In this document: positions 1 through 64,000 of the stretch, piece after piece
Numbering within the stretch: position 1 is the first letter of the stretch
Layout of the letters: the number at the start of each line of letters is the position of its first letter
DNA from: Gammaproteobacteria bacterium
GTDB taxonomy: Bacteria > Pseudomonadota > Gammaproteobacteria > Pseudomonadales > Pseudohongiellaceae
Assembly: GCA_008081045.1 (NCBI GenBank)
Contig: VMDC01000016.1
Coordinates: 1-64,000 of the forward strand
Length of the DNA: 64,000 bases
Direction of reading: 5' to 3'
Notes under the pieces: generated by a model
What the model was told of the DNA's origin: nothing
The model's input: the letters and a program-made list of their open reading frames with translations, nothing else
Database searches by the model: none
Position numbers and translations under genes: made by a program

Positions 1-62
1 GCTGACTTGCTGACTTGCTGACTTGCTGACTTGCTGACTTGCTGACTTGCTGACTTGCTGAC
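1..62. repeat. 8-bp tandem repeat, about 7.75 copies
   Basis: The window opens with seven perfect head-to-tail copies of GCTGACTT followed by a partial GCTGAC. The array may continue beyond the left edge. It ends 11 bases from the stop codon of the acyltransferase gene on the minus strand, so it is in that gene's 3' flank. The unit length is not a multiple of three, and no coding use is visible. Arrays of this kind are prone to slippage. Confidence 0.95.
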
Positions 63-73
63 AGCGCAGCATC

Positions 74-934
74 TTAAGCGGGGTCTTGTGATCCGTAAAA
101 TTCCGAGTTATCCGGACGTCGTCGAAAGCGTTTATATTCCCACTGATACTGAGGCAAGGCCCGATTGACCACAGACTCAACCGAGCGGTTAAGCCCTGCC
201 AAAGATTCCTGAAGATCGGCACTGTAAATTGCTTCATCGGCTGGCTCGAACACAGCAACAAAACCCTTGCCATGCGGAAGGCGCTCAGCAAACCCGCAGA
301 ACACCTGCGCGCCAGTGCGCTGAATCAGCTTGCTGACCAGCGTCATGGTTAAAGCGGGCTCTCCGTAAAAATCAGCAAACGCGCCGCCCGCATCCGCAGG
401 TACCTGATCAGGCAAAATGCCAACGATTTCCCCGCGTTTGAGAGCGCTCAATAATTGGGCGACGCCCTTGCGGTTGGTCGGCGCCAGATTCACACCGTTA
501 CGCGAGCGAACAGTTCTGAGCAGCTTGTCCAGACCGGCATTCTGGGGGGGCTGATACATAAAGTTGGCCGGTCTGCCTTCGCAGGCGAAAAACCCGAAAA
601 TCTCCCAGTTACTCAGGTGGGGTGCCAGCAGAATGACACCACGCGGGCCAGCCACCGCTGCATCGAACGCTGACAGCCCCTCACTGTCCTGAACCAGTTT
701 CAGGGTTGTCGGTAGCGGCGCTACCCAGGCTTTTCCCATTTCCAGAGCAGTGGCAGCAGTATGCACCAGGCTCTCTCTTACCAGTCGGTCCACCTCCGTG
801 TCCGAGCGTGCCGGAAAACAGGTTGCCAGATTCTTACGGGTTGTTTCTCTCATGCGGTTAGGCAGCCGATAGAGCAGGCCTCCCCACAGTCGGGCAAGCA
901 CGTGCAGAACCGGTAGCGGCAGCCAAGCGCACAC
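74..934 (-). CDS. LpxL/HtrB-family lysophospholipid (lipid A) acyltransferase
   Basis: The 286-residue product belongs to the LpxL/LpxM/HtrB family, which transfers secondary acyl chains to lipid A on the cytoplasmic face of the inner membrane. The catalytic H-x4-E motif is seen as HLSNWE near residue 105. A central DQ motif (ILPDQVP) and a C-terminal basic WEYKRFRRRP segment also match the family. The first standard start is the GTG at 934. It leaves a short N-terminus: the frame stays open upstream and encodes SLTYRLLRALLAV, which resembles the usual first half of the N-terminal membrane anchor. An ATT codon at 976 preceded by GGGTGA would restore it. Which lipid A position is acylated cannot be told from sequence. 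The gene is divergent from glyQ and is followed by a tandem repeat. Confidence 0.85.
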   Translation of the reverse strand: MCAWLPLPVLHVLARLWGGLLYRLPNRMRETTRKNLATCFPARSDTEVDRLVRESLVHTAATALEMGKAWVAPLPTTLKLVQDSEGLSAFDAAVAGPRGVILLAPHLSNWEIFGFFACEGRPANFMYQPPQNAGLDKLLRTVRSRNGVNLAPTNRKGVAQLLSALKRGEIVGILPDQVPADAGGAFADFYGEPALTMTLVSKLIQRTGAQVFCGFAERLPHGKGFVAVFEPADEAIYSADLQESLAGLNRSVESVVNRALPQYQWEYKRFRRRPDNSEFYGSQDPA

Positions 935-1190
935 CGCCAGCAGAGCCCGCAGTAATCTGTAAGTCAGTGATTGAATCGCTGTTCACCCGCCGTTTTGTTA
1001 AAGCCAGAGAGTCTGTCATGAAGACCCCGCCGGCATTATATCAACAGGCTCTCGGGAGTAGCAGGCACCCGATCAGAGTCGCGGTGTCACACCGCTTGAC
1101 CCGCGCCGCGGGACAGCTTGTTCGCTAGATTAGTTCGGGAGAATCGAGGATAATCGGGTTCCCGTAAACCCTCGAAAAATCAAGTACATC

Positions 1191-2123
1191 GTGAAAACCA
1201 ACAACGACTTGTCAACCTTTCAGGGGTTGATCATGGCGCTTCAGCAATTCTGGGCCGAAAAGGGCTGTGTTGTTCTGCAACCTCTGGATCTCGAAGTGGG
1301 CGCTGGCACTTTTCACCCCGCGACTTTTCTCAGAGCCATCGGACCGGAGAGCTGGAACACCGCCTACGTGCAGCCCTGCCGGAGACCGACGGATGGCCGC
1401 TACGGCGAAAACCCCAACCGGCTGCAGCATTACTATCAGTTCCAGGTCATCCTGAAACCGTCTCCCAAAGACATTCAAGAGCTGTATCTTGATTCGCTTC
1501 GCAGCCTGGGCATTGATATGTCGGTGCACGACATACGCTTTGTTGAAGACAACTGGGAATCGCCGACATTGGGAGCCTGGGGTCTGGGCTGGGAGGTCTG
1601 GCTCAACGGCATGGAAGTCACTCAGTTTACCTACTTCCAGCAGGTCGGCGGGCTCGAGTGTCACCCGGTCAGCGGTGAAATCACCTATGGGATAGAGCGA
1701 ATAGCGATGTATCTGCAGGGCGTGGACAGCATCTATGACATCGTCTGGACCCATGGCCCGGACGGCGACGTCACTTACGGCGACGTCTTCAAGCAAAACG
1801 AAGTCGAAATGTCGGCCTATAATTTTGAGCAGGCAGATACGGCGCTGCTGTTCCGGAACTTTGATGAATGCGAGGCGCAGTGCCAGTCTTTACTGGAAAA
1901 ACAGCTTGCGCTGCCCGCTTATGAGCAGGTACTCAAGGCGTCACATACTTTCAATCTGCTCGATGCCCGAAAGGCCGTGTCTGTGACGGAACGCCAGCGC
2001 TTTATTCTGCGGGTGCGCAGCCTCGCCCGCGGAGTCGCCGAGGAGTACTTCGCCAGTCGTAAGCGTCTGGGATTCCCCCTCGCGCCGGAAGCGCTCAGGG
2101 CCGAATATCTGGATGCATCCTGA
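1191..2123 (+). CDS. glyQ: Glycyl-tRNA synthetase alpha subunit
   Basis: GlyQ is the catalytic-core subunit of the alpha2beta2 bacterial glycyl-tRNA synthetase, which charges tRNA-Gly in the cytoplasm. At 310 residues it has the family length and carries long highly conserved stretches such as [20 protein letters not shown] and [20 protein letters not shown]. The start is a GTG, and its alignment ([14 protein letters not shown]) fits the family N-terminus. The ribosome-binding site is weak. It is two bases from glyS and is clearly co-transcribed with it. Both genes run toward the proposed oriC, against the inferred direction of replication. Confidence 0.98.
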
Positions 2124-2125
2124 CC

Positions 2126-4204
2126 ATGAACACGCGTGATCTGTTGATAGAAATCGGGACCGAAGAGCTCCCGCCGAAAGCGCTGGCAAATCTGTCCGCT
2201 GCTCTGGAACTCTCTCTGACTGAACAGCTGCGGGCATTGCAACTCTCATTCGGTACTGTGCAACGGTTTGCCTCACCACGCAGACTGGCGGTGCTGGTAG
2301 AAGCGCTCGATGAAGCACAACAGGATCAGGAAAAAACCCGATTGGGACCAGCCGTCCAAGCAGCGTTCGATGACACGGGCGCACCAACGCCGGCAGCGCT
2401 GGGATTTGCAAAATCCTGTGGCGTTGATGTCGATCAATTGTCACGGATCGAAAAAGATGGCGTGGAAAAGCTGAGCTTTTCGATAAATGAAAAAGGGCGT
2501 ACAACTCAGGCGCTGGTACCAACGCTGATCGAGACGGCCCTTAACAGGCTTCCCATCCCCAAGCGAATGCGCTGGGGCGCTTCGAGAATCGAATTCGTGC
2601 GACCGCTGCACTGGGCCGTCGTCCTGTTTGGAGAGGAAACCATAGAGACGGATATCCTCGGGGTCCGGTCCGGCCATTGCACCCGGGGGCATCGTTTCCA
2701 TAACAATCAGGATCTGCCATTGGTTCAGCCTTCTGACTATGAAAGCGTGCTTACGGAGCAGGGTCGGGTAATTGCCAGTTTCGACAAACGCCGTGACCTG
2801 ATCCGGGAGCAGGTTGAGCAACAGGCCCGGATGCATGAGGCGGTAGCCATCATTGATGAGGCGCTGCTTGACGAGGTAACCAGTCTCGTTGAGTTCCCTG
2901 TTGCCCTCACCGGCAGTTTCGACGAGGCATTTCTGGCGGTTCCACAAGAAGCGCTTATTCTCGCCATGAAGTCACATCAGAAATGTTTTCATCTGGCGGA
3001 TGCGGAGGGACGACTTCTGCCCAAATTCGTGGCCATCAGCAACCTTGAAAGCAAGGACCCGCAGCAAGTCATTACGGGCAATGAGCGGGTAATCAGGCCG
3101 CGACTGGCTGATGCCCAGTTCTTTTTCGATACCGATCGGGAAAAGCCCTTGATTAACAGAAAGGACAGTCTCGGAAGTCTGGTTTTCCAAGACAGATTAG
3201 GGACGGTGCTGGACAAGTGCGAGCGGGTGAGTCAGCTGAGCCGACAGGTTGCCGAACAGGTCTCCGCCGACCCGGCGCATTGCATGCGCGCGGCAGAGCT
3301 GTCCAAGTGTGACCTGTTAACCAGCATGGTAGGTGAGTTTGCTGATCTGCAGGGGCTTATGGGTTCGTACTATGCGGCCAATGACGGAGAGGCGCCCGAA
3401 GTCGCGCAGGCAATCCACGAGCAGTACCAGCCGCGTTTTGCCGGCGATGATTTGCCGGCCTCTGAGACAGGGGCCATTCTGGCCGTGGCCGATAAGCTCG
3501 ACACGATGGTGGGTTTGTTCGGCATCGGGCAACCACCTACCGGCTCCAAAGATCCGTTCGCTCTGCGACGCTCTGCCATCGGGATTCTCAGAATACTCGT
3601 GGAAAAGCCGCTTGAGCTGGATCTCAAGTGGCTCATAAAGGCATCTGTGGAGAGCTTCCCGGATGACCTGTTGCTGGCAGACACGGGCGATAAGGTGTTC
3701 GAATTTATCCTGGAGCGATTCAGGGCCTGGTATCTTGACGAAGGAATAAGTAGCGAGGAATTCCAATCCGTATTCGCACTGCGGCCGAGCCGGCCGCTCG
3801 ACTTTCATCGTCGAATTCAGGCTGTTCATACCTTTGCCCAGATGCCTGAGGCTCAGTCACTCGCCGCAGCAAACAAGCGCGTTGCAAATATTCTTTCCAA
3901 GCAGGATTCGGCTGCTGTCCCGCCGGCGCTCAGCGAAAGCCTGCTGCAGGAGAGCGCCGAGAAAGCCCTATACGCTGCGATTATTGATAAAGAGTCAGAA
4001 GTGGCGCCTTATGTAAAACAGGGCGATTACCAGAAAGGTCTGACCCTCCTTGCCGAACTCAAACCGGCCATTGATGGTTTTTTTGACGAGGTTCTGGTGA
4101 TGGCGGAAGACGAAGCCGTCAGGGACAACCGGTTGGCATTACTGGCAAAGCTGCAGGCACTGTTTCTGAACCTGGCCGACATTTCCCATCTGACCAAATC
4201 CTGA
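2126..4204 (+). CDS. glyS: Glycyl-tRNA synthetase beta subunit
   Basis: GlyS is the tRNA-binding subunit that partners GlyQ in the tetrameric synthetase. Its 692 residues match the family (about 690). The conserved N-terminus LLIEIGTEELPPKAL, the central RRLAVLVE and KRMRWG segments, and a C-terminal anticodon-binding (DALR-like) region with VLVMAEDEAVRDNRLALLAKL are visible. The ATG lies two bases after the glyQ stop, so translation is probably coupled. gmhB follows 22 bases downstream. Confidence 0.98.
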   Translation: MNTRDLLIEIGTEELPPKALANLSAALELSLTEQLRALQLSFGTVQRFASPRRLAVLVEALDEAQQDQEKTRLGPAVQAAFDDTGAPTPAALGFAKSCGVDVDQLSRIEKDGVEKLSFSINEKGRTTQALVPTLIETALNRLPIPKRMRWGASRIEFVRPLHWAVVLFGEETIETDILGVRSGHCTRGHRFHNNQDLPLVQPSDYESVLTEQGRVIASFDKRRDLIREQVEQQARMHEAVAIIDEALLDEVTSLVEFPVALTGSFDEAFLAVPQEALILAMKSHQKCFHLADAEGRLLPKFVAISNLESKDPQQVITGNERVIRPRLADAQFFFDTDREKPLINRKDSLGSLVFQDRLGTVLDKCERVSQLSRQVAEQVSADPAHCMRAAELSKCDLLTSMVGEFADLQGLMGSYYAANDGEAPEVAQAIHEQYQPRFAGDDLPASETGAILAVADKLDTMVGLFGIGQPPTGSKDPFALRRSAIGILRILVEKPLELDLKWLIKASVESFPDDLLLADTGDKVFEFILERFRAWYLDEGISSEEFQSVFALRPSRPLDFHRRIQAVHTFAQMPEAQSLAAANKRVANILSKQDSAAVPPALSESLLQESAEKALYAAIIDKESEVAPYVKQGDYQKGLTLLAELKPAIDGFFDEVLVMAEDEAVRDNRLALLAKLQALFLNLADISHLTKS

Positions 4205-4226
4205 CTGCACGCCGAGGTTTGCGATC

Positions 4227-4770
4227 ATGACATGCATCGTGCTTGACCGAGATGGAGTGATTAACGAGGATTCTGACGATTACATCAAATCAGCCGAAGA
4301 GTGGGCCCCCATTGACGGAAGTCTGGAGGCTATAGCTACGCTGACGGCCAGCGGATACCGGGTAGCGATCGCCACCAATCAGTCAGGTCTCGCTCGCGGT
4401 CTTTTTGATGAGTATGCTCTTGCAAAAATCCATCAGAAGCTGTGCGCCTCGGTTGAGGATGAAGGCGGTTTTATTGAAGGTATTTTCTTCTGCCCTCATG
4501 GGCCTGGTGAATCCTGTTCGTGCCGCAAGCCCGGCACCGGATTGCTGACGCAAATCGAGCAGGAGCTGGGCGTGAGTCTGGCGGGTCAGGCTTTTGTCGG
4601 TGATAGCCTGACAGATCTCCAGGCCGCTCAGTCGTACAACATGAGAGCGGTTCTGGTTCGAACCGGGAAGGGGGCAAAGACCGAGAGGCAACTCCAATCG
4701 CTGGCTGATCATGAGATTGAAATCTTCGACTGTCTGGCTGAATTTGTCAGTGCAGAGACCTCTGTGAAAC

Positions 4771-4778
<8 letters not shown>
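4227..4778 (+). CDS. gmhB: D-glycero-beta-D-manno-heptose-1,7-bisphosphate 7-phosphatase
   Basis: GmhB removes the 7-phosphate of heptose 1,7-bisphosphate in ADP-heptose synthesis for the LPS inner core. The 183-residue protein is a HAD-family phosphatase. The nucleophile motif is LDRDGVIN (residues 6-13), the Thr motif ATNQSG follows near residue 50, and the Mg-binding FVGDSLTDL is near 124. The zinc-binding Cys/His loop is seen as CPH followed by CSC just before RKP. Its gene order, glyS-gmhB-plsC, is common in gammaproteobacteria. It overlaps the next gene by 8 bases. Confidence 0.93.
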
Positions 4779-9091
<4,313 letters not shown>

Positions 9092-9195
9092 AGTCAGGGG
9101 GCGCAGATCGCAAGAGACCAAGCCACGCGCGTGTTCCCGGTGAAGTAAGCGACTACCAACAAGACAGCCGATTCACCTGGCACCGACGAGCTGGC

Positions 9196-10299
9196 TCAAA
9201 GTCTCATCGGCATAACGACATAGACTGCATCGCCGCCTTCTTCGGCTTCAAGCAGGGCGCTGCTGTTCGGATCAGAGAGCGTGATCCGGGCCCGTTTGCT
9301 GCTCAGAGTGGACAGGACATCAATCAGGTACGACACATTAAAGCCCATCTCCAGGGACTCACCGCTGTACTCCACAGCAACCACTTCTTCCGCTTCTTCC
9401 TGATCCGGGTTGTTTGCCAGTATTTTCATTTCACCCTCTGCCAGCATCACTCGAACACCGCGATACTTCTCGTTAGAGAGTATGGACGCCCGCGCGAAGG
9501 CCTGCCGCAGTTCCTGACAATCCCCGATCACGGACTTGTTGCCGCCTTTCGGCAGCACCCGGTTGTAATCAGGGAATTTCCCGTCGACCAGTTTTGAGGT
9601 AAAGGTAAATTCCGGCACTTTGGCTCTGATATGGTTTTGGCCGAACGTCAACGTAATGTCTCCGCCCTCCTCGCTCAATAAACGCGACAGCTCAACAACC
9701 CCTTTCCGGGGCAGAATTTGCTGTTGCGTATCCTCCACCGCAGACTCCAGGCTGACCGTCTCCATTGCCAGTCTATGGCCATCTGTGGCCACCAGCCGAA
9801 GGTAGTCCTTACCAACCTCAAACAGCATCCCGTTCAGATAATATCGTACGTCCTGCTGCGCCATGGCGAAGCTGGTGTTGTCCAACAGTTGCCTGAGCTT
9901 CGACTGGCCGATACTGAGAGAGAAGGTATCGGGCTCTTCCTCCACGTTCGGGAATTCGGATGCCGCCAACGTGGTCAGCGAGAACCGGCTCCTCCCGGAC
10001 TTCAGCACCAGCTTTTTATCCGCCAAAGCGATATCTACCGTCGCGCCCTCTGACAGTGACTTGCAGATATCGAGAAGCTTGCGGGCGGGCACAGTGACCT
10101 CTCCGGACTGAAAGGCCTGGTCAACCTCCGTTTTACCCACCAGTTCAACCTCTAAATCGGTGCCAGTCAGGGACAGCTCTTTCTCTTTCAGAACTAGCAA
10201 CACATTGGCAAGTACCGGAAGGGTCTGGCGACGCTCAACAACCCCGCTCACCAGTTGAAGTGGCTTGAGCAGTGCGTCACGGCTTATCTGAAATTGCAT
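9196..10299 (-). CDS. dnaN: DNA polymerase III beta sliding clamp
   Basis: DnaN dimerises into the ring that tethers DNA polymerase III and other partners to DNA. The 367-residue length and three repeated clamp domains fit the family. Conserved segments are KPLQLVSGVVERRQTLPVLANVLL at the N-terminus (shown in part), RYYLNGMLFEV mid-protein, and the C-terminal VYVVMPMRL that forms part of the hydrophobic binding pocket. It lies 33 bases after dnaA in the same direction. An AGGA lies directly against the ATG, and a second AAAGGA lies 12 bases further upstream. Confidence 0.99.
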   Translation of the reverse strand: MQFQISRDALLKPLQLVSGVVERRQTLPVLANVLLVLKEKELSLTGTDLEVELVGKTEVDQAFQSGEVTVPARKLLDICKSLSEGATVDIALADKKLVLKSGRSRFSLTTLAASEFPNVEEEPDTFSLSIGQSKLRQLLDNTSFAMAQQDVRYYLNGMLFEVGKDYLRLVATDGHRLAMETVSLESAVEDTQQQILPRKGVVELSRLLSEEGGDITLTFGQNHIRAKVPEFTFTSKLVDGKFPDYNRVLPKGGNKSVIGDCQELRQAFARASILSNEKYRGVRVMLAEGEMKILANNPDQEEAEEVVAVEYSGESLEMGFNVSYLIDVLSTLSSKRARITLSDPNSSALLEAEEGGDAVYVVMPMRL

Positions 10300-10332
10300 T
10301 TCCTAATTAATCCTTTATTTTTCAATGTCTTA

Positions 10333-11754
10333 TTAGGTAGAAAGTGAGCGTAGAAGATTGTTGTAGTCTTCCTTAATATCCATAGAGCTGTGCCGAAGTT
10401 TGTTGATCTGTTTACAGGCGTGCAGGACCGTTGTGTGATCTCGCCCGCCGAAAGCGTCGCCAATTTCCGGCAAACTGTGGTTTGTCAGCTCTTTCGACAG
10501 CGACATGGCGACTTGTCTGGGTCTTGCGACAGAGCGATTACGCCTTTTTGACAACATGTCGGCCATTTTAATCTTATAATACTCGGCGACAGACCGCTGT
10601 ATATTGTCAATAGTCACCAGCTTGTCTTGCAGGGCAAACAGGTCTCTTAACGCCTCCTTGATCAGCTCAAGATCGATAGCGGCCCCTTTGAAACTGGCAT
10701 GCGCTATCACCCGCTTCAACGCACCTTCCAGCTCTCGCACGTTGGACCTCAGTCGCTGTGCAATAAACAGGGCCGCATCATAGGGCAATTCAATGCCAGA
10801 CTGCGCGGCCTTATTGATCAGAATGGCCGCCCGGGTCTCGAGCTCAGGGGGTTCCACCGCTACCGTCAGCCCCCAACCAAAACGGGATTTGAGTCTTTCT
10901 TCGAGGCCATTGATCTCTTTGTGGAAACGATCACAAGTGAGGATTATTTGTTGCCCGCCCTCTAATAAGGCGTTAAAAGTATGGAAGAACTCTTCCTGCG
11001 ACCGCTCTTTGCCGGCAAAAAACTGAATGTCATCGATAAGCAAGGCATCAACCGAGCGGTAAAACCGTTTGAACTCATTAATCGCATTCATCTGTAACGC
11101 AGTGACCATGGTAGCCACGAACGTTTCCGAGTGGAGGTAAACCACTTTGGCATCGGGTTTTTTGCTGACCAGATAATTGCCGATCGCATGCATCAGGTGG
11201 GTTTTACCCAGCCCTACTCCCCCGTAGATAAACAGCGGGTTATAGGCAAAGCCGGGATTCTCAGCAACCTGCATGGCTGCCGCGCGAGCAAGCTGATTGG
11301 ACTTACCCACAATGAAGCTGTCGAACGTGTTATCCGGCTTCAGCGAGCCCCGGTGCATCAGCTTACCGTCTATAATCGTATCCACTCTGGATCCGGCTTT
11401 TCGCTGCAGCCCGGCGGACAATCCGGGCTCTGGGCGGCTGCCGCGCGCGTCTTCAGCCGGCGGGCGCGACACCCTGACGGCCGCCGGCTCGGGGGCCGCA
11501 GCGACGGTACCATGCGGGTTGCTGACCTGCAGATGCACCTTGAGCGGCTCGCCCGCCTGTTCCTCTAAAAGATCTGAGATTCGCGCCAGATATTTATTCT
11601 TCACCCAATCCAGGATGAACCTGTTAGGTGCATAGAGGTGCAAGCTTGTCTGCTCCAGCTCAGCCCGGAGGGGCCTTATCCAGGTGCCAAATTGCTGCGG
11701 GGGTAACTCTTCTTTGAGACGTTCACTACATCTCTGCCAATGCTCAACTACCAC
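10333..11754 (-). CDS. dnaA: Chromosomal replication initiator protein DnaA
   Basis: DnaA binds 9-mer boxes at oriC, oligomerises with ATP and melts the origin. All four domains are visible in the 473 residues: domain I (about 1-80), a proline-rich linker (85-115), the AAA+ domain III with Walker [10 protein letters not shown] (178-186) and Walker [10 protein letters not shown] (238-246), and domain IV with the DNA-recognition motif [11 protein letters not shown] near 440. Translation starts at a GTG, giving the family-like MVVEHWQRC. DnaA boxes directly upstream imply autoregulation as well as origin function. Confidence 0.99.
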
Positions 11755-11785
11755 GACTGTCTTTTCCGATTGCCTGTTTTAGTTT

Positions 11786-11814
11786 TTTATGCTGGGAATC
11801 ATAACGACGAACAA
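11786..11814 (-). promoter_or_regulatory. Possible sigma-70 promoter of dnaA
   Basis: Read on the minus strand, TTGTTC and CATAAA are separated by 17 bases and lie about 32 bases upstream of the dnaA GTG. The elements are only moderately close to consensus. The imperfect DnaA box at 11820-11828 directly adjoins the -35 element, which would suit repression by DnaA. Confidence 0.35.
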
Positions 11815-11819
11815 AGCAC

Positions 11820-11828
11820 TTATCCACT
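11820..11828 (+). promoter_or_regulatory. DnaA box, one mismatch (TTATCCACT)
   Basis: The 9-mer differs from TTATCCACA only at the last base. It stands on the dnaA side of the AT-rich segment, opposite the three-box cluster. Confidence 0.6.
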
Positions 11829-11953
11829 GCCCAGAGAGCAGAAAAGCCATTTTTTGGTTTGATTTTTTATCTATATTTATCAATTGTTTATGAGAATTTG
11901 CCCTGTTTTTCCCGACTGAAAATTCCGTAAATTTTTGCCTGAAGCGGCCAGCC

Positions 11954-11962
11954 TGTGCATAA
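11954..11962 (-). promoter_or_regulatory. DnaA box (TTATGCACA)
   Basis: The plus strand reads TGTGCATAA, an exact fit to TTATNCACA on the minus strand. It is the first of three same-direction boxes. Confidence 0.82.
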
Positions 11963-11968
11963 ATAACT

Positions 11969-11977
11969 TGTGGATAA
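11969..11977 (-). promoter_or_regulatory. DnaA box, perfect consensus (TTATCCACA)
   Basis: The plus strand reads TGTGGATAA, the strongest type of DnaA box. It starts 15 bases after the preceding box. Confidence 0.88.
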
Positions 11978-11979
11978 CT

Positions 11980-11988
11980 TGTGGCTAA
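11980..11988 (-). promoter_or_regulatory. DnaA box, one mismatch (TTAGCCACA)
   Basis: The plus strand reads TGTGGCTAA. It starts 11 bases after the perfect box, about one helical turn, which would let DnaA protomers stack on one face of the DNA. Confidence 0.6.
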
Positions 11989-12085
11989 TTTATGGATGGC
12001 CCACCGGCGCGTTCAGCCTGCCTCAAGCCGGCGAGGCAACCTACGGTCCGGCGGCATTTGGCCAGGCAATTCTCTCGAGTCCGCG

Positions 12086-12114
12086 TTGCAAGTTTGACCC
12101 AAAACCACTAGAAT
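12086..12114 (+). promoter_or_regulatory. Sigma-70 promoter of rpmH
   Basis: TTGCAA and TAGAAT are separated by exactly 17 bases and lie 58 bases upstream of the rpmH ATG. It should drive rpmH-rnpA and probably the genes after them. Confidence 0.65.
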
Positions 12115-12171
12115 TCGCGCTCTTTTTCGAACCCGTTTCGGTTCGCGAGCAAAACAGACGGATAACTCACT

Positions 12172-12306
12172 ATGAAGCGAACATATCAGCCTAGCGTTCT
12201 CAAGCGAGCTCGCACTCACGGATTCCGCGCGCGGATGTCTACCAAGGGTGGCCGACTGGTGCTCAAGCGACGTCGCGCAAAGGGTCGAGCGCAGCTGTCG
12301 GCCTGA
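12172..12306 (+). CDS. rpmH: 50S ribosomal protein L34
   Basis: This short gene encodes a 44-residue, highly basic protein beginning [20 protein letters not shown] and ending in an arginine/lysine-rich tail ([13 protein letters not shown]). That is the L34 signature at the usual length. L34 binds 23S rRNA in the large subunit. It is the first gene to the right of oriC and precedes rnpA, as in nearly all bacteria. Confidence 0.98.
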
Positions 12307-12343
12307 GAACCCGACGCTTAATGGCATCCAGGTGTAAGGCCTT

Positions 12344-12721
12344 GTGGCATCTCAGAGCTTTCCCAAAGCCTCGCGCCTGCTTAATGCTGCCGATTACAGC
12401 GCTGTCTTCGATCAGACCCACTTCAAGGTTTCCTGTCGCTACTTTCTGATACTAGCCAGATTCAGTCGCGACGCGAACACCCGACTCGGTTTAATCGTCG
12501 CCAAAAAACACATCCCAACTGCCGTCCAAAGAAACCGGTTAAAAAGGCTCATCAGAACGTCATTCAGATCGCTTGAACCGTTTCCCCGTCATTTAGATCT
12601 GGTTGTTCTGGTCAGAAAGGGTGCTGATAAAACCCACAACCGACAAGCCTTTGCCCAACTCAACACACTCTGGGCTGATGTTGCGCTAAAATGCCAGAAA
12701 ACCAACCCGCGACCTGACTAA
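12344..12721 (+). CDS. rnpA: Ribonuclease P protein component
   Basis: RnpA is the protein cofactor of RNase P, which matures tRNA 5' ends. The 125-residue product carries the RNR signature as AVQRNRLKRLIRTSFR (about residues 60-75) and the conserved central strand RLGLIVAKKHI. Translation starts at GTG, preceded by AAGG at a suitable distance. The rpmH-rnpA-yidD-yidC-mnmE order is the standard arrangement. Confidence 0.96.
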   Translation: MASQSFPKASRLLNAADYSAVFDQTHFKVSCRYFLILARFSRDANTRLGLIVAKKHIPTAVQRNRLKRLIRTSFRSLEPFPRHLDLVVLVRKGADKTHNRQAFAQLNTLWADVALKCQKTNPRPD

Positions 12722-12747
12722 AGGCAGCCTGAAAGCACGATACTGAA

Positions 12748-12990
12748 ATGATTACCAAGCTCCTGATCGGCATGATCGACATCTACCAGCGATTTTTCAG
12801 CCTCTTGCTTGGAAGCAACTGCCGCTTTTATCCCACCTGTTCGCACTATCTAAAAGAAGCCATACAACTGCATGGCCCGATTAAAGGCATGCTGTTGGGC
12901 GTCAACAGGCTGAGTAAATGCCACCCCTGGCATGAAGGCGGAATGGACCCTGTACCTGATCCCGCTCGTCACCCGGAACTTAAGAGCTGA
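12748..12990 (+). CDS. yidD: Membrane protein insertion efficiency factor YidD
   Basis: The 80-residue product matches the YidD/HlyA-associated family. The conserved cysteine/serine core reads [17 protein letters not shown] (about residues 27-43) and is followed by the [20 protein letters not shown] segment. YidD assists YidC-dependent membrane insertion. It lies between rnpA and yidC, three bases from the latter. Confidence 0.95.
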
Positions 12991-12993
12991 CCT

Positions 12994-14670
12994 ATGGATT
13001 TCACGCGCTTTTCACTTTACTCAGCCCTCGCAATCGTCACCTACCTGATGCTGCTTGCGTGGCAGGAAGACTATCCGCCGACTATTGAGGGCGCTGACTC
13101 CGTCGTGGTCCTCACGCCAGACACGGCCGCTGACGCAGACAGACCGGTAGATTTACCCAGTTCCCTGCCAGCCACCGCGCCAAGCACGGCTGACACCACC
13201 ACCAGTGGCAATGTGCCAAGCATTGCTACCGGTGAAACCGTACGCGTCATTACCGACACCCTGGAGCTCAGTATCAGCTTGGATGGGGGAGATATTACCA
13301 GCCTCGCGCTTCCCCAGTTTCTCAAACAGCTAGATGTTCCAAGTGACCCCTTTGATCTACTTCAGACCCAGCCGGGCCGTAGTTACGTGGCACAGAGCGG
13401 GTTGATCGGACCAGACGGGATCGACAGCGGCGGCAGAGCAAGTTACCGAAGTCGGCTATCCAGTTACGTGATGCAGGAAACCGACGAACAACTCACAGTG
13501 GATCTGGTGAGCGAAACCGATGAGGTCACCGTGACCAAACGATATCGGTTTACGCGCGGTAGTTACCTGATTGAGGTCAGCTTTCTTATTTCAAACCAGA
13601 GTACCGATCGTTTTCAGGCCAATGCTTTTGGGCAGATTAAACGGGACGTTTTTGACGACCCCAGCGCCGTAGGTGGGTTTGGTCGCACTTATCTCGGCTT
13701 TGTCACCACCTCAGAAGATGACCCCTACATACGAATCGATTTTGATGAGGTGGATGATGGCACTGAAGCATTTGACACCCAAGGTGGCTGGGTCGGATTC
13801 AGTCAGCATTATTTCATTTCTGCCTGGATTCCCGAGGCTGGCCAGACCAATCGGTACACCACAAGGAAAAATGATGTGGGCCAGTATTTCGGGGAGTTCA
13901 CAGGCAGTGCGATCGTCGTTGCGCCCGGGGAGACGGCCGAATACCGAATGGGGTTTTACGCCGGCCCGAAAGACCAGTACGTCCTCGCTGAAATCTCGCC
14001 CAATCTGGACCTGACTATTGATTACGGGTTTTTGTGGTTCCTTGCTGCCCCGATCTACTGGCTGCTGCGTCAGATCGATTCCTTTATCAATAATTATGGC
14101 TTCTCGATCATCGCGCTGACGCTGGTGGTCAAAGCTCTGTTCTACAAATTGACGGAAACCCAATACCGGTCAATGGCCGGGATGCGCCGCGTGATGCCTA
14201 AAATGGAGTCGCTGAAAGAAACCTATGGCGATGACAGAATGAAGCTGCAGCAGGCCACCATGGAGCTTTATAAGAAAGAGAAGATCAATCCGTTTGGTGG
14301 GTGCTTGCCGATGCTGGTTCAGATGCCGGTTTTTATAGCGCTCTACTGGGTCTTGCTGGAAAGCGTGGAACTCCGTCACGCGGCTTTCGGATTGTGGCTG
14401 CAGGATCTTTCCGTGCGGGATCCCTACTTTATCCTGCCTCTGCTGATGGCGGCGACCATGTACCTGCAAACAAGCCTCAGTCCGACACCGGCCGATCCTA
14501 TACAGGCCAGAGTCATGAAAATCATGCCCGTCATGATGGGAGTATTGTTTCTCTGGTTCCCGGCAGGTCTTGTACTCTACTGGTTAACAAACGGACTGCT
14601 GGGCATTCTTCAACAGTGGTATATCACCAGAAAACTGGAAGCTGCCCACGACGGCAAAAAGGCGGCTTGA
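12994..14670 (+). CDS. yidC: Membrane protein insertase YidC
   Basis: YidC inserts and folds inner-membrane proteins alone or with SecYEG. The 558 residues show an N-terminal membrane anchor (about 7-23), a large periplasmic beta-supersandwich domain (about 60-340), and the conserved C-terminal insertase domain starting near 350. The conserved arginine lies in the TETQYRSMAGMRRVMPKM region, and a KKEKINPFGGCLPMLVQMP segment follows. The low-complexity Asp/Thr/Pro-rich stretch after the first anchor is a linker. It also matures Fo subunits encoded downstream. Confidence 0.98.
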   Translation: MDFTRFSLYSALAIVTYLMLLAWQEDYPPTIEGADSVVVLTPDTAADADRPVDLPSSLPATAPSTADTTTSGNVPSIATGETVRVITDTLELSISLDGGDITSLALPQFLKQLDVPSDPFDLLQTQPGRSYVAQSGLIGPDGIDSGGRASYRSRLSSYVMQETDEQLTVDLVSETDEVTVTKRYRFTRGSYLIEVSFLISNQSTDRFQANAFGQIKRDVFDDPSAVGGFGRTYLGFVTTSEDDPYIRIDFDEVDDGTEAFDTQGGWVGFSQHYFISAWIPEAGQTNRYTTRKNDVGQYFGEFTGSAIVVAPGETAEYRMGFYAGPKDQYVLAEISPNLDLTIDYGFLWFLAAPIYWLLRQIDSFINNYGFSIIALTLVVKALFYKLTETQYRSMAGMRRVMPKMESLKETYGDDRMKLQQATMELYKKEKINPFGGCLPMLVQMPVFIALYWVLLESVELRHAAFGLWLQDLSVRDPYFILPLLMAATMYLQTSLSPTPADPIQARVMKIMPVMMGVLFLWFPAGLVLYWLTNGLLGILQQWYITRKLEAAHDGKKAA

Positions 14671-14740
14671 GGGGCAATCCCGAGCACTGACGCTGGTAGT
14701 CAGCCGGCATCCTTTGCCAGTAAACGCCTGAACAGATCGC

Positions 14741-16171
14741 ATGATTAAAGAGGACGCAGACACTATTTGTGCCATTGCCACTGCCACAGGGCGTGGCGGC
14801 ATCGGTATCGTCCGGCTGTCCGGGCCCGAAGCACTGGCCATCGGACAACGGATTACCGGACTTACCTTACAACCCAGGCTGGCCACCTTTGTTGACATGA
14901 TGAACAGCAACTGCGAGCTGATCGACAGCGGCATCGCGCTTTTCTTCAAGGCGCCCCACTCCTTCACGGGTGAAAATGTTGTGGAACTTCAGGGTCACGG
15001 CGGTCCGCAAGTGCTTCAGTCCCTGCTTGAACAGTGTATTGCCCGGGGCGCCAGATTGGCGGCACCGGGGGAGTTTACTGAACGAGCGTTCCTGAATGGT
15101 AAGATCGATCTCCTGCAGGCTGAAGCCATCGCTGATCTCATAGATGCAAGCTCAGCCCAGGCGGCCCGGTCAGCCATGAGAACGCTTAAAGGCGTTTTTT
15201 CGGAAAAAATCCACCAGCTGGTTGAAGACATCACCAGAATCCGGGTCAATGTTGAAGCCGCCATCGATTTCACTGATGAAGACATCGATATCATGACAGA
15301 CACTGGGGTGGCCGAGGCGATGGAGACCGCCAGTCAGCGTCTTACCGATGTGTTTGAGGCGGCCCATCAGGGACTGGTAGTCAAAGACGGGATTACCGTG
15401 GTTCTTGTCGGCGCACCCAATGCCGGCAAGTCGAGTCTGTTGAACGCGCTGGCCGGTACCGACACTGCCATCGTGACAGACATTCCCGGTACTACTCGGG
15501 ATGTCATTCGTCAGGAAATCAACCTTAATGGTCTGCCCGTCCATATCATCGACACCGCCGGCATGCGTGACAGCACGGATGTTGTTGAGCGGGAAGGCGT
15601 CAAAAGAGCTGTCTCTGCACTCGATGAAGCGGATCTTATCCTGCTGGTGGCGGACAGCGCTGTGTATTCTGATCAGGAGCCCGGCCCAGTTTTACAAACG
15701 CTTTTTGCCGGAAAGTATGGTGAAACAGCCATTGACGCGGCAAACCATTTAACCGAGCTTGCCCAGCTGCTTAACCGGGTCTGCGTGGTATACAACAAGA
15801 TCGATTTGACTGAGTGCCATGAGCCGGGTGTTTCATCCACACACTACCAAGACCATGTGCTCAAGTTATTCCGACTGTCAGCCAAAACGTGCGCAGGTCT
15901 TGATGATCTGAGGGATCACCTCACCGAGCTGGCCGGGTACCAGAGCTCGGGAGAGGGGAATTTCAGCGCCAGGGAACGACACCTTACAGCCTTGTCGAAT
16001 GCTCAGGAATCCCTTGAAAGCGCGGTTTCAGGGGTTTGTGAGCGCTTACCTCTTGAGCTCGTTGCAGAAGATCTACGTCGGGTTCAGACCTTTCTCGGTG
16101 CGATTACCGGCGAAGTGAGCAGCGATGATCTTCTTGGAGAGATCTTCTCAAATTTCTGCATAGGTAAGTAA
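14741..16171 (+). CDS. mnmE: tRNA modification GTPase MnmE
   Basis: MnmE, with MnmG, installs the 5-carboxymethylaminomethyl (or aminomethyl) group on wobble U34 of certain tRNAs. The 476-residue protein has the folate-binding N-domain, the helical domain, and an inserted GTPase with G1 GAPNAGKSS (about 225-233), G2 GTTRDV, G3 DTAGMRD and G4 NKID. It ends in the catalytically essential FCIGK C-terminus, so it is full length. mnmG follows after an unusually long 431-base gap. Confidence 0.98.
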   Translation: MIKEDADTICAIATATGRGGIGIVRLSGPEALAIGQRITGLTLQPRLATFVDMMNSNCELIDSGIALFFKAPHSFTGENVVELQGHGGPQVLQSLLEQCIARGARLAAPGEFTERAFLNGKIDLLQAEAIADLIDASSAQAARSAMRTLKGVFSEKIHQLVEDITRIRVNVEAAIDFTDEDIDIMTDTGVAEAMETASQRLTDVFEAAHQGLVVKDGITVVLVGAPNAGKSSLLNALAGTDTAIVTDIPGTTRDVIRQEINLNGLPVHIIDTAGMRDSTDVVEREGVKRAVSALDEADLILLVADSAVYSDQEPGPVLQTLFAGKYGETAIDAANHLTELAQLLNRVCVVYNKIDLTECHEPGVSSTHYQDHVLKLFRLSAKTCAGLDDLRDHLTELAGYQSSGEGNFSARERHLTALSNAQESLESAVSGVCERLPLELVAEDLRRVQTFLGAITGEVSSDDLLGEIFSNFCIGK

Positions 16172-16608
16172 CCTCGCCAAGACCTCTGACCCGGCAGGGT
16201 CAGTCGAGACACCGTGTCAGCTTCCTGTGCAAAACCCTGTTCAGCGTTGGGTACGTCTTGTGGGTGAATCACCGGTTCACGGCTGAACACCCTGGGGCGT
16301 CCAAACACCCACAATCGGTGCATAAGGTATACCGTTTTAATACCGCGGTTTCACACCCACTTGTCAAAGGGTTAAGAATCTGAAATATATAAGGTTTTTT
16401 AGGCTTTCAACAGATATTCTGTCCCCCTATAACAACAGTATCAATACCTTCTTCTATCTATACTTTATAACTATATATATTTATCAATCAGATAATTAAC
16501 GGCTCAGAGAAATCAGCGCTGAACAGCCTTACCGCACTGACAGGCCTGTCAATTACGCGAGATCGCTATATACTTCACCCCCCTGAAAATCAGCAGATAA
16601 ACGTGACT
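16172..16608. other. Long AT-rich intergenic region upstream of mnmG
   Basis: No gene of plausible length lies here. The first half (to about 16330) has ordinary composition and contains short inverted repeats such as GTTCAGC / GCTGAAC. From about 16375 to 16500 the sequence is strikingly AT-rich with several TATATA-like runs. E. coli oriC sits immediately upstream of mnmG (gidA), but no TTATNCACA box is seen here. The segment may hold the mnmG promoter or a vestigial or accessory origin element. Confidence 0.6.
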
Positions 16609-18534
16609 ATGCGCTACGGATTGGAATACGACGTCATCGTGGTGGGCGGTGGGCATGCCGGTACCGAAGCGGCTCTTGCCTCTGCTCGTACTGGGGCCAA
16701 TACGCTGCTGGTAACCCACAGTATTGAAACGCTGGGTCAGATGTCCTGCAACCCGGCGATAGGCGGCATAGGCAAGAGCCATCTTGTCAAAGAGATTGAT
16801 GCGCTCGGAGGTGCAATGGCGCGGGCGACGGACCGAGCCGGCATCCAGTTCCGGGTTCTCAATGCCAGCAAAGGGCCTGCCGTTCGAGCCACCCGCGCTC
16901 AGGCAGATCGTGTGCTCTACAAAGCGGCCATTCGGGAAATACTCGAGGGGCAGGAGAACCTGTCAATCTTTCAGTCTGCTGTTGATGATCTTTTGCTGTC
17001 CGACGGGGTGGTCGGTGGCGTGCGAACTCAGATGGGACTGGAGATTGTCAGCAAGAAAGTTGTCCTCACCACTGGCACCTTTCTGGGCGGCAAAATTCAC
17101 ATCGGTCTGGAGCAAAGCAGCGGCGGTAGAGCGGGTGATCCACCCTCTGTTGCGCTGGCAGAGCGTCTTCGGCAGCTCCCTTTCAGGGTAGAGCGCCTGA
17201 AAACCGGCACGCCGCCGAGAATTGATTCCAGGAGTGTGGATTTTTCCGTCATGGAAATTCAACATGGCGACAGTCCGACGCCGGTTATGTCATTTCTGGG
17301 GAGACAGGCAGAACATCCGCAGCAGATCCCCTGCTACATCACCAGCACCAATGCTGCCTGTCATGAAATCATCCGCAGCGGACTCGACCGCTCGCCGATG
17401 TATACGGGAGTGATTGAAGGAACCGGACCTCGCTACTGTCCCTCGATTGAAGACAAGGTGATGCGATTCGCTGACAAGGACAGCCACCAGATTTTTGTTG
17501 AGCCGGAGGGGCTGAAAACCAACGAACTGTATCCCAACGGGATCTCAACCAGTCTGCCTTTCGATGTGCAGATTGAAATGGTCCGGCAGATCAGGGGATT
17601 TGAAAAAGCACATATCACGCGCCCCGGCTATGCCATTGAATATGATTTTTTTGATCCCAGAGATTTGAATTATTCCCTTGAGACGCGTTTTGTGGAAGGA
17701 CTCTACTTTGCCGGCCAGATCAATGGCACAACCGGATATGAGGAAGCCGCTGCGCAGGGTCTGCTGGCCGGACTGAATGCCGCGCTCGCGGTGCAGGGGA
17801 AGGCATCTTGGTGCCCCCGCAGAGACCAGGCCTACCTCGGTGTTTTAATTGATGACCTCATCACCCTGGGGACCAACGAGCCGTACCGCATGTTCACCAG
17901 TCGGGCAGAATACCGACTGACACTGAGGGAAGACAATGCCGACTCCCGACTTACCCCCACAGGCAGGGAGCTCGGTCTGGTTGATGCTGAGCGCTGGGCG
18001 TTTTATCAGCAAAAAGCCAGTGCGGTTGCTGCTGAACTTGATTATCTGAATGAAAATATCATTCACAAGGACTCCAGCGCCGCGGCTAAGCTGAATGCTT
18101 TTCTGGAGAAGCCTATTGCTCGTGAATACCGACTGTCTGAATTGCTTGCGAGACCTCAGTTGAACTATGACACCCTGCTCGAAATTCTCGGGAGCCCAGT
18201 GGCCGGATCAGACTCAGACGCAGACAGCCCGGAACGCCGGATAGCGGAACAGGCTCGTCTTCAGGCTGAGATAAAGATCAAATACCAGGGGTATATTGAC
18301 CGGCAGTCTGAGGAAATCTCCAGACTGAAAAGACAGGAAAACACGACCATTCCCGCTGATTTTGACTACTCATCAGTTCAGGGACTCTCCACAGAACTGA
18401 AGCAGAAACTGGAAGCGGCGAGGCCGGACAATATTGGCAGGGCGTCCCGCTTACCGGGTATGACGCCGGCTGCGATTTCTCTGTTGCTGGTCTATCTCAA
18501 GAAATACGGTGCGACGACTCGAAAAGCGAGCTAG
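16609..18534 (+). CDS. mnmG: tRNA uridine 5-carboxymethylaminomethyl modification enzyme MnmG (GidA)
   Basis: MnmG is the FAD-dependent partner of MnmE in wobble-uridine modification. The FAD-binding Rossmann motif is [19 protein letters not shown] near the N-terminus, followed by the signature [22 protein letters not shown]. The C-terminal helical domain ends at about residue 641. I chose the ATG at 16609 because MRYGLEYDV aligns residue for residue with the family start. An in-frame GTG lies 6 bases upstream at 16603. Confidence 0.97.
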
Positions 18535-18596
18535 GCCTTTGTCGCCACCTGCCCGCAGCACACCATCACGTCAACCCGGACGGTTATCGGTGCTTT

Positions 18597-19259
18597 ATGT
18601 TATTGCATGATCGATTGTCAGACGGGTTAAAGCAGATCGGATTGCCTGTTACCGCCCGGCAAAGTAAACAGCTCGAAACCTACCTGGGTCTGATTCAGAA
18701 ATGGAATCAGACCTACAATCTTGTGGCTGATTGCAGGGCTGAGCCGCTACTGATCAGGCATCTGTTTGATTGTTTGTCGGCTCTGCCGCTTGTCGCAATC
18801 CCTCCCGGTGCGCACGTGCTGGATGTCGGCTCGGGTGCAGGCCTGCCGGGAGTACCCTGGGCAATTTTTCATCCAGAGTCATCATTCACTTTGCTTGACA
18901 GCAACGGCAAGAAAACGCGGTTTCTGTTTCAGGTGAAAGTGGCGCTTAACCTGGAAAATGTCCGCATCGAGCACAGCCGGCTGGAACATTATCAACCCGT
19001 TGCACCTCTGGATATCGTGACTTGCCGCGCTTTTGCATCCTTGCGGGATTTGACCGAAAAGCTGGGCGTTCTCATGCAGGGTCACACCCGGTTGTGCGCC
19101 CTGAAAGGCCAGCTGGCCAGCGCCGAGGTTGCAGATCTGCCTCCTGGCTTTGAAGCACTGGCGCTGCAAAAAATTTCGGTGCCATTTCTCAACGAGCAGC
19201 GACATCTGGCAACCGTCGTAAAAAGCCCAGCAGAGAAGGAAGTTATCAATAAGATTTAG
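18597..19259 (+). CDS. rsmG: 16S rRNA (guanine527-N7)-methyltransferase RsmG
   Basis: RsmG methylates G527 of 16S rRNA. The 220-residue protein has the SAM-binding motif LDVGSGAGLPGVPWAIF (about residues 77-93) and the family segment KWNQTYNLVAD near residue 37. Its place between mnmG and parA is the standard gammaproteobacterial order, and the run mnmG-rsmG-parA-parB reads as one transcriptional direction. Confidence 0.96.
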   Translation: MLLHDRLSDGLKQIGLPVTARQSKQLETYLGLIQKWNQTYNLVADCRAEPLLIRHLFDCLSALPLVAIPPGAHVLDVGSGAGLPGVPWAIFHPESSFTLLDSNGKKTRFLFQVKVALNLENVRIEHSRLEHYQPVAPLDIVTCRAFASLRDLTEKLGVLMQGHTRLCALKGQLASAEVADLPPGFEALALQKISVPFLNEQRHLATVVKSPAEKEVINKI

Positions 19260-19332
19260 CACACAGGGCGACCTCATTAGGGTAAACTGTTCGGGTCGTC
19301 GAAGCGCGCGATAAGAACATAAAGGACAGGGA

Positions 19333-20124
19333 GTGACTGTGAGCAAAGTACTGGCCATTGCCAATCAGAAAGGCGGCGTGGGGAAAACCACTACCTCAGT
19401 GAATCTGGCGGCCTCACTCAGCGTGACACGAAACCGGGTTCTGCTGATTGATATGGACCCCCAGGGCAATGCCACGATGGGTTCGGGGATAAACAAGAAC
19501 GGGCTCGAGTATTCAATCTACGACCTGTTAACTGATCAGGCAGACTTTGCCAGCGTGGTAGCACGACCAGAAGACGGAGAGTACGATCTGCTTCCTGCAA
19601 ACGGCGACCTGGTGGCAGCGGAAGTCGAGTTGATTTCCCTTGAGAACCGGGAGCTTCGGTTACGGAATATCATCGAAGCAAACCGGGAACGTTATGACTT
19701 TATCGTCATCGACTGTCCGCCGGCGCTCAACATGCTGACGATCAATTCTCTGGTGGCTGCTGATGGTGTGGTCATCCCGATGCAGTGCGAGTATTACGCA
19801 CTGGAGGGGTTGTCGGCGCTGATGGATACCATTCGCGCGATTCAGGACCGGATCAACCCGACACTGAAAATAGAAGGCATACTCCGCACGATGTATGACC
19901 CGCGCAATAAACTGACAAGCGAAGTTAACGGCCAACTGTTTAACTATTTCGGCGATGCGGTCTACCGAACCGTCGTGCCGCGAAATATCCGACTCGCCGA
20001 GGCGCCGAGCTACGGCAAGCCTGTCATTAAATACGACCGTAAATCTCGGGGAGCCATCGCCTATCTGGCTCTGGCTGGAGAAATGTTGCGCCGCCATGAC
20101 GAGTCGGCCCGGGTGATTCAATAA
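19333..20124 (+). CDS. parA: Chromosome-partitioning ATPase ParA (Soj)
   Basis: ParA is the nucleoid-bound Walker-type ATPase that, with ParB-parS, moves replicated origins apart. The deviant Walker A motif reads KGGVGKTT (about residues 14-21), and the Walker B-like segment is FIVIDCPPAL. The length is 263 residues. The GTG start at 19333 is preceded by AAGGA at six bases, a good ribosome-binding site; another GTG is two codons later. The cognate parS sites are in recF, about 11 kb away across oriC. Confidence 0.97.
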   Translation: MTVSKVLAIANQKGGVGKTTTSVNLAASLSVTRNRVLLIDMDPQGNATMGSGINKNGLEYSIYDLLTDQADFASVVARPEDGEYDLLPANGDLVAAEVELISLENRELRLRNIIEANRERYDFIVIDCPPALNMLTINSLVAADGVVIPMQCEYYALEGLSALMDTIRAIQDRINPTLKIEGILRTMYDPRNKLTSEVNGQLFNYFGDAVYRTVVPRNIRLAEAPSYGKPVIKYDRKSRGAIAYLALAGEMLRRHDESARVIQ

Positions 20125-20202
20125 GCGTGACCTTCTTGATGTTAATTAGTAAATACTCACTAACTTTATACATCAGGAATTCCCAACTGGGCTAACCACA
20201 TA

Positions 20203-21123
20203 ATGAACGATAAGAAGAAACTCGGCAAAGGGCTCGATGCGCTACTTTCCTCCGGAAGTTCGCAGACGATGGCGAGCCTGCTCGGCGGGCGTCCGCGTGA
20301 CACGGAGCCGTCGCAGACCCGAGTCGACAGTCCGACACCTGACCGGGATGGGGATCTTAAGAACATACCCGTAGATCTCATTCAGCGCGGGAAGTATCAG
20401 CCGCGAACCGACATGCATGAGGAAGCCCTCGAAGAATTGTCTGCGTCGATCAAGAATCAGGGCGTCATGCAGCCAATCGTTGTCAGGCCAATTTCCTCAG
20501 ATAAGTACGAAATTATTGCCGGTGAACGGCGCTGGCGAGCCACGCAGATGGCGGGCCTGGACACCATACCCGCAATTGTTAAACCGGTGGGTGATGAAGC
20601 CGCCATTGCCATGGCGCTGATTGAGAACATTCAGCGGGAAAATCTCAACCCGATTGAAGAGGCCATGGCCCTCAAGCGTCTGCAGGATGAGTTTGAACTC
20701 ACTCAGCAGGAAGTCGCCGACGCTGTGGGCAAATCCCGTGTGACGGTGACCAATCTGATGCGTCTGATTGGCCTGCACATTGATGTCAGAAGGATGCTGG
20801 AACACGGGGACCTCGAGATGGGGCATGCCAGAGCGCTGCTGGCGCTGCCCGATGAACAGCAAACCAGTGCTGCGCGAGTGGTCTCGGGCAAGGGGCTTTC
20901 AGTGCGTCAGACGGAAGCTTTGGTCAGGCGGCTCACTTCCGAGTCGGGCGCGGTCAAGAGCAAGCAGGCATCTGACCCTGACATCAAGAATCTCGAGGAC
21001 AATCTGGCCGAAAAACTCGGCGCGAAGGTAATGATCCAGCACACCGCCAAAGGCAAGGGCAAGGTCGTGGTGAAGTACAATTCGCTAGACGAACTGGACG
21101 GCATTCTGGCGCACATCAGTTAG
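20203..21123 (+). CDS. parB: Chromosome-partitioning protein ParB (Spo0J)
   Basis: ParB is a CTP-dependent DNA-sliding clamp that loads at parS. The 306-residue protein opens with the conserved KKKLGKGLDALL, which stimulates ParA. It has the CTP-binding GERRWRA motif (near residue 107), the helix-turn-helix that recognises parS (LTQQEVADAVGKSRVTVTNLMR, shown in part), and a C-terminal dimerisation domain. It is separated from parA by 78 AT-rich bases. Confidence 0.97.
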   Translation: MNDKKKLGKGLDALLSSGSSQTMASLLGGRPRDTEPSQTRVDSPTPDRDGDLKNIPVDLIQRGKYQPRTDMHEEALEELSASIKNQGVMQPIVVRPISSDKYEIIAGERRWRATQMAGLDTIPAIVKPVGDEAAIAMALIENIQRENLNPIEEAMALKRLQDEFELTQQEVADAVGKSRVTVTNLMRLIGLHIDVRRMLEHGDLEMGHARALLALPDEQQTSAARVVSGKGLSVRQTEALVRRLTSESGAVKSKQASDPDIKNLEDNLAEKLGAKVMIQHTAKGKGKVVVKYNSLDELDGILAHIS

Positions 21124-21239
21124 GTCTGAATTCCAGCCCAGAACCAATCAGAAATTCTGGTCGAAATGGCGTTGCCAGGTACCGCCATTTGGCAAAAAAA
21201 ACCCTTTATTTTCAGAGTCAAAATGATTCTGATGCAGTG

Positions 21240-21268
21240 TTGCGATACCCCAGCAAAGTCCCTATAAT
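21240..21268 (+). promoter_or_regulatory. Sigma-70 promoter of the ATP synthase operon
   Basis: TTGCGA and a perfect TATAAT are separated by 17 bases. Transcription would start near 21275 and leave an untranslated leader of about 86 bases before atpI. Confidence 0.8.
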
Positions 21269-21321
21269 GCGCGTGCTTTTGGTGACCACCGTAGCAAGAA
21301 AAGTGTCGTGGGGGGCCTTGG

Positions 21322-21350
21322 GACAGACTCAGACATACTGCGAGTCTGTC
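21322..21350 (+). promoter_or_regulatory. Leader hairpin just upstream of atpI
   Basis: GACAGACTC and GAGTCTGTC form a perfect 9-bp stem around an 11-base loop, ending 10 bases before the atpI GTG. The bases between hairpin and start contain no Shine-Dalgarno sequence. The structure could limit atpI translation or stabilise the message; no T-run follows, so it is not a terminator. Confidence 0.6.
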
Positions 21351-21360
21351 TGTCGTAATC

Positions 21361-21765
21361 GTGACAAACTTGAAATCCCCGCCTGTCCATAAAGTGATCA
21401 TTGCCCAGATATCGGCAACCACTTTTATAGCAGTTGTCTCTTTGGTTCTGATCAATGCCTCTACAGCCTTTTCTGTGTTGCTGGGGGGTGGGGTCAGTAG
21501 CGGATCGAACGCTTTTTTTGCAGCGCAGGCGTTTAAGCACCGGGGGGCGAGAAACGCTCAGAAGATTGTTAAGGGATTTCTGGCAGGGGAAATCGGCAAA
21601 TTTTGTATCACCGTTGTGATGTTCGCTTTGAGCTTCTCTTTACTGCCCAACGTGGTTGAAGGCGCCATGATACTGGCGTTTCTGATCGTGCACGTGGTCG
21701 GAGTCGCTGCCGCTGTCAGAATCGATTACACCCCGAACGGGCACAAGAGCACCCCATCACCCTGA
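21361..21765 (+). CDS. atpI: ATP synthase accessory protein AtpI
   Basis: The 134-residue protein has four predicted membrane segments and sits first in the atp operon, as AtpI does. AtpI assists c-ring assembly and is not part of the finished enzyme. Sequence conservation in this family is low, so position and topology are the main support. It starts with GTG and has a poor ribosome-binding site behind a stable hairpin, suggesting low expression relative to the structural subunits. Confidence 0.85.
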   Translation: MTNLKSPPVHKVIIAQISATTFIAVVSLVLINASTAFSVLLGGGVSSGSNAFFAAQAFKHRGARNAQKIVKGFLAGEIGKFCITVVMFALSFSLLPNVVEGAMILAFLIVHVVGVAAAVRIDYTPNGHKSTPSP

Positions 21766-21857
21766 GAGGGTGTGAGACGGCGGGCGACAACGGGAGACAC
21801 TGAGCCACCCGGCGTGCATTTGGCAAATTTGGAATTTGAGAGAGTCAGGAAAACCTC

Positions 21858-22739
21858 ATGGCAGAGTTAGCCGATGCGGCACACGCCGCAGCTGAGCATG
21901 GTGCTGAGACAACTGCTCAGGAATACATTACCCACCACCTCTCCTATCTGACATTCGGCCAGCACCCCGATGGACACTGGGGTTTTGCTCATACGATGGA
22001 AGAAGCCACTGAGATGGGCTTCATGGCGTTTCACGTCGATACCCTATTCTGGTCCCTGTTTCTCGGCGGCGGCGCCCTGCTGTTTTTCCGCTGGATCGGC
22101 AAAAAAGCCACCTCTGACGTCCCCAACGGCGTGCAGAACTTTGTCGAAAGCATATTCGAGTTCGTGGATGAGCGAGTTTCCGAAGGTTTTAATCATAAAA
22201 ACCCGGTTATTGCCCCGCTGGCTCTTACCGTGTTTGTCTGGATTCTGCTGATGAATTTGATGGATCTGGTGCCCGTTGACTGGCTGCCGGAGGTTGCCAT
22301 TTTTATCGGACACTTCTTCGGGCAGGAGCACATGTCGTTTAAGGTGGTGCCGACAACGGACCCGAACATCACCCTGGGCATGTCGTTCAGTATTTTCGCC
22401 CTGATTATTTACTACAGCATCAAAAACAAGGGCGCCTGGGGCTTCTTCAGCGAGTTAGCGTTCCACCCCTTCGGTAAGTGGATGATGCCGTTCAATCTGA
22501 TGATTGAAATACCCACTCTGTTGGCCAAGCCTATTTCTCTTGGCCTCAGACTGTTTGGCAATCTGTATGCCGGCGAGCTTCTGTTTCTGGTGATTTCAGC
22601 ATTGCTGGGACTTTACCAACTGCCGTTCCATTTTGTCTGGGCGGTCTTTCATATCCTTGTGGTTCCTCTGCAGGCGTTTGTGTTCATGATGTTAACCATT
22701 GTTTACCTCAACGCAGCTCATGACGGGGTCCACCACTAA
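21858..22739 (+). CDS. atpB: F1Fo ATP synthase subunit a
   Basis: Subunit a forms the two proton half-channels of Fo next to the c-ring. The 293-residue product has five to six membrane segments. The essential arginine is in ISLGLRLFGNLYAGELL, and the last membrane helix carries the PLQAFVFMMLTIVYL signature. A hydrophilic, alanine- and histidine-rich N-terminus of about 60 residues precedes the first helix. Confidence 0.98.
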   Translation: MAELADAAHAAAEHGAETTAQEYITHHLSYLTFGQHPDGHWGFAHTMEEATEMGFMAFHVDTLFWSLFLGGGALLFFRWIGKKATSDVPNGVQNFVESIFEFVDERVSEGFNHKNPVIAPLALTVFVWILLMNLMDLVPVDWLPEVAIFIGHFFGQEHMSFKVVPTTDPNITLGMSFSIFALIIYYSIKNKGAWGFFSELAFHPFGKWMMPFNLMIEIPTLLAKPISLGLRLFGNLYAGELLFLVISALLGLYQLPFHFVWAVFHILVVPLQAFVFMMLTIVYLNAAHDGVHH

Positions 22740-22752
22740 CTCACTTTGTTAA

Positions 22753-23034
<282 letters not shown>

Positions 23035-23081
23035 GGGCTCTGTCAGAATTTAAACCACACTAACTAGCGGGAGAATTCTCC

Positions 23082-23552
23082 GTGGATATCACCCTTACCA
23101 TCTTTGGACAGTCGGCCGCCTTCTTTGTTTTTTGGTGGTTCTGTTCTACCAAGGTCTGGCCACTCTTCTCCAATGTTCTGGAAGAGCGCAAGCAGCGTAT
23201 CGCAGATGGCCTTGAGGCTGCTGCTAGGGCGCAGAAAGATCTGGAGTTGGCGCAAAACGCTTCGACCGATCAGCTGCGCGAAGCCAAGGAGCAGGCAGCT
23301 TCGATTATCGACCAGGCCAACAAGCGCGCCTCACAGATTGTCGAAGAAGCTAAAGATAAAGCCAGAGAAGAAGGCGAGCGGATCATCGCGGGAGCCAATG
23401 CGGAAATTGAGCAGGAGATGAACCGGGCCCGCGAAGCACTGCGTGAACAGGTTGGCGCCATTGCGGTAGCCGGTGCTGAGAAAATTCTGGAACGATCAAT
23501 CGATCAGGCTGCGAACGAAGAGCTTCTGAGTAAGCTCGCAGCGGAACTGTGA
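23082..23552 (+). CDS. atpF: F1Fo ATP synthase subunit b
   Basis: Subunit b is the peripheral stalk linking Fo to F1. The 156-residue protein has one N-terminal membrane helix (about 5-25) followed by a long charged coiled coil. It starts at GTG. The Shine-Dalgarno sequence is embedded in the 12-bp palindrome GGAGAATTCTCC (23070-23081) that directly abuts the start codon. Confidence 0.98.
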   Translation: MDITLTIFGQSAAFFVFWWFCSTKVWPLFSNVLEERKQRIADGLEAAARAQKDLELAQNASTDQLREAKEQAASIIDQANKRASQIVEEAKDKAREEGERIIAGANAEIEQEMNRAREALREQVGAIAVAGAEKILERSIDQAANEELLSKLAAEL

Positions 23553-23572
23553 GTAAAGGGTAACCTCAGGCA

Positions 23573-24109
23573 ATGGCAGAACTCACCACATTAGCCAGAC
23601 CTTACGCGAAAGCGGCGTTTCAATCGGCCCTGGACGACAGCGCGCTGGATAACTGGTCTGCCATGCTGACTACGGCCGCAGCTGTATCATCTGAGCAGTC
23701 AGTCATCGGGTTGCTGACCGACCCTGCGCTCTCGACTGACAGCATGGCAGACGCTTTTGTCGGGTTGCTGGGTGACGAGCTTAGCGACAAGGGTCAGAAC
23801 TTCATCCGACTGCTCGCTGAAAACAAGCGCCTGATCCTGTTGCCTGCGATCTCCTCCCTGTTCCATATACTGAAGGCAAATCAGGAGAAATCCATTGACG
23901 TCGAGATCACGACGGCCTTCGAAGTCAGTTCAGAAACCTTAAACAATTTGGTGCAGGGCCTGAAAGCGCGCCTAGCGCGAGAGATCAACCTCAGCACGAG
24001 CGTGGACAACAGCCTGATAGGTGGAGCCGTTGTCCGTGCTGGCGATACCGTCATCGATAGTTCGGTGCGCGGAAAACTGGTCAAGTTAGTTGAATCAATG
24101 AATTCCTGA
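23573..24109 (+). CDS. atpH: F1Fo ATP synthase subunit delta
   Basis: Subunit delta joins the peripheral stalk to the top of F1. The 178-residue length fits. The N-terminal helical domain begins LARPYAKAAFQSA, and the C-terminal signature GGAVVRAGDTVIDSSVRGKL is clear. It lies between atpF and atpA, as always in proteobacteria. Confidence 0.98.
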   Translation: MAELTTLARPYAKAAFQSALDDSALDNWSAMLTTAAAVSSEQSVIGLLTDPALSTDSMADAFVGLLGDELSDKGQNFIRLLAENKRLILLPAISSLFHILKANQEKSIDVEITTAFEVSSETLNNLVQGLKARLAREINLSTSVDNSLIGGAVVRAGDTVIDSSVRGKLVKLVESMNS

Positions 24110-24149
24110 GCCCTAAACCGAAGGCATTTCAGGAACAAAGGAAACAAGC

Positions 24150-25694
24150 ATGCAACAACTGAATCCGTCAGAAATCAGTGAAATTATCAAACAGCGCATC
24201 GACAGCCTCGATGTATCTGTGCAGGCCAAAAATGAAGGCACAATTGTTAGCGTGTCAGACGGCATTATCCGTATTTTCGGTCTGACCGATGTCATGTACG
24301 GGGAAATGATTGAATTTGAGGGTGGTATCTACGGTATGGCTCTCAACCTGGAGAGAGACTCTGTGGGTGCCGTTGTGCTGGGAGACTACCTCAGCCTCAA
24401 GGAAGGTCAGTCCTGTAAATGCACAGGCCGCATTCTTGAAGTGCCGGTAGGACCCGAACTTGAGGGTCGGGTAGTCGACGCTCTTGGTAAGCCCATTGAT
24501 GGAAAAGGCCCGGTAGAGACCAAGCTGACAGACGCGGTCGAAAAAGTGGCACCCGGCGTCATCGCGCGACAATCGGTATCTCAACCGGTGCAGACCGGGC
24601 TTAAGTCAATCGACTCCATGACACCGGTAGGTCGTGGCCAGCGCGAGCTGATCATTGGCGACCGCGAGGTAGGCAAGACTGCGGTTGCGATCGACACCAT
24701 CATTAACCAGAAGGGCAAGGGCGTAAAATGTATTTACGTCGCGGTTGGCCAGAAGGCATCGTCGATTGCGAACGTGGTTCAGAAGCTTGAAGAACACGGT
24801 GCGATGGAATACACCATTGTTGTCGCGGCCTCAGCGTCGGACCCTGCGTCCATGCAGTTTATCGCACCGTACTCTGGCAGCACGATGGGGGAATACTACA
24901 GAGACCGTGGTGAAGACGCTCTGATTGTATTCGATGATCTGACCAAACAGGCGATTGCCTATCGACAGATTGCGCTGCTTCTTCGCCGACCGCCTGGTAG
25001 AGAGGCTTATCCTGGCGACGTGTTTTATCTTCACTCCCGCCTGCTTGAGCGCGCCTCCCGGGTCAGCGCAGACTACGTTGAGAAATTTACCAACGGTGAA
25101 GTGAAGGGCAAGACCGGCTCACTTACCGCTTTGCCGATCATTGAGACACAGGCTGGCGATGTATCGGCGTTTGTTCCCACCAACGTGATTTCAATCACCG
25201 ACGGACAAATCTTTCTTGAAACAGATTTGTTCAACTCCGGTATCCGTCCGGCAATGAACCCCGGAATCTCGGTGTCACGGGTCGGTGGTGCGGCACAGAC
25301 TAAGATCATTAAGAAACTCGGTGGTGGTATCCGTATAGCACTGGCCCAATATCGTGAGCTTGCAGCTTTTGCGGCGTTCGCCTCTGATCTGGACGATGCG
25401 ACTCGCTCGCAGCTTGAACACGGTCAGCGCGTTACCGAGCTGATGAAGCAGAAGCAGTACTCTCCTCTCTCCATTGCGGAGATGGCGGTATCGATCTATG
25501 CAGCCAATGAGGGATACCTCAAAGATATCGAGCTGAATAAGGTTCTGGATTTCGAAGCCGCCCTGTTGAGCTATATGAATAGCGAGCATGGCGACCTGCT
25601 GGCCAGCATCAATGAATCTGGCGACTGGAATGACGACATCGAGGCGCAGTTTAAGGCCGGGATCGACAAGTTCAAAGAAACTCAGACCTGGTAG
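24150..25694 (+). CDS. atpA: F1Fo ATP synthase subunit alpha
   Basis: Alpha is the non-catalytic nucleotide-binding subunit of F1. The 514-residue protein is co-linear with the family. Its P-loop reads GDREVGKT (about residues 170-177) where most bacterial alpha subunits have GDRQTGKT; the Lys and Thr that contact phosphate are kept. The [20 protein letters not shown] region and the [17 protein letters not shown] segment (shown in part) are as expected. A strong AAAGGA ribosome-binding site precedes the ATG. Confidence 0.99.
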
Positions 25695-25757
25695 CTGGAT
25701 CGACTCCACGACGAACACAAGCAGTCAATCACAGAAGCGATAAGGTAGCTAAGACAC

Positions 25758-26618
25758 ATGGCCGGCGGCAAAGAAATACGCAACAAGATCTCGAGTATCA
25801 AGAACACTCAAAAGATCACCAAGGCGATGGAAATGGTCTCTGCGAGCAAAATGCGCAAGGCCCAGGACGCCATGCAGTTGGGTAAACCCTATGCGCATCG
25901 TATTCGCGCGGTCATCAGTCACATCGCGAGCGCCAAGCCGGAGTATAAGCATGCCTATTTCGATACGCGTGAGGTGAAGCGAGTCGGTTATATCGTGGTA
26001 TCCACCGACAGAGGTCTGTGCGGTGGCCTGAATATCAATTCATTCAAGGCAACTGTCGCATCGATGAAGGAATATGCTGATGCCGGCGTGGGCATTGATA
26101 TCGCCACTATCGGAGGTCGAGCCGCAACGTTTTTCAACAGCTACGGCGGTAACGTGGTTGCTTCGGTAAGAGACATGGGTGAATCACCCGAGCTGGCGGA
26201 TGTGATCGGATCGGTTCGTGTACTGCTGGACAAGTTTGACAGGGAAGAAATTGATCGTCTGATGTTGGTGAGCAACGACTTTGTGAACACCATGACGCAT
26301 CAACCGACGGTTCAGCAGCTGTTACCACTGTTGCCGTCTGATGATGAGGAACTGCAGCATCACTGGGACTATCTCTACGAGCCTGATGCCAAAGAGCTGC
26401 TGGACGGACTGTTGCTTCGATATATCGAGTCACAGGTCTTCCAGGCTGTGGTGGAGAACAATGCGTGCGAACAGGCTGCGCGCATGCTGGCCATGAAAAA
26501 TGCCTCCGACAACGCCGGCGATCTTATTGAGGAGCTTGGGCTGGTTTATAACAAAGCCCGCCAGGCGGCCATTACTCAGGAGTTGTCGGAAATCGCGGGC
26601 GGCGCGGCGGCGGTTTAG
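25758..26618 (+). CDS. atpG: F1Fo ATP synthase subunit gamma
   Basis: Gamma is the central rotating shaft. The 286-residue protein has the N-terminal helix with [18 protein letters not shown], the internal [11 protein letters not shown] motif (about residues 83-93), and the C-terminal helix [22 protein letters not shown] (shown in part) that enters the alpha3beta3 ring. Confidence 0.99.
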
Positions 26619-26675
26619 CAATAAAACGCGTTTTGTGGCGACCCCATAAAACGCAGAGACGAATTTAACTATTAG

Positions 26676-28112
<1,437 letters not shown>

Positions 28113-28194
28113 CCACAGCAGCCAGTCCCGGGGACGTTCCCAGAGACTATCCCGGAATCAGGCACAAAGAGCAGGCGGATAGGAGCTAAACTTT

Positions 28195-28617
28195 ATGGCA
28201 ATGACAATGCATTGTGACATCGTAAGCGCTGAACAGAGCATTTTCTCAGGACGCGTTGAGATGGTGATTGCCGCCGGCTCACTGGGGGATCTGGGGGTAG
28301 CTCCGGGGCACGCGCCATTACTGACTGCGCTGAATCCCGGGCCCGTTCGCCTGATCAAGGATGGCGGTGAGGAAGAGGTTTTCTACGTCTCCGGAGGGTA
28401 TCTCGAAGTTCAGCGAAACACGGTGACCCTGTTGGCTGACACTGCGCAGCGAGCGGAAGCAGTCGATGAAGCTGCTGCCCTCGAGGCCATGCAGGAAGCA
28501 GAGAAAGCCATGCAGGATGCCAATGCGGAAATGGATTATGGCACGGCAGCCGCGCAGCTCGCTGAGGCTTCTGCTCAGCTACGCGCCCTGCGCCAGCTGA
28601 AGAACAGAGCGCAGTAA
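28195..28617 (+). CDS. atpC: F1Fo ATP synthase subunit epsilon
   Basis: Epsilon sits on gamma and can inhibit ATP hydrolysis. The 140 residues form an N-terminal beta-barrel (about 1-85, with the [12 protein letters not shown] segment) and a C-terminal helical hairpin. It is the last gene of the operon and is followed by a strong terminator. TAGGAG lies nine bases upstream of the ATG. Confidence 0.98.
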
Positions 28618-28648
28618 ACGGCTCTGCACCAGCAGCAGAACAGATAAG

Positions 28649-28675
28649 AAGGTAGCTCAGGCTACCTTTTTTTTT
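28649..28675 (+). terminator. Rho-independent terminator of the atp operon
   Basis: AAGGTAGC and GCTACCTT form an 8-bp stem around a TCAG loop and run straight into nine T residues. It lies 32 bases after the atpC stop and 56 before glmU. Confidence 0.95.
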
Positions 28676-28730
28676 GGTAGTCTACCGTGATTATTGATTT
28701 TAGAACCCAGGGGAATTCGCAGGTTTAGCT

Positions 28731-30107
28731 ATGGAAGTCGTCATTCTTGCTGCCGGCAAGGGAACCCGCATGCATTCCGCACTCCCCAAGGTGCTGCACC
28801 CAATCGGGGGAAGACCGATGCTCCTGCGCGTTCTGGACACGGCAGTGAGCCTGTCTCCCGACGCGATTCACGTGGTGGTCGGTGTCGGTGCGGAGCAGGC
28901 GATCGCACTGGCAGAAGAAGCGTATCCTCACGCCGGCATCAACTGGGTAACGCAACAGGAACAGCTGGGCACGGGGCATGCGGTACGCGCGGCGCTGCCC
29001 GGCTTGAAGCAAAGCGACGCTGATGACAACAGCGTGTTGGTTCTGTTCGGAGATGTTCCGCTGATTTCCCGCTCGACTCTCCAACAGGTGATCGACCACT
29101 GTGGGCCTGAGCAGGTCTCTTTATTGACTACCCGGGCGAGTGTGCCAGAGGGCTTTGGCCGGATTATCCGGAACCGTGATGGTGATGTCGCGGCGATTGT
29201 GGAGGAACGTGACGCCTCCGCGGAGCAGAAACGCATCAATGAAGTGAATAGCGGCATCATGGCAATTCCGGCGCTGAGGTTGCGCGCCTGGCTGGACGCG
29301 CTGGATACTGGCAATGATCAGGGTGAGTATTACCTGACAGACATTGTGGCAATGGCTCATGCCGACGAGGTGCGCATCCGGGCTACGGTGGTGGATGAGA
29401 CGGAAGTTATCGGGGTCAACAACAAGTCACAGCTGGCTTACTTGGAGAGGCATTATCAAATGGGTATAGCCAATACACTTCTCGAGCAAGGCGTCACCCT
29501 GCTGGACCCGGCACGGCTGGATGTGCGCGGTGACGTTGATTGCGGTCGCGATGTTCAGATTGATGTGAATGTAGTGCTTGAAGGGCAGGTCCGTCTTGGG
29601 GATGGTGTGTCAGTGGGTGCCAACTGTGTCATTAAGGATTCGACCATCGGTGCCGGAACCAAAATCCTGGCCGGCACTCATATTGAAGGTGCTGAGATCG
29701 GCAAAGCGACCAGTATCGGGCCGATGGCGCGACTCCGGCCGGGAACCGTGCTCGGCGATGGTTGCAAGATAGGGAATTTCGTCGAGACGAAAAACGCAGT
29801 CATCGGCCAGGGGTCAAAAGCGAACCACCTCGCTTACATCGGCGATGCGGTCATTGGCGATGACTGCAACATCGGGGCCGGCGCAGTCTTCTGTAACTAC
29901 GACGGTGCAAACAAGCATCAGACCACGCTGGGAGATCACGTTTTTGTCGGGTCAAACAGCGTCCTCATTGCCCCTGTGACGCTGGAAGACAACGCCTTTG
30001 TCGCTGCGGGATCCTCGGTCTCCAGTGATGTGCCGGCCGGCAGCCTTGCGGTTGCCCGCGTCAAACAGCGCAACGTTCCGGGCTGGAAAAGGCCGAGAAA
30101 AAAGTAG
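28731..30107 (+). CDS. glmU: Bifunctional UDP-N-acetylglucosamine pyrophosphorylase / glucosamine-1-phosphate N-acetyltransferase
   Basis: GlmU makes UDP-GlcNAc for peptidoglycan and LPS. The 458 residues comprise the nucleotidyltransferase domain, starting ILAAGKGTRMHSALPKVLHP, and a C-terminal left-handed beta-helix of hexapeptide repeats with the acetyltransferase segment NFVETKNAVIGQGSKANHLA (shown in part). It follows the atp operon as in many gammaproteobacteria, but the usual downstream partner glmS is absent and a convergent regulator stands there instead. Confidence 0.98.
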   Translation: MEVVILAAGKGTRMHSALPKVLHPIGGRPMLLRVLDTAVSLSPDAIHVVVGVGAEQAIALAEEAYPHAGINWVTQQEQLGTGHAVRAALPGLKQSDADDNSVLVLFGDVPLISRSTLQQVIDHCGPEQVSLLTTRASVPEGFGRIIRNRDGDVAAIVEERDASAEQKRINEVNSGIMAIPALRLRAWLDALDTGNDQGEYYLTDIVAMAHADEVRIRATVVDETEVIGVNNKSQLAYLERHYQMGIANTLLEQGVTLLDPARLDVRGDVDCGRDVQIDVNVVLEGQVRLGDGVSVGANCVIKDSTIGAGTKILAGTHIEGAEIGKATSIGPMARLRPGTVLGDGCKIGNFVETKNAVIGQGSKANHLAYIGDAVIGDDCNIGAGAVFCNYDGANKHQTTLGDHVFVGSNSVLIAPVTLEDNAFVAAGSSVSSDVPAGSLAVARVKQRNVPGWKRPRKK

Positions 30108-30158
30108 ACCGCCTGCGAAATTTTTCAGACCCCGGGCGCACCGGCCTGAGTGAAACCT

Positions 30159-31043
30159 TCAACCGTTGTCTGGTGCACGCAGCGCCTTCTGGCTTTTTTC
30201 CAGCCGCTTCAGATGCTCTTTAAGCAGCGGTTTTCGGTGCAGAGCCACACCGGTAGCCAACACATCGATGACCACCAGATGAGCAATCCGCGAGGATACG
30301 GGAGTTGCGGCCCGCAGGTCCTCCTCGATATTGACAGTGATGGAGATTGAGCTGGCCTTGCTCAGCGGGGTGTTTTCGGGCGCCAGCCCAATGACCGTGG
30401 CACCGGCTTCTCTGGCAAGACGCACACTTTCCAGCAGAGCCCGGGTCTGTCCTGATTGCGAAATGGCGACGATGACATCACCTTCTCCCAGCGAGATGGC
30501 GGACATGTGCTGGATGTGCGGATCTGTGTAGGCAGCCGTGGACAGCTGCAGCCGGAAAAACTTGTGCTGGGCGTCCGCTGCTACTGAGCCGGATGCACCA
30601 AACCCGTAAAACTCCACCCGCCGAGCGTTGCTGATCGTGTCGATTGCCCGCTGTAGCACGTCAGGATCCAGCTCATCCTTCACGGTAAGCAGGGAACCTA
30701 CGGTCGTGTCGAAAACTTTGTTTCGCAGGTCTTCTACGGTATCGCTGTCATCTACAGCGAACTGAGTATATACGCTGCCCGAACCCAGCTGCCGCGCGAG
30801 GCTCAACTTGAATGACTGGAAGCCATCGAATCCAAGCGCACGACAGAAACGGATGACGGTGGGCTCGCTGACCATGGCCCGAGAAGCCAGATCAACAATA
30901 CGCATGGTGATGACTTCATTGGTGTTCGACAGAACAAAGTCCGCCACTTTGGCTTCGGATTTCCTCAGGCTTGGCCTGTTATCGTTAATCCGTCGTATGA
31001 GATTAGGCGATTGCACGGGGTGACTGTACACTGAGTCAGGCAT
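30159..31043 (-). CDS. HexR-like MurR/RpiR-family transcriptional regulator
   Basis: The product (about 294 residues from the ATG at 31043) has an N-terminal RpiR-type helix-turn-helix, with VSEPTVIRFCRALGFDGFQS (about residues 45-65), and a C-terminal SIS sugar-phosphate-binding domain with EFYGFGASGSVAADAQHKF and ISQSGQTRALLE. It resembles HexR of pseudomonads over its whole length; HexR represses Entner-Doudoroff and zwf genes and responds to KDPG. Here it stands alone, convergent with glmU, so its targets may differ. An upstream in-frame start at 31145 adds 34 non-conserved residues and is rejected. Confidence 0.82.
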   Translation of the reverse strand: MPDSVYSHPVQSPNLIRRINDNRPSLRKSEAKVADFVLSNTNEVITMRIVDLASRAMVSEPTVIRFCRALGFDGFQSFKLSLARQLGSGSVYTQFAVDDSDTVEDLRNKVFDTTVGSLLTVKDELDPDVLQRAIDTISNARRVEFYGFGASGSVAADAQHKFFRLQLSTAAYTDPHIQHMSAISLGEGDVIVAISQSGQTRALLESVRLAREAGATVIGLAPENTPLSKASSISITVNIEEDLRAATPVSSRIAHLVVIDVLATGVALHRKPLLKEHLKRLEKSQKALRAPDNG

Positions 31044-31093
31044 CAAAGATCGAACTATGCTACCCAATAAGGCCGCCGGGCGCACTTCTTTCC

Positions 31094-32272
31094 ATGGACA
31101 AACAGGAATCCCGCTACAGCGCACATTTTTTGGAGTCCCTGTCATTACTGGGCGCCAGCAAGTGGAATGGCCTGACCGGCACGGAGAATCCGTTTACTCG
31201 CTACGAGTTCCTGTATGAACTGGAAAGAACAGGGTGCACCGGTGAGCTGACCGGTTGGCAGCCCTGTCATCTGGCGCTGTATGAGGGCGACCCGGTCAGT
31301 ACGGAAGAGACATCCCCGCTCGCGGTTATGCCGCTGTATCGGAAAACCAACAGCTGGGGTGAATATGTCTTTGACTGGTCATGGGCAAATGCGTATCAGA
31401 GCCACGGTTACGATTATTATCCGAAGCTGGTTACGGCAGCGCCTTTCACTCCCAGCCATGGCCAGAGGATCTTTGTTGCCGATGGCCAAGACCGGGACGC
31501 TATTATCAGCGTGATTGTCGAGAAGTTGATAGAAAAAGCAACGTCTCTTGATTTGTCGTCATGGCATGTGTTGTTTCCGCAACATCAGGAGAGCGACTCT
31601 CTGAGCAGACTCGGCCTGAAGTCGAGAATCGCCACACAATTTCACTGGTACAACAGAGATTATGAATCATTCTCCGACTTTCTGGGGAAACTCAGTTCCA
31701 GAAAAAGGAAATCGATCAAACGTGAAAGGCGCCAGGTTCAGGAACAAGGGTTCCAGTTCTCGATAACGGAAGGGTCTGAGATCTCTGATCAGCAGTGGGC
31801 GGAGTTTTATCGCTTTTATCAGTCTACCTATCTGGTCAGAGGCATGCAGGGCTATCTGAAGGAATCTTTTTTCAGAGGACTCGCACAATCTATGCCCGAA
31901 CAGATATTGATGATAAACGCGCGGCTGTCAGGGAAGAATACGGCTGCTGCACTGTTTTTTAAAAATTCAGAAAAGTTGTTCGGCCGATATTGGGGATCCC
32001 TGGCTGACTATCAGTTTCTGCATTTTGAAACCTGTTACTATCAGGGGCAGGAGTACGCTATTGCCAATGCGCTGCAATCTTTTGATTCAGGCGCACAGGG
32101 GGAGCATAAAATACAGCGAGGCTTTGAGCCGATTCTTACGTATTCCAACCACTGGATTGGCAACGAAGGGTTCTCACTGGCGATTGACCGTTTTCTGCAG
32201 GAGGAACGGGCTCACGTGGAGTCCTATCAGGATGAGGCGAGGGGTCTGTTGCCTTTTCGCCGGGAAGACTAG
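31094..32272 (+). CDS. COG3146/DUF482 FemAB-like acyltransferase (GNAT-type) protein
   Basis: The 392-residue product matches the COG3146 (DUF482, peptidoglycan biosynthesis/recognition) family of unproven function, related in fold to FemAB and GNAT acyltransferases. Family hallmarks visible are AVMPLYRKTNSWGEYVFDW, then AYQSHGYDYYPKLVTAAPFTP (shown in part), the basic stretch SSRKRKSIKRERR (about residues 200-212), and the C-terminal FETCYYQGQEYAI and HKIQRGFEPILTYS segments. No signal peptide is present, so it is cytoplasmic. It diverges from the regulator with only 50 bases between starts. The substrate is unknown. Confidence 0.8.
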   Translation: MDKQESRYSAHFLESLSLLGASKWNGLTGTENPFTRYEFLYELERTGCTGELTGWQPCHLALYEGDPVSTEETSPLAVMPLYRKTNSWGEYVFDWSWANAYQSHGYDYYPKLVTAAPFTPSHGQRIFVADGQDRDAIISVIVEKLIEKATSLDLSSWHVLFPQHQESDSLSRLGLKSRIATQFHWYNRDYESFSDFLGKLSSRKRKSIKRERRQVQEQGFQFSITEGSEISDQQWAEFYRFYQSTYLVRGMQGYLKESFFRGLAQSMPEQILMINARLSGKNTAAALFFKNSEKLFGRYWGSLADYQFLHFETCYYQGQEYAIANALQSFDSGAQGEHKIQRGFEPILTYSNHWIGNEGFSLAIDRFLQEERAHVESYQDEARGLLPFRRED

Positions 32273-32362
32273 CTGCTGTCAATTCGAGTTTGTGCAGCAG
32301 GCTGCCACCGACTTAGAATACTGTGGCAATCAAAACAACAATCAAATCAGAAAGGAGCTCGC

Positions 32363-33811
32363 ATGATGAGAATCCTACCCCGCATGATACTGGCGACGGC
32401 AGCACTCGGGTGTTTTGTTTTGCTGCCCGAAGCCGCGGTGGCACAGCAGGAAAGAAGCTACGACTACTGGCAGCATCAGCGAGAGATGATAAAAAGAGGC
32501 CAGCAAGCCGTTTTTATGTGTAATGGCCTGTTTACCTCTAAGCGCACAATTGAGCAGGTGTACGAAAGGGAACTGGCTTTTTTTCCTGACCCGATCGGCA
32601 CGCCGGAGGGTGGCGACTATCATGTTGCCTGGGATGAGCAGGGCGTTGAGGTAGGCGCTGCTGGACAGGTGCCAACGATGCGGGCTGTTTTCCGTGAAGG
32701 CATTGGCTGCATTATATTGCCTCCTGACCAAACCCTTGCCGATGCAGATCGGCTGCCAGACCTGACGTTGCCTTATCCGCCGGGTAATCCTTCTCAGATT
32801 CCCTGGCCTGATGGCGACCTGGTAGAAGACAAGGCGTTGCCGGCTGAAATAGACGCTGCCGCCTTGCAGCGCGCATCGGATTGGGCGTTTGACCGTCCTA
32901 CACCCGAACAGAGCACGATCAGCCTGTTGGTGGTCTACCGGGGTGACATAATCCACGAACGCTATGCTGATGGTTTTGACATGACCACAAGAACGCGCAC
33001 CTGGTCGACGGCCAAGAGTATCGCCGCGACTCTGATTGGCATGCTGGTAGACGAGGGGCGTCTGGAGCTGGACGGCCCTCTGGGTTTTGAGTGGCTGCCC
33101 GAGACCAGCTCTCCGGAAACCGATCCACGCAATGCGATCACGCTGCGCCACGCGCTGAACATGTCGACCGGGCTACAATCAATTGACAATAATCGAATGG
33201 AGTATGCCACCGGTTCTGGTATGTCCTACTGGGCAGGTGACAGCTCGGTCGAAGATGCCAGAGAGCGGGGCCTGATACGTGAGCCGGGTACTCGGTGGGA
33301 TTACGAAAATTATGACACGCTCCTTGCTGTTTACGCGATGAAGCGAGCGCTCGGGGGAGAGCGAGAATATGCGGAGTTCCCCAGAAAGGCGCTGTTGGAC
33401 AAAATCGGCATGAGGAACACGCTGGTGAGCACCGACCGCTTTGGTGATTTTGTTCTGAGCAGCCAGGTTTATACTAACGCGAGAGATCTGGCCCGTTTTG
33501 GATTGCTTTATCTACAACGAGGCGTCTGGAACGGAGAGCGCCTGCTTTCCGAGGAGTGGATTGATTTCGTAACCACTCCGGCACCTGCGACAGCGGATAT
33601 CGGAAATATGTATGGGGGGCAGTTCTGGCTGGTGCCGGATGACCGCACAGACGTGCCCGGTGACGCCTATATGACGAATGGTAACCGCGGGCAGTTCACG
33701 ATTATCGTGCCATCCCATGATCTGGTTATTGTGCGGCGCGGTCTTGACTACGGCAGACAGGGGTTCGATCGCTGGGGCCTTGCCAGAGAGGTGATTAAAG
33801 CGATCAACTGA
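32363..33811 (+). CDS. Exported serine hydrolase of the beta-lactamase / penicillin-binding-protein fold
   Basis: The 482-residue protein has a Sec signal peptide with probable cleavage after AVA at residue 27. It carries a non-catalytic N-terminal region of about 150 residues and a beta-lactamase-related (class C / esterase EstB-like) domain. The catalytic SxxK motif is STAK (Ser215, Lys218), the YxN motif is YEN (314-316), and the third box is probably NGNRG (439-443) in place of KTG or HxG. The substrate could be a peptide, ester or lactam; sequence does not decide. It has a good GGAG ribosome-binding site and stands alone after the COG3146 gene. Confidence 0.82.
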   Translation: MMRILPRMILATAALGCFVLLPEAAVAQQERSYDYWQHQREMIKRGQQAVFMCNGLFTSKRTIEQVYERELAFFPDPIGTPEGGDYHVAWDEQGVEVGAAGQVPTMRAVFREGIGCIILPPDQTLADADRLPDLTLPYPPGNPSQIPWPDGDLVEDKALPAEIDAAALQRASDWAFDRPTPEQSTISLLVVYRGDIIHERYADGFDMTTRTRTWSTAKSIAATLIGMLVDEGRLELDGPLGFEWLPETSSPETDPRNAITLRHALNMSTGLQSIDNNRMEYATGSGMSYWAGDSSVEDARERGLIREPGTRWDYENYDTLLAVYAMKRALGGEREYAEFPRKALLDKIGMRNTLVSTDRFGDFVLSSQVYTNARDLARFGLLYLQRGVWNGERLLSEEWIDFVTTPAPATADIGNMYGGQFWLVPDDRTDVPGDAYMTNGNRGQFTIIVPSHDLVIVRRGLDYGRQGFDRWGLAREVIKAIN

Positions 33812-33922
33812 GCGCGTGGTAAGAGCGCTGCGCAACGGGACATCTGTTTGCCACCCGGCAGCGCGTGCCCCGGTGTCATGGGCAGCGCCATCAAGCGCGA
33901 TGGATGCTGCCCCGGTCTGGGC

Positions 33923-33949
33923 GAGGCCGGTGGTCTGAAAGCCGGCCTC
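33923..33949. terminator. Hairpin between convergent genes (weak bidirectional terminator candidate)
   Basis: GAGGCCGG and CCGGCCTC form an 8-bp GC-rich stem with an 11-base loop between the serine-hydrolase and propeller genes, which converge. There is no T-run on either side, so intrinsic termination is uncertain. Confidence 0.35.
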
Positions 33950-33980
33950 AGAATCGCGCTCTTAGCAGGCCCGGCCCGGG

Positions 33981-35042
33981 TCAGAGCGCGCGATAGAGCT
34001 CAGCATACAGGTTTGTGACCCAGGGGTTGCCGTCAGGGTCGACGCTGATGTCGATGGCGTTGCCATAAACCTGATCCCAATCCAGTCCATTCCAGCGAAA
34101 GATACTCCGGAGTTTTTCGCTGCCGTCAAATCTGAACTCTGCCGGTGCCACAACATAGACAGACCCGTCTGCACCCACTCCGATATCTCCGGCGAATCCC
34201 GGCAGCTCCTGCCAGAAGCCCTCTACGAGGGTGTAGATGTGATCGCTCATGCCGACGACCCACGGTTGCCCGTTGGGGCCCACATCGATGCGGCTACCGG
34301 AGCCGCCATAGTTTATCCAGCCGAGCCCGTTCCACAGATAAACGCCTTCATAGGAAGCAACCCAGACAGAGCCATCTGCGCCAATGCCGACATCCAGCGC
34401 TTCACCCGGTATCCGCTGCCAGTAGCCATCCACCCACCGGTAAATTTCATGATAAAAGTTAACAATCCATGGGTTGCCCAGTGGATCGACATCAATTCTC
34501 AGAGCACCGCCGGGTGCAGCGAAACCGCCATGACGGCTGAGATGGTAAATTCCGAAGCCCCCCGGCCTAGGGTCTGTACCGATGACCCAGACGTCACCGT
34601 TAGCACCGATTCCGACGTCGTAGGCAAAACCCGGAAGCTGTTGCCAATAAGGATCAAGTTTTGCGGGATTGACGCTGAAAGTTACCGGCGCCGGTGAAAG
34701 CTCTCCCCAATCTGTCAGAGTGAAGAGTCGGTTACCCGTGTTCTTGAATTCAAGCCAGTAGGTGCTGCCGCCCACGCTCGCTTCAGGAATGTTGAGAACG
34801 CCTTCATGAAAAGTCGCTGCCAGCAGACTGCCAGTCGGGCTGACGTTTGCTGAGGCGATCAACTCAAAGCGCATCGGCTCACTGTCCTCCAGCAGCCTGA
34901 ACTCAGCGCTGAATGCGACTTCTCCGGCGATCACTTCCGGCACAGTCAGTATGCCCTGATGAAAGTCAGCGACCTGCGCCCGGCTCGCCGAACTGGTCAC
35001 CAGCATGCACCCGAAGGTCATCAGCTTAAAGTGTCTCCACAT
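33981..35042 (-). CDS. Exported tectonin-like six-bladed beta-propeller protein
   Basis: The ATG at 35042 follows GGAG by six bases and opens a signal peptide (about 23 residues). A TTG 15 bases upstream is unlikely. The mature protein has two parts. First come two copies of a 50-residue unit beginning HQGILTVPEV and HEGVLNIPEA. Then come six blade motifs of tectonin type, alternating between an ADGSVWV form and a DPxGNPWV form. Tectonin-like propellers bind carbohydrates or surface ligands in known members. No enzyme motif is seen. It is probably periplasmic or surface-associated. I cannot name a specific function. Confidence 0.72.
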   Translation of the reverse strand: MWRHFKLMTFGCMLVTSSASRAQVADFHQGILTVPEVIAGEVAFSAEFRLLEDSEPMRFELIASANVSPTGSLLAATFHEGVLNIPEASVGGSTYWLEFKNTGNRLFTLTDWGELSPAPVTFSVNPAKLDPYWQQLPGFAYDVGIGANGDVWVIGTDPRPGGFGIYHLSRHGGFAAPGGALRIDVDPLGNPWIVNFYHEIYRWVDGYWQRIPGEALDVGIGADGSVWVASYEGVYLWNGLGWINYGGSGSRIDVGPNGQPWVVGMSDHIYTLVEGFWQELPGFAGDIGVGADGSVYVVAPAEFRFDGSEKLRSIFRWNGLDWDQVYGNAIDISVDPDGNPWVTNLYAELYRAL

Positions 35043-35167
35043 TGCAGACTCCGGCAATTAGGTTAATGGCTCTGGCCACTATGCCGAGAGAAGGCTGAAC
35101 GCTTTCTTAACGGGATTCGCTAAAAAGCCGGGAGGTCTTGCAGTGTCTGAACAGGCAACGGTGCTCT

Positions 35168-36517
35168 TTAGATCGCGTCGCTGATACTTGAGAGGTTGAA
35201 GTTTGAAACCTTGAGGGTAGGCACGACAATCGGGGTGCTGACAGAACTGTTCTCGGAAGCCGCTACTCTGACACTGGGTCCGAGCATTTCAACATTCTGA
35301 AGCATTTCCACCAGCGACTGATTGAAACGAAAGTTGGTGACAGGCCGTGATATCCGGCCATTTTCGATCAGAAAAGTGCCATCGCGGGTCAGGCCGGTGT
35401 AGGAGATGCTTCTGGGATTCAGCCCGCGAATATACCAGAAGCGCGTGATCAGCACGCCCCGCTCCGTACTCGCGATCATCTCGTCCAGACTGTCATCACC
35501 TCCTGCCATAATGAAGTTGCCCGGGCCCGGTAGCGGCGACTCACCGAGCTGATCCGCCCAGAATCTGGGTCGCGACAGGTTGGTTAAACGGCCGCTGCTG
35601 ACCCAGGTGGTTGGCTCCCGCGCTTGCCCCTCATCAGTGAACGGAGCCACTTCGGCGTCGCCATAGGCCGGGTCGCTGAGCAGGGTAACCCGATCATCAA
35701 ACAGCTGCTCGCCCAGCCGATTTCCACCGCCGGTTCGGGAGAAGTAAGAGCGGCCTTCGTCTGCCAGGCGCTGGTTGAACGCATTTCTCATCCGGAGCAT
35801 GAGCATGCCCACTGCCGTTGGCTCAAGAATCGCGGTGTACTGTCCGGGCTCTAATGGGGTTTTACGCCAATTACGGCATTTGCGCACTGCATCCACAGCC
35901 ACTCTCTGACTCTCGATCTGATTCCAGTCGTTTGCCTCATCGCCGGCCCAGCCAGACTGCAGGCCATCGCGGGTTCGGGAGGTGAGGGTGTAGGCGACGC
36001 CGGTCCCGGCGTGGGCGCCGAACAGGCCGGCGGAAGTGGCTACCGCAGAAGTGCCCGCCCTGACATCCATGTAGGAAGCGGCAATCTGCCCGGCTGCTTC
36101 GGCCTGCTGGATGGCAATCGCAGCCGCTTCCGCTCGCGTAAGCGGTTCAAGTTCCCCGGTGCTGTCGTAGTAACCCTGATTCGGCATGAAGGACTGAGGC
36201 CCGAGTTCGGGCATATACTCCGGGCTTTCAGGCGCCAGGCGCGCCATGGATTCTGACTGTCTGACGGCAGCTTCCAGCGCCTGTCCCTCGATGCTGTTGG
36301 TACTGATCGAGGCGACTCGTTTGCCAAACACACTGGTGATGGTGATGGCGGTTCTGTCTGCGCCGCCGGCACTGGTTATCCGATTGGTGGCGACGCGCGT
36401 GTAGCCACGCCACCCCGACTCGACATTGACGCGACAGTGATCGGCCTGCGATAAACGCATGACGGTGTCACACAGGGCTCTGATGTCGCTTTCAGAAAGT
36501 CCTTTTGCTTCTGCCAT
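35168..36517 (-). CDS. TldE/PmbA-like protein (partner of the upstream TldD-like protease)
   Basis: The 449-residue product belongs to the TldD/PmbA (TldE) family. It lacks the HExxxH zinc motif, as TldE subunits do, and keeps the C-terminal TERGVLITRFWYIRGLNP segment (family core TxxGxLxxxxxYxRxxN). In E. coli the TldD-TldE heterodimer is a cytoplasmic metalloprotease that trims unfolded or modified peptides such as microcin B17 and the antitoxin CcdA. Here it lies 15 bases downstream of the TldD-like gene and has no signal peptide, although its partner has a Tat signal. Either it is co-exported with TldD or the pair is separated. Confidence 0.85.
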   Translation of the reverse strand: MAEAKGLSESDIRALCDTVMRLSQADHCRVNVESGWRGYTRVATNRITSAGGADRTAITITSVFGKRVASISTNSIEGQALEAAVRQSESMARLAPESPEYMPELGPQSFMPNQGYYDSTGELEPLTRAEAAAIAIQQAEAAGQIAASYMDVRAGTSAVATSAGLFGAHAGTGVAYTLTSRTRDGLQSGWAGDEANDWNQIESQRVAVDAVRKCRNWRKTPLEPGQYTAILEPTAVGMLMLRMRNAFNQRLADEGRSYFSRTGGGNRLGEQLFDDRVTLLSDPAYGDAEVAPFTDEGQAREPTTWVSSGRLTNLSRPRFWADQLGESPLPGPGNFIMAGGDDSLDEMIASTERGVLITRFWYIRGLNPRSISYTGLTRDGTFLIENGRISRPVTNFRFNQSLVEMLQNVEMLGPSVRVAASENSSVSTPIVVPTLKVSNFNLSSISDAI

Positions 36518-36532
36518 AGTTTCGGATGACCT

Positions 36533-38224
36533 TTAAGCGGTGTTAATGATGTCAATATCTCTGAACAAAGAGATAGGACAGCCGTGAGAAACGGCATTAA
36601 CCTGAATCGGCTGTCCTTTGGCATCACCAAAAGAAGCGCCGAGATAATAAGTCTGTGCGCCACCGATTACATCGAGGGAGTTCCAGAATTCAGGCGTGCG
36701 GCCGACGTAGGCGACATCGCGCAGCATTTGAAATTTTCGTCCGTTGCGGATTTCCCAGAACACCTGCCCGCCAAACTGAATGTTGTAGCGTTGCTGGTCG
36801 ATAGAATAGGAGCCTCGCCCTTCGATCAGTATTCCCCGCTCTGTTGCAGCGATGACATCGTTTTCGCTGAGATTGGCTTCGCCGGGCAGCATGCTTACAT
36901 TGGGCATGCGCTGGAATGGCATGGACTCCCAGTTCTGGCCATAGGAGCAACCATGACTGCGTTCGATGCCGGTGTACTGCGAGATCCAGGCGGCCTGTTC
37001 CCGGGTGGTTTGATAGTCAACAAAGAGGCCGTCCTTAATGATTGGCCAGGACTCGGCGGGAACGCCTTCATCATCCCAACCGGTTGTTGCACAGCCGCCA
37101 AATTCAGTCCTGTTGCCTTCGAACTGCAGGAACTCCGGACCCATCCTCAGCTTGCCGATCACGTCTTCAGGCGGATAGATAAACGATGTGCCCGCATAAT
37201 TTGCCTCAAAGCCCAAAGCCCGGTCGAGCTCGGTGGGATGGCCAATATTCTCATGGATCGTCAGCCACAGGTTAGAAGGATGGAGCACCAGATCCCACTT
37301 GCCGGGCTCGACACCGGGAGCGTCCAGCTTCATGGCCGCCTCTTCCGCCCAACCCTGTGCGTTGGCCGCCAGTTCCAGGCCCATCACATATTCATAACCG
37401 CGCCCTGCTGGCTCGACAACCGCACTCCGGGTCTGAAAATCACTGCCGTCTGGTGAAATTGCCGTGATGTTGATCGACGGATTAATGCGCATCAGGGTTT
37501 GCCGGACCACGGACCCTTCGGTGGTTGCCAGCAGACGTTCCTCCTTAACGGAGAGAATGCTGGTGGAAGCAAAGCGGATGTTATTGACCCGCAAGGCTTC
37601 TTCATTAACACGCAAAAGCAGCGCCGCCTTGTCCTCTATCGGAATTGTGAAAGGGTCAATGCTGTGAGGCGTTACCCAATCCGCGTTGGGAAAGCTGTCG
37701 ACCGGCGCCAGCACGGTGGTGGAGGGCGCGACCTCATTATTGGCGCGAGCAATTGCCACAGCCTCTTGCGCGGTCCGGGTAACAGCATCGCGGGAGAAGT
37801 CCTGGGTTGCGGCAAAGCCCCAGGACCCGCCTACCAGTGCGCGGATATTGAGACCATAGGAATCCGTACTTTGCACCTGAGTGATCATCTGCTCGCGAGC
37901 CCCTACCGCTTCAAACTGGGTGCGAATAACCCGGCCGTCTGCGTAGTCCGCGCCTGCGCTGCGTGCTGCGTCCATCGCCAGAGCCAACAGCTCCCGTTCG
38001 GTTGAGCTCATACTCTGCGCCGCTGCCGGCGGCGCAGGCAGCAGTATGCCGGCGCCGGCCGCCATGGCGGAAAGTCTCATGAAGTCGCGTCTTGAAAGTT
38101 GAGGAGCGCCAAAAGGAGACTGAGGGACGAACGGCTTTCCCGACTCGGTCACTGAGCCGAGATGATTGATCGGTAGAGGAATTCTTTGCACTGAAAATCC
38201 GCGCTGGCTTAGCTTCGACGCCAT
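36533..38224 (-). CDS. Tat-exported TldD-like zinc metalloprotease
   Basis: The 563-residue product carries a twin-arginine signal, SRRDFMRLSAMAAGAG (residues 44-59), followed by an AAAQ cleavage site near 70. The n-region is unusually long (43 residues). The TldD zinc motif HENIGH (324-329, HExxxH) and the C-terminal conserved cysteine in VSHGCPISLF are present, so it should be active. Standard TldD is about 480 residues and cytoplasmic; export suggests a periplasmic peptide substrate. It forms a two-gene operon with the TldE-like gene and diverges from the sulfatase across a region with a 10-bp inverted repeat. Confidence 0.85.
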   Translation of the reverse strand: MASKLSQRGFSVQRIPLPINHLGSVTESGKPFVPQSPFGAPQLSRRDFMRLSAMAAGAGILLPAPPAAAQSMSSTERELLALAMDAARSAGADYADGRVIRTQFEAVGAREQMITQVQSTDSYGLNIRALVGGSWGFAATQDFSRDAVTRTAQEAVAIARANNEVAPSTTVLAPVDSFPNADWVTPHSIDPFTIPIEDKAALLLRVNEEALRVNNIRFASTSILSVKEERLLATTEGSVVRQTLMRINPSINITAISPDGSDFQTRSAVVEPAGRGYEYVMGLELAANAQGWAEEAAMKLDAPGVEPGKWDLVLHPSNLWLTIHENIGHPTELDRALGFEANYAGTSFIYPPEDVIGKLRMGPEFLQFEGNRTEFGGCATTGWDDEGVPAESWPIIKDGLFVDYQTTREQAAWISQYTGIERSHGCSYGQNWESMPFQRMPNVSMLPGEANLSENDVIAATERGILIEGRGSYSIDQQRYNIQFGGQVFWEIRNGRKFQMLRDVAYVGRTPEFWNSLDVIGGAQTYYLGASFGDAKGQPIQVNAVSHGCPISLFRDIDIINTA

Positions 38225-38289
38225 CGAGAATAGCTTACCCGAACCTGAAATGTAAGATAAACGAGGGTGAGCGCCCGGTCGCAGAGCTG

Positions 38290-38319
38290 CCGGTAACAGG
38301 GCGATTTTGCTGTTACCGG
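38290..38319. repeat. Perfect 10-bp inverted repeat in the tldD-sulfatase divergent region
   Basis: CCGGTAACAG and CTGTTACCGG flank a 10-base spacer in the space between two divergent starts. The 20-bp centre-to-centre spacing (two helical turns) would suit a dimeric regulator; it could also be an RNA hairpin in a leader. Confidence 0.6.
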
Positions 38320-38429
38320 ATCAGGCGGGCACCGGAGGCCGGGCAGCGGCCTGAGCTATTGACTGCGGTGCGGGTGATGCCAGAAACTGGTCGCTCCCGC
38401 TCTGAAGTCGCAACCGAAAGTGATCACTG

Positions 38430-40076
38430 ATGAAACAGCTGGCTTTTTCCTGTCTCACCGCGCTACTTGTGTGTGCCTGTGATGCGCCTCAACAAGCCCT
38501 GACTGATCAACCTGTCCTTCCTGATAGGCCGAATATCCTGTGGCTGGTTGCGGAAGATCTCAGTCCGATTATCCCGGCGTTCGGAGACGACACGGTGGCG
38601 ACGCCGAATCTCGACCGGCTTGCAGCGGAAGGCGTTCGCTACACCCGGGTATTTTCTACTTCCGGAGTCTGTGCGCCGAGCCGGGCTGCTCTGGCGACAG
38701 GCATGTACCAGAACAGAATTGGCGCGCAGCACATGAGAACGACAAACGTGTCCGGGTTTGGTGTTGATGGTCTGATTCCTTATGAAGCCGTGCCGCCGCC
38801 TTTCGTCAAAATGCACAGCCAGTATTTCAGGGAAGCCGGTTATTACACGAGCAATAATGCCAAGGAGGATTATCAGTTTCGCAAGGCGGTTACGGCCTGG
38901 GATGACAGCAGCCGAACCGCACACTGGCGTAACCGAGGGCCGGATCAGCCGTTTTTTTCTGTCTTTAATTTCAACATAACCCACGAGAGCCAGATTTGGG
39001 TGCAGGCCGAAAATCCGCTTCGAGTGCCTGAAGATCTTGAGGTGCCGATTCCGCCATACCTGCCGGATACCGCTGTGGCCCAGCGAGACGTGCGGCAGGT
39101 TTATTCCAATATAGTTGCCATGGATGAACAGGTGGGCCAGATTCTCGAAGAACTGGAACAGGACGGTTTGCTGGAGAGCACTGTGATCTTCTGGTACTCC
39201 GATCACGGCGGGCCTTTACCCCGGCAAAAGCGTCTCCTGTATGACGCCGGCCTGCAGGTGCCGATGATTATTCGCTATCCGGACAGGTGGCGGGCAGGAG
39301 AGCTTGACGATCAGCTGATCAGTTTTGTTGATTTCAAATCGACCGCTCTTTCTCTGGCGGGTATCGAGCCTCCCGAATATGTGGATGGCCGGGCGTTTGC
39401 CGGTGAATTTCAGTCGTCAGAGTCGCGTCTGTATATCCATGCGGCGGCAGACCGTTTTGACCGACAGTACGATACGATCCGGGCGGTGCGCGATGACCGT
39501 TTCAAATATCTGCGCAACTATCATCCGGAGCAGGGCTATTACCTGCCGCTGACCTACCGGGAACAGATGCCAATCATGCAGGAGTTGCTGCGTCTGAGAG
39601 ACCAGAACGGGTTAACAGAGGCTCAGTCGCAATGGTTTCGGGAAAACAAGCCGGCAGAAGAGCTCTTTGACACGCTGGCAGACCCTCATGAGCTGACCAA
39701 TCTTGCGCTTGACCCGGCATACAGCGACAAGCTTCTCGAGCTCAGAGCAGAGCTTGATCGCTGGCTCTCCGGTTTTGATGACAAGGGGATGATGCCGGAG
39801 CCCGACCTGATTAATGAGATCTGGCCGGGCATGGAGCAGCCAGTGACCAGTAGCCCGACAGCCTCCCGCCAGTATGACAGGGTCGTGCTATCGAGCCTGA
39901 CGCCGGGCGCCAACATTGGTTACCAGATGCTGGGCCCCGCGGAGGAATTTGGCAGCACCTGGCAGGTCTACACAGAACCACTGGAACTGCTGCCCGGTAT
40001 GCGCCTGATCGCGATTGCTCACCGTATCGGTTATCAGCCCAGCTCGATGATTGAGCTTGACGCGATCGCCCGATAA
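38430..40076 (+). CDS. Lipoprotein sulfatase (formylglycine-type)
   Basis: The 548-residue protein is a type I sulfatase. The lipobox VCAC places the lipidated cysteine at residue 17. The formylglycine motif is CAPSR (81-85), within GVCAPSRAALATG, and the metal-binding NILWLVAEDL and WYSDHGGPL segments are present. Cys81 must be oxidised by a formylglycine-generating enzyme, which is not in this window. The last 60 residues (YDRVVLSSLTPGANIGYQML onward) look like a CHB_HEX_C-type beta-sandwich. It is closest in style to heparan-type N-sulfatases, but the substrate is unknown. The likely site of action is the periplasm or outer membrane. Confidence 0.88.
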   Translation: MKQLAFSCLTALLVCACDAPQQALTDQPVLPDRPNILWLVAEDLSPIIPAFGDDTVATPNLDRLAAEGVRYTRVFSTSGVCAPSRAALATGMYQNRIGAQHMRTTNVSGFGVDGLIPYEAVPPPFVKMHSQYFREAGYYTSNNAKEDYQFRKAVTAWDDSSRTAHWRNRGPDQPFFSVFNFNITHESQIWVQAENPLRVPEDLEVPIPPYLPDTAVAQRDVRQVYSNIVAMDEQVGQILEELEQDGLLESTVIFWYSDHGGPLPRQKRLLYDAGLQVPMIIRYPDRWRAGELDDQLISFVDFKSTALSLAGIEPPEYVDGRAFAGEFQSSESRLYIHAAADRFDRQYDTIRAVRDDRFKYLRNYHPEQGYYLPLTYREQMPIMQELLRLRDQNGLTEAQSQWFRENKPAEELFDTLADPHELTNLALDPAYSDKLLELRAELDRWLSGFDDKGMMPEPDLINEIWPGMEQPVTSSPTASRQYDRVVLSSLTPGANIGYQMLGPAEEFGSTWQVYTEPLELLPGMRLIAIAHRIGYQPSSMIELDAIAR

Positions 40077-40096
40077 TTCTTTCAGCAAGGTTGCTG

Positions 40097-40723
40097 CTAG
40101 GATTTTGCTGATGAATGCGTATCCCAGACCAGCAGCTGATTATTTGCCGGCATGCTCAAATCCTGCTTCAGCCGCAGCCCGGCGCGCTGGGCGAGCGCGT
40201 TGATCCATTCGAAATCCCTGACCCCGCTGACAGGATTTCTCTCCTTCAGCCACTCATCAAAACTGGCATTGCTGGGGGTGGTAAATTCGCCTTTATATTT
40301 GAACGGGCCATATACCAGCAGCTGTGCCTGCGCATTCATGTGATCAGAGATTTCAGCGAAGAAGTTTTCAACGGAATTTTCCGACATGATGTGCAGCGAG
40401 TTCGCGGTGAAAACGGCATCAAACCGGCCACAGGCCCACGGCCGGTGGTCGACGTCGAGTCTGATTGGTTCAGGAAGATTCTCCAGCGAGGCATGCATAA
40501 TTCTGCGGGCAAGGTCGTTGAGATTACTGGCCACATCAGAGGAGTGCCAGGTCAGATAGGGCAGTGATTGCGCAAAGTACAGCGCGTGCTGGCCCGTGCC
40601 GCCGCCGATTTCAAGAACGGACTGACAGCCTGTCAGCAGTGTTCTGAGGTGTGCAAGAATCGGATCTTTGTTGTTCTCACACGCCTGGCTGAAGGGGAAA
40701 TCTGATTCGGATTCATTAGCCAT
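40097..40723 (-). CDS. DUF938 SAM-dependent methyltransferase-like protein
   Basis: The 208-residue protein matches the DUF938 family, which has a class I methyltransferase fold. The SAM-binding loop reads VLEIGGGTGQHALYFA (about residues 36-51), and the family segment VFTANSLHIMS follows near 105. Its substrate is unknown. It precedes no obvious partner; yaaA lies 38 bases upstream in the same direction and may be co-transcribed. Confidence 0.85.
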   Translation of the reverse strand: MANESESDFPFSQACENNKDPILAHLRTLLTGCQSVLEIGGGTGQHALYFAQSLPYLTWHSSDVASNLNDLARRIMHASLENLPEPIRLDVDHRPWACGRFDAVFTANSLHIMSENSVENFFAEISDHMNAQAQLLVYGPFKYKGEFTTPSNASFDEWLKERNPVSGVRDFEWINALAQRAGLRLKQDLSMPANNQLLVWDTHSSAKS

Positions 40724-40761
40724 TGAGCCGCCTCAGGCATTCGCGCCTATCCAGAAAGACG

Positions 40762-41547
40762 TCAAGCGGCGCTTTGTTTGCGCTTGAATATCAGTTTTCC
40801 GCCCGAAGATTCTTCCGGATCGAAGCGATAGCCATCAACGTCGAAACCGGTCAGTAGTTCCGGCTTTTTCAGCCGGTTTTTAATGATGTAGGCTGCCATC
40901 TGGCCGCGGGCTTTTTTAGCGAAGAAGCTGATTATTCGATACTTGCCGTTAGACCAGTCCTTGAACACCGGCGTGATAATCTGGGCGTCTAGCAATTTTG
41001 TGTCAATGGAGTTGAAGTACTCATTGGAGGCGAGGTTGACCAGCGTGTTGGTTTTGGCAGCGCGGGTATCAAATTCCTTGTTCAGTGTTTTGGTGAGTTT
41101 GTCACCCCAGAACTCGTAAAGACTCTGAGCGCCGTTAGAAGCAAACTTCCGTCCCATCTCCAGGCGATAGGCCTGCATCAGATCAAGCGGTCTCAGCATG
41201 CCGTACAGGCCAGACAGAATCCGCAGGTGGTCCTGGGCGAAGTTGAGATCGGCAGTGCTGAAGTCTTCCGCCTGCAGCCCGAGATACACATCGCCTCTGA
41301 ACGCAAAGATTGCCTGCTTGGCGTTATCCAGATCAAAGGGGGTGTGCCAGTTGGCGAAGCGCTGGTGATTTTCATCAGCAAGCTTTGAGCTGATGCTCAT
41401 CAGCTCGGACAGTTCGTCAGGTTCCAGCTTTCTCAGATCTTTGATCAGGGCTCGGGATTCTTTCAGAAACTCTGGCTGTGAAAACTTGCGCGTTTTGGCC
41501 TTGGTTTCAAAGTCCAGAGATTTGGCGGGTGAGACCACTACTAGCAT
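40762..41547 (-). CDS. yaaA: Peroxide stress resistance protein YaaA (DUF328)
   Basis: The 261-residue product matches YaaA in length and sequence, starting MLVVVSPAKSLDFE and containing LSGLYGMLRPLDLMQAYRLEMG (shown in part) and NLASNEYFNSI. In E. coli, YaaA lowers free iron under hydrogen peroxide stress and has a DNA-binding fold. The upstream DUF4265-like gene ends five bases before its start, so they form an operon. Confidence 0.95.
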   Translation of the reverse strand: MLVVVSPAKSLDFETKAKTRKFSQPEFLKESRALIKDLRKLEPDELSELMSISSKLADENHQRFANWHTPFDLDNAKQAIFAFRGDVYLGLQAEDFSTADLNFAQDHLRILSGLYGMLRPLDLMQAYRLEMGRKFASNGAQSLYEFWGDKLTKTLNKEFDTRAAKTNTLVNLASNEYFNSIDTKLLDAQIITPVFKDWSNGKYRIISFFAKKARGQMAAYIIKNRLKKPELLTGFDVDGYRFDPEESSGGKLIFKRKQSAA

Positions 41548-41552
41548 AGAGA

Positions 41553-42056
41553 CTATTCCTGATTATCAAATTCCAGCCACCAGTTTAGCGGCGTTGTTCC
41601 GTCTTCGGGGTCGTATACATTGCCATAATACCAAACGGTATCCGAGAACTTTTCGCTGGCGCGGTTTAACAGCGATTCGATAGCAGTAAATCCGAGCGAC
41701 ACGTGAACGCTGTATACCAGCGCCCGCTCAGCCTGAAGGTCGAGCGACCCCCCGAGCTTTTCGATCGCTGAGGTCACAAACTCTTCAAGGGCTTCGAGAC
41801 GGTGCTTACGAAACACCCTGACGCACAGATTACCGCTGCGCCTTTCCAGCTCATATTCAGCGGTGGACGGATTTATGACCTTCAGGATGTCACCTGCGGC
41901 CAAATTCCGCGCGAGCAGTGGTGATTTCAGGAGCCGTACCCGATCGGTGCCGCTGTCCAGCAATTCCGCCTGCAGGCTTTCGAAGACCGGCTCCCCTTCT
42001 GCATTCAGGCCTGCCAGGAAGGGCAGCTCCAACTTGTTGGCGACTGTTTCTATCAT
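41553..42056 (-). CDS. DUF4265-like protein of unknown function
   Basis: The 167-residue product has no signal or membrane segment. It resembles the DUF4265 family in its N-terminal part (AGDILKVINPSTAEYELERRSGNLCVRVF, shown in part) and ends in an acidic, tryptophan-rich tail, PLNWWLEFDNQE. No catalytic motif is recognised. It lies directly upstream of yaaA, five bases apart, which suggests co-expression under oxidative stress. Confidence 0.6.
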   Translation of the reverse strand: MIETVANKLELPFLAGLNAEGEPVFESLQAELLDSGTDRVRLLKSPLLARNLAAGDILKVINPSTAEYELERRSGNLCVRVFRKHRLEALEEFVTSAIEKLGGSLDLQAERALVYSVHVSLGFTAIESLLNRASEKFSDTVWYYGNVYDPEDGTTPLNWWLEFDNQE

Positions 42057-42108
42057 AGGAAAAGCAACAGAGAGTAGAATGACCGCAAAGCAATAGACAA
42101 AGGCGCCT

Positions 42109-42468
42109 ATGATAGAGCGACTGCAGAAATTTGCTAAGGTTTTGAGCCGAATTCGCTACATATTGCTGCCGCTGGCCGGGGCGTGTGCCGTATTGACTCT
42201 GCTCAGTCTGATAGACAATCCCTGGCTTGCTGATGACCGCTGGCTGCTCCACAGTTTCATGGGTTTTCTGTGGGTGCTTATGCTGTATACAGCAAGTGAG
42301 GTATTTCCGCGCCTTCCGCCGGCGGTTGCGAGCGCTGAGAACTGGCGGCAGCGCCTGTCATACCGTTTGCGGCGGGGCATGATGTGGTTACTGGCTGTGC
42401 TGTTTCTGAGTCTCACCGTGTCTTTGATTCTGCTCAGCTACCAGCTGCTACGCGTGTCATTTATGTAG
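42109..42468 (+). CDS. Small inner-membrane protein of unknown function
   Basis: The 119-residue protein has three hydrophobic segments: about residues 17-36, 46-63 and 92-113. A basic loop rich in Arg joins the second and third. No family is recognised. It diverges from the DUF4265-like gene and is followed closely by the TRAP permease genes, so it could belong to their transcript. The start is an ATG with weak ribosome-binding site. Confidence 0.6.
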   Translation: MIERLQKFAKVLSRIRYILLPLAGACAVLTLLSLIDNPWLADDRWLLHSFMGFLWVLMLYTASEVFPRLPPAVASAENWRQRLSYRLRRGMMWLLAVLFLSLTVSLILLSYQLLRVSFM

Positions 42469-42513
42469 GTTTTACCGGGGAATGTGGCATTATGGCGCAG
42501 CCTCGAGCCCGTT

Positions 42514-43044
42514 ATGAATAAGTTCATCACTCTCATCGATCAGACAAGTGACAGACTGGGGAAAGCTGTTTCCTGGCTGGCGTTGTTGATGGTTCTGGTG
42601 ATGGGACTGATAGTGACCCTGCGCTATGTTTTTCAGATCGGCTCCATTGCACTGCAGGAGTCGGTGTTCTATCTGAACGCCATGCTTTTTACCTGTGGAG
42701 CAGCATTTACCCTTAAAGATCAGCGCCACGTGCGGGTTGATGTCATCTATAACCGGCTATCACCTCGCGGCCGCGCTCTGATCGATTTGTTCGGCACGAC
42801 TGTTTTTCTCTCGCTCAGCGCCGGGTTTATTGTCTGGGCCAGTTGGGATTATGTCGCGCTGGCCTGGCGGATTCGGGAAGGTTCTGCAGAATCCAGCGGG
42901 CTGCCTTTTGTTTACGTGCTGAAAACGGCGCTGCTGCTGATGCCGGCATTGTTGTTTATGCAGGGTGTGGCTGAAGCCATGAAGGCTTACTCTGCGCTGA
43001 GGAACACCACTGAAACGCAATCTGAGCTGGCCGATCATGATTGA
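42514..43044 (+). CDS. TRAP transporter small permease (DctQ type)
   Basis: The product (176 residues from the ATG at 42514) has four membrane helices and the DctQ signature, including FTCGAAFTLKDQRHVRVDVIY (about residues 62-82, shown in part). TRAP transporters import organic acids using the sodium gradient, with DctQ and DctM forming the membrane part. An in-frame GTG at 42484 would add 10 residues and has a GGGGA close upstream, so either start is possible. It overlaps dctM by 8 bases. Confidence 0.9.
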   Translation: MNKFITLIDQTSDRLGKAVSWLALLMVLVMGLIVTLRYVFQIGSIALQESVFYLNAMLFTCGAAFTLKDQRHVRVDVIYNRLSPRGRALIDLFGTTVFLSLSAGFIVWASWDYVALAWRIREGSAESSGLPFVYVLKTALLLMPALLFMQGVAEAMKAYSALRNTTETQSELADHD

Positions 43045-44419
43045 CCTGCTGCCGCTTGTGTTATTCGTCGTCGTTTGTCTGTTTCTGATGGCAGGCTATC
43101 CGGTAGCCCTGACCATGGCCGGCGTGTCACTGCTGTTCGCCGGCCTGGGAGAGCTGGCAGGGGTGTTCGATCCGGCCTTTATCTCGGTAATACCCAACCG
43201 GGTTTACGGCATTCTGGTCAATCAGAACCTGTTTGCCGTGCCGCTGTTTGTTTTCATGGGCTCAATGCTGGAGAGGTCCCGAATTGCTGAAGACCTGCTG
43301 AAAAACATGGAGCTGGTGTTCAGAGCCTTGCCCGGCGGACTGGGAATCTCCGTTATTCTGGTAGGAATGCTGCTGGCGGCAAGCACAGGGATTGTGGGAG
43401 CGACGGTGGTGACCATGGGCATTCTGTCTTTGCCAACCATGCTCCGTGCCGGTTACCAGCCTGCTCTAGCCTGTGGCACCCTTTGTGCTACTGGAACGCT
43501 AGGTCAAATAATTCCGCCCTCGATTTGCCTCGTCCTGCTCGGAGAGGTCATTTCCAATGCCTATCAGCAGTCCCAGCTTAATGCAGGAATCTTTGCGCCA
43601 GATTTTGTCTCTATCGGTGACCTGTTTGCCGGCGCCATTGTGCCCGGGCTACTGCTGGTACTGGCCTATGGTTTCTATGTGTTTGTGACGGCGCTTATCA
43701 AACCGGAACTGGCGCCGGCGGTGACGGAGGAGAGAGGGTCTGATGCCAATCTCTTGGTGGCTTTACTGAAAGGCCTGTTCCCACCGGTTGTGCTGATGAT
43801 TGCGGTGCTCGGTTCCATTCTGATGGGCCTGGCAACACCAACCGAAGCGGCGTCTGTGGGTGCAATCGGCGCTATGTTGCTGGCAGCCGGCAAGCGCATG
43901 CTGTCAATGGCTATTGTCCATGAGGTGGCGGTTGAAACCACCCGCGTCACTTCCATGGTGTATCTGATTCTTGTTGGCGCCACTATTTTCTCATCCGTTT
44001 TTCGCGGGTTCGGTGGCGAGGCATTGATTGAAGCGCTGTTTGATGCGCTGCCGGGCGGTGCCTTCTCGGCCACGCTCGTGGTGATGCTGGTTATTTTTCT
44101 GCTCGGGTTTATTCTCGACTTTATCGAAATCACCTTTATGGTGGTGCCGCTGGTGGGACCCGTGTTGCTGGCGATGGGGCTCGATCCGGTATGGCTTGGG
44201 GTGATGATTGCAATCAATCTGCAGACGTCGTTTTTGACGCCGCCGTTCGGTTTCTCGCTTTTTTACCTGCGCAGCGTGGCTCCTGCAGAGGTCGACACGG
44301 CCGCGATCTACCGCGGCGTCATTCCCTTTGTTGCTATTCAGCTGACGCTTCTGATCCTTCTGGCATTTCAGCCCGGCCTGGTAACCTGGCTGCCGGAACT
44401 GCTTAGCGGTCAACCCTAG
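43037..44419 (+). CDS. TRAP transporter large permease (DctM type)
   Basis: The 460-residue product has about 12 hydrophobic segments and DctM features: AVPLFVFMGSMLERSRIAED (about 69-88) and GTLGQIIPPSICLVLLGEV (about 154-172). DctM is the transporting subunit. The gene is translationally coupled to dctQ. It lacks an adjacent co-directional binding-protein gene; the DctP gene is convergent just downstream. Confidence 0.95.
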   Translation: MIDLLPLVLFVVVCLFLMAGYPVALTMAGVSLLFAGLGELAGVFDPAFISVIPNRVYGILVNQNLFAVPLFVFMGSMLERSRIAEDLLKNMELVFRALPGGLGISVILVGMLLAASTGIVGATVVTMGILSLPTMLRAGYQPALACGTLCATGTLGQIIPPSICLVLLGEVISNAYQQSQLNAGIFAPDFVSIGDLFAGAIVPGLLLVLAYGFYVFVTALIKPELAPAVTEERGSDANLLVALLKGLFPPVVLMIAVLGSILMGLATPTEAASVGAIGAMLLAAGKRMLSMAIVHEVAVETTRVTSMVYLILVGATIFSSVFRGFGGEALIEALFDALPGGAFSATLVVMLVIFLLGFILDFIEITFMVVPLVGPVLLAMGLDPVWLGVMIAINLQTSFLTPPFGFSLFYLRSVAPAEVDTAAIYRGVIPFVAIQLTLLILLAFQPGLVTWLPELLSGQP

Positions 44420-44483
44420 CGATGCCATTTGAAAAGGGGTTTTGCGCCGGGTATCCGGCAGGCAGTGGTGTACACTCTTCCTG

Positions 44484-44503
44484 CTCAGCTGAGGACAGCT
44501 GAG
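44484..44503. terminator. Hairpin between convergent dctM and dctP (bidirectional terminator candidate)
   Basis: CTCAGCTG and CAGCTGAG form an 8-bp stem with an AGGA loop in the 101 bases between the two convergent genes. No clear T-run follows on either strand. Confidence 0.4.
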
Positions 44504-44520
44504 CCGGCTGGCACTGGACC

Positions 44521-45639
44521 CTAGTTGGGGGGCAGATTGCGCGCGTCGATCAGGGCTTCCTCGGCTATGCGGTTGTAATTCATAACGCCCGTCCTGAAGT
44601 TATTCCAGGATTCATAGATACGGCGGGTGGTCTCGTCGGTGTCAGCGAGTTCGAGAACCACTTCCTCTGACAGTCGACGCAATTCCAGTAAGACGTCATC
44701 CGGCAGACGGCGCAATTCTACTCCGTGCTCTTCCACCAGCGACTTCAGGGCTTCGTTGTTCTTGGCCATGAGTTCGTCGAGTAAGGTCTGATTCATGGCT
44801 TCGGCCCCCGCCAGAAGAATGGCCTGCAGGTCTTCAGGCAGCGCTTCGAAACGTTCCTTGTTGAAGACGGTTTCCAGCGTCGAGCCGGGCTCATGCCAGC
44901 CGGGGTAGTAATAGTACTCAGCAACCGTGTGATAACCGGCAGCCAGATCGTTGTAGGGGCTGACAAACTCGGTCGCATCCAGCGCACCTGTCTGCAGTGC
45001 CGTAAACACGTCACTGACCTGAAGCGTCACCGGTACTCCACCGGCGCGACGGAAGACCTCACCACCCAGACTGGGTATGCGCATCTTCAGACCCTGCAGA
45101 TCTGCCAGTGAGTTTATTTCCTTGTTGAACCAGCCGAACATCTGTGTCCCAGAATTGCCACCGCGCACGGGGATAAGGTTGAATGGGGCATAGAGCTCTT
45201 TCCAGAGCTCATTCCCGCCACCGAATCTGAGCCAGGCGTCCTGTTCATAGCTGGTCATGCCAAACGGGATGGAGGAAAAAAATGGTGTGGCGGGAATCTT
45301 ACCCTGCCAGTAGTAGGCGCCGGAATGTCCGATTTCAGCCACGCCCTGGCGGACAGCGTCAAAGACCTCAAGGCCTCCCACCAGCTCATTCGCACCGTAA
45401 ACGCGGATTTTCATTCGCCCGCCGCTCATCTGTTCGACGATGTCTGCAAAATACTCCGGTGACGTGCCCAGCGCCGGCAAATTTTTCGGCCAGGAAGTGA
45501 TCATCTTCCATTCATATACCTGCTGCTCAGCCTGGTTGGCCGCTGGTGTTGCTTCTGCCGGTGGGCCATCGTTCCCGCATGCCTGGATCAGCAGTGCAAG
45601 GATGCCCAGGGCGAGGAAATTTCTACGGTTATTCTGCAT
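44521..45639 (-). CDS. TRAP transporter solute-binding lipoprotein (DctP/TakP type)
   Basis: The ATG at 45639 opens NNRRNFLALGILALLIQAC, a twin-arginine-like leader ending in a lipobox with Cys21; a longer frame from 45795 is rejected. The 372-residue protein resembles TakP-type DctP proteins that bind 2-oxo acids or lactate: conserved ELVGGLEVFDAVRQG, then GNSGTQMFGWFNKEI and YYYPGWHEPGSTLE. The ligand-binding Arg lies in the KMRIPSLGGEVF segment. It presumably serves the convergent DctQM permeases. Ligand identity is inferred. Confidence 0.9.
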   Translation of the reverse strand: MQNNRRNFLALGILALLIQACGNDGPPAEATPAANQAEQQVYEWKMITSWPKNLPALGTSPEYFADIVEQMSGGRMKIRVYGANELVGGLEVFDAVRQGVAEIGHSGAYYWQGKIPATPFFSSIPFGMTSYEQDAWLRFGGGNELWKELYAPFNLIPVRGGNSGTQMFGWFNKEINSLADLQGLKMRIPSLGGEVFRRAGGVPVTLQVSDVFTALQTGALDATEFVSPYNDLAAGYHTVAEYYYYPGWHEPGSTLETVFNKERFEALPEDLQAILLAGAEAMNQTLLDELMAKNNEALKSLVEEHGVELRRLPDDVLLELRRLSEEVVLELADTDETTRRIYESWNNFRTGVMNYNRIAEEALIDARNLPPN

Positions 45640-45697
45640 GTCTGTTCTCTGAGGTCTTGCGCTGTGTAAAGTATTGGCTGTTGGTTTGAGCGTGATG

Positions 45698-47902
45698 TCA
45701 AAGGGCTTCGAGTTTGGCATAGGATAACACCAGCCACTTGCTGCCGACCGCATCAAAGTTGACCTGCACCCGGGCATTACTGCCCTGGCCTTCATAATTC
45801 AGGACCACGCCTTCACCGAACTTGCCATGAGTCACGCGCTGGCCGAGTGAAATCTGGGTCTCGGGTACTTCAGCGCCCAGACCGGGGCCTCTGCCCAATG
45901 TGGCTCCGCCCCGAGCCGGGGCATGCGCCCTGTTGACTGTGGTTTTAAGCCGGACTTCTTCGACCAAATCGCTGGGGACTTCCCGGATAAAGCGTGAAGG
46001 GCGGCACAGAGTCACATCGCCATGCATTCTGCGAGACTCGGCGTAGCTCATGTAGAGTTTGACCTTGGCGCGTGTAATTCCGACGTAACACAGGCGGCGC
46101 TCCTCTTCCAGGCCGGTCAGGTTATCCATGGACATTTTGTGCGGAAAGAGCCCTTCTTCCATGCCCGACAGAAAAACCAGCTGAAATTCCAGGCCCTTGG
46201 CAGAGTGCAACGTCATCAGCTGGACTGCGTCTTCGGTTTCATCCGCCTGTGTATCGCCTGCGTCCAGTGACGCCTGATCCAAAAAGGCCGCCAGAAAAGA
46301 GCTTGCTGTAACGTCGATCTCTTCCTCCTGTATGCCCGGATCGTCGAAGCTGCCGGCGGCGGTGATAAGCTCTTCGAGATTTTCAATACGGGCGCGTGCC
46401 TTTTCGCCCCCTTCTTTCTCATGGTGGCCGATCAGCCCGCTGTGCTCAATGACGTGTGCTACTTTTTGATGTAGTTCCAGTCCAGAGCAGTCCTGTTGCA
46501 TGTCGTCAATGAGCTTGAGAAAGGCAAGAATGGCGTTTGCTGCTCGAGAACTGAGCAGGGTCTGATTGACGCACTCGACACAGGCTTGCCACAGAGAGCA
46601 ATTATGTTCGCGTGCGACCTGGCGCACTGTGTCAATCGTGCGCCCGCCAATCCCGCGCGTTGGGACGTTGATGATGCGTTCAACAGCAGTGTCATCGTGA
46701 CGATTAATCAACAACCGCAGGTAGGACAGCGCGTTCTTAATTTCAAGGCGCTCATAGAAGCGGTGTCCGCCATAAATGCGATACTGCATGCCAACCCGCA
46801 GCAGGGCATCTTCAAGTTCCCGGGATTGTGCGTTAGATCGGTACAGAATGGCTGCATCCGCGCGCCGGTTACCACCGGTAAACCAGTCCTGCAGTCGATC
46901 GACAATAAAGCGTGCTTCATCCTGTTCGTTGAAGGCTTCATAAATGCTGATGGGTTCGCCGTCTGCTCCGTCGGTCCACAGGTTTTTGCCGAGGCGACCC
47001 TGATTGTGTGAGATCAGCTTGTTGGCCGCATTGAGTATGGTTGAGGTTGAGCGGTAGTTCTGTTCAAGGCGAATGATGTCTGAGTCGGAGAAGTCATTAC
47101 TGAATTGCTGAATGTTTTCAATACGCGCACCACGCCAGCCATAGATGGACTGGTCATCATCACCAACCACCATAAGCTGATTATTGCTGCCCGCCAGAAC
47201 CCGGAGCCAGGCGTACTGAATGGTGTTGGTGTCCTGAAACTCATCGACCAGGACATACTGAAACCTTTGTTGGTAGTGCTGGAGAATCTGCGGATTTTTC
47301 AGCCAGAGTTCGTGGGCGCGAAGCAGAATTTCACCAAAGTCAATCATGCCCCCGCGCTCGCATTCGGTTTCATATGCTGCGTAGATCTCCAGCATGGTCT
47401 TGGTGTAGTCATCATCAAAATGTTCGATATTTCCCGCACGCAGGCCTTCGTCTTTCTGCGCGTTGATATACCACTGACACTGTTTTGCCGGCCATCTGTC
47501 ATCGTCTATCTTGAGTGACCGGATCAGTCGCTTGATCAGTCTTAGCTGGTCATCCGAATCGAGAATATGAAAATCTTCCGGCAGGCCCGCTTCCTGCCAG
47601 TGCATACGCAGCAGCCGGTGGGCCAGGCCATGAAAGGTACCAACCCACATGCCGCCCATTGACTGACCCATCAGCTCATCAATTCTGCTGCGCATTTCCC
47701 GCGCCGCCTTATTGGTGAATGTCACGGCGAGGATAGCAAAAGGGGACACATTTTCGGCCTGCAACAACCAGGCAATGCGATGTACAAGCACCCGGGTCTT
47801 TCCGCTGCCCGCTCCAGCAAGAACGAGCAGATTCGGTGCAGGGCTCGCCACCGCATTTCTTTGCTGGTCATTGAGCGAGTCGAGTATATGAGACACATCC
47901 AT
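45698..47902 (-). CDS. uvrD: DNA helicase II UvrD
   Basis: UvrD is the 3'-5' helicase of nucleotide-excision and mismatch repair. The 734 residues carry the SF1A motifs in order: LAGAGSGKTRVLVHR (Walker A, about 28-42), VTFTNKAAREMRSRI, VDEFQDTN, GDDDQSIYGWRGA, LEQNYRSTSTIL and VQLMTLHSAKGLEF. It ends with the Tudor-like C-terminal segment VTHGKFGEGVVLNYEG. Length and start are typical. It is a single gene, divergent from the acyl-CoA dehydrogenase. Confidence 0.98.
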   Translation of the reverse strand: MDVSHILDSLNDQQRNAVASPAPNLLVLAGAGSGKTRVLVHRIAWLLQAENVSPFAILAVTFTNKAAREMRSRIDELMGQSMGGMWVGTFHGLAHRLLRMHWQEAGLPEDFHILDSDDQLRLIKRLIRSLKIDDDRWPAKQCQWYINAQKDEGLRAGNIEHFDDDYTKTMLEIYAAYETECERGGMIDFGEILLRAHELWLKNPQILQHYQQRFQYVLVDEFQDTNTIQYAWLRVLAGSNNQLMVVGDDDQSIYGWRGARIENIQQFSNDFSDSDIIRLEQNYRSTSTILNAANKLISHNQGRLGKNLWTDGADGEPISIYEAFNEQDEARFIVDRLQDWFTGGNRRADAAILYRSNAQSRELEDALLRVGMQYRIYGGHRFYERLEIKNALSYLRLLINRHDDTAVERIINVPTRGIGGRTIDTVRQVAREHNCSLWQACVECVNQTLLSSRAANAILAFLKLIDDMQQDCSGLELHQKVAHVIEHSGLIGHHEKEGGEKARARIENLEELITAAGSFDDPGIQEEEIDVTASSFLAAFLDQASLDAGDTQADETEDAVQLMTLHSAKGLEFQLVFLSGMEEGLFPHKMSMDNLTGLEEERRLCYVGITRAKVKLYMSYAESRRMHGDVTLCRPSRFIREVPSDLVEEVRLKTTVNRAHAPARGGATLGRGPGLGAEVPETQISLGQRVTHGKFGEGVVLNYEGQGSNARVQVNFDAVGSKWLVLSYAKLEAL

Positions 47903-48077
47903 GGTCGTATTCTAACTTCTCGCGGTATCTGCGTCTCAGAAAATGGCTGCAAATTTGCAGAGAAACACTGGTGTGATCTTGTCAGTTTAGGCGCTTCAGA
48001 GCCTTAGAGAAGCGGACAGTAATTTGCTAAAATACCCCTCCGGCCCTCGGGCATTGTTTTACTCGCAGGAGAGCAGC

Positions 48078-49271
48078 ATGTCGGTTCGATCAGACGACGT
48101 CCAGTTTAATTGGCAAGACCCCTTCCTGATGGAAGAGCAACTGAGTGAAGAAGAGCGGATGGTTCGCGATACGGCGCGCCAGTACGCACAGAATAAGCTG
48201 TTGCCGCGGGTTAAAAATGCCTATCGGAATGAAGAAACCGATCCGGCAATTTTCCGCGAGATGGGCGAGCTCGGGCTGCTGGGCCCGATGATTGAGGGCT
48301 ATGACTGTGCCGGGATGAATTACGTCTGCTACGGGCTGATAGCCAAGGAAATTGAGGCTGTGGATTCTGGCTACCGGTCGATGATGTCGGTTCAGTCCAG
48401 CCTGGTGATGCACCCGATCAACACCTTCGGCAGTGAAGAGCAAAAAGCCCGTTATTTGCCGAAACTGGCCTCCGGCGAATTTATTGGCTGTTTTGGTCTG
48501 ACCGAGCCGGACCACGGGTCCGATCCCAGCTCCATGAATACACGCGCCAAGAGCGTTGCCGGCGGTTACAGCCTCACCGGTGCCAAGAACTGGATCAGTA
48601 ATTCACCGATTGCTGACGTCTTCGTGGTTTGGGCCAAGGATGATGACGGCGTGATACGGGGCTTTATCCTGGACAAAGGCATGAAAGGCCTCACAGCACC
48701 GAAAATTGAAGGCAAACTGGCCTTGCGGGCATCCGTAACCGGTGAAATCGTGATGGATGAGGTTTTTGTCCCTGAAGAAAACAAATTGCCGGGAGCGCAA
48801 GGCCTGAATGGTCCGTTCAGCTGTCTTAATTCCGCAAGACTCGGCATTGCCTGGGGTGCTCTGGGAGCGGCGGAGACCTGCTGGCACGCCGCGCTGCAGT
48901 ACACGCTTGAGCGCAAGCAGTTCGGGCGACCGCTGGCTGCCAATCAGCTTATTCAGAAAAAGCTGGCGCAAATGCAAACCGATATTTCACTCGGGCTGCA
49001 AGGATGTCTGCAGGCCTGTCGCCTCCGGGACGAGGGCAAGTTGGCACCGCCGCTCATTTCTCTGCTGAAGCGCAATTCCTGTCTGAAAGCGCTGGACGCC
49101 GCGCGAGAGGCCAGGGACATGCTTGGGGGCAATGGCATCTCTGATGAGTATCCTGTCATGCGACACGCGCAGAACCTCGAGGTTGTTAACACCTATGAGG
49201 GCACACAGGATATTCATGCTCTGATCCTGGGCAGATCGCAAACCGGCATTCAGGCTTTTACCGGCGCGTAG
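48078..49271 (+). CDS. gcdH: Glutaryl-CoA dehydrogenase
   Basis: This acyl-CoA dehydrogenase family flavoprotein oxidises and decarboxylates glutaryl-CoA to crotonyl-CoA in lysine and tryptophan breakdown. The ATG at 48078 follows AGGAG and gives 397 residues starting [18 protein letters not shown], typical of GcdH. The FAD/substrate motif [13 protein letters not shown] and the catalytic Glu in [16 protein letters not shown] support the call. A longer frame from 48024 is unlikely. No other pathway gene is adjacent. Confidence 0.92.
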
Positions 49272-49291
49272 GGCAGTGATCGACGGTTGAT

Positions 49292-50209
49292 TTACATATA
49301 GCTCATCAGAATGCCGGCGAAAATCACAGCGCCGACCCAGTTGTTGTTGAGAAAAGCCCTGAAGCACTTTTCGGGGGCGCGCTCGCTGATGAGGATTTGC
49401 TGATAGGCCAGCAGCACGCTGGCGGCTAGCAGCGTCGTGTTGAAGATGCTGCCCAGCGCCAGGCGCTGCCCTGCAAGGTACATTGCGGCAATGAACATGG
49501 CCTGCAGCACTCCGATTACTGCCTTGTCAGCGTCGCCAAACAGAATCGCCGTAGATTTGACCCCTATTTTCTTGTCGAACTCGCGATCGACCATGGCATA
49601 TTGGGTGTCATAGGCGATGGTCCATAGGGTGTTGGCGATAAACAGCAGAATGGCGGCTGTCGGCACGGTTTCCGTCTGCGCCGTAAAGGCCATCAGTATT
49701 CCCCACGAAAACGCAATGCCCAGCACCACCTGGGGCAGATTGGTGTAGCGTTTCATGAAAGGGTAGATTGCAATGACGGCAAGTGCGCCCACGGAGAGCA
49801 GCACGGTCGCTAAATTCGTCATTAACACCAGAAGAAAGCCGACCAGCGACAGGGTTAAAAAGCAGTTGAGTGCATCTTTGCGCGTTAATGCTCCCCGTGC
49901 CAGTGGCCTGTTCTCGGTACGTTTGACATCACCGTCTATGTCAGCGTCAGCGAAATCATTAATGCAACAGCCCGCTGAACGCATCACGGCGGTTCCGAGG
50001 ACGAAAATAAAGAAAAGATAAAAGCCCGGGAATCCCTCGGCGGCAATCCACAGCGCACCAATGGTCGGCCAGAGCAGCAGCAGGATGCCTATGGGTTTAT
50101 CCAGGCGGATCAGCTCGGCATAAGCGGGCAATTTGTCAGCGGTTTCCGGAAACCGGTTTTTAAGCCATGAGAACAGGCCTGAGTAGACGGATTGGATAGG
50201 GCTGGGCAT
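49292..50209 (-). CDS. ubiA: 4-hydroxybenzoate polyprenyltransferase
   Basis: UbiA attaches the polyprenyl chain to 4-hydroxybenzoate in ubiquinone synthesis at the inner membrane. The 305-residue protein has about eight membrane helices and both aspartate-rich motifs: NDFADADIDGDVKRTENRPLA (first, shown in part) and DTQYAMVDREFDKKIG (second). It begins with a family-like LIRLDKPIGILLLLWPT segment. The usual partner ubiC (chorismate lyase) is not adjacent. Confidence 0.97.
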   Translation of the reverse strand: MPSPIQSVYSGLFSWLKNRFPETADKLPAYAELIRLDKPIGILLLLWPTIGALWIAAEGFPGFYLFFIFVLGTAVMRSAGCCINDFADADIDGDVKRTENRPLARGALTRKDALNCFLTLSLVGFLLVLMTNLATVLLSVGALAVIAIYPFMKRYTNLPQVVLGIAFSWGILMAFTAQTETVPTAAILLFIANTLWTIAYDTQYAMVDREFDKKIGVKSTAILFGDADKAVIGVLQAMFIAAMYLAGQRLALGSIFNTTLLAASVLLAYQQILISERAPEKCFRAFLNNNWVGAVIFAGILMSYM

Positions 50210-50386
50210 GACGGCGAATGCTAAGGCGACTGCGCGGTCGTCATAGAATAAAAGATTTTCAGGAGGATAGACACAACTGATAGACCGTTCTTCTCATCCG
50301 GGCCGAATCCTTGCCTGCACTGCAGTGGCCTCTTGCGGCAAATTAAGATGATTAAACGATCAGTCAATAATTGTTTTGAGCAGTGC

Positions 50387-52474
50387 CTAGACATTGACAA
50401 ATTCCAGACGCTCACCAATCCACCTTCTGATAAGCGGGTCGACAGATTCCGGATATCTGGCAGACAGCTCTTCCGAGGCACGCTTTACGTCATCTAGCAT
50501 CAACGAGTCGCGGCCTATATCGGCAATCCGAAACGTCATGAGCCCGGTTTGTTGCGTGCCGAGCACCTGACCGGGGCCTCTGAGTTCCAGATCCTGCTCT
50601 GCAATGAAGAATCCGTCAGTGCTTTCCCTCATTACCGTGAGACGCTTCTTGCTGTTTTCCGACAGAGGGGTCTGGTAGAGCATGATGCAGTGACTTTGTG
50701 TGCTGCCTCGACCTACCCTGCCGCGCAGTTGGTGCAGCTGGGCCAGTCCCAGGCGTTCAGGATTCTCTATGACCATCAAACTGGCGTTAGGAACGTCCAC
50801 TCCCACTTCGATGACGGTTGTCGCAACCAGCAAGTGAATGTCACCCTGCTTGAAACCCGTCATGATTTCCTGTTTTTCTGCGGTCTTCATACGCCCGTGT
50901 ATTAAGCCGACTTTCAGATTCTGAAGCTTGCTCCGCAGCGACTCCGCGGTAGCCTCTGCAGCCTGTGCCTGAAGCTGCTCCGATTCTTCAATTAGAGTGC
51001 ATACCCAGTAGGCTTGCTGGCCTGAGTTACAGGCTTGAAGGATGCGTTCAGTAACCTGTGCGCGCCGTGAGTTTGATATCAGCGCTGTGTTCACCGGCGT
51101 GCGACCCGGTGGCAGTTCGGAAATTACCGAGCATTCCAGGTCTGCATAAGCGCTCATCGCCAGCGTTCGGGGTATCGGTGTGGCCGTCATGACGAGCTGA
51201 TGTGGACTCAGCCTGTCTTTCCCGCCCTTGTCCCGGAGCGACAAACGCTGATGGACACCAAAGCGGTGCTGTTCGTCAACAATAATCAGGCCGAGAGACT
51301 TGTATTGGACCTGATCCTGAAACAGTGCGTGCGTGCCAATCAGAAGCTGGCACTCGCCGCTGGTGAGTTCCTGAAGAACCTGTCTTCTCTCTGCTGCCCG
51401 GGTTTTACCGCTGAGCCAGCCTACTCTGATTCCCAGCGGTTCAAACCACGCGCGAAAGCTGACACAGTGCTGTTCAGCCAGAATTTCAGTGGGCGCCATC
51501 AGCGCAACCTGAAAGCCGCTGGAGAGACACTTCAAGGCACTTAGTGCCGCCACCAGCGTCTTGCCAGATCCCACGTCCCCCTGCAGCAGTCGTAGCATCG
51601 GCGTGGAAGTCATCAGGTCGGCTTCGATCTCTGCAGAGACCTGACGCTGTGAGGCGGTCAGCTCAAAGGGCAGGGTCTTCTCGAACTGTTTGACCAGCTC
51701 GCCACCCTCTGTCAGGGCAGGCGCGCGACGCTGAGCGTAAAGGGTCTTGAACCGGCGCATGCAGAGCCGGTGGGCCAGCAACTCTTCGAAAGCGAGCCGT
51801 TTTGCACCGGGGTTGGTATCGGCATTCATCCATTCCAGCGGTGCATCCAGCGGCGGGCGATGGATTAGCCTGATCGATTCGGTGAGTCCAAAGAGCTTAA
51901 ACTGCCGGGTAATTTCCGGGGGCAGACAGTCTTTCAAGCCTCCCGCCTGATCGAGCAGGCTCAGTGCCTGACTGATCACGCCGCGCATGCGCCCCTGCTG
52001 AAGGCCATCTGTAGTCGGATAAACAGCGGTGAATGTGTCTGGAACCGGCTCTTCCTGGCCGGCCTTCAGAATGCGGTATTCGGGATGGTAAATCTCTGGC
52101 CCGGACCGGCCGCGGCGCACTTCGCCATAGCAGCGGATACGGACCCCCTCCGCCAGTGCGTTTTTTTGGGCCGCGCTGAAGTGAAAGAACCGCAGATGGA
52201 TGATGCCTGTTGAATCTACCATCACGCACTGCAGGCTGCGACGCCTTCCGAACTGCACAGAAGTAGATCCGATCTGACCTTCGAGCTGCACGAACTCGCC
52301 GAGGCGTGCCTGTCGGATCGCGGTTATGCGGGTGCGGTCTTCATAGCGCAGAGGCAGATGGAACAGCAGGTCTTCGATGCTGGAGATACCGAGCTGGCTG
52401 AACTTTCGCTCCAGCGCGGGTCCCACGCCTTTTAAGCGGGTCAGAGGCAGCGATTCCAGTGATTGAGTCGTCAT
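50387..52474 (-). CDS. recG: ATP-dependent DNA helicase RecG
   Basis: RecG remodels stalled forks and branched DNA. The 695-residue product has the N-terminal wedge (OB-fold) domain and the SF2 helicase core: Walker A LQGDVGSGKTLVAALS, DEQH box VDEQHRFGVHQR, VMTATPIPRTLAMS, and the TRG motif region LELRGPGQVLGTQQTG. Length and start are normal. It is followed upstream by ridA and spoT in the conserved block. Confidence 0.98.
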   Translation of the reverse strand: MTTQSLESLPLTRLKGVGPALERKFSQLGISSIEDLLFHLPLRYEDRTRITAIRQARLGEFVQLEGQIGSTSVQFGRRRSLQCVMVDSTGIIHLRFFHFSAAQKNALAEGVRIRCYGEVRRGRSGPEIYHPEYRILKAGQEEPVPDTFTAVYPTTDGLQQGRMRGVISQALSLLDQAGGLKDCLPPEITRQFKLFGLTESIRLIHRPPLDAPLEWMNADTNPGAKRLAFEELLAHRLCMRRFKTLYAQRRAPALTEGGELVKQFEKTLPFELTASQRQVSAEIEADLMTSTPMLRLLQGDVGSGKTLVAALSALKCLSSGFQVALMAPTEILAEQHCVSFRAWFEPLGIRVGWLSGKTRAAERRQVLQELTSGECQLLIGTHALFQDQVQYKSLGLIIVDEQHRFGVHQRLSLRDKGGKDRLSPHQLVMTATPIPRTLAMSAYADLECSVISELPPGRTPVNTALISNSRRAQVTERILQACNSGQQAYWVCTLIEESEQLQAQAAEATAESLRSKLQNLKVGLIHGRMKTAEKQEIMTGFKQGDIHLLVATTVIEVGVDVPNASLMVIENPERLGLAQLHQLRGRVGRGSTQSHCIMLYQTPLSENSKKRLTVMRESTDGFFIAEQDLELRGPGQVLGTQQTGLMTFRIADIGRDSLMLDDVKRASEELSARYPESVDPLIRRWIGERLEFVNV

Positions 52475-52554
52475 TGCTGTTGTCGGTGATCCGCGGGCCG
52501 GTGCCGGCCCAAACCAAAGACGGGGTCCGGTACCTTGACCTTCTGACAGGTACG

Positions 52555-52938
52555 TTACAGTGCCAGAATTGCCTCCACCTCAACCTGGGCGCCTTTCGGA
52601 AGCGCTGACACCTCAATGGTGGCTCGGGCTGGAAAAGGCAGCGAGAAGTATTTCGACATAATGTCATTCACCACAGCGAAATCGTCCAGGCTGGTGAGGA
52701 ATATAGTGAGCTTTACAGCAGCATCCAGCGAGCTTCCAGCGGCCTCTGCTAACGCGGACAAATTGAGAAACACCTGGTGGGCCTGTTCACCGACATCGTC
52801 AGAGACGATTTCCATCGTGATCGGATCGAGCGGGATCTGTCCAGAACAGAACAGCAGAGAGCCTGTCCTTATCGCCTGTGAGTATGGCCCAATGGCTGCG
52901 GGCGCGTTTGGCGTGTTTATTTCCTGTTTGTCGCTCAT
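52555..52938 (-). CDS. ridA: Reactive intermediate/imine deaminase RidA
   Basis: RidA hydrolyses reactive enamines and imines, such as 2-aminoacrylate, that form during PLP enzyme turnover. The 127-residue trimeric-fold protein shows the conserved GPYSQAIRTGSLLFCSGQIPLDP and the catalytic Arg in ARATIEVSALPKGAQVEVE (motifs shown in part). Its ATG overlaps the spoT stop by four bases, so it is translated with spoT. Confidence 0.96.
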   Translation of the reverse strand: MSDKQEINTPNAPAAIGPYSQAIRTGSLLFCSGQIPLDPITMEIVSDDVGEQAHQVFLNLSALAEAAGSSLDAAVKLTIFLTSLDDFAVVNDIMSKYFSLPFPARATIEVSALPKGAQVEVEAILAL

Positions 52939-55124
52939 GTGTGGCTCAATGCTCCAATCGGGTTTTTAATGGTTTTACGTACCCTTCGGCTTTTCACCCG
53001 ACTCACACTGGAGACCGGCAACAGAGCGCGGACACGCTTCATGACCCTGGCTAAGTGCACCCGGTTTTTCACATTGATGGAAAGGTTCACAATGCTGAGT
53101 CGGGCGTCTCGCTCCACCGTACTGATTTTTTCAATATTGGCTTCCGCGCCGGTGATGGTAGTCGCCAGGGTTGCGATGATGCCTCGCTGATTTTCCAGTT
53201 CCACGCGGAGCTCGACGGAAAACTCCCCCTCGACCTCCGGGTCCCAACTGACCTCGAGGCATTTTTCCTGATTGTCCCTGACATCGGCGATATTGTTGCA
53301 GTCATCGGTATGTATCACCATTCCCCGACCGGAGCTTATATGGCCGACAATGGGGTCGCCCGGTATCGGGTGGCAGCACTTGGCGAAATTCATCACCATC
53401 CCTTCAGAGCCACGAATGGCCAGAGCACCGGCTTCTTTGCCGGTTCGCTCCGATTCCTGTCGGCTGCGTTCAGCACTGGTGGCCAGGCGCTGAGCGATCA
53501 TGTAAGACATGCGATTGCCTAGCCCGATGTCTTCCAACAGGTCATCCACAGACTGCAGGTTTGTTTGCAACAGGACGGCATCGATTTGGCTTTGGGGCAC
53601 TTCATCCAGCTGCGCGCCAAACGAGGCCAGGGCTTTGTTGAGCAGGCGGCGCCCCAGGGCAATGGATTCAGAGTGTTTCTGATTCTTGAGATAGTGTCGT
53701 ATGTTGCTGCGCGCTTTACCGGTTTTGACAAAACTGAGCCAGGCCGGATTTGGCTGGGTGCCCGGAGCGGTAATAATTTCAACGGTCTGGCCGCTTTGCA
53801 GTGGCTCGCTCAGAGGGGCAAGGCGGCGGCTGATGCGACAGGCCACACAGGCATTACCGACATCTGTGTGGACGGCATAGGCAAAGTCTACGGCAGTGGA
53901 GCCTGCCGGCAGTTCAAAGATGCTGCCCTTGGGTGTGAATACATAGATTTCGTCTGGAAACAGGTCAATTTTGACGTGCTCGATGAATTCCAGCGAATTA
54001 CCCGCGTGCTTCTGCATCTCCAGTAATCCGCTGACCCACTCTCTTGCTCTGAGATGGGCATTGGCGGGCAGATCGTCGCTGGATTTGTAAAGCCAGTGAG
54101 AAGCAATGCCGTTGTTCGCCATCGCCTCCATTTCTTCAGTACGTATCTGAATTTCGATCGGCACGCCATGCATGCCGAACAGCGTGGTGTGCAGCGACTG
54201 ATAGCCGTTCGCTTTGGGGATGGCGATGTAGTCCTTGAATCGGCCGGGGACCGGTTTATACAGATTGTGAACGGCACCCAGCACGCGATAACAGGTGTCT
54301 ACCGAGTCAACAATGATGCGAAAGGCATAGACATCCATGATGTCAGAGAAAGATTTCCGTTTGATCCGCATCTTTTCATAGATACTGTAGAGATGTTTTT
54401 CCCGACCGATCGTCCGGCCCGGGAGGCCTTCGCGTTCCAGGCAGGCTTCCAGTGATGTCTGAATCTGCGACACGATTTCCTTGCGGTTGCCGCGTATATG
54501 CCTGACTGCAGCATCAATACGCTGTGCTCTCATGGGATAGAGTGCAGCAAAGCCGAGATCCTCGAACTCGATTCTCACATTGTTCATCCCCAGACGGTTG
54601 GCGATGGGGGCGTAGATGTCCAGAGTTTCGCGGGCGATGCGCCGTCGCTTGTCCGGCGTCAGCACTTCGAGTGTGCGCATGTTGTGGAGGCGGTCAGCGA
54701 TCTTGACCAGAATTACGCGCAAATCTTTGGCCATTGCCATGGCCATTTTCTGAAAGTTCTCAGCCTGCGCTTCAGCGCGGCTGCTGAAAGTGATTTTATT
54801 GAGCTTACTGACACCATCTACCAGATCGGCCACGGTATTCCCGAACTGGTTCTTTATCGCGGTCTTGGTGATGCCGGTGTCTTCGATCACATCATGCAGC
54901 ATGGCAGCCATCAGCGACTGATGGTCCATGTGCATCTCGACCAGTATGCCGGCGACCGCCAGCGGATGGGTCACATAAGGTTCGCCGCTTCGGCGGAACT
55001 GCCCTTCATGAGCTTGCTCGGCGTAGTAGTACGCTCGTCGGACGCTGTTGACCTGGTCGACCTGCAGATAGTTAGACAGATCGCCGGCCAGAGAGTCGAT
55101 GCTTTCAGAAACTGGGGCTTGTAT
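52935..55124 (-). CDS. spoT: Bifunctional (p)ppGpp synthetase/hydrolase SpoT, apparent ATA start
   Basis: SpoT makes and degrades (p)ppGpp. Domains in order: HD hydrolase (about 1-195), RelA/SpoT synthetase (with ANGYQSLHTTLFG near 295), TGS, helical and C-terminal ACT domains. The first ATG/GTG/TTG is GTG at 54974, but this starts inside the hydrolase domain and removes its first 50 residues. The frame remains open upstream to the rpoZ stop and encodes clear SpoT sequence (SVRRAYYYAEQAHEGQ, RRSGEPYVTH). An ATA at 55124, with AGGAG seven bases before it, gives 729 residues and places Arg44, His53, His77-Asp78 and Glu81-Asp82 at the numbers used for the Streptococcus Rel hydrolase site. A non-standard AUA start is the simplest reading; a sequence error is the alternative. 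Confidence 0.9.
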   Translation of the reverse strand: MQAPVSESIDSLAGDLSNYLQVDQVNSVRRAYYYAEQAHEGQFRRSGEPYVTHPLAVAGILVEMHMDHQSLMAAMLHDVIEDTGITKTAIKNQFGNTVADLVDGVSKLNKITFSSRAEAQAENFQKMAMAMAKDLRVILVKIADRLHNMRTLEVLTPDKRRRIARETLDIYAPIANRLGMNNVRIEFEDLGFAALYPMRAQRIDAAVRHIRGNRKEIVSQIQTSLEACLEREGLPGRTIGREKHLYSIYEKMRIKRKSFSDIMDVYAFRIIVDSVDTCYRVLGAVHNLYKPVPGRFKDYIAIPKANGYQSLHTTLFGMHGVPIEIQIRTEEMEAMANNGIASHWLYKSSDDLPANAHLRAREWVSGLLEMQKHAGNSLEFIEHVKIDLFPDEIYVFTPKGSIFELPAGSTAVDFAYAVHTDVGNACVACRISRRLAPLSEPLQSGQTVEIITAPGTQPNPAWLSFVKTGKARSNIRHYLKNQKHSESIALGRRLLNKALASFGAQLDEVPQSQIDAVLLQTNLQSVDDLLEDIGLGNRMSYMIAQRLATSAERSRQESERTGKEAGALAIRGSEGMVMNFAKCCHPIPGDPIVGHISSGRGMVIHTDDCNNIADVRDNQEKCLEVSWDPEVEGEFSVELRVELENQRGIIATLATTITGAEANIEKISTVERDARLSIVNLSINVKNRVHLARVMKRVRALLPVSSVSRVKSRRVRKTIKNPIGALSHT

Positions 55125-55151
55125 GTCTCGACTCCTGTGGCGGAAGGGGGG

Positions 55152-55439
55152 CTAGACTTCGGTGGTAGGCGTGTCGTCCTGCTGTTCGGCGACGGCTTCG
55201 GCCATTTCCTCTTCGACTTCTTCCAGCTCGACACTGGGCTTTTCGATCAGTATTTCATTCGTCACCAGACCGTCGGCAATTTCGCGCAGCGCCACCACGG
55301 TAGGCTTGTCGTTGTCCACTGAGACCATGGGGTCTTTGCCTTCTATCTGAATCTGCCGAGCACGTTTGCTTGATACCATAACGAGTTCAAAGCGATTGTC
55401 GACCTTGTCCAGACAATCTTCTACCGTAATTCGTGCCAT
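55152..55439 (-). CDS. rpoZ: RNA polymerase subunit omega
   Basis: Omega promotes assembly of beta' into RNA polymerase and contributes to ppGpp binding. The 95-residue protein begins [20 protein letters not shown] and contains [10 protein letters not shown] and [13 protein letters not shown], the family hallmarks, followed by an acidic tail. It lies 27 bases upstream of the apparent spoT start, linking a ppGpp target and its synthetase in one operon. Confidence 0.98.
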
Positions 55440-55552
55440 ACCTAATTACCTACCGTGTAGTCGAGAGCGCATCAGTGCCATGACAGGATGCGCAAATTTT
55501 CGGGACGAGGATTCTACTGAATTCCGCGTAAAATTGCATATATTTCGGGCAA

Positions 55553-56170
55553 TTAGTCTTCCGTCAGGCTTGTCAGCAGCGGCCGGAGCCTGGCCTGCTG
55601 CGCTTCCACCCTGAGACCCCGGGCCTGGATGATAGCGCGCATTTCCACCAGTGCGGTCGCAAAGTCCTCATTGACCACCAGAAAATCGGCGTCTGTGACG
55701 TGCTGCATGACATCCCGGGCCTCTTCCATACGCCTGGCAATGATGGCGTCATCGTCTTGTGCGCGCTTGCGCAGTCTGTCGGTGAGCGCCTCGAGTGATG
55801 GCGGTACGATGAAAATGTAGCAGCTTTGCGGAAACTGCGCCCTGACCTGAGCCGCGCCCTGCCAGTCGATCTCCAGAATAACGCTCAGGCCTTCCTCGAG
55901 CTGCTGAGCGACCCATTTTTTAGAGGTGCCGTAGTGATGGCCGTAAACCTCGGCACTCTCCAGAAAGTCTCCGGCCTCCAGCATGCTGAGAAAGCGGGCC
56001 TTCTCAATGAAGTGATAATTGATGCCGTCCTGCTCTTTCGGGCGTTTTGGCCGTGTGGTGTGGGAAACGGACACGCAAAGACGACTGTTTTCGCTGACTA
56101 ACGCGTCAACCAGCGAAGTCTTGCCTGCGCCGGATGGCGCAGAAACGATGAAAAGTTCCCCCTTTCCCAT
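55553..56170 (-). CDS. gmk: Guanylate kinase
   Basis: Gmk converts GMP to GDP. The ATG at 56170 gives 205 residues starting MGKGELFIVSAPSGAGKTSL, with the P-loop at the N-terminus. SVSHTTRPKRPKEQDGINYHF (shown in part) is the GMP-binding segment, and LEIDWQGAAQVR follows. A start at 56212 would overlap yicC and add a non-conserved extension, so it is rejected. It lies 4 bases after yicC. Confidence 0.97.
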   Translation of the reverse strand: MGKGELFIVSAPSGAGKTSLVDALVSENSRLCVSVSHTTRPKRPKEQDGINYHFIEKARFLSMLEAGDFLESAEVYGHHYGTSKKWVAQQLEEGLSVILEIDWQGAAQVRAQFPQSCYIFIVPPSLEALTDRLRKRAQDDDAIIARRMEEARDVMQHVTDADFLVVNEDFATALVEMRAIIQARGLRVEAQQARLRPLLTSLTED

Positions 56171-56174
56171 TCGC

Positions 56175-57041
56175 CTACTCAATGTTCTGGATCTGCTCGC
56201 GCATCTGCTCAATGAGCACTTTCATCTCAACGGCGGAGCGAGTCGTCTCAACCACAATGGATTTTGAGGACAAGGTATTGGCTTCACGATTCAGTTCCTG
56301 CATCAGAAAATCAAGGCGGCGCCCTTTCTGTCCATCGGCTTTGAGGACGCGTTCTACCTCGCTGAGGTGGGCGTCGAGCCGATCCAGCTCCTCGTCCACG
56401 TCTGCTTTCTGTGCCAGCAGAGCCACTTCCTGCTCGAGGCGGGTGGGTTCCAGCTCAGCTTTCAATTCTTCCAGCTTTTGATGCAGCGACTGTCGCTGCG
56501 CGGCAAGGATGTCCGGCATTTTACTGCGCATCTCTGCCACCAGCTCCCTGATCAGCGTGATGCGCTGCCCTAACAGGCTGTCCAGCTCACGCCCTTCCCG
56601 CTCGCGTGTTGCGACCAGATCGGCCAATGCTGACTGAAACAGACCAAGGGCGGCCGCTTCGAGCATCTCGTTATCAAGCGTTTGTTCGGCAATGACACCG
56701 GGCCATCGCAGAATATCCATGCTGCCCGGGGCGCGCGATTCACCCAGGGATTGCTGAATGCGAACGCTCGCTTCCATCAGTTGCTGAACCAGTTCTTCAT
56801 TGAGCGTAATGGTGCTGCCGGGAATCTCTTGTGCGGTGTAACGCAACTGGCACTCGACTTTGCCGCGTGACACGGCTTTGCGCACCCGTTCCCGAACCTG
56901 GTTTTCCAGGCCGCGGAAAATGTCCGGCAATCTGATGCTTGTTTCGAGATAGCGGTGATTGACTGAACGGATTTCCCAGGTCAGGGACCCCCATTCCTGT
57001 TCTGACTGCTGCCGGGTGAAGGCGGTCATGCTTGATGTCAT
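56175..57041 (-). CDS. yicC: YicC/YloC family endoribonuclease
   Basis: The ATG at 57041 gives 288 residues beginning MTSSMTAFTR, which aligns with the MxxSMTA start of the family. A longer frame from 57257 would overlap rph on the other strand and is rejected. Conserved SLTWEIRSVNHRYLETSIRLP and the C-terminal REANTLSSKSIVVETTRSAVEMKVLIEQMREQIQN segment (both shown in part) are typical. E. coli YicC takes part in RNA cleavage and degradation of the small RNA RyhB. It is in an operon with gmk and divergent from rph. Confidence 0.93.
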   Translation of the reverse strand: MTSSMTAFTRQQSEQEWGSLTWEIRSVNHRYLETSIRLPDIFRGLENQVRERVRKAVSRGKVECQLRYTAQEIPGSTITLNEELVQQLMEASVRIQQSLGESRAPGSMDILRWPGVIAEQTLDNEMLEAAALGLFQSALADLVATREREGRELDSLLGQRITLIRELVAEMRSKMPDILAAQRQSLHQKLEELKAELEPTRLEQEVALLAQKADVDEELDRLDAHLSEVERVLKADGQKGRRLDFLMQELNREANTLSSKSIVVETTRSAVEMKVLIEQMREQIQNIE

Positions 57042-57176
57042 GATGGCGACTCTTAACTGCTCAGCACTTATTCTATCCCAACTCATTACCGGGCGCAGTG
57101 TTAACCGGTCATGGCCTTGCGTTTGGATTTCACGCATAATTCTCGCCCTGAAAAAGTCCACCCAACGGCAATTCCT

Positions 57177-57902
57177 ATGTCCCAATTCAGTCGCCCCAGT
57201 CACCGTAAACCCGATCAGCTCCGTGAAATTAAAATTACCCGGCACTACACCAAGCACGCTGAGGGCTCAGTGCTGGTCGAGTTCGGTGACACCAAAGTGT
57301 TGTGCACCGCCTCCGTAGAGGCCTCAGTGCCCAGATTCCTCAAAGGGTCCGGCCGCGGTTGGGTGACCGCTGAATACGGAATGCTGCCGCGATCCACTGG
57401 CAGCCGGATGGACCGCGAAGCCGCGAGGGGCAAACAGTCGGGCAGAACGCAGGAGATCCAGCGCCTGATCGGTCGGGCCCTGCGCGCCGCGGTGGATCTG
57501 ACAGCGCTGAGTGAACACACCATCAAGATAGACTGTGATGTGATTCAGGCCGACGGCGGCACCCGAACAGCCTCGATTACGGGGGGCTGTGTTGCTCTGG
57601 TGGATGCCCTGAATGTTATGGTTGAACGAAAGATGCTGGCTGAATCGGCGCTCAAGCAAATGGTAGCGTCTGTTTCTGTCGGTGTTTTTCAGGGTCAGCC
57701 GGTGCTGGATCTGGACTATGCCGAGGATTCAAATGCCGAAACCGACATGAATGTGGTGATGACAGAGCATGGCGGGTTTATTGAACTCCAGGGTACCGGA
57801 GAAGACGGAGAGTTCACCCATGATCAACTGAGCGCTATGGTTGCCCTGGCCGAGGCAGGGATTAAACAGCTGCTGGCCATACAGCAGGCGAGTTTAGCGT
57901 GA
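57177..57902 (+). CDS. rph: Ribonuclease PH
   Basis: RNase PH is a phosphate-dependent 3' exoribonuclease that trims tRNA precursors. The ATG at 57177 gives a 241-residue product starting [20 protein letters not shown], as in the family; a start at 57111 is too long. Signature segments are [20 protein letters not shown] (shown as 20 residues) and [17 protein letters not shown]. All length and active-site residues look intact, unlike the frameshifted rph of E. coli K-12. Confidence 0.97.
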
Positions 57903-57938
57903 GCCAGGGCGCTTGGCCTGTCATGAGAGGCGGATGAA

Positions 57939-58586
57939 ATGAAAAACTATCAGAAAGCGTTCCTGCATTTCGTCATTGAAAACAGCATTCTGCGCTTCGG
58001 TGAATTTACCCTGAAGTCGGGGCGCGTCAGTCCTTATTTCTTCAACGCGGGCCTGTTCAACACCGGCTCCAAACTCGGGTTCCTGGCTCAGAGTTATGCC
58101 GCTGCAATTGCCGATCTCACGACAGATTATGATGTGCTGTTCGGTCCCGCGTACAAAGGCATTCCCCTTGCTGCTACGACGGCCCTGTCTCTGGCTACCC
58201 GGCATGAAATCGATAAACCCTATTGTTTCAACCGCAAAGAAGCGAAAGATCACGGGGAGGGCGGTTTCATTGTGGGTGCACCGTTAACCGGGCGGGTGCT
58301 CGTCATTGATGATGTGATTACCGCAGGAACAGCCATCCGCGAGGCCGTAGAGATCATTCAGTCCGCGGGAGCTCAGTTAGCCGGCATCGCAGTTGCCATG
58401 GATCGCCAGGAACGGGGTCTTGGCGACACGTCGGCAATTCAGGAGATTGAGCAAACCTACGGCATTGAGGTCGCCCACATCATCAGTTTGCAGAACATTA
58501 TTGACTTCCTGCAGGATGCAGAAGATGAAGCGCTTGCGGCGCATTTGCCCGCAGTGGAACGCTACCGCAGCGAATATGGCGTCTAG
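57939..58586 (+). CDS. pyrE: Orotate phosphoribosyltransferase
   Basis: PyrE forms orotidine 5'-phosphate from orotate and PRPP in pyrimidine synthesis. The 215-residue product has the PRPP-binding motif [19 protein letters not shown] (about residues 122-140), and [16 protein letters not shown] earlier. The rph-pyrE order is conserved in proteobacteria. The stop codon lies in a CTAG that also supplies the complementary stop of convergent slmA. Confidence 0.98.
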
Positions 58587-59224
58587 CCGGCGGAAGCGGC
58601 GACGGGATTGCTGTCTGCGGAATACGGCGTAAGCAGGTGACTGCTCAGAAATTGCCACTGAAGCTCCCAATTCTCCAGAGGAGAGTCCTGGAATTCGCTT
58701 CTTACGAACTGTATGAGGCGTCCCTCACAGCTGGCCAACAGTAAATTGGCCAGTGCGGCTGCTGAAATACTGGGCTTCAAACCCTCCCGAATTTGTGCCT
58801 CCCGCAGTACCTGTTTGAGCTGGGCCTCAAGGCGGCTGAAAAACTGAGCGATCCGTTCTCGCAGCCGTTCGGTTTCTCCGGCCAGCGCATCACCGGTTAA
58901 AAGGCGCGTCATGCCGGGATTTTTGGCGGAAAAAGTCAGGAGCAAAGTCAGTATTTTCTGGCAGCGCAGCTCGGCGTCGGACTCTTCCTTCAGAATTCGG
59001 GAGATCCGCTGAAACAGCGTGTCCTCGATGAACTTTATCAGGCCTTCAAACATGCGCGCCTTGCTTGGGAAGTGTCGATACAGCGCCGCTTCGGATACAC
59101 CCACTTCCTTGGCAAGAGCGGCGGTGGTGATTCGCTCACCGGGGGATGTTTCAAGCATCCTGGCCAGTGCCTGCAGAATCTGGTCTTTGCGCGAGACTTT
59201 GGTGACCTTGCTGATGTTTGTCAT
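58583..59224 (-). CDS. slmA: Nucleoid occlusion factor SlmA
   Basis: SlmA is a TetR-fold DNA-binding protein that blocks FtsZ assembly over the nucleoid. The 213-residue protein has the N-terminal helix-turn-helix [28 protein letters not shown] (shown in part; about residues 32-60), almost identical to known SlmA. The gene lies between pyrE and the argB/algC/coaBC group, matching the dfp-dut-slmA-pyrE neighbourhood of enterics, which favours SlmA over a generic TetR regulator. Confidence 0.93.
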
Positions 59225-59246
59225 AGGTTCTGGAAATCTTCTGCAG

Positions 59247-60188
<942 letters not shown>

Positions 60189-60197
60189 TTACGGGGT

Positions 60198-61631
60198 TCA
60201 AATATTCAGCTCAATGCTGTTATCTGCGCGCTGAATCAAAGCTTTAAACTCCGACTGGATGCGTTGCAGGGCCTGTTCTGTCACGGCTTCGAACCGGAAA
60301 AGCAGCGCGGCGCTGGTATTGGATGCGCGCACCAGTCCCCAGCCGTCATCAAACTCAAGGCGCAGACCGTCGATCAGTATTTTGTTACCCGTCATACCTT
60401 GTGCCTCTTCGAGTATTTTTTCCATCAGGCTGAATTTATCCTGCTCGCAAACTTCAAGCCTGATTTCTTCGGTAGCGAATGACTGGGGAAAGGTTCTGAA
60501 TTTTTCGTCGCAGCTTCCTGCCTGCCTGGTGAGTAGCTCCAGAATTCTGGCGCCGGCATACATGCCATCGTCAAATCCAAACCAGCGGTCTTTGAAAAAG
60601 ATATGTGCAGAAAACTCACCGCCAAGCGGCGCTGCTGTCTGTTCTATTTTCTGTCGCATGAGCGAATGTCCGCTCTTGTGCATTGCCGGTTGCAGACCAA
60701 GTTTCTCAATCAGGTTGCCGAGCTCTCGCGAGCATTTCACATCGTAGACAATAGTGGCGCCCGGGTACTGGTCAGCGAGACTTTCGACCAGCAGCATGAG
60801 CAGGCGGTCTGCCGGAATGATGTTGCCCTGATCCGTCACCAGGCCGACACGATCGCCATCACCATCAAAAGCCAGCCCCAGATCGGCGTTTTCATCGATA
60901 ACCGCTGATTGCAGTGCCACCAGGTTTTCTGAGCGCGTGGGGTCAGGCTCATGGTTAGGAAAGCCGCCGTCTATTTCACAAAACAGCTCTATTACGTCGC
61001 AGCCCAGCGCTCGGAAAAGATCCGGAGCAATACCGGCTGCAACGGCATTGCCGCAGTCAATGACTACCTTGAGTGGACGGAGCAAGCGGACTCGTTGCTG
61101 AACCTCGCTGACATATCTGGGCCGGATCTCCAGAGTTTCATAACTGCCGTGGCCGCGTCTCAGAGTCTGTTGTTCAATTCTCATGCGGATAGCCGCGATT
61201 TGCTCGTCTGCCAGTGGTGCCCGTCGGAAGACCACCTTGACGCCGTTGTAATGCGCTGGATTATGACTTGCGGTCAGCATGACGCCTGAATCCAGCGCGG
61301 TGGTGTGCGCTGCAAACTGCATAAGAGGGGTGGGCACCATCCCTAAATCCAAGACGTTGACACCCGAATTTCTCAGCCCCGCAATGAGTGCCCGGGACAG
61401 CGCCGGACTCGAAAGCCGGCCATCACGAGCGACCAGTAAATCACTGATGCCGGCGTCAAGGGCCTCGCTGCCGATACTTTGACCGATCAGTTTAATACTG
61501 TCTTCGTTCAGCTGCTGCTCAACGACGCCTCGAATGTCATACGCTCGGAAGATGGCATGGGGCGGCAGATGGGGAGATGGATGGGTTTCGTCAGTCACGC
61601 GGCATTCGGATACAAGGCAAGAGGCCACCAA
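60198..61631 (-). CDS. algC: Phosphomannomutase/phosphoglucomutase (AlgC type)
   Basis: The enzyme interconverts hexose 1- and 6-phosphates for exopolysaccharide and LPS precursor synthesis. The catalytic serine is in TASHNP (GVMLTASHNPAHYNG), the metal loop is DGDGDR, the sugar-binding loop is GEFSAH, and the phosphate-binding loop is RASNTSAALLFRFEA. A GTG at 61631 gives 477 residues; a GTG at 61598 (VTDETHPSP) is also plausible and fits the family start better. It follows coaBC by 12 bases with no dut gene between. Confidence 0.93.
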   Translation of the reverse strand: MVASCLVSECRVTDETHPSPHLPPHAIFRAYDIRGVVEQQLNEDSIKLIGQSIGSEALDAGISDLLVARDGRLSSPALSRALIAGLRNSGVNVLDLGMVPTPLMQFAAHTTALDSGVMLTASHNPAHYNGVKVVFRRAPLADEQIAAIRMRIEQQTLRRGHGSYETLEIRPRYVSEVQQRVRLLRPLKVVIDCGNAVAAGIAPDLFRALGCDVIELFCEIDGGFPNHEPDPTRSENLVALQSAVIDENADLGLAFDGDGDRVGLVTDQGNIIPADRLLMLLVESLADQYPGATIVYDVKCSRELGNLIEKLGLQPAMHKSGHSLMRQKIEQTAAPLGGEFSAHIFFKDRWFGFDDGMYAGARILELLTRQAGSCDEKFRTFPQSFATEEIRLEVCEQDKFSLMEKILEEAQGMTGNKILIDGLRLEFDDGWGLVRASNTSAALLFRFEAVTEQALQRIQSEFKALIQRADNSIELNI

Positions 61632-61643
61632 AACATCAGCTGG

Positions 61644-62852
61644 CTAGGTGTCGGATGGCATTGTTTTCTGCTCAAGGTGTTCGGCGATCAGGTCTAGCAT
61701 GAGCCGCGCGATGTTCAGCTTGCTGCCGGGTCCGAGGGTTTGTTGGCTGTGCCCCGAAAGTGCAGTGACAGTCACTTCATCGCTGTTGAAGGTTTCGGTA
61801 GCCTTATTGGCAAATAATAAATCCAGGCCCTTGCGCTTGAGCTTCTCTGTGCCATTTGCTTCGAGGTGTTCAGTTTCTGCTGCAAATCCGACGACCATCG
61901 GGCCGTCTGTCAGCGCTGCGACGCGGCTGATGATGTCGGGATTCTTCACCAGCGCCAGAGTCATGCTGTCCGCATTTTTCTTGATTTTTTGCGCTTCAAT
62001 TGTGGCCGGCCTATAGTCTGCCACCGCTGCCACTCCGATGAAGATATCTGTGTCAGCCACTCGCTCCATAACCGCTTCGAGCATCTGCTCGGCGCTTTCC
62101 ACGTCGGTGCGGCCCACCCGGTCAGGTGTGGGCAAATGAACCGGCCCGCTGACCAGGCTAACCTGTGCGCCAGCGGCAGCCGCCTCCGTAGCAAGGGCAA
62201 AAGCCATCTTTCCGGAGCTGTGATTGCTGATAAAACGAACAGGGTCTATTGCTTCGCGAGTCGGCCCGCCGGTGATGAGCACTTTTTTGCCGGTCAGCCG
62301 CGTGGTTTCGAACATTCCAGCGCAGCGGTCTGCGATTTCCTGAGGCTCGATCATCCTTCCCGGGCCCACATCACCACAGGCCTGTTCGCCGGACGCCGGC
62401 CCCCAGACATGAATGCGCCGAAGCTGCAGGGCTTCGAGATTGCTCTGGGTAATGCCGTCTGCCCACATGGCCTGATTCATCGCCGGTGCGATGGCAATCT
62501 GAGCGGTGCTGGCAAGGATTACCGCTGTCAGCAGGTCATCCGCCTGCCCGTGAGTCATCCGGGCCATGAAGTCGGCTGTGGCCGGTGCAATGACAATCAG
62601 GTCGGCCCAGCGCGCCAGTTCGATATGGCCCATGCCTGCCTCGGCCTCGGCATCCAGTAAATCAAGATGCACCCGATTACCGGACAGAGCCTGCAGGGTG
62701 AGGGGCGTGATGAATTCAGTGGCGGAAGGCGTCATGGCGACGTGAACTTCTGCCCCTGCCTTCACCAGAAGGCGGGTGAGTTCGGCGCTCTTGTAGGCAG
62801 CGATGCCCCCGGTGATGCCGAGCAGGATGTGCTTGTTAGTGAGGCTTAACAT
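61644..62852 (-). CDS. coaBC: Bifunctional phosphopantothenoylcysteine decarboxylase / phosphopantothenate-cysteine ligase
   Basis: CoaBC carries out two consecutive steps in coenzyme A synthesis. The N-terminal FMN decarboxylase half has GITGGIAAYKSAEL, the catalytic His region, PAMNQAMW and the SGEQACGDVGPGRM lid loop with the active cysteine. The C-terminal ligase half starts near residue 190 with KVLITGGPTREAIDPVRFISNHSSGKM (shown in part). At 402 residues it is full length. Confidence 0.97.
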   Translation of the reverse strand: MLSLTNKHILLGITGGIAAYKSAELTRLLVKAGAEVHVAMTPSATEFITPLTLQALSGNRVHLDLLDAEAEAGMGHIELARWADLIVIAPATADFMARMTHGQADDLLTAVILASTAQIAIAPAMNQAMWADGITQSNLEALQLRRIHVWGPASGEQACGDVGPGRMIEPQEIADRCAGMFETTRLTGKKVLITGGPTREAIDPVRFISNHSSGKMAFALATEAAAAGAQVSLVSGPVHLPTPDRVGRTDVESAEQMLEAVMERVADTDIFIGVAAVADYRPATIEAQKIKKNADSMTLALVKNPDIISRVAALTDGPMVVGFAAETEHLEANGTEKLKRKGLDLLFANKATETFNSDEVTVTALSGHSQQTLGPGSKLNIARLMLDLIAEHLEQKTMPSDT

Positions 62853-63033
62853 GGTAGCCGCTGAATCGTGAGGGTTGTCACTGAGAAAGGCAAAGGACGG
62901 CTAGCCTAGCAGGTCAAAAACCTGCGCGCAATTTAGGCGAAAAGGCAGAATTTCCGAATGATCCGACTATGCTTAGCTGAGAAAACGACTGTCTGGACTG
63001 ACCGGTTAAGCGCTTATGGAGGTGGTATAGCTG

Positions 63034-63702
63034 ATGAGAGTCCGTAATGCCCCGGGCCGGTGCTCTGGCATCTGGCAGAAGTCAGCCGCTGAGCTGAGCG
63101 ACGCTGAATTGCTGGCTATTCTGCTGGGTCCGGGGCCCGCAGGGGGACGTGCGATGCACATCGCCAGGGAAGCCCTGTCGGAGTGGGGTGGGATACGCGG
63201 TGTTTTTGCGCACAGCAAAGAGCTCGCCCGGAGTACGAAGGGGGTGGGTCCCGCCGGCGTGGCAAGGCTGGAGGCCGCCAGAGAGCTCGTCCTCCGCCAG
63301 CTCCGGGCGGAGTTGCAGGGGAAGACCATTCTGTCCGGCTCAGCAGAGGCGAAACAGTATCTTCAGGCCCGCTATGGCGGCGATCCTCACGAGTCTTTTG
63401 TGTGCGTTTATCTGAATAATAAGCATCATGTTGTCAATATAGAGGTGCTTTTCCGGGGTACGATCGATGGCGCACCGGTATACCCTCGGGAAGTGGTGAA
63501 AAGATGCTTATATTTCAACGCGGCTGCGGTGATTTTTGCCCACAATCATCCGTCCGGCGTGGCTGAACCGAGTGAGGCGGATATCACTGTGACCCGACGA
63601 CTGCAGGCTGCACTGAATACCGTAGACATTCGGGTGCTGGATCATCTGGTGCTCGCCGAGCAGGATGTGGTATCGCTTGCGGAGCGCCGGTTGATGGTTT
63701 GA
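63034..63702 (+). CDS. radC: RadC-family JAB-domain protein
   Basis: The 222-residue product has the RadC layout: an N-terminal helix-hairpin-helix region ([18 protein letters not shown], about residues 68-85) and a C-terminal JAB/MPN metalloprotease-like domain with [18 protein letters not shown]. Its role in DNA repair is disputed and biochemical activity unknown. The usual first motif (SIRDWP...ERPREKL) is replaced by [13 protein letters not shown], so the N-terminus is divergent. It lies upstream of rpmB, as usual. Confidence 0.92.
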
Positions 63703-63751
63703 ATCACTCAGATCGCCCGATTTCAGGCGCCCCGGGACATCCCAATTTGCC

Positions 63752-63780
63752 TTGATCTTGGCAGGGCGTTTTGGTATAAA
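63752..63780 (+). promoter_or_regulatory. Sigma-70 promoter of rpmB
   Basis: TTGATC and TATAAA are separated by 17 bases, about 100 bases upstream of the rpmB ATG. Confidence 0.7.
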
Positions 63781-63880
63781 ACGCGCTCTTTTTTGCCCGC
63801 ACAAACCCGCCTGGGTCAGCTGGGCTCAAATACTGACAAAACTGACAATAGACCAATCTCCAGCACGACGAGGCAACACC

Positions 63881-64000
63881 ATGTCCAGGGTTTGTATGGT
63901 AACCGGCAAAAAGCCTGTTACAGGTAACAATGTTTCACACGCAAATAACAAGACTCGACGTCGGTTTTCTCCCAACTTGCACACCCATCGTTTCTGGGTG
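63881..64000 (+). CDS. rpmB: 50S ribosomal protein L28 (partial, cut by window end)
   Basis: The first 40 codons are present, beginning [20 protein letters not shown] and continuing [18 protein letters not shown], the L28 N-terminus. GAGG lies eight bases before the ATG. L28 is a large-subunit protein; rpmG normally follows. Confidence 0.96.

Follow-up and report, generated by a model that had tools for sequence, protein, structure and literature searches.

A probable inherited AUA start codon on spoT in a gammaproteobacterial clade

Natural AUA starts and weakly initiated stress genes

The closest described parallels to the gene considered here come from Staphylococcus aureus, for which excerpts of one study list AUA as the start codon of ccpN, infC and citZ, report that the non-canonical start of ccpN is conserved as far as Bacillus subtilis, and give reporter yields from AUA of approximately 10% of those from AUG, and as much as 30% in rich medium in the case of ccpN (PMC13009471). 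As in ccpN and infC, which are likewise regulatory genes, the spoT gene that we describe combines a putative natural AUA start with a good Shine-Dalgarno (SD) sequence, an arrangement associated with reduced yield in S. aureus, and, as in ccpN, the non-canonical start is conserved between species. However, according to the same excerpts, the S. aureus genes are those of a Firmicute, ccpN encodes a repressor, and the SD motifs are extended, whereas spoT here has a plain AGGAG.

The same gene is weakly initiated in Escherichia coli K-12, where spoT starts with TTG, and an excerpted source places it in the polyamine modulon on account of its inefficient start codon (PMC7177335). The likeness to our locus thus lies in the gene itself, the order gmk-rpoZ-spoT and an inefficient start, and the difference in the codon, UUG being a standard weak start and AUA not. 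Near-cognate starts occur elsewhere in E. coli, where pcnB begins with AUU and where expression of both infC and pcnB is low and IF3-sensitive, although the codon is AUU rather than AUA and infC is self-regulating. The ATT start of E. coli infC is given in the available part of a study of Streptomyces sigR, a stress regulator with a GTC start that is repressed by IF3 (PMC5472188). This non-canonical start is likewise conserved across a genus, but codon and gene are different, and IF3 dependence has been examined experimentally for sigR, whereas the spoT start discussed here is known from sequence.

Engineered or sporadic changes from ATG to ATA also lower the level of stress regulators. In excerpted reports, this change in rsbW of Listeria monocytogenes gave less GFP than ATG (PMC13068326), and in rpoS of E. 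coli O104:H4 it reduced RpoS by up to 5-fold, the latter report also citing an E. coli reporter study in which ATA reached up to 1% (PMC12864459). Here lies the resemblance to the spoT switch, yet these ATA codons are those of laboratory mutants or rare strains, whereas that of spoT is fixed across species. A survey of 61,358 ancestral AUG starts records 363 switches to GUG, 113 to UUG, 2 to CUG and 1 to AUU, and its excerpted text names no switch from AUG to AUA (PMC5622118). Consequently, as far as those excerpts go, a fixed AUG to AUA switch would be unusual, although annotation without an AUA option would hide such cases. Among the matches listed from the open-licence literature, we found no report of an AUA start on spoT. 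Natural AUA starts and a weak start on spoT are therefore already known, and an inherited AUA on spoT is an addition to them.

The spoT locus and its initiation signals

The window (the whole stretch of 64,000 nucleotides that was analysed) derives from a genome of 2.75 Mb in 62 contigs, 96% complete, whose near relatives are recorded as OM182 bacterium, as uncultured Pseudohongiella or, for others, simply as Gammaproteobacteria or Pseudomonadales. The minus-strand gene rpoZ (55152-55439; Pfam PF01192) runs from an ATG start to a TAG stop at 55154-55152 and lies directly 5' of spoT, the same position as in E. coli. An open frame of 738 codons (55151-52935) begins directly after this stop, in a frame identical to that of rpoZ. 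Its earliest ATG, GTG or TTG is a GTG at 54974-54972, which lies past conserved hydrolase sequence. Seven nucleotides separate an AGGAG at 55136-55132 from an ATA at 55124-55122; counted from this ATA, the coding sequence (52935-55124, minus strand) comprises 729 codons and a stop, and the GTG is codon 51.

The product is SpoT, a bifunctional RelA/SpoT homologue, as indicated by its HD, synthetase, TGS and ACT domains (Pfam HD_4 at residues 31-180, RelA_SpoT, TGS, RelA_AH_RIS and ACT_4) and by its score of 1010 bits against the NCBIfam equivalog NF008303 (cut-off 947). Its score of 455.8 against the GTP diphosphokinase model NF008124, which we take to represent RelA, falls below the cut-off of 728.

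Several observations indicate that the ATA at 55124 is, very probably, the start codon of spoT. It aligns with the starts of 73 same-genus genomes, is ATA in six, and scores best for SD pairing among the in-frame near-cognate codons scanned. The AGGAG is kept at equal distance in all six ATA genomes, and the predicted duplex energy at ATA ranges across them from -6.9 to -8.6 kcal/mol, calculated with a standard anti-SD sequence, which was assumed because none of the nine genomes searched yielded the 16S 3' end. By comparison, an in-frame scan of the same six genomes, from 15 codons before ATA through codon 51, gave energies of -4.5 or weaker for other near-cognate codons, with the exception of an ATA at codon 4 of one genome (G067; -5.9). 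Moreover, over all pairs of the six genes pN/pS is 0.114 for codons 2-50, 0.025 for codons 52-101 and 0.054 for codons 102-729, pointing to purifying selection on codons 2-50, which consequently look translated.

The preliminary description of this DNA had noted most of the local arrangement correctly: the frame does lack a standard start between the rpoZ stop and the GTG, the sequence before that GTG is indeed conserved SpoT sequence (as judged from the pN/pS of codons 2-50 and the extent of HD_4), the ATA does follow AGGAG by seven bases, and initiation at the GTG would indeed remove Arg44. It had further claimed that counting from ATA places the hydrolase residues at the numbers known for a streptococcal Rel, and a hand count on the translation gives R, H, H, D, E and D at residues 44, 53, 77, 78, 81 and 82. 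Chain 6yxa aligns with the window SpoT without gaps in that region, residue 17 to residue 17, and chain 1vj7 likewise begins 17 to 17 in the tabulated match positions, both chains presumably being Rel proteins numbered as in that description. The matching numbers do not prove the start independently, since relatives with canonical starts begin approximately 46-55 codons before the conserved T-H-P motif and are numbered differently. However, the match is more than chance, given that this codon falls where relatives start and that six species have ATA there.

Start codons across the genus and beyond

Among 84 same-genus genomes, a spoT match was present in 80 (in G008 as a C-terminal piece only) and absent from four; the 5' end was present in 79, all of which were read. 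Starts were called as the farthest canonical codon lying 45-58 codons before T-H-P or, failing that, as the aligned ATA. The resulting column contains TTG in 57 genomes, ATG in 11, GTG in five and ATA in six; 73 of the 79 have a canonical codon within the specified interval, and those without one are the ATA six only. These six (G000, the genome of the window, with G005, G069, G064, G067 and G010) are separate species assemblies, three titled as MAGs and the remaining ones multi-contig, and differences among their spoT genes reach 0.54 at fourfold sites.

In a SpoT protein tree of 52 sequences (48 of the 79 genomes and four Pseudomonas; first ten codons omitted; built by a quick method, with SH-aLRT support in place of bootstrap), the six ATA rows form one clade with a support of 100. 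Their sister group comprises three genomes (G022, G002 and G100), all with ATG, and the nine together receive 98; the branch next to these has TTG, with 96 for the ten. The simplest path on this tree, and the likely one, leads from TTG through ATG to ATA, so that the ATA was probably derived from ATG. The preliminary description, which proposed the ATA start, had regarded an ATG in relatives as speaking against it: ATG is indeed the codon of the sister clade, but six species, that of the window included, have ATA in common, which supports the proposed start and argues for an inherited switch as opposed to a reading error. In one ATG sister (G022, L004), TGGCG stands approximately 10 nt before the ATG where others have AGGAG, as if that motif had become less necessary once a strong start codon was in place. 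Separately, one 75% complete genome (G001) carries two spoT copies, on C57 and C21 (L017 and L190), which share 84% and 82% identity with the query and may reflect mixed strains.

A second feature of the genus concerns the alarmone synthetases themselves. The synthetase domain PF04607 was found in 79 of the 84 genomes and as a single match in 77 of these, including the genome of the window, the exceptions being G001 with its two spoT copies and G099 with an additional small synthetase. In 20 of 21 genomes from other families of the order, a second, RelA-like match is present, partial in one. RelA therefore appears to be missing throughout the genus; E. coli, by comparison, also has RelA. Since no RelA/SpoT-type synthetase other than SpoT was found in the genome of the window, a weak spoT start would limit alarmone synthesis as well as hydrolysis. 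The additional synthetase of G099, on C10, is a small alarmone synthetase encoded by a frame of 236 amino acids. Short hydrolase-like matches, which we take to be MESH1-type, occur in six genomes (G022 C63, G024 C1, G100 C57, G007 C191, G070 C60 and G010 C174).

Weak spoT starts extend well beyond the ATA clade. Within the genus, 68 of 79 genomes have a non-ATG start on spoT, whereas rpoZ has ATG in all 75 loci located by script; a ridA-like gene next to spoT has ATG in 45 of 47, canonical codons alone being considered. We further compiled a set of 80 gammaproteobacterial genomes from outside the genus, each representing a different family code (the best 60 of 109 matching genomes, together with 20 of the 21 from other families of the order, with G050 left out for its broken spoT frame), in which starts were picked by distance to T-H-P, so that single rows may be wrong. 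In this set spoT starts with ATG in 28, TTG in 28 and GTG in 22, the remaining two having a canonical codon only farther upstream, and none of the 80 lacks a canonical start; 50 of the 78 assigned genomes are thus non-ATG (L198-L277), while rpoZ has ATG in 22 of the 23 controls seen. Similarly, 30 Pseudomonas spoT loci divide into ATG 14, TTG 12 and GTG 4.

Overall, the explanation that we favour, with high confidence, is translation of spoT from AUA with the help of its SD sequence and at low yield. Mechanistically, fMet-tRNA (anticodon CAU) would pair with the A and U of AUA and mispair at the third base, and the AGGAG 7 nt upstream may compensate by keeping the 30S complex in place for long enough. 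Ribosomes ending rpoZ 27 nt away could perhaps also aid initiation at ATA. If AUA is the start, its yield is likely to be low, and SpoT, the only long alarmone enzyme found, would then be made in small amounts.

Whether such a start carries regulatory meaning is less certain, and the most serious alternative, to which we give even chances, is that the AUA is a tolerated down-mutation fixed by drift. Under neutrality, third-position A would be kept in all six lineages about half of the time: among the A/G-synonymous columns, 85 have A in the majority of the six genes, and at 42 of these A occurs in all six. As this neutral expectation is too high, we do not count ATA retention as evidence of selection. 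Furthermore, the other initiation signals appear ordinary. Against drift stands the generality of weak spoT starts described above, and the pattern of non-ATG spoT beside ATG rpoZ suggests, though it does not prove, that weak initiation is advantageous. A condition-dependent regulatory role of the AUA start, by which SpoT levels would change with IF3, polyamines or growth or, as the preliminary description suggested, alarmone hydrolysis would be coupled to the state of initiation, is a tentative proposal, which we think possible but less likely than not. Doubtful as a whole is a more elaborate scenario in which weak spoT starts are selected in gammaproteobacteria as dose control of alarmone enzymes and in which one clade of this RelA-less genus, after an ATG stage, was set to AUA. 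SpoT would then be governed by initiation fidelity (IF3, polyamines, initiator tRNA and the action of ppGpp on IF2), giving a loop between initiation and the alarmone. TTG, ATG and ATA at one aligned codon within one genus offer a natural series in which to examine whether start strength tunes a stress enzyme, and a gene caller limited to ATG, GTG and TTG would trim 50 residues from SpoT, including part of the hydrolase domain.

Alternative readings of the spoT 5' end and the initiation machinery

Among the readings that dispense with an AUA start at 55124, the best survivor, itself improbable, is initiation at another nearby near-cognate codon, for example the ATC at codon 9, the CTG at codon 12 or, in G067, the ATA at codon 4. 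Such codons do exist, and Pseudomonas SpoT begins approximately five codons later. However, codons 9 and 12 lack a well-spaced SD sequence (energies of +0.2 to -3.3) and correspond to body residues in relatives that start upstream, while codon 4 of G067 has an energy of -5.9 against -8.6 at codon 1. A start farther upstream encounters different difficulties. In G067 an in-frame TAG lies five codons 5' of ATA, leaving no room for one. In G064 the spoT frame extends into rpoZ and offers a GTG and a TTG 37 and 36 codons 5' of ATA, whereas in the five other ATA genomes no canonical codon precedes codon 51. Counting on the sequences themselves, we find 27 nt between the rpoZ stop and ATA in G000, G005 and G069, 28 in G064 and 26 in G067 and G010; given these differences and the TAG of G067, neither an upstream start nor a fusion with rpoZ can serve the whole clade.

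Still less probable is translation from the GTG at 54974, which would yield a SpoT without its first 50 residues. This GTG is the first canonical codon of the frame, and all six ATA genomes have GTG here, as opposed to GTT or GTC in the three ATG sisters. Yet its duplex energy is only -2.1 in the window and -2.1 to -3.0 over the six, codons 2-50 evolve as coding sequence, and a start there would fall within HD_4 and remove Arg44. Moreover, only 28 of 161 loci read (some genomes counted twice) have GTG at this position, and we regard it as an internal valine codon shared by descent within the clade.

A sequencing or assembly error concealing an ATG can be dismissed with near certainty: ATA is one base from the ATG of the sister clade and one of the six ATA assemblies has a title coverage of approximately 3, but ATA occurs in every one of six species assemblies, and a single shared reading error is not credible for genes differing at up to 54% of fourfold sites. 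Equally remote is readthrough of the rpoZ amber stop into an omega-SpoT fusion with no start of its own, for although rpoZ and spoT share one frame in the window, joined by a single TAG, three of the six ATA genomes (G064, G067 and G010) have them in different frames, on which ground we reject it, and G067 carries an additional TAG in the spoT frame.

We also considered whether initiation has been loosened throughout the clade, which is not supported: IF3 and the initiator tRNA appear ordinary in the genomes that were compared or yielded them, and no second gene of this kind was found among those screened. A scripted screen covered the 46 genes of the window that have homologues in contigs of the ATG sisters, and flagged 11 for which no canonical start lay at or upstream of the aligned region. 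For spoT, 54 codons of conserved frame lie ahead of the first canonical codon, compared with 5-29 in the other ten. Four of these, with the larger overhangs, each proved to have a conserved ATG when their DNA was read, and six, with overhangs of 5-9 codons, were judged from the overhangs alone to be alignment spill, so that among the 46 genes no other was found without a canonical start. Among 11 IF3 sequences, three of them from ATA genomes, no change specific to the ATA clade was detected at otherwise invariant columns. Of nine genomes searched, four (three ATA genomes and one sister, but not the window's own genome) yielded a tRNA-Met of initiator type with anticodon CAT.

Two further candidates were set aside. 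ATG spoT genes have a weaker SD sequence than others (Mann-Whitney p 0.048), but the effect is weak and the rows are related, and compensation between SD strength and start codon was dropped as an argument. Autoregulation of infC through AUU was also abandoned for the genus, in which 34 infC matches occur in 33 genomes: of 30 loci read (L112-L140), 28 have an in-frame ATG at the N-terminus, one lacks it and one was misplaced by the script, and consequently the classical AUU start of infC is not evident. In many of these infC loci, a GAGGAA-like motif is followed, ahead of the ATG, by a GCG-TTC-GCG-like stretch.
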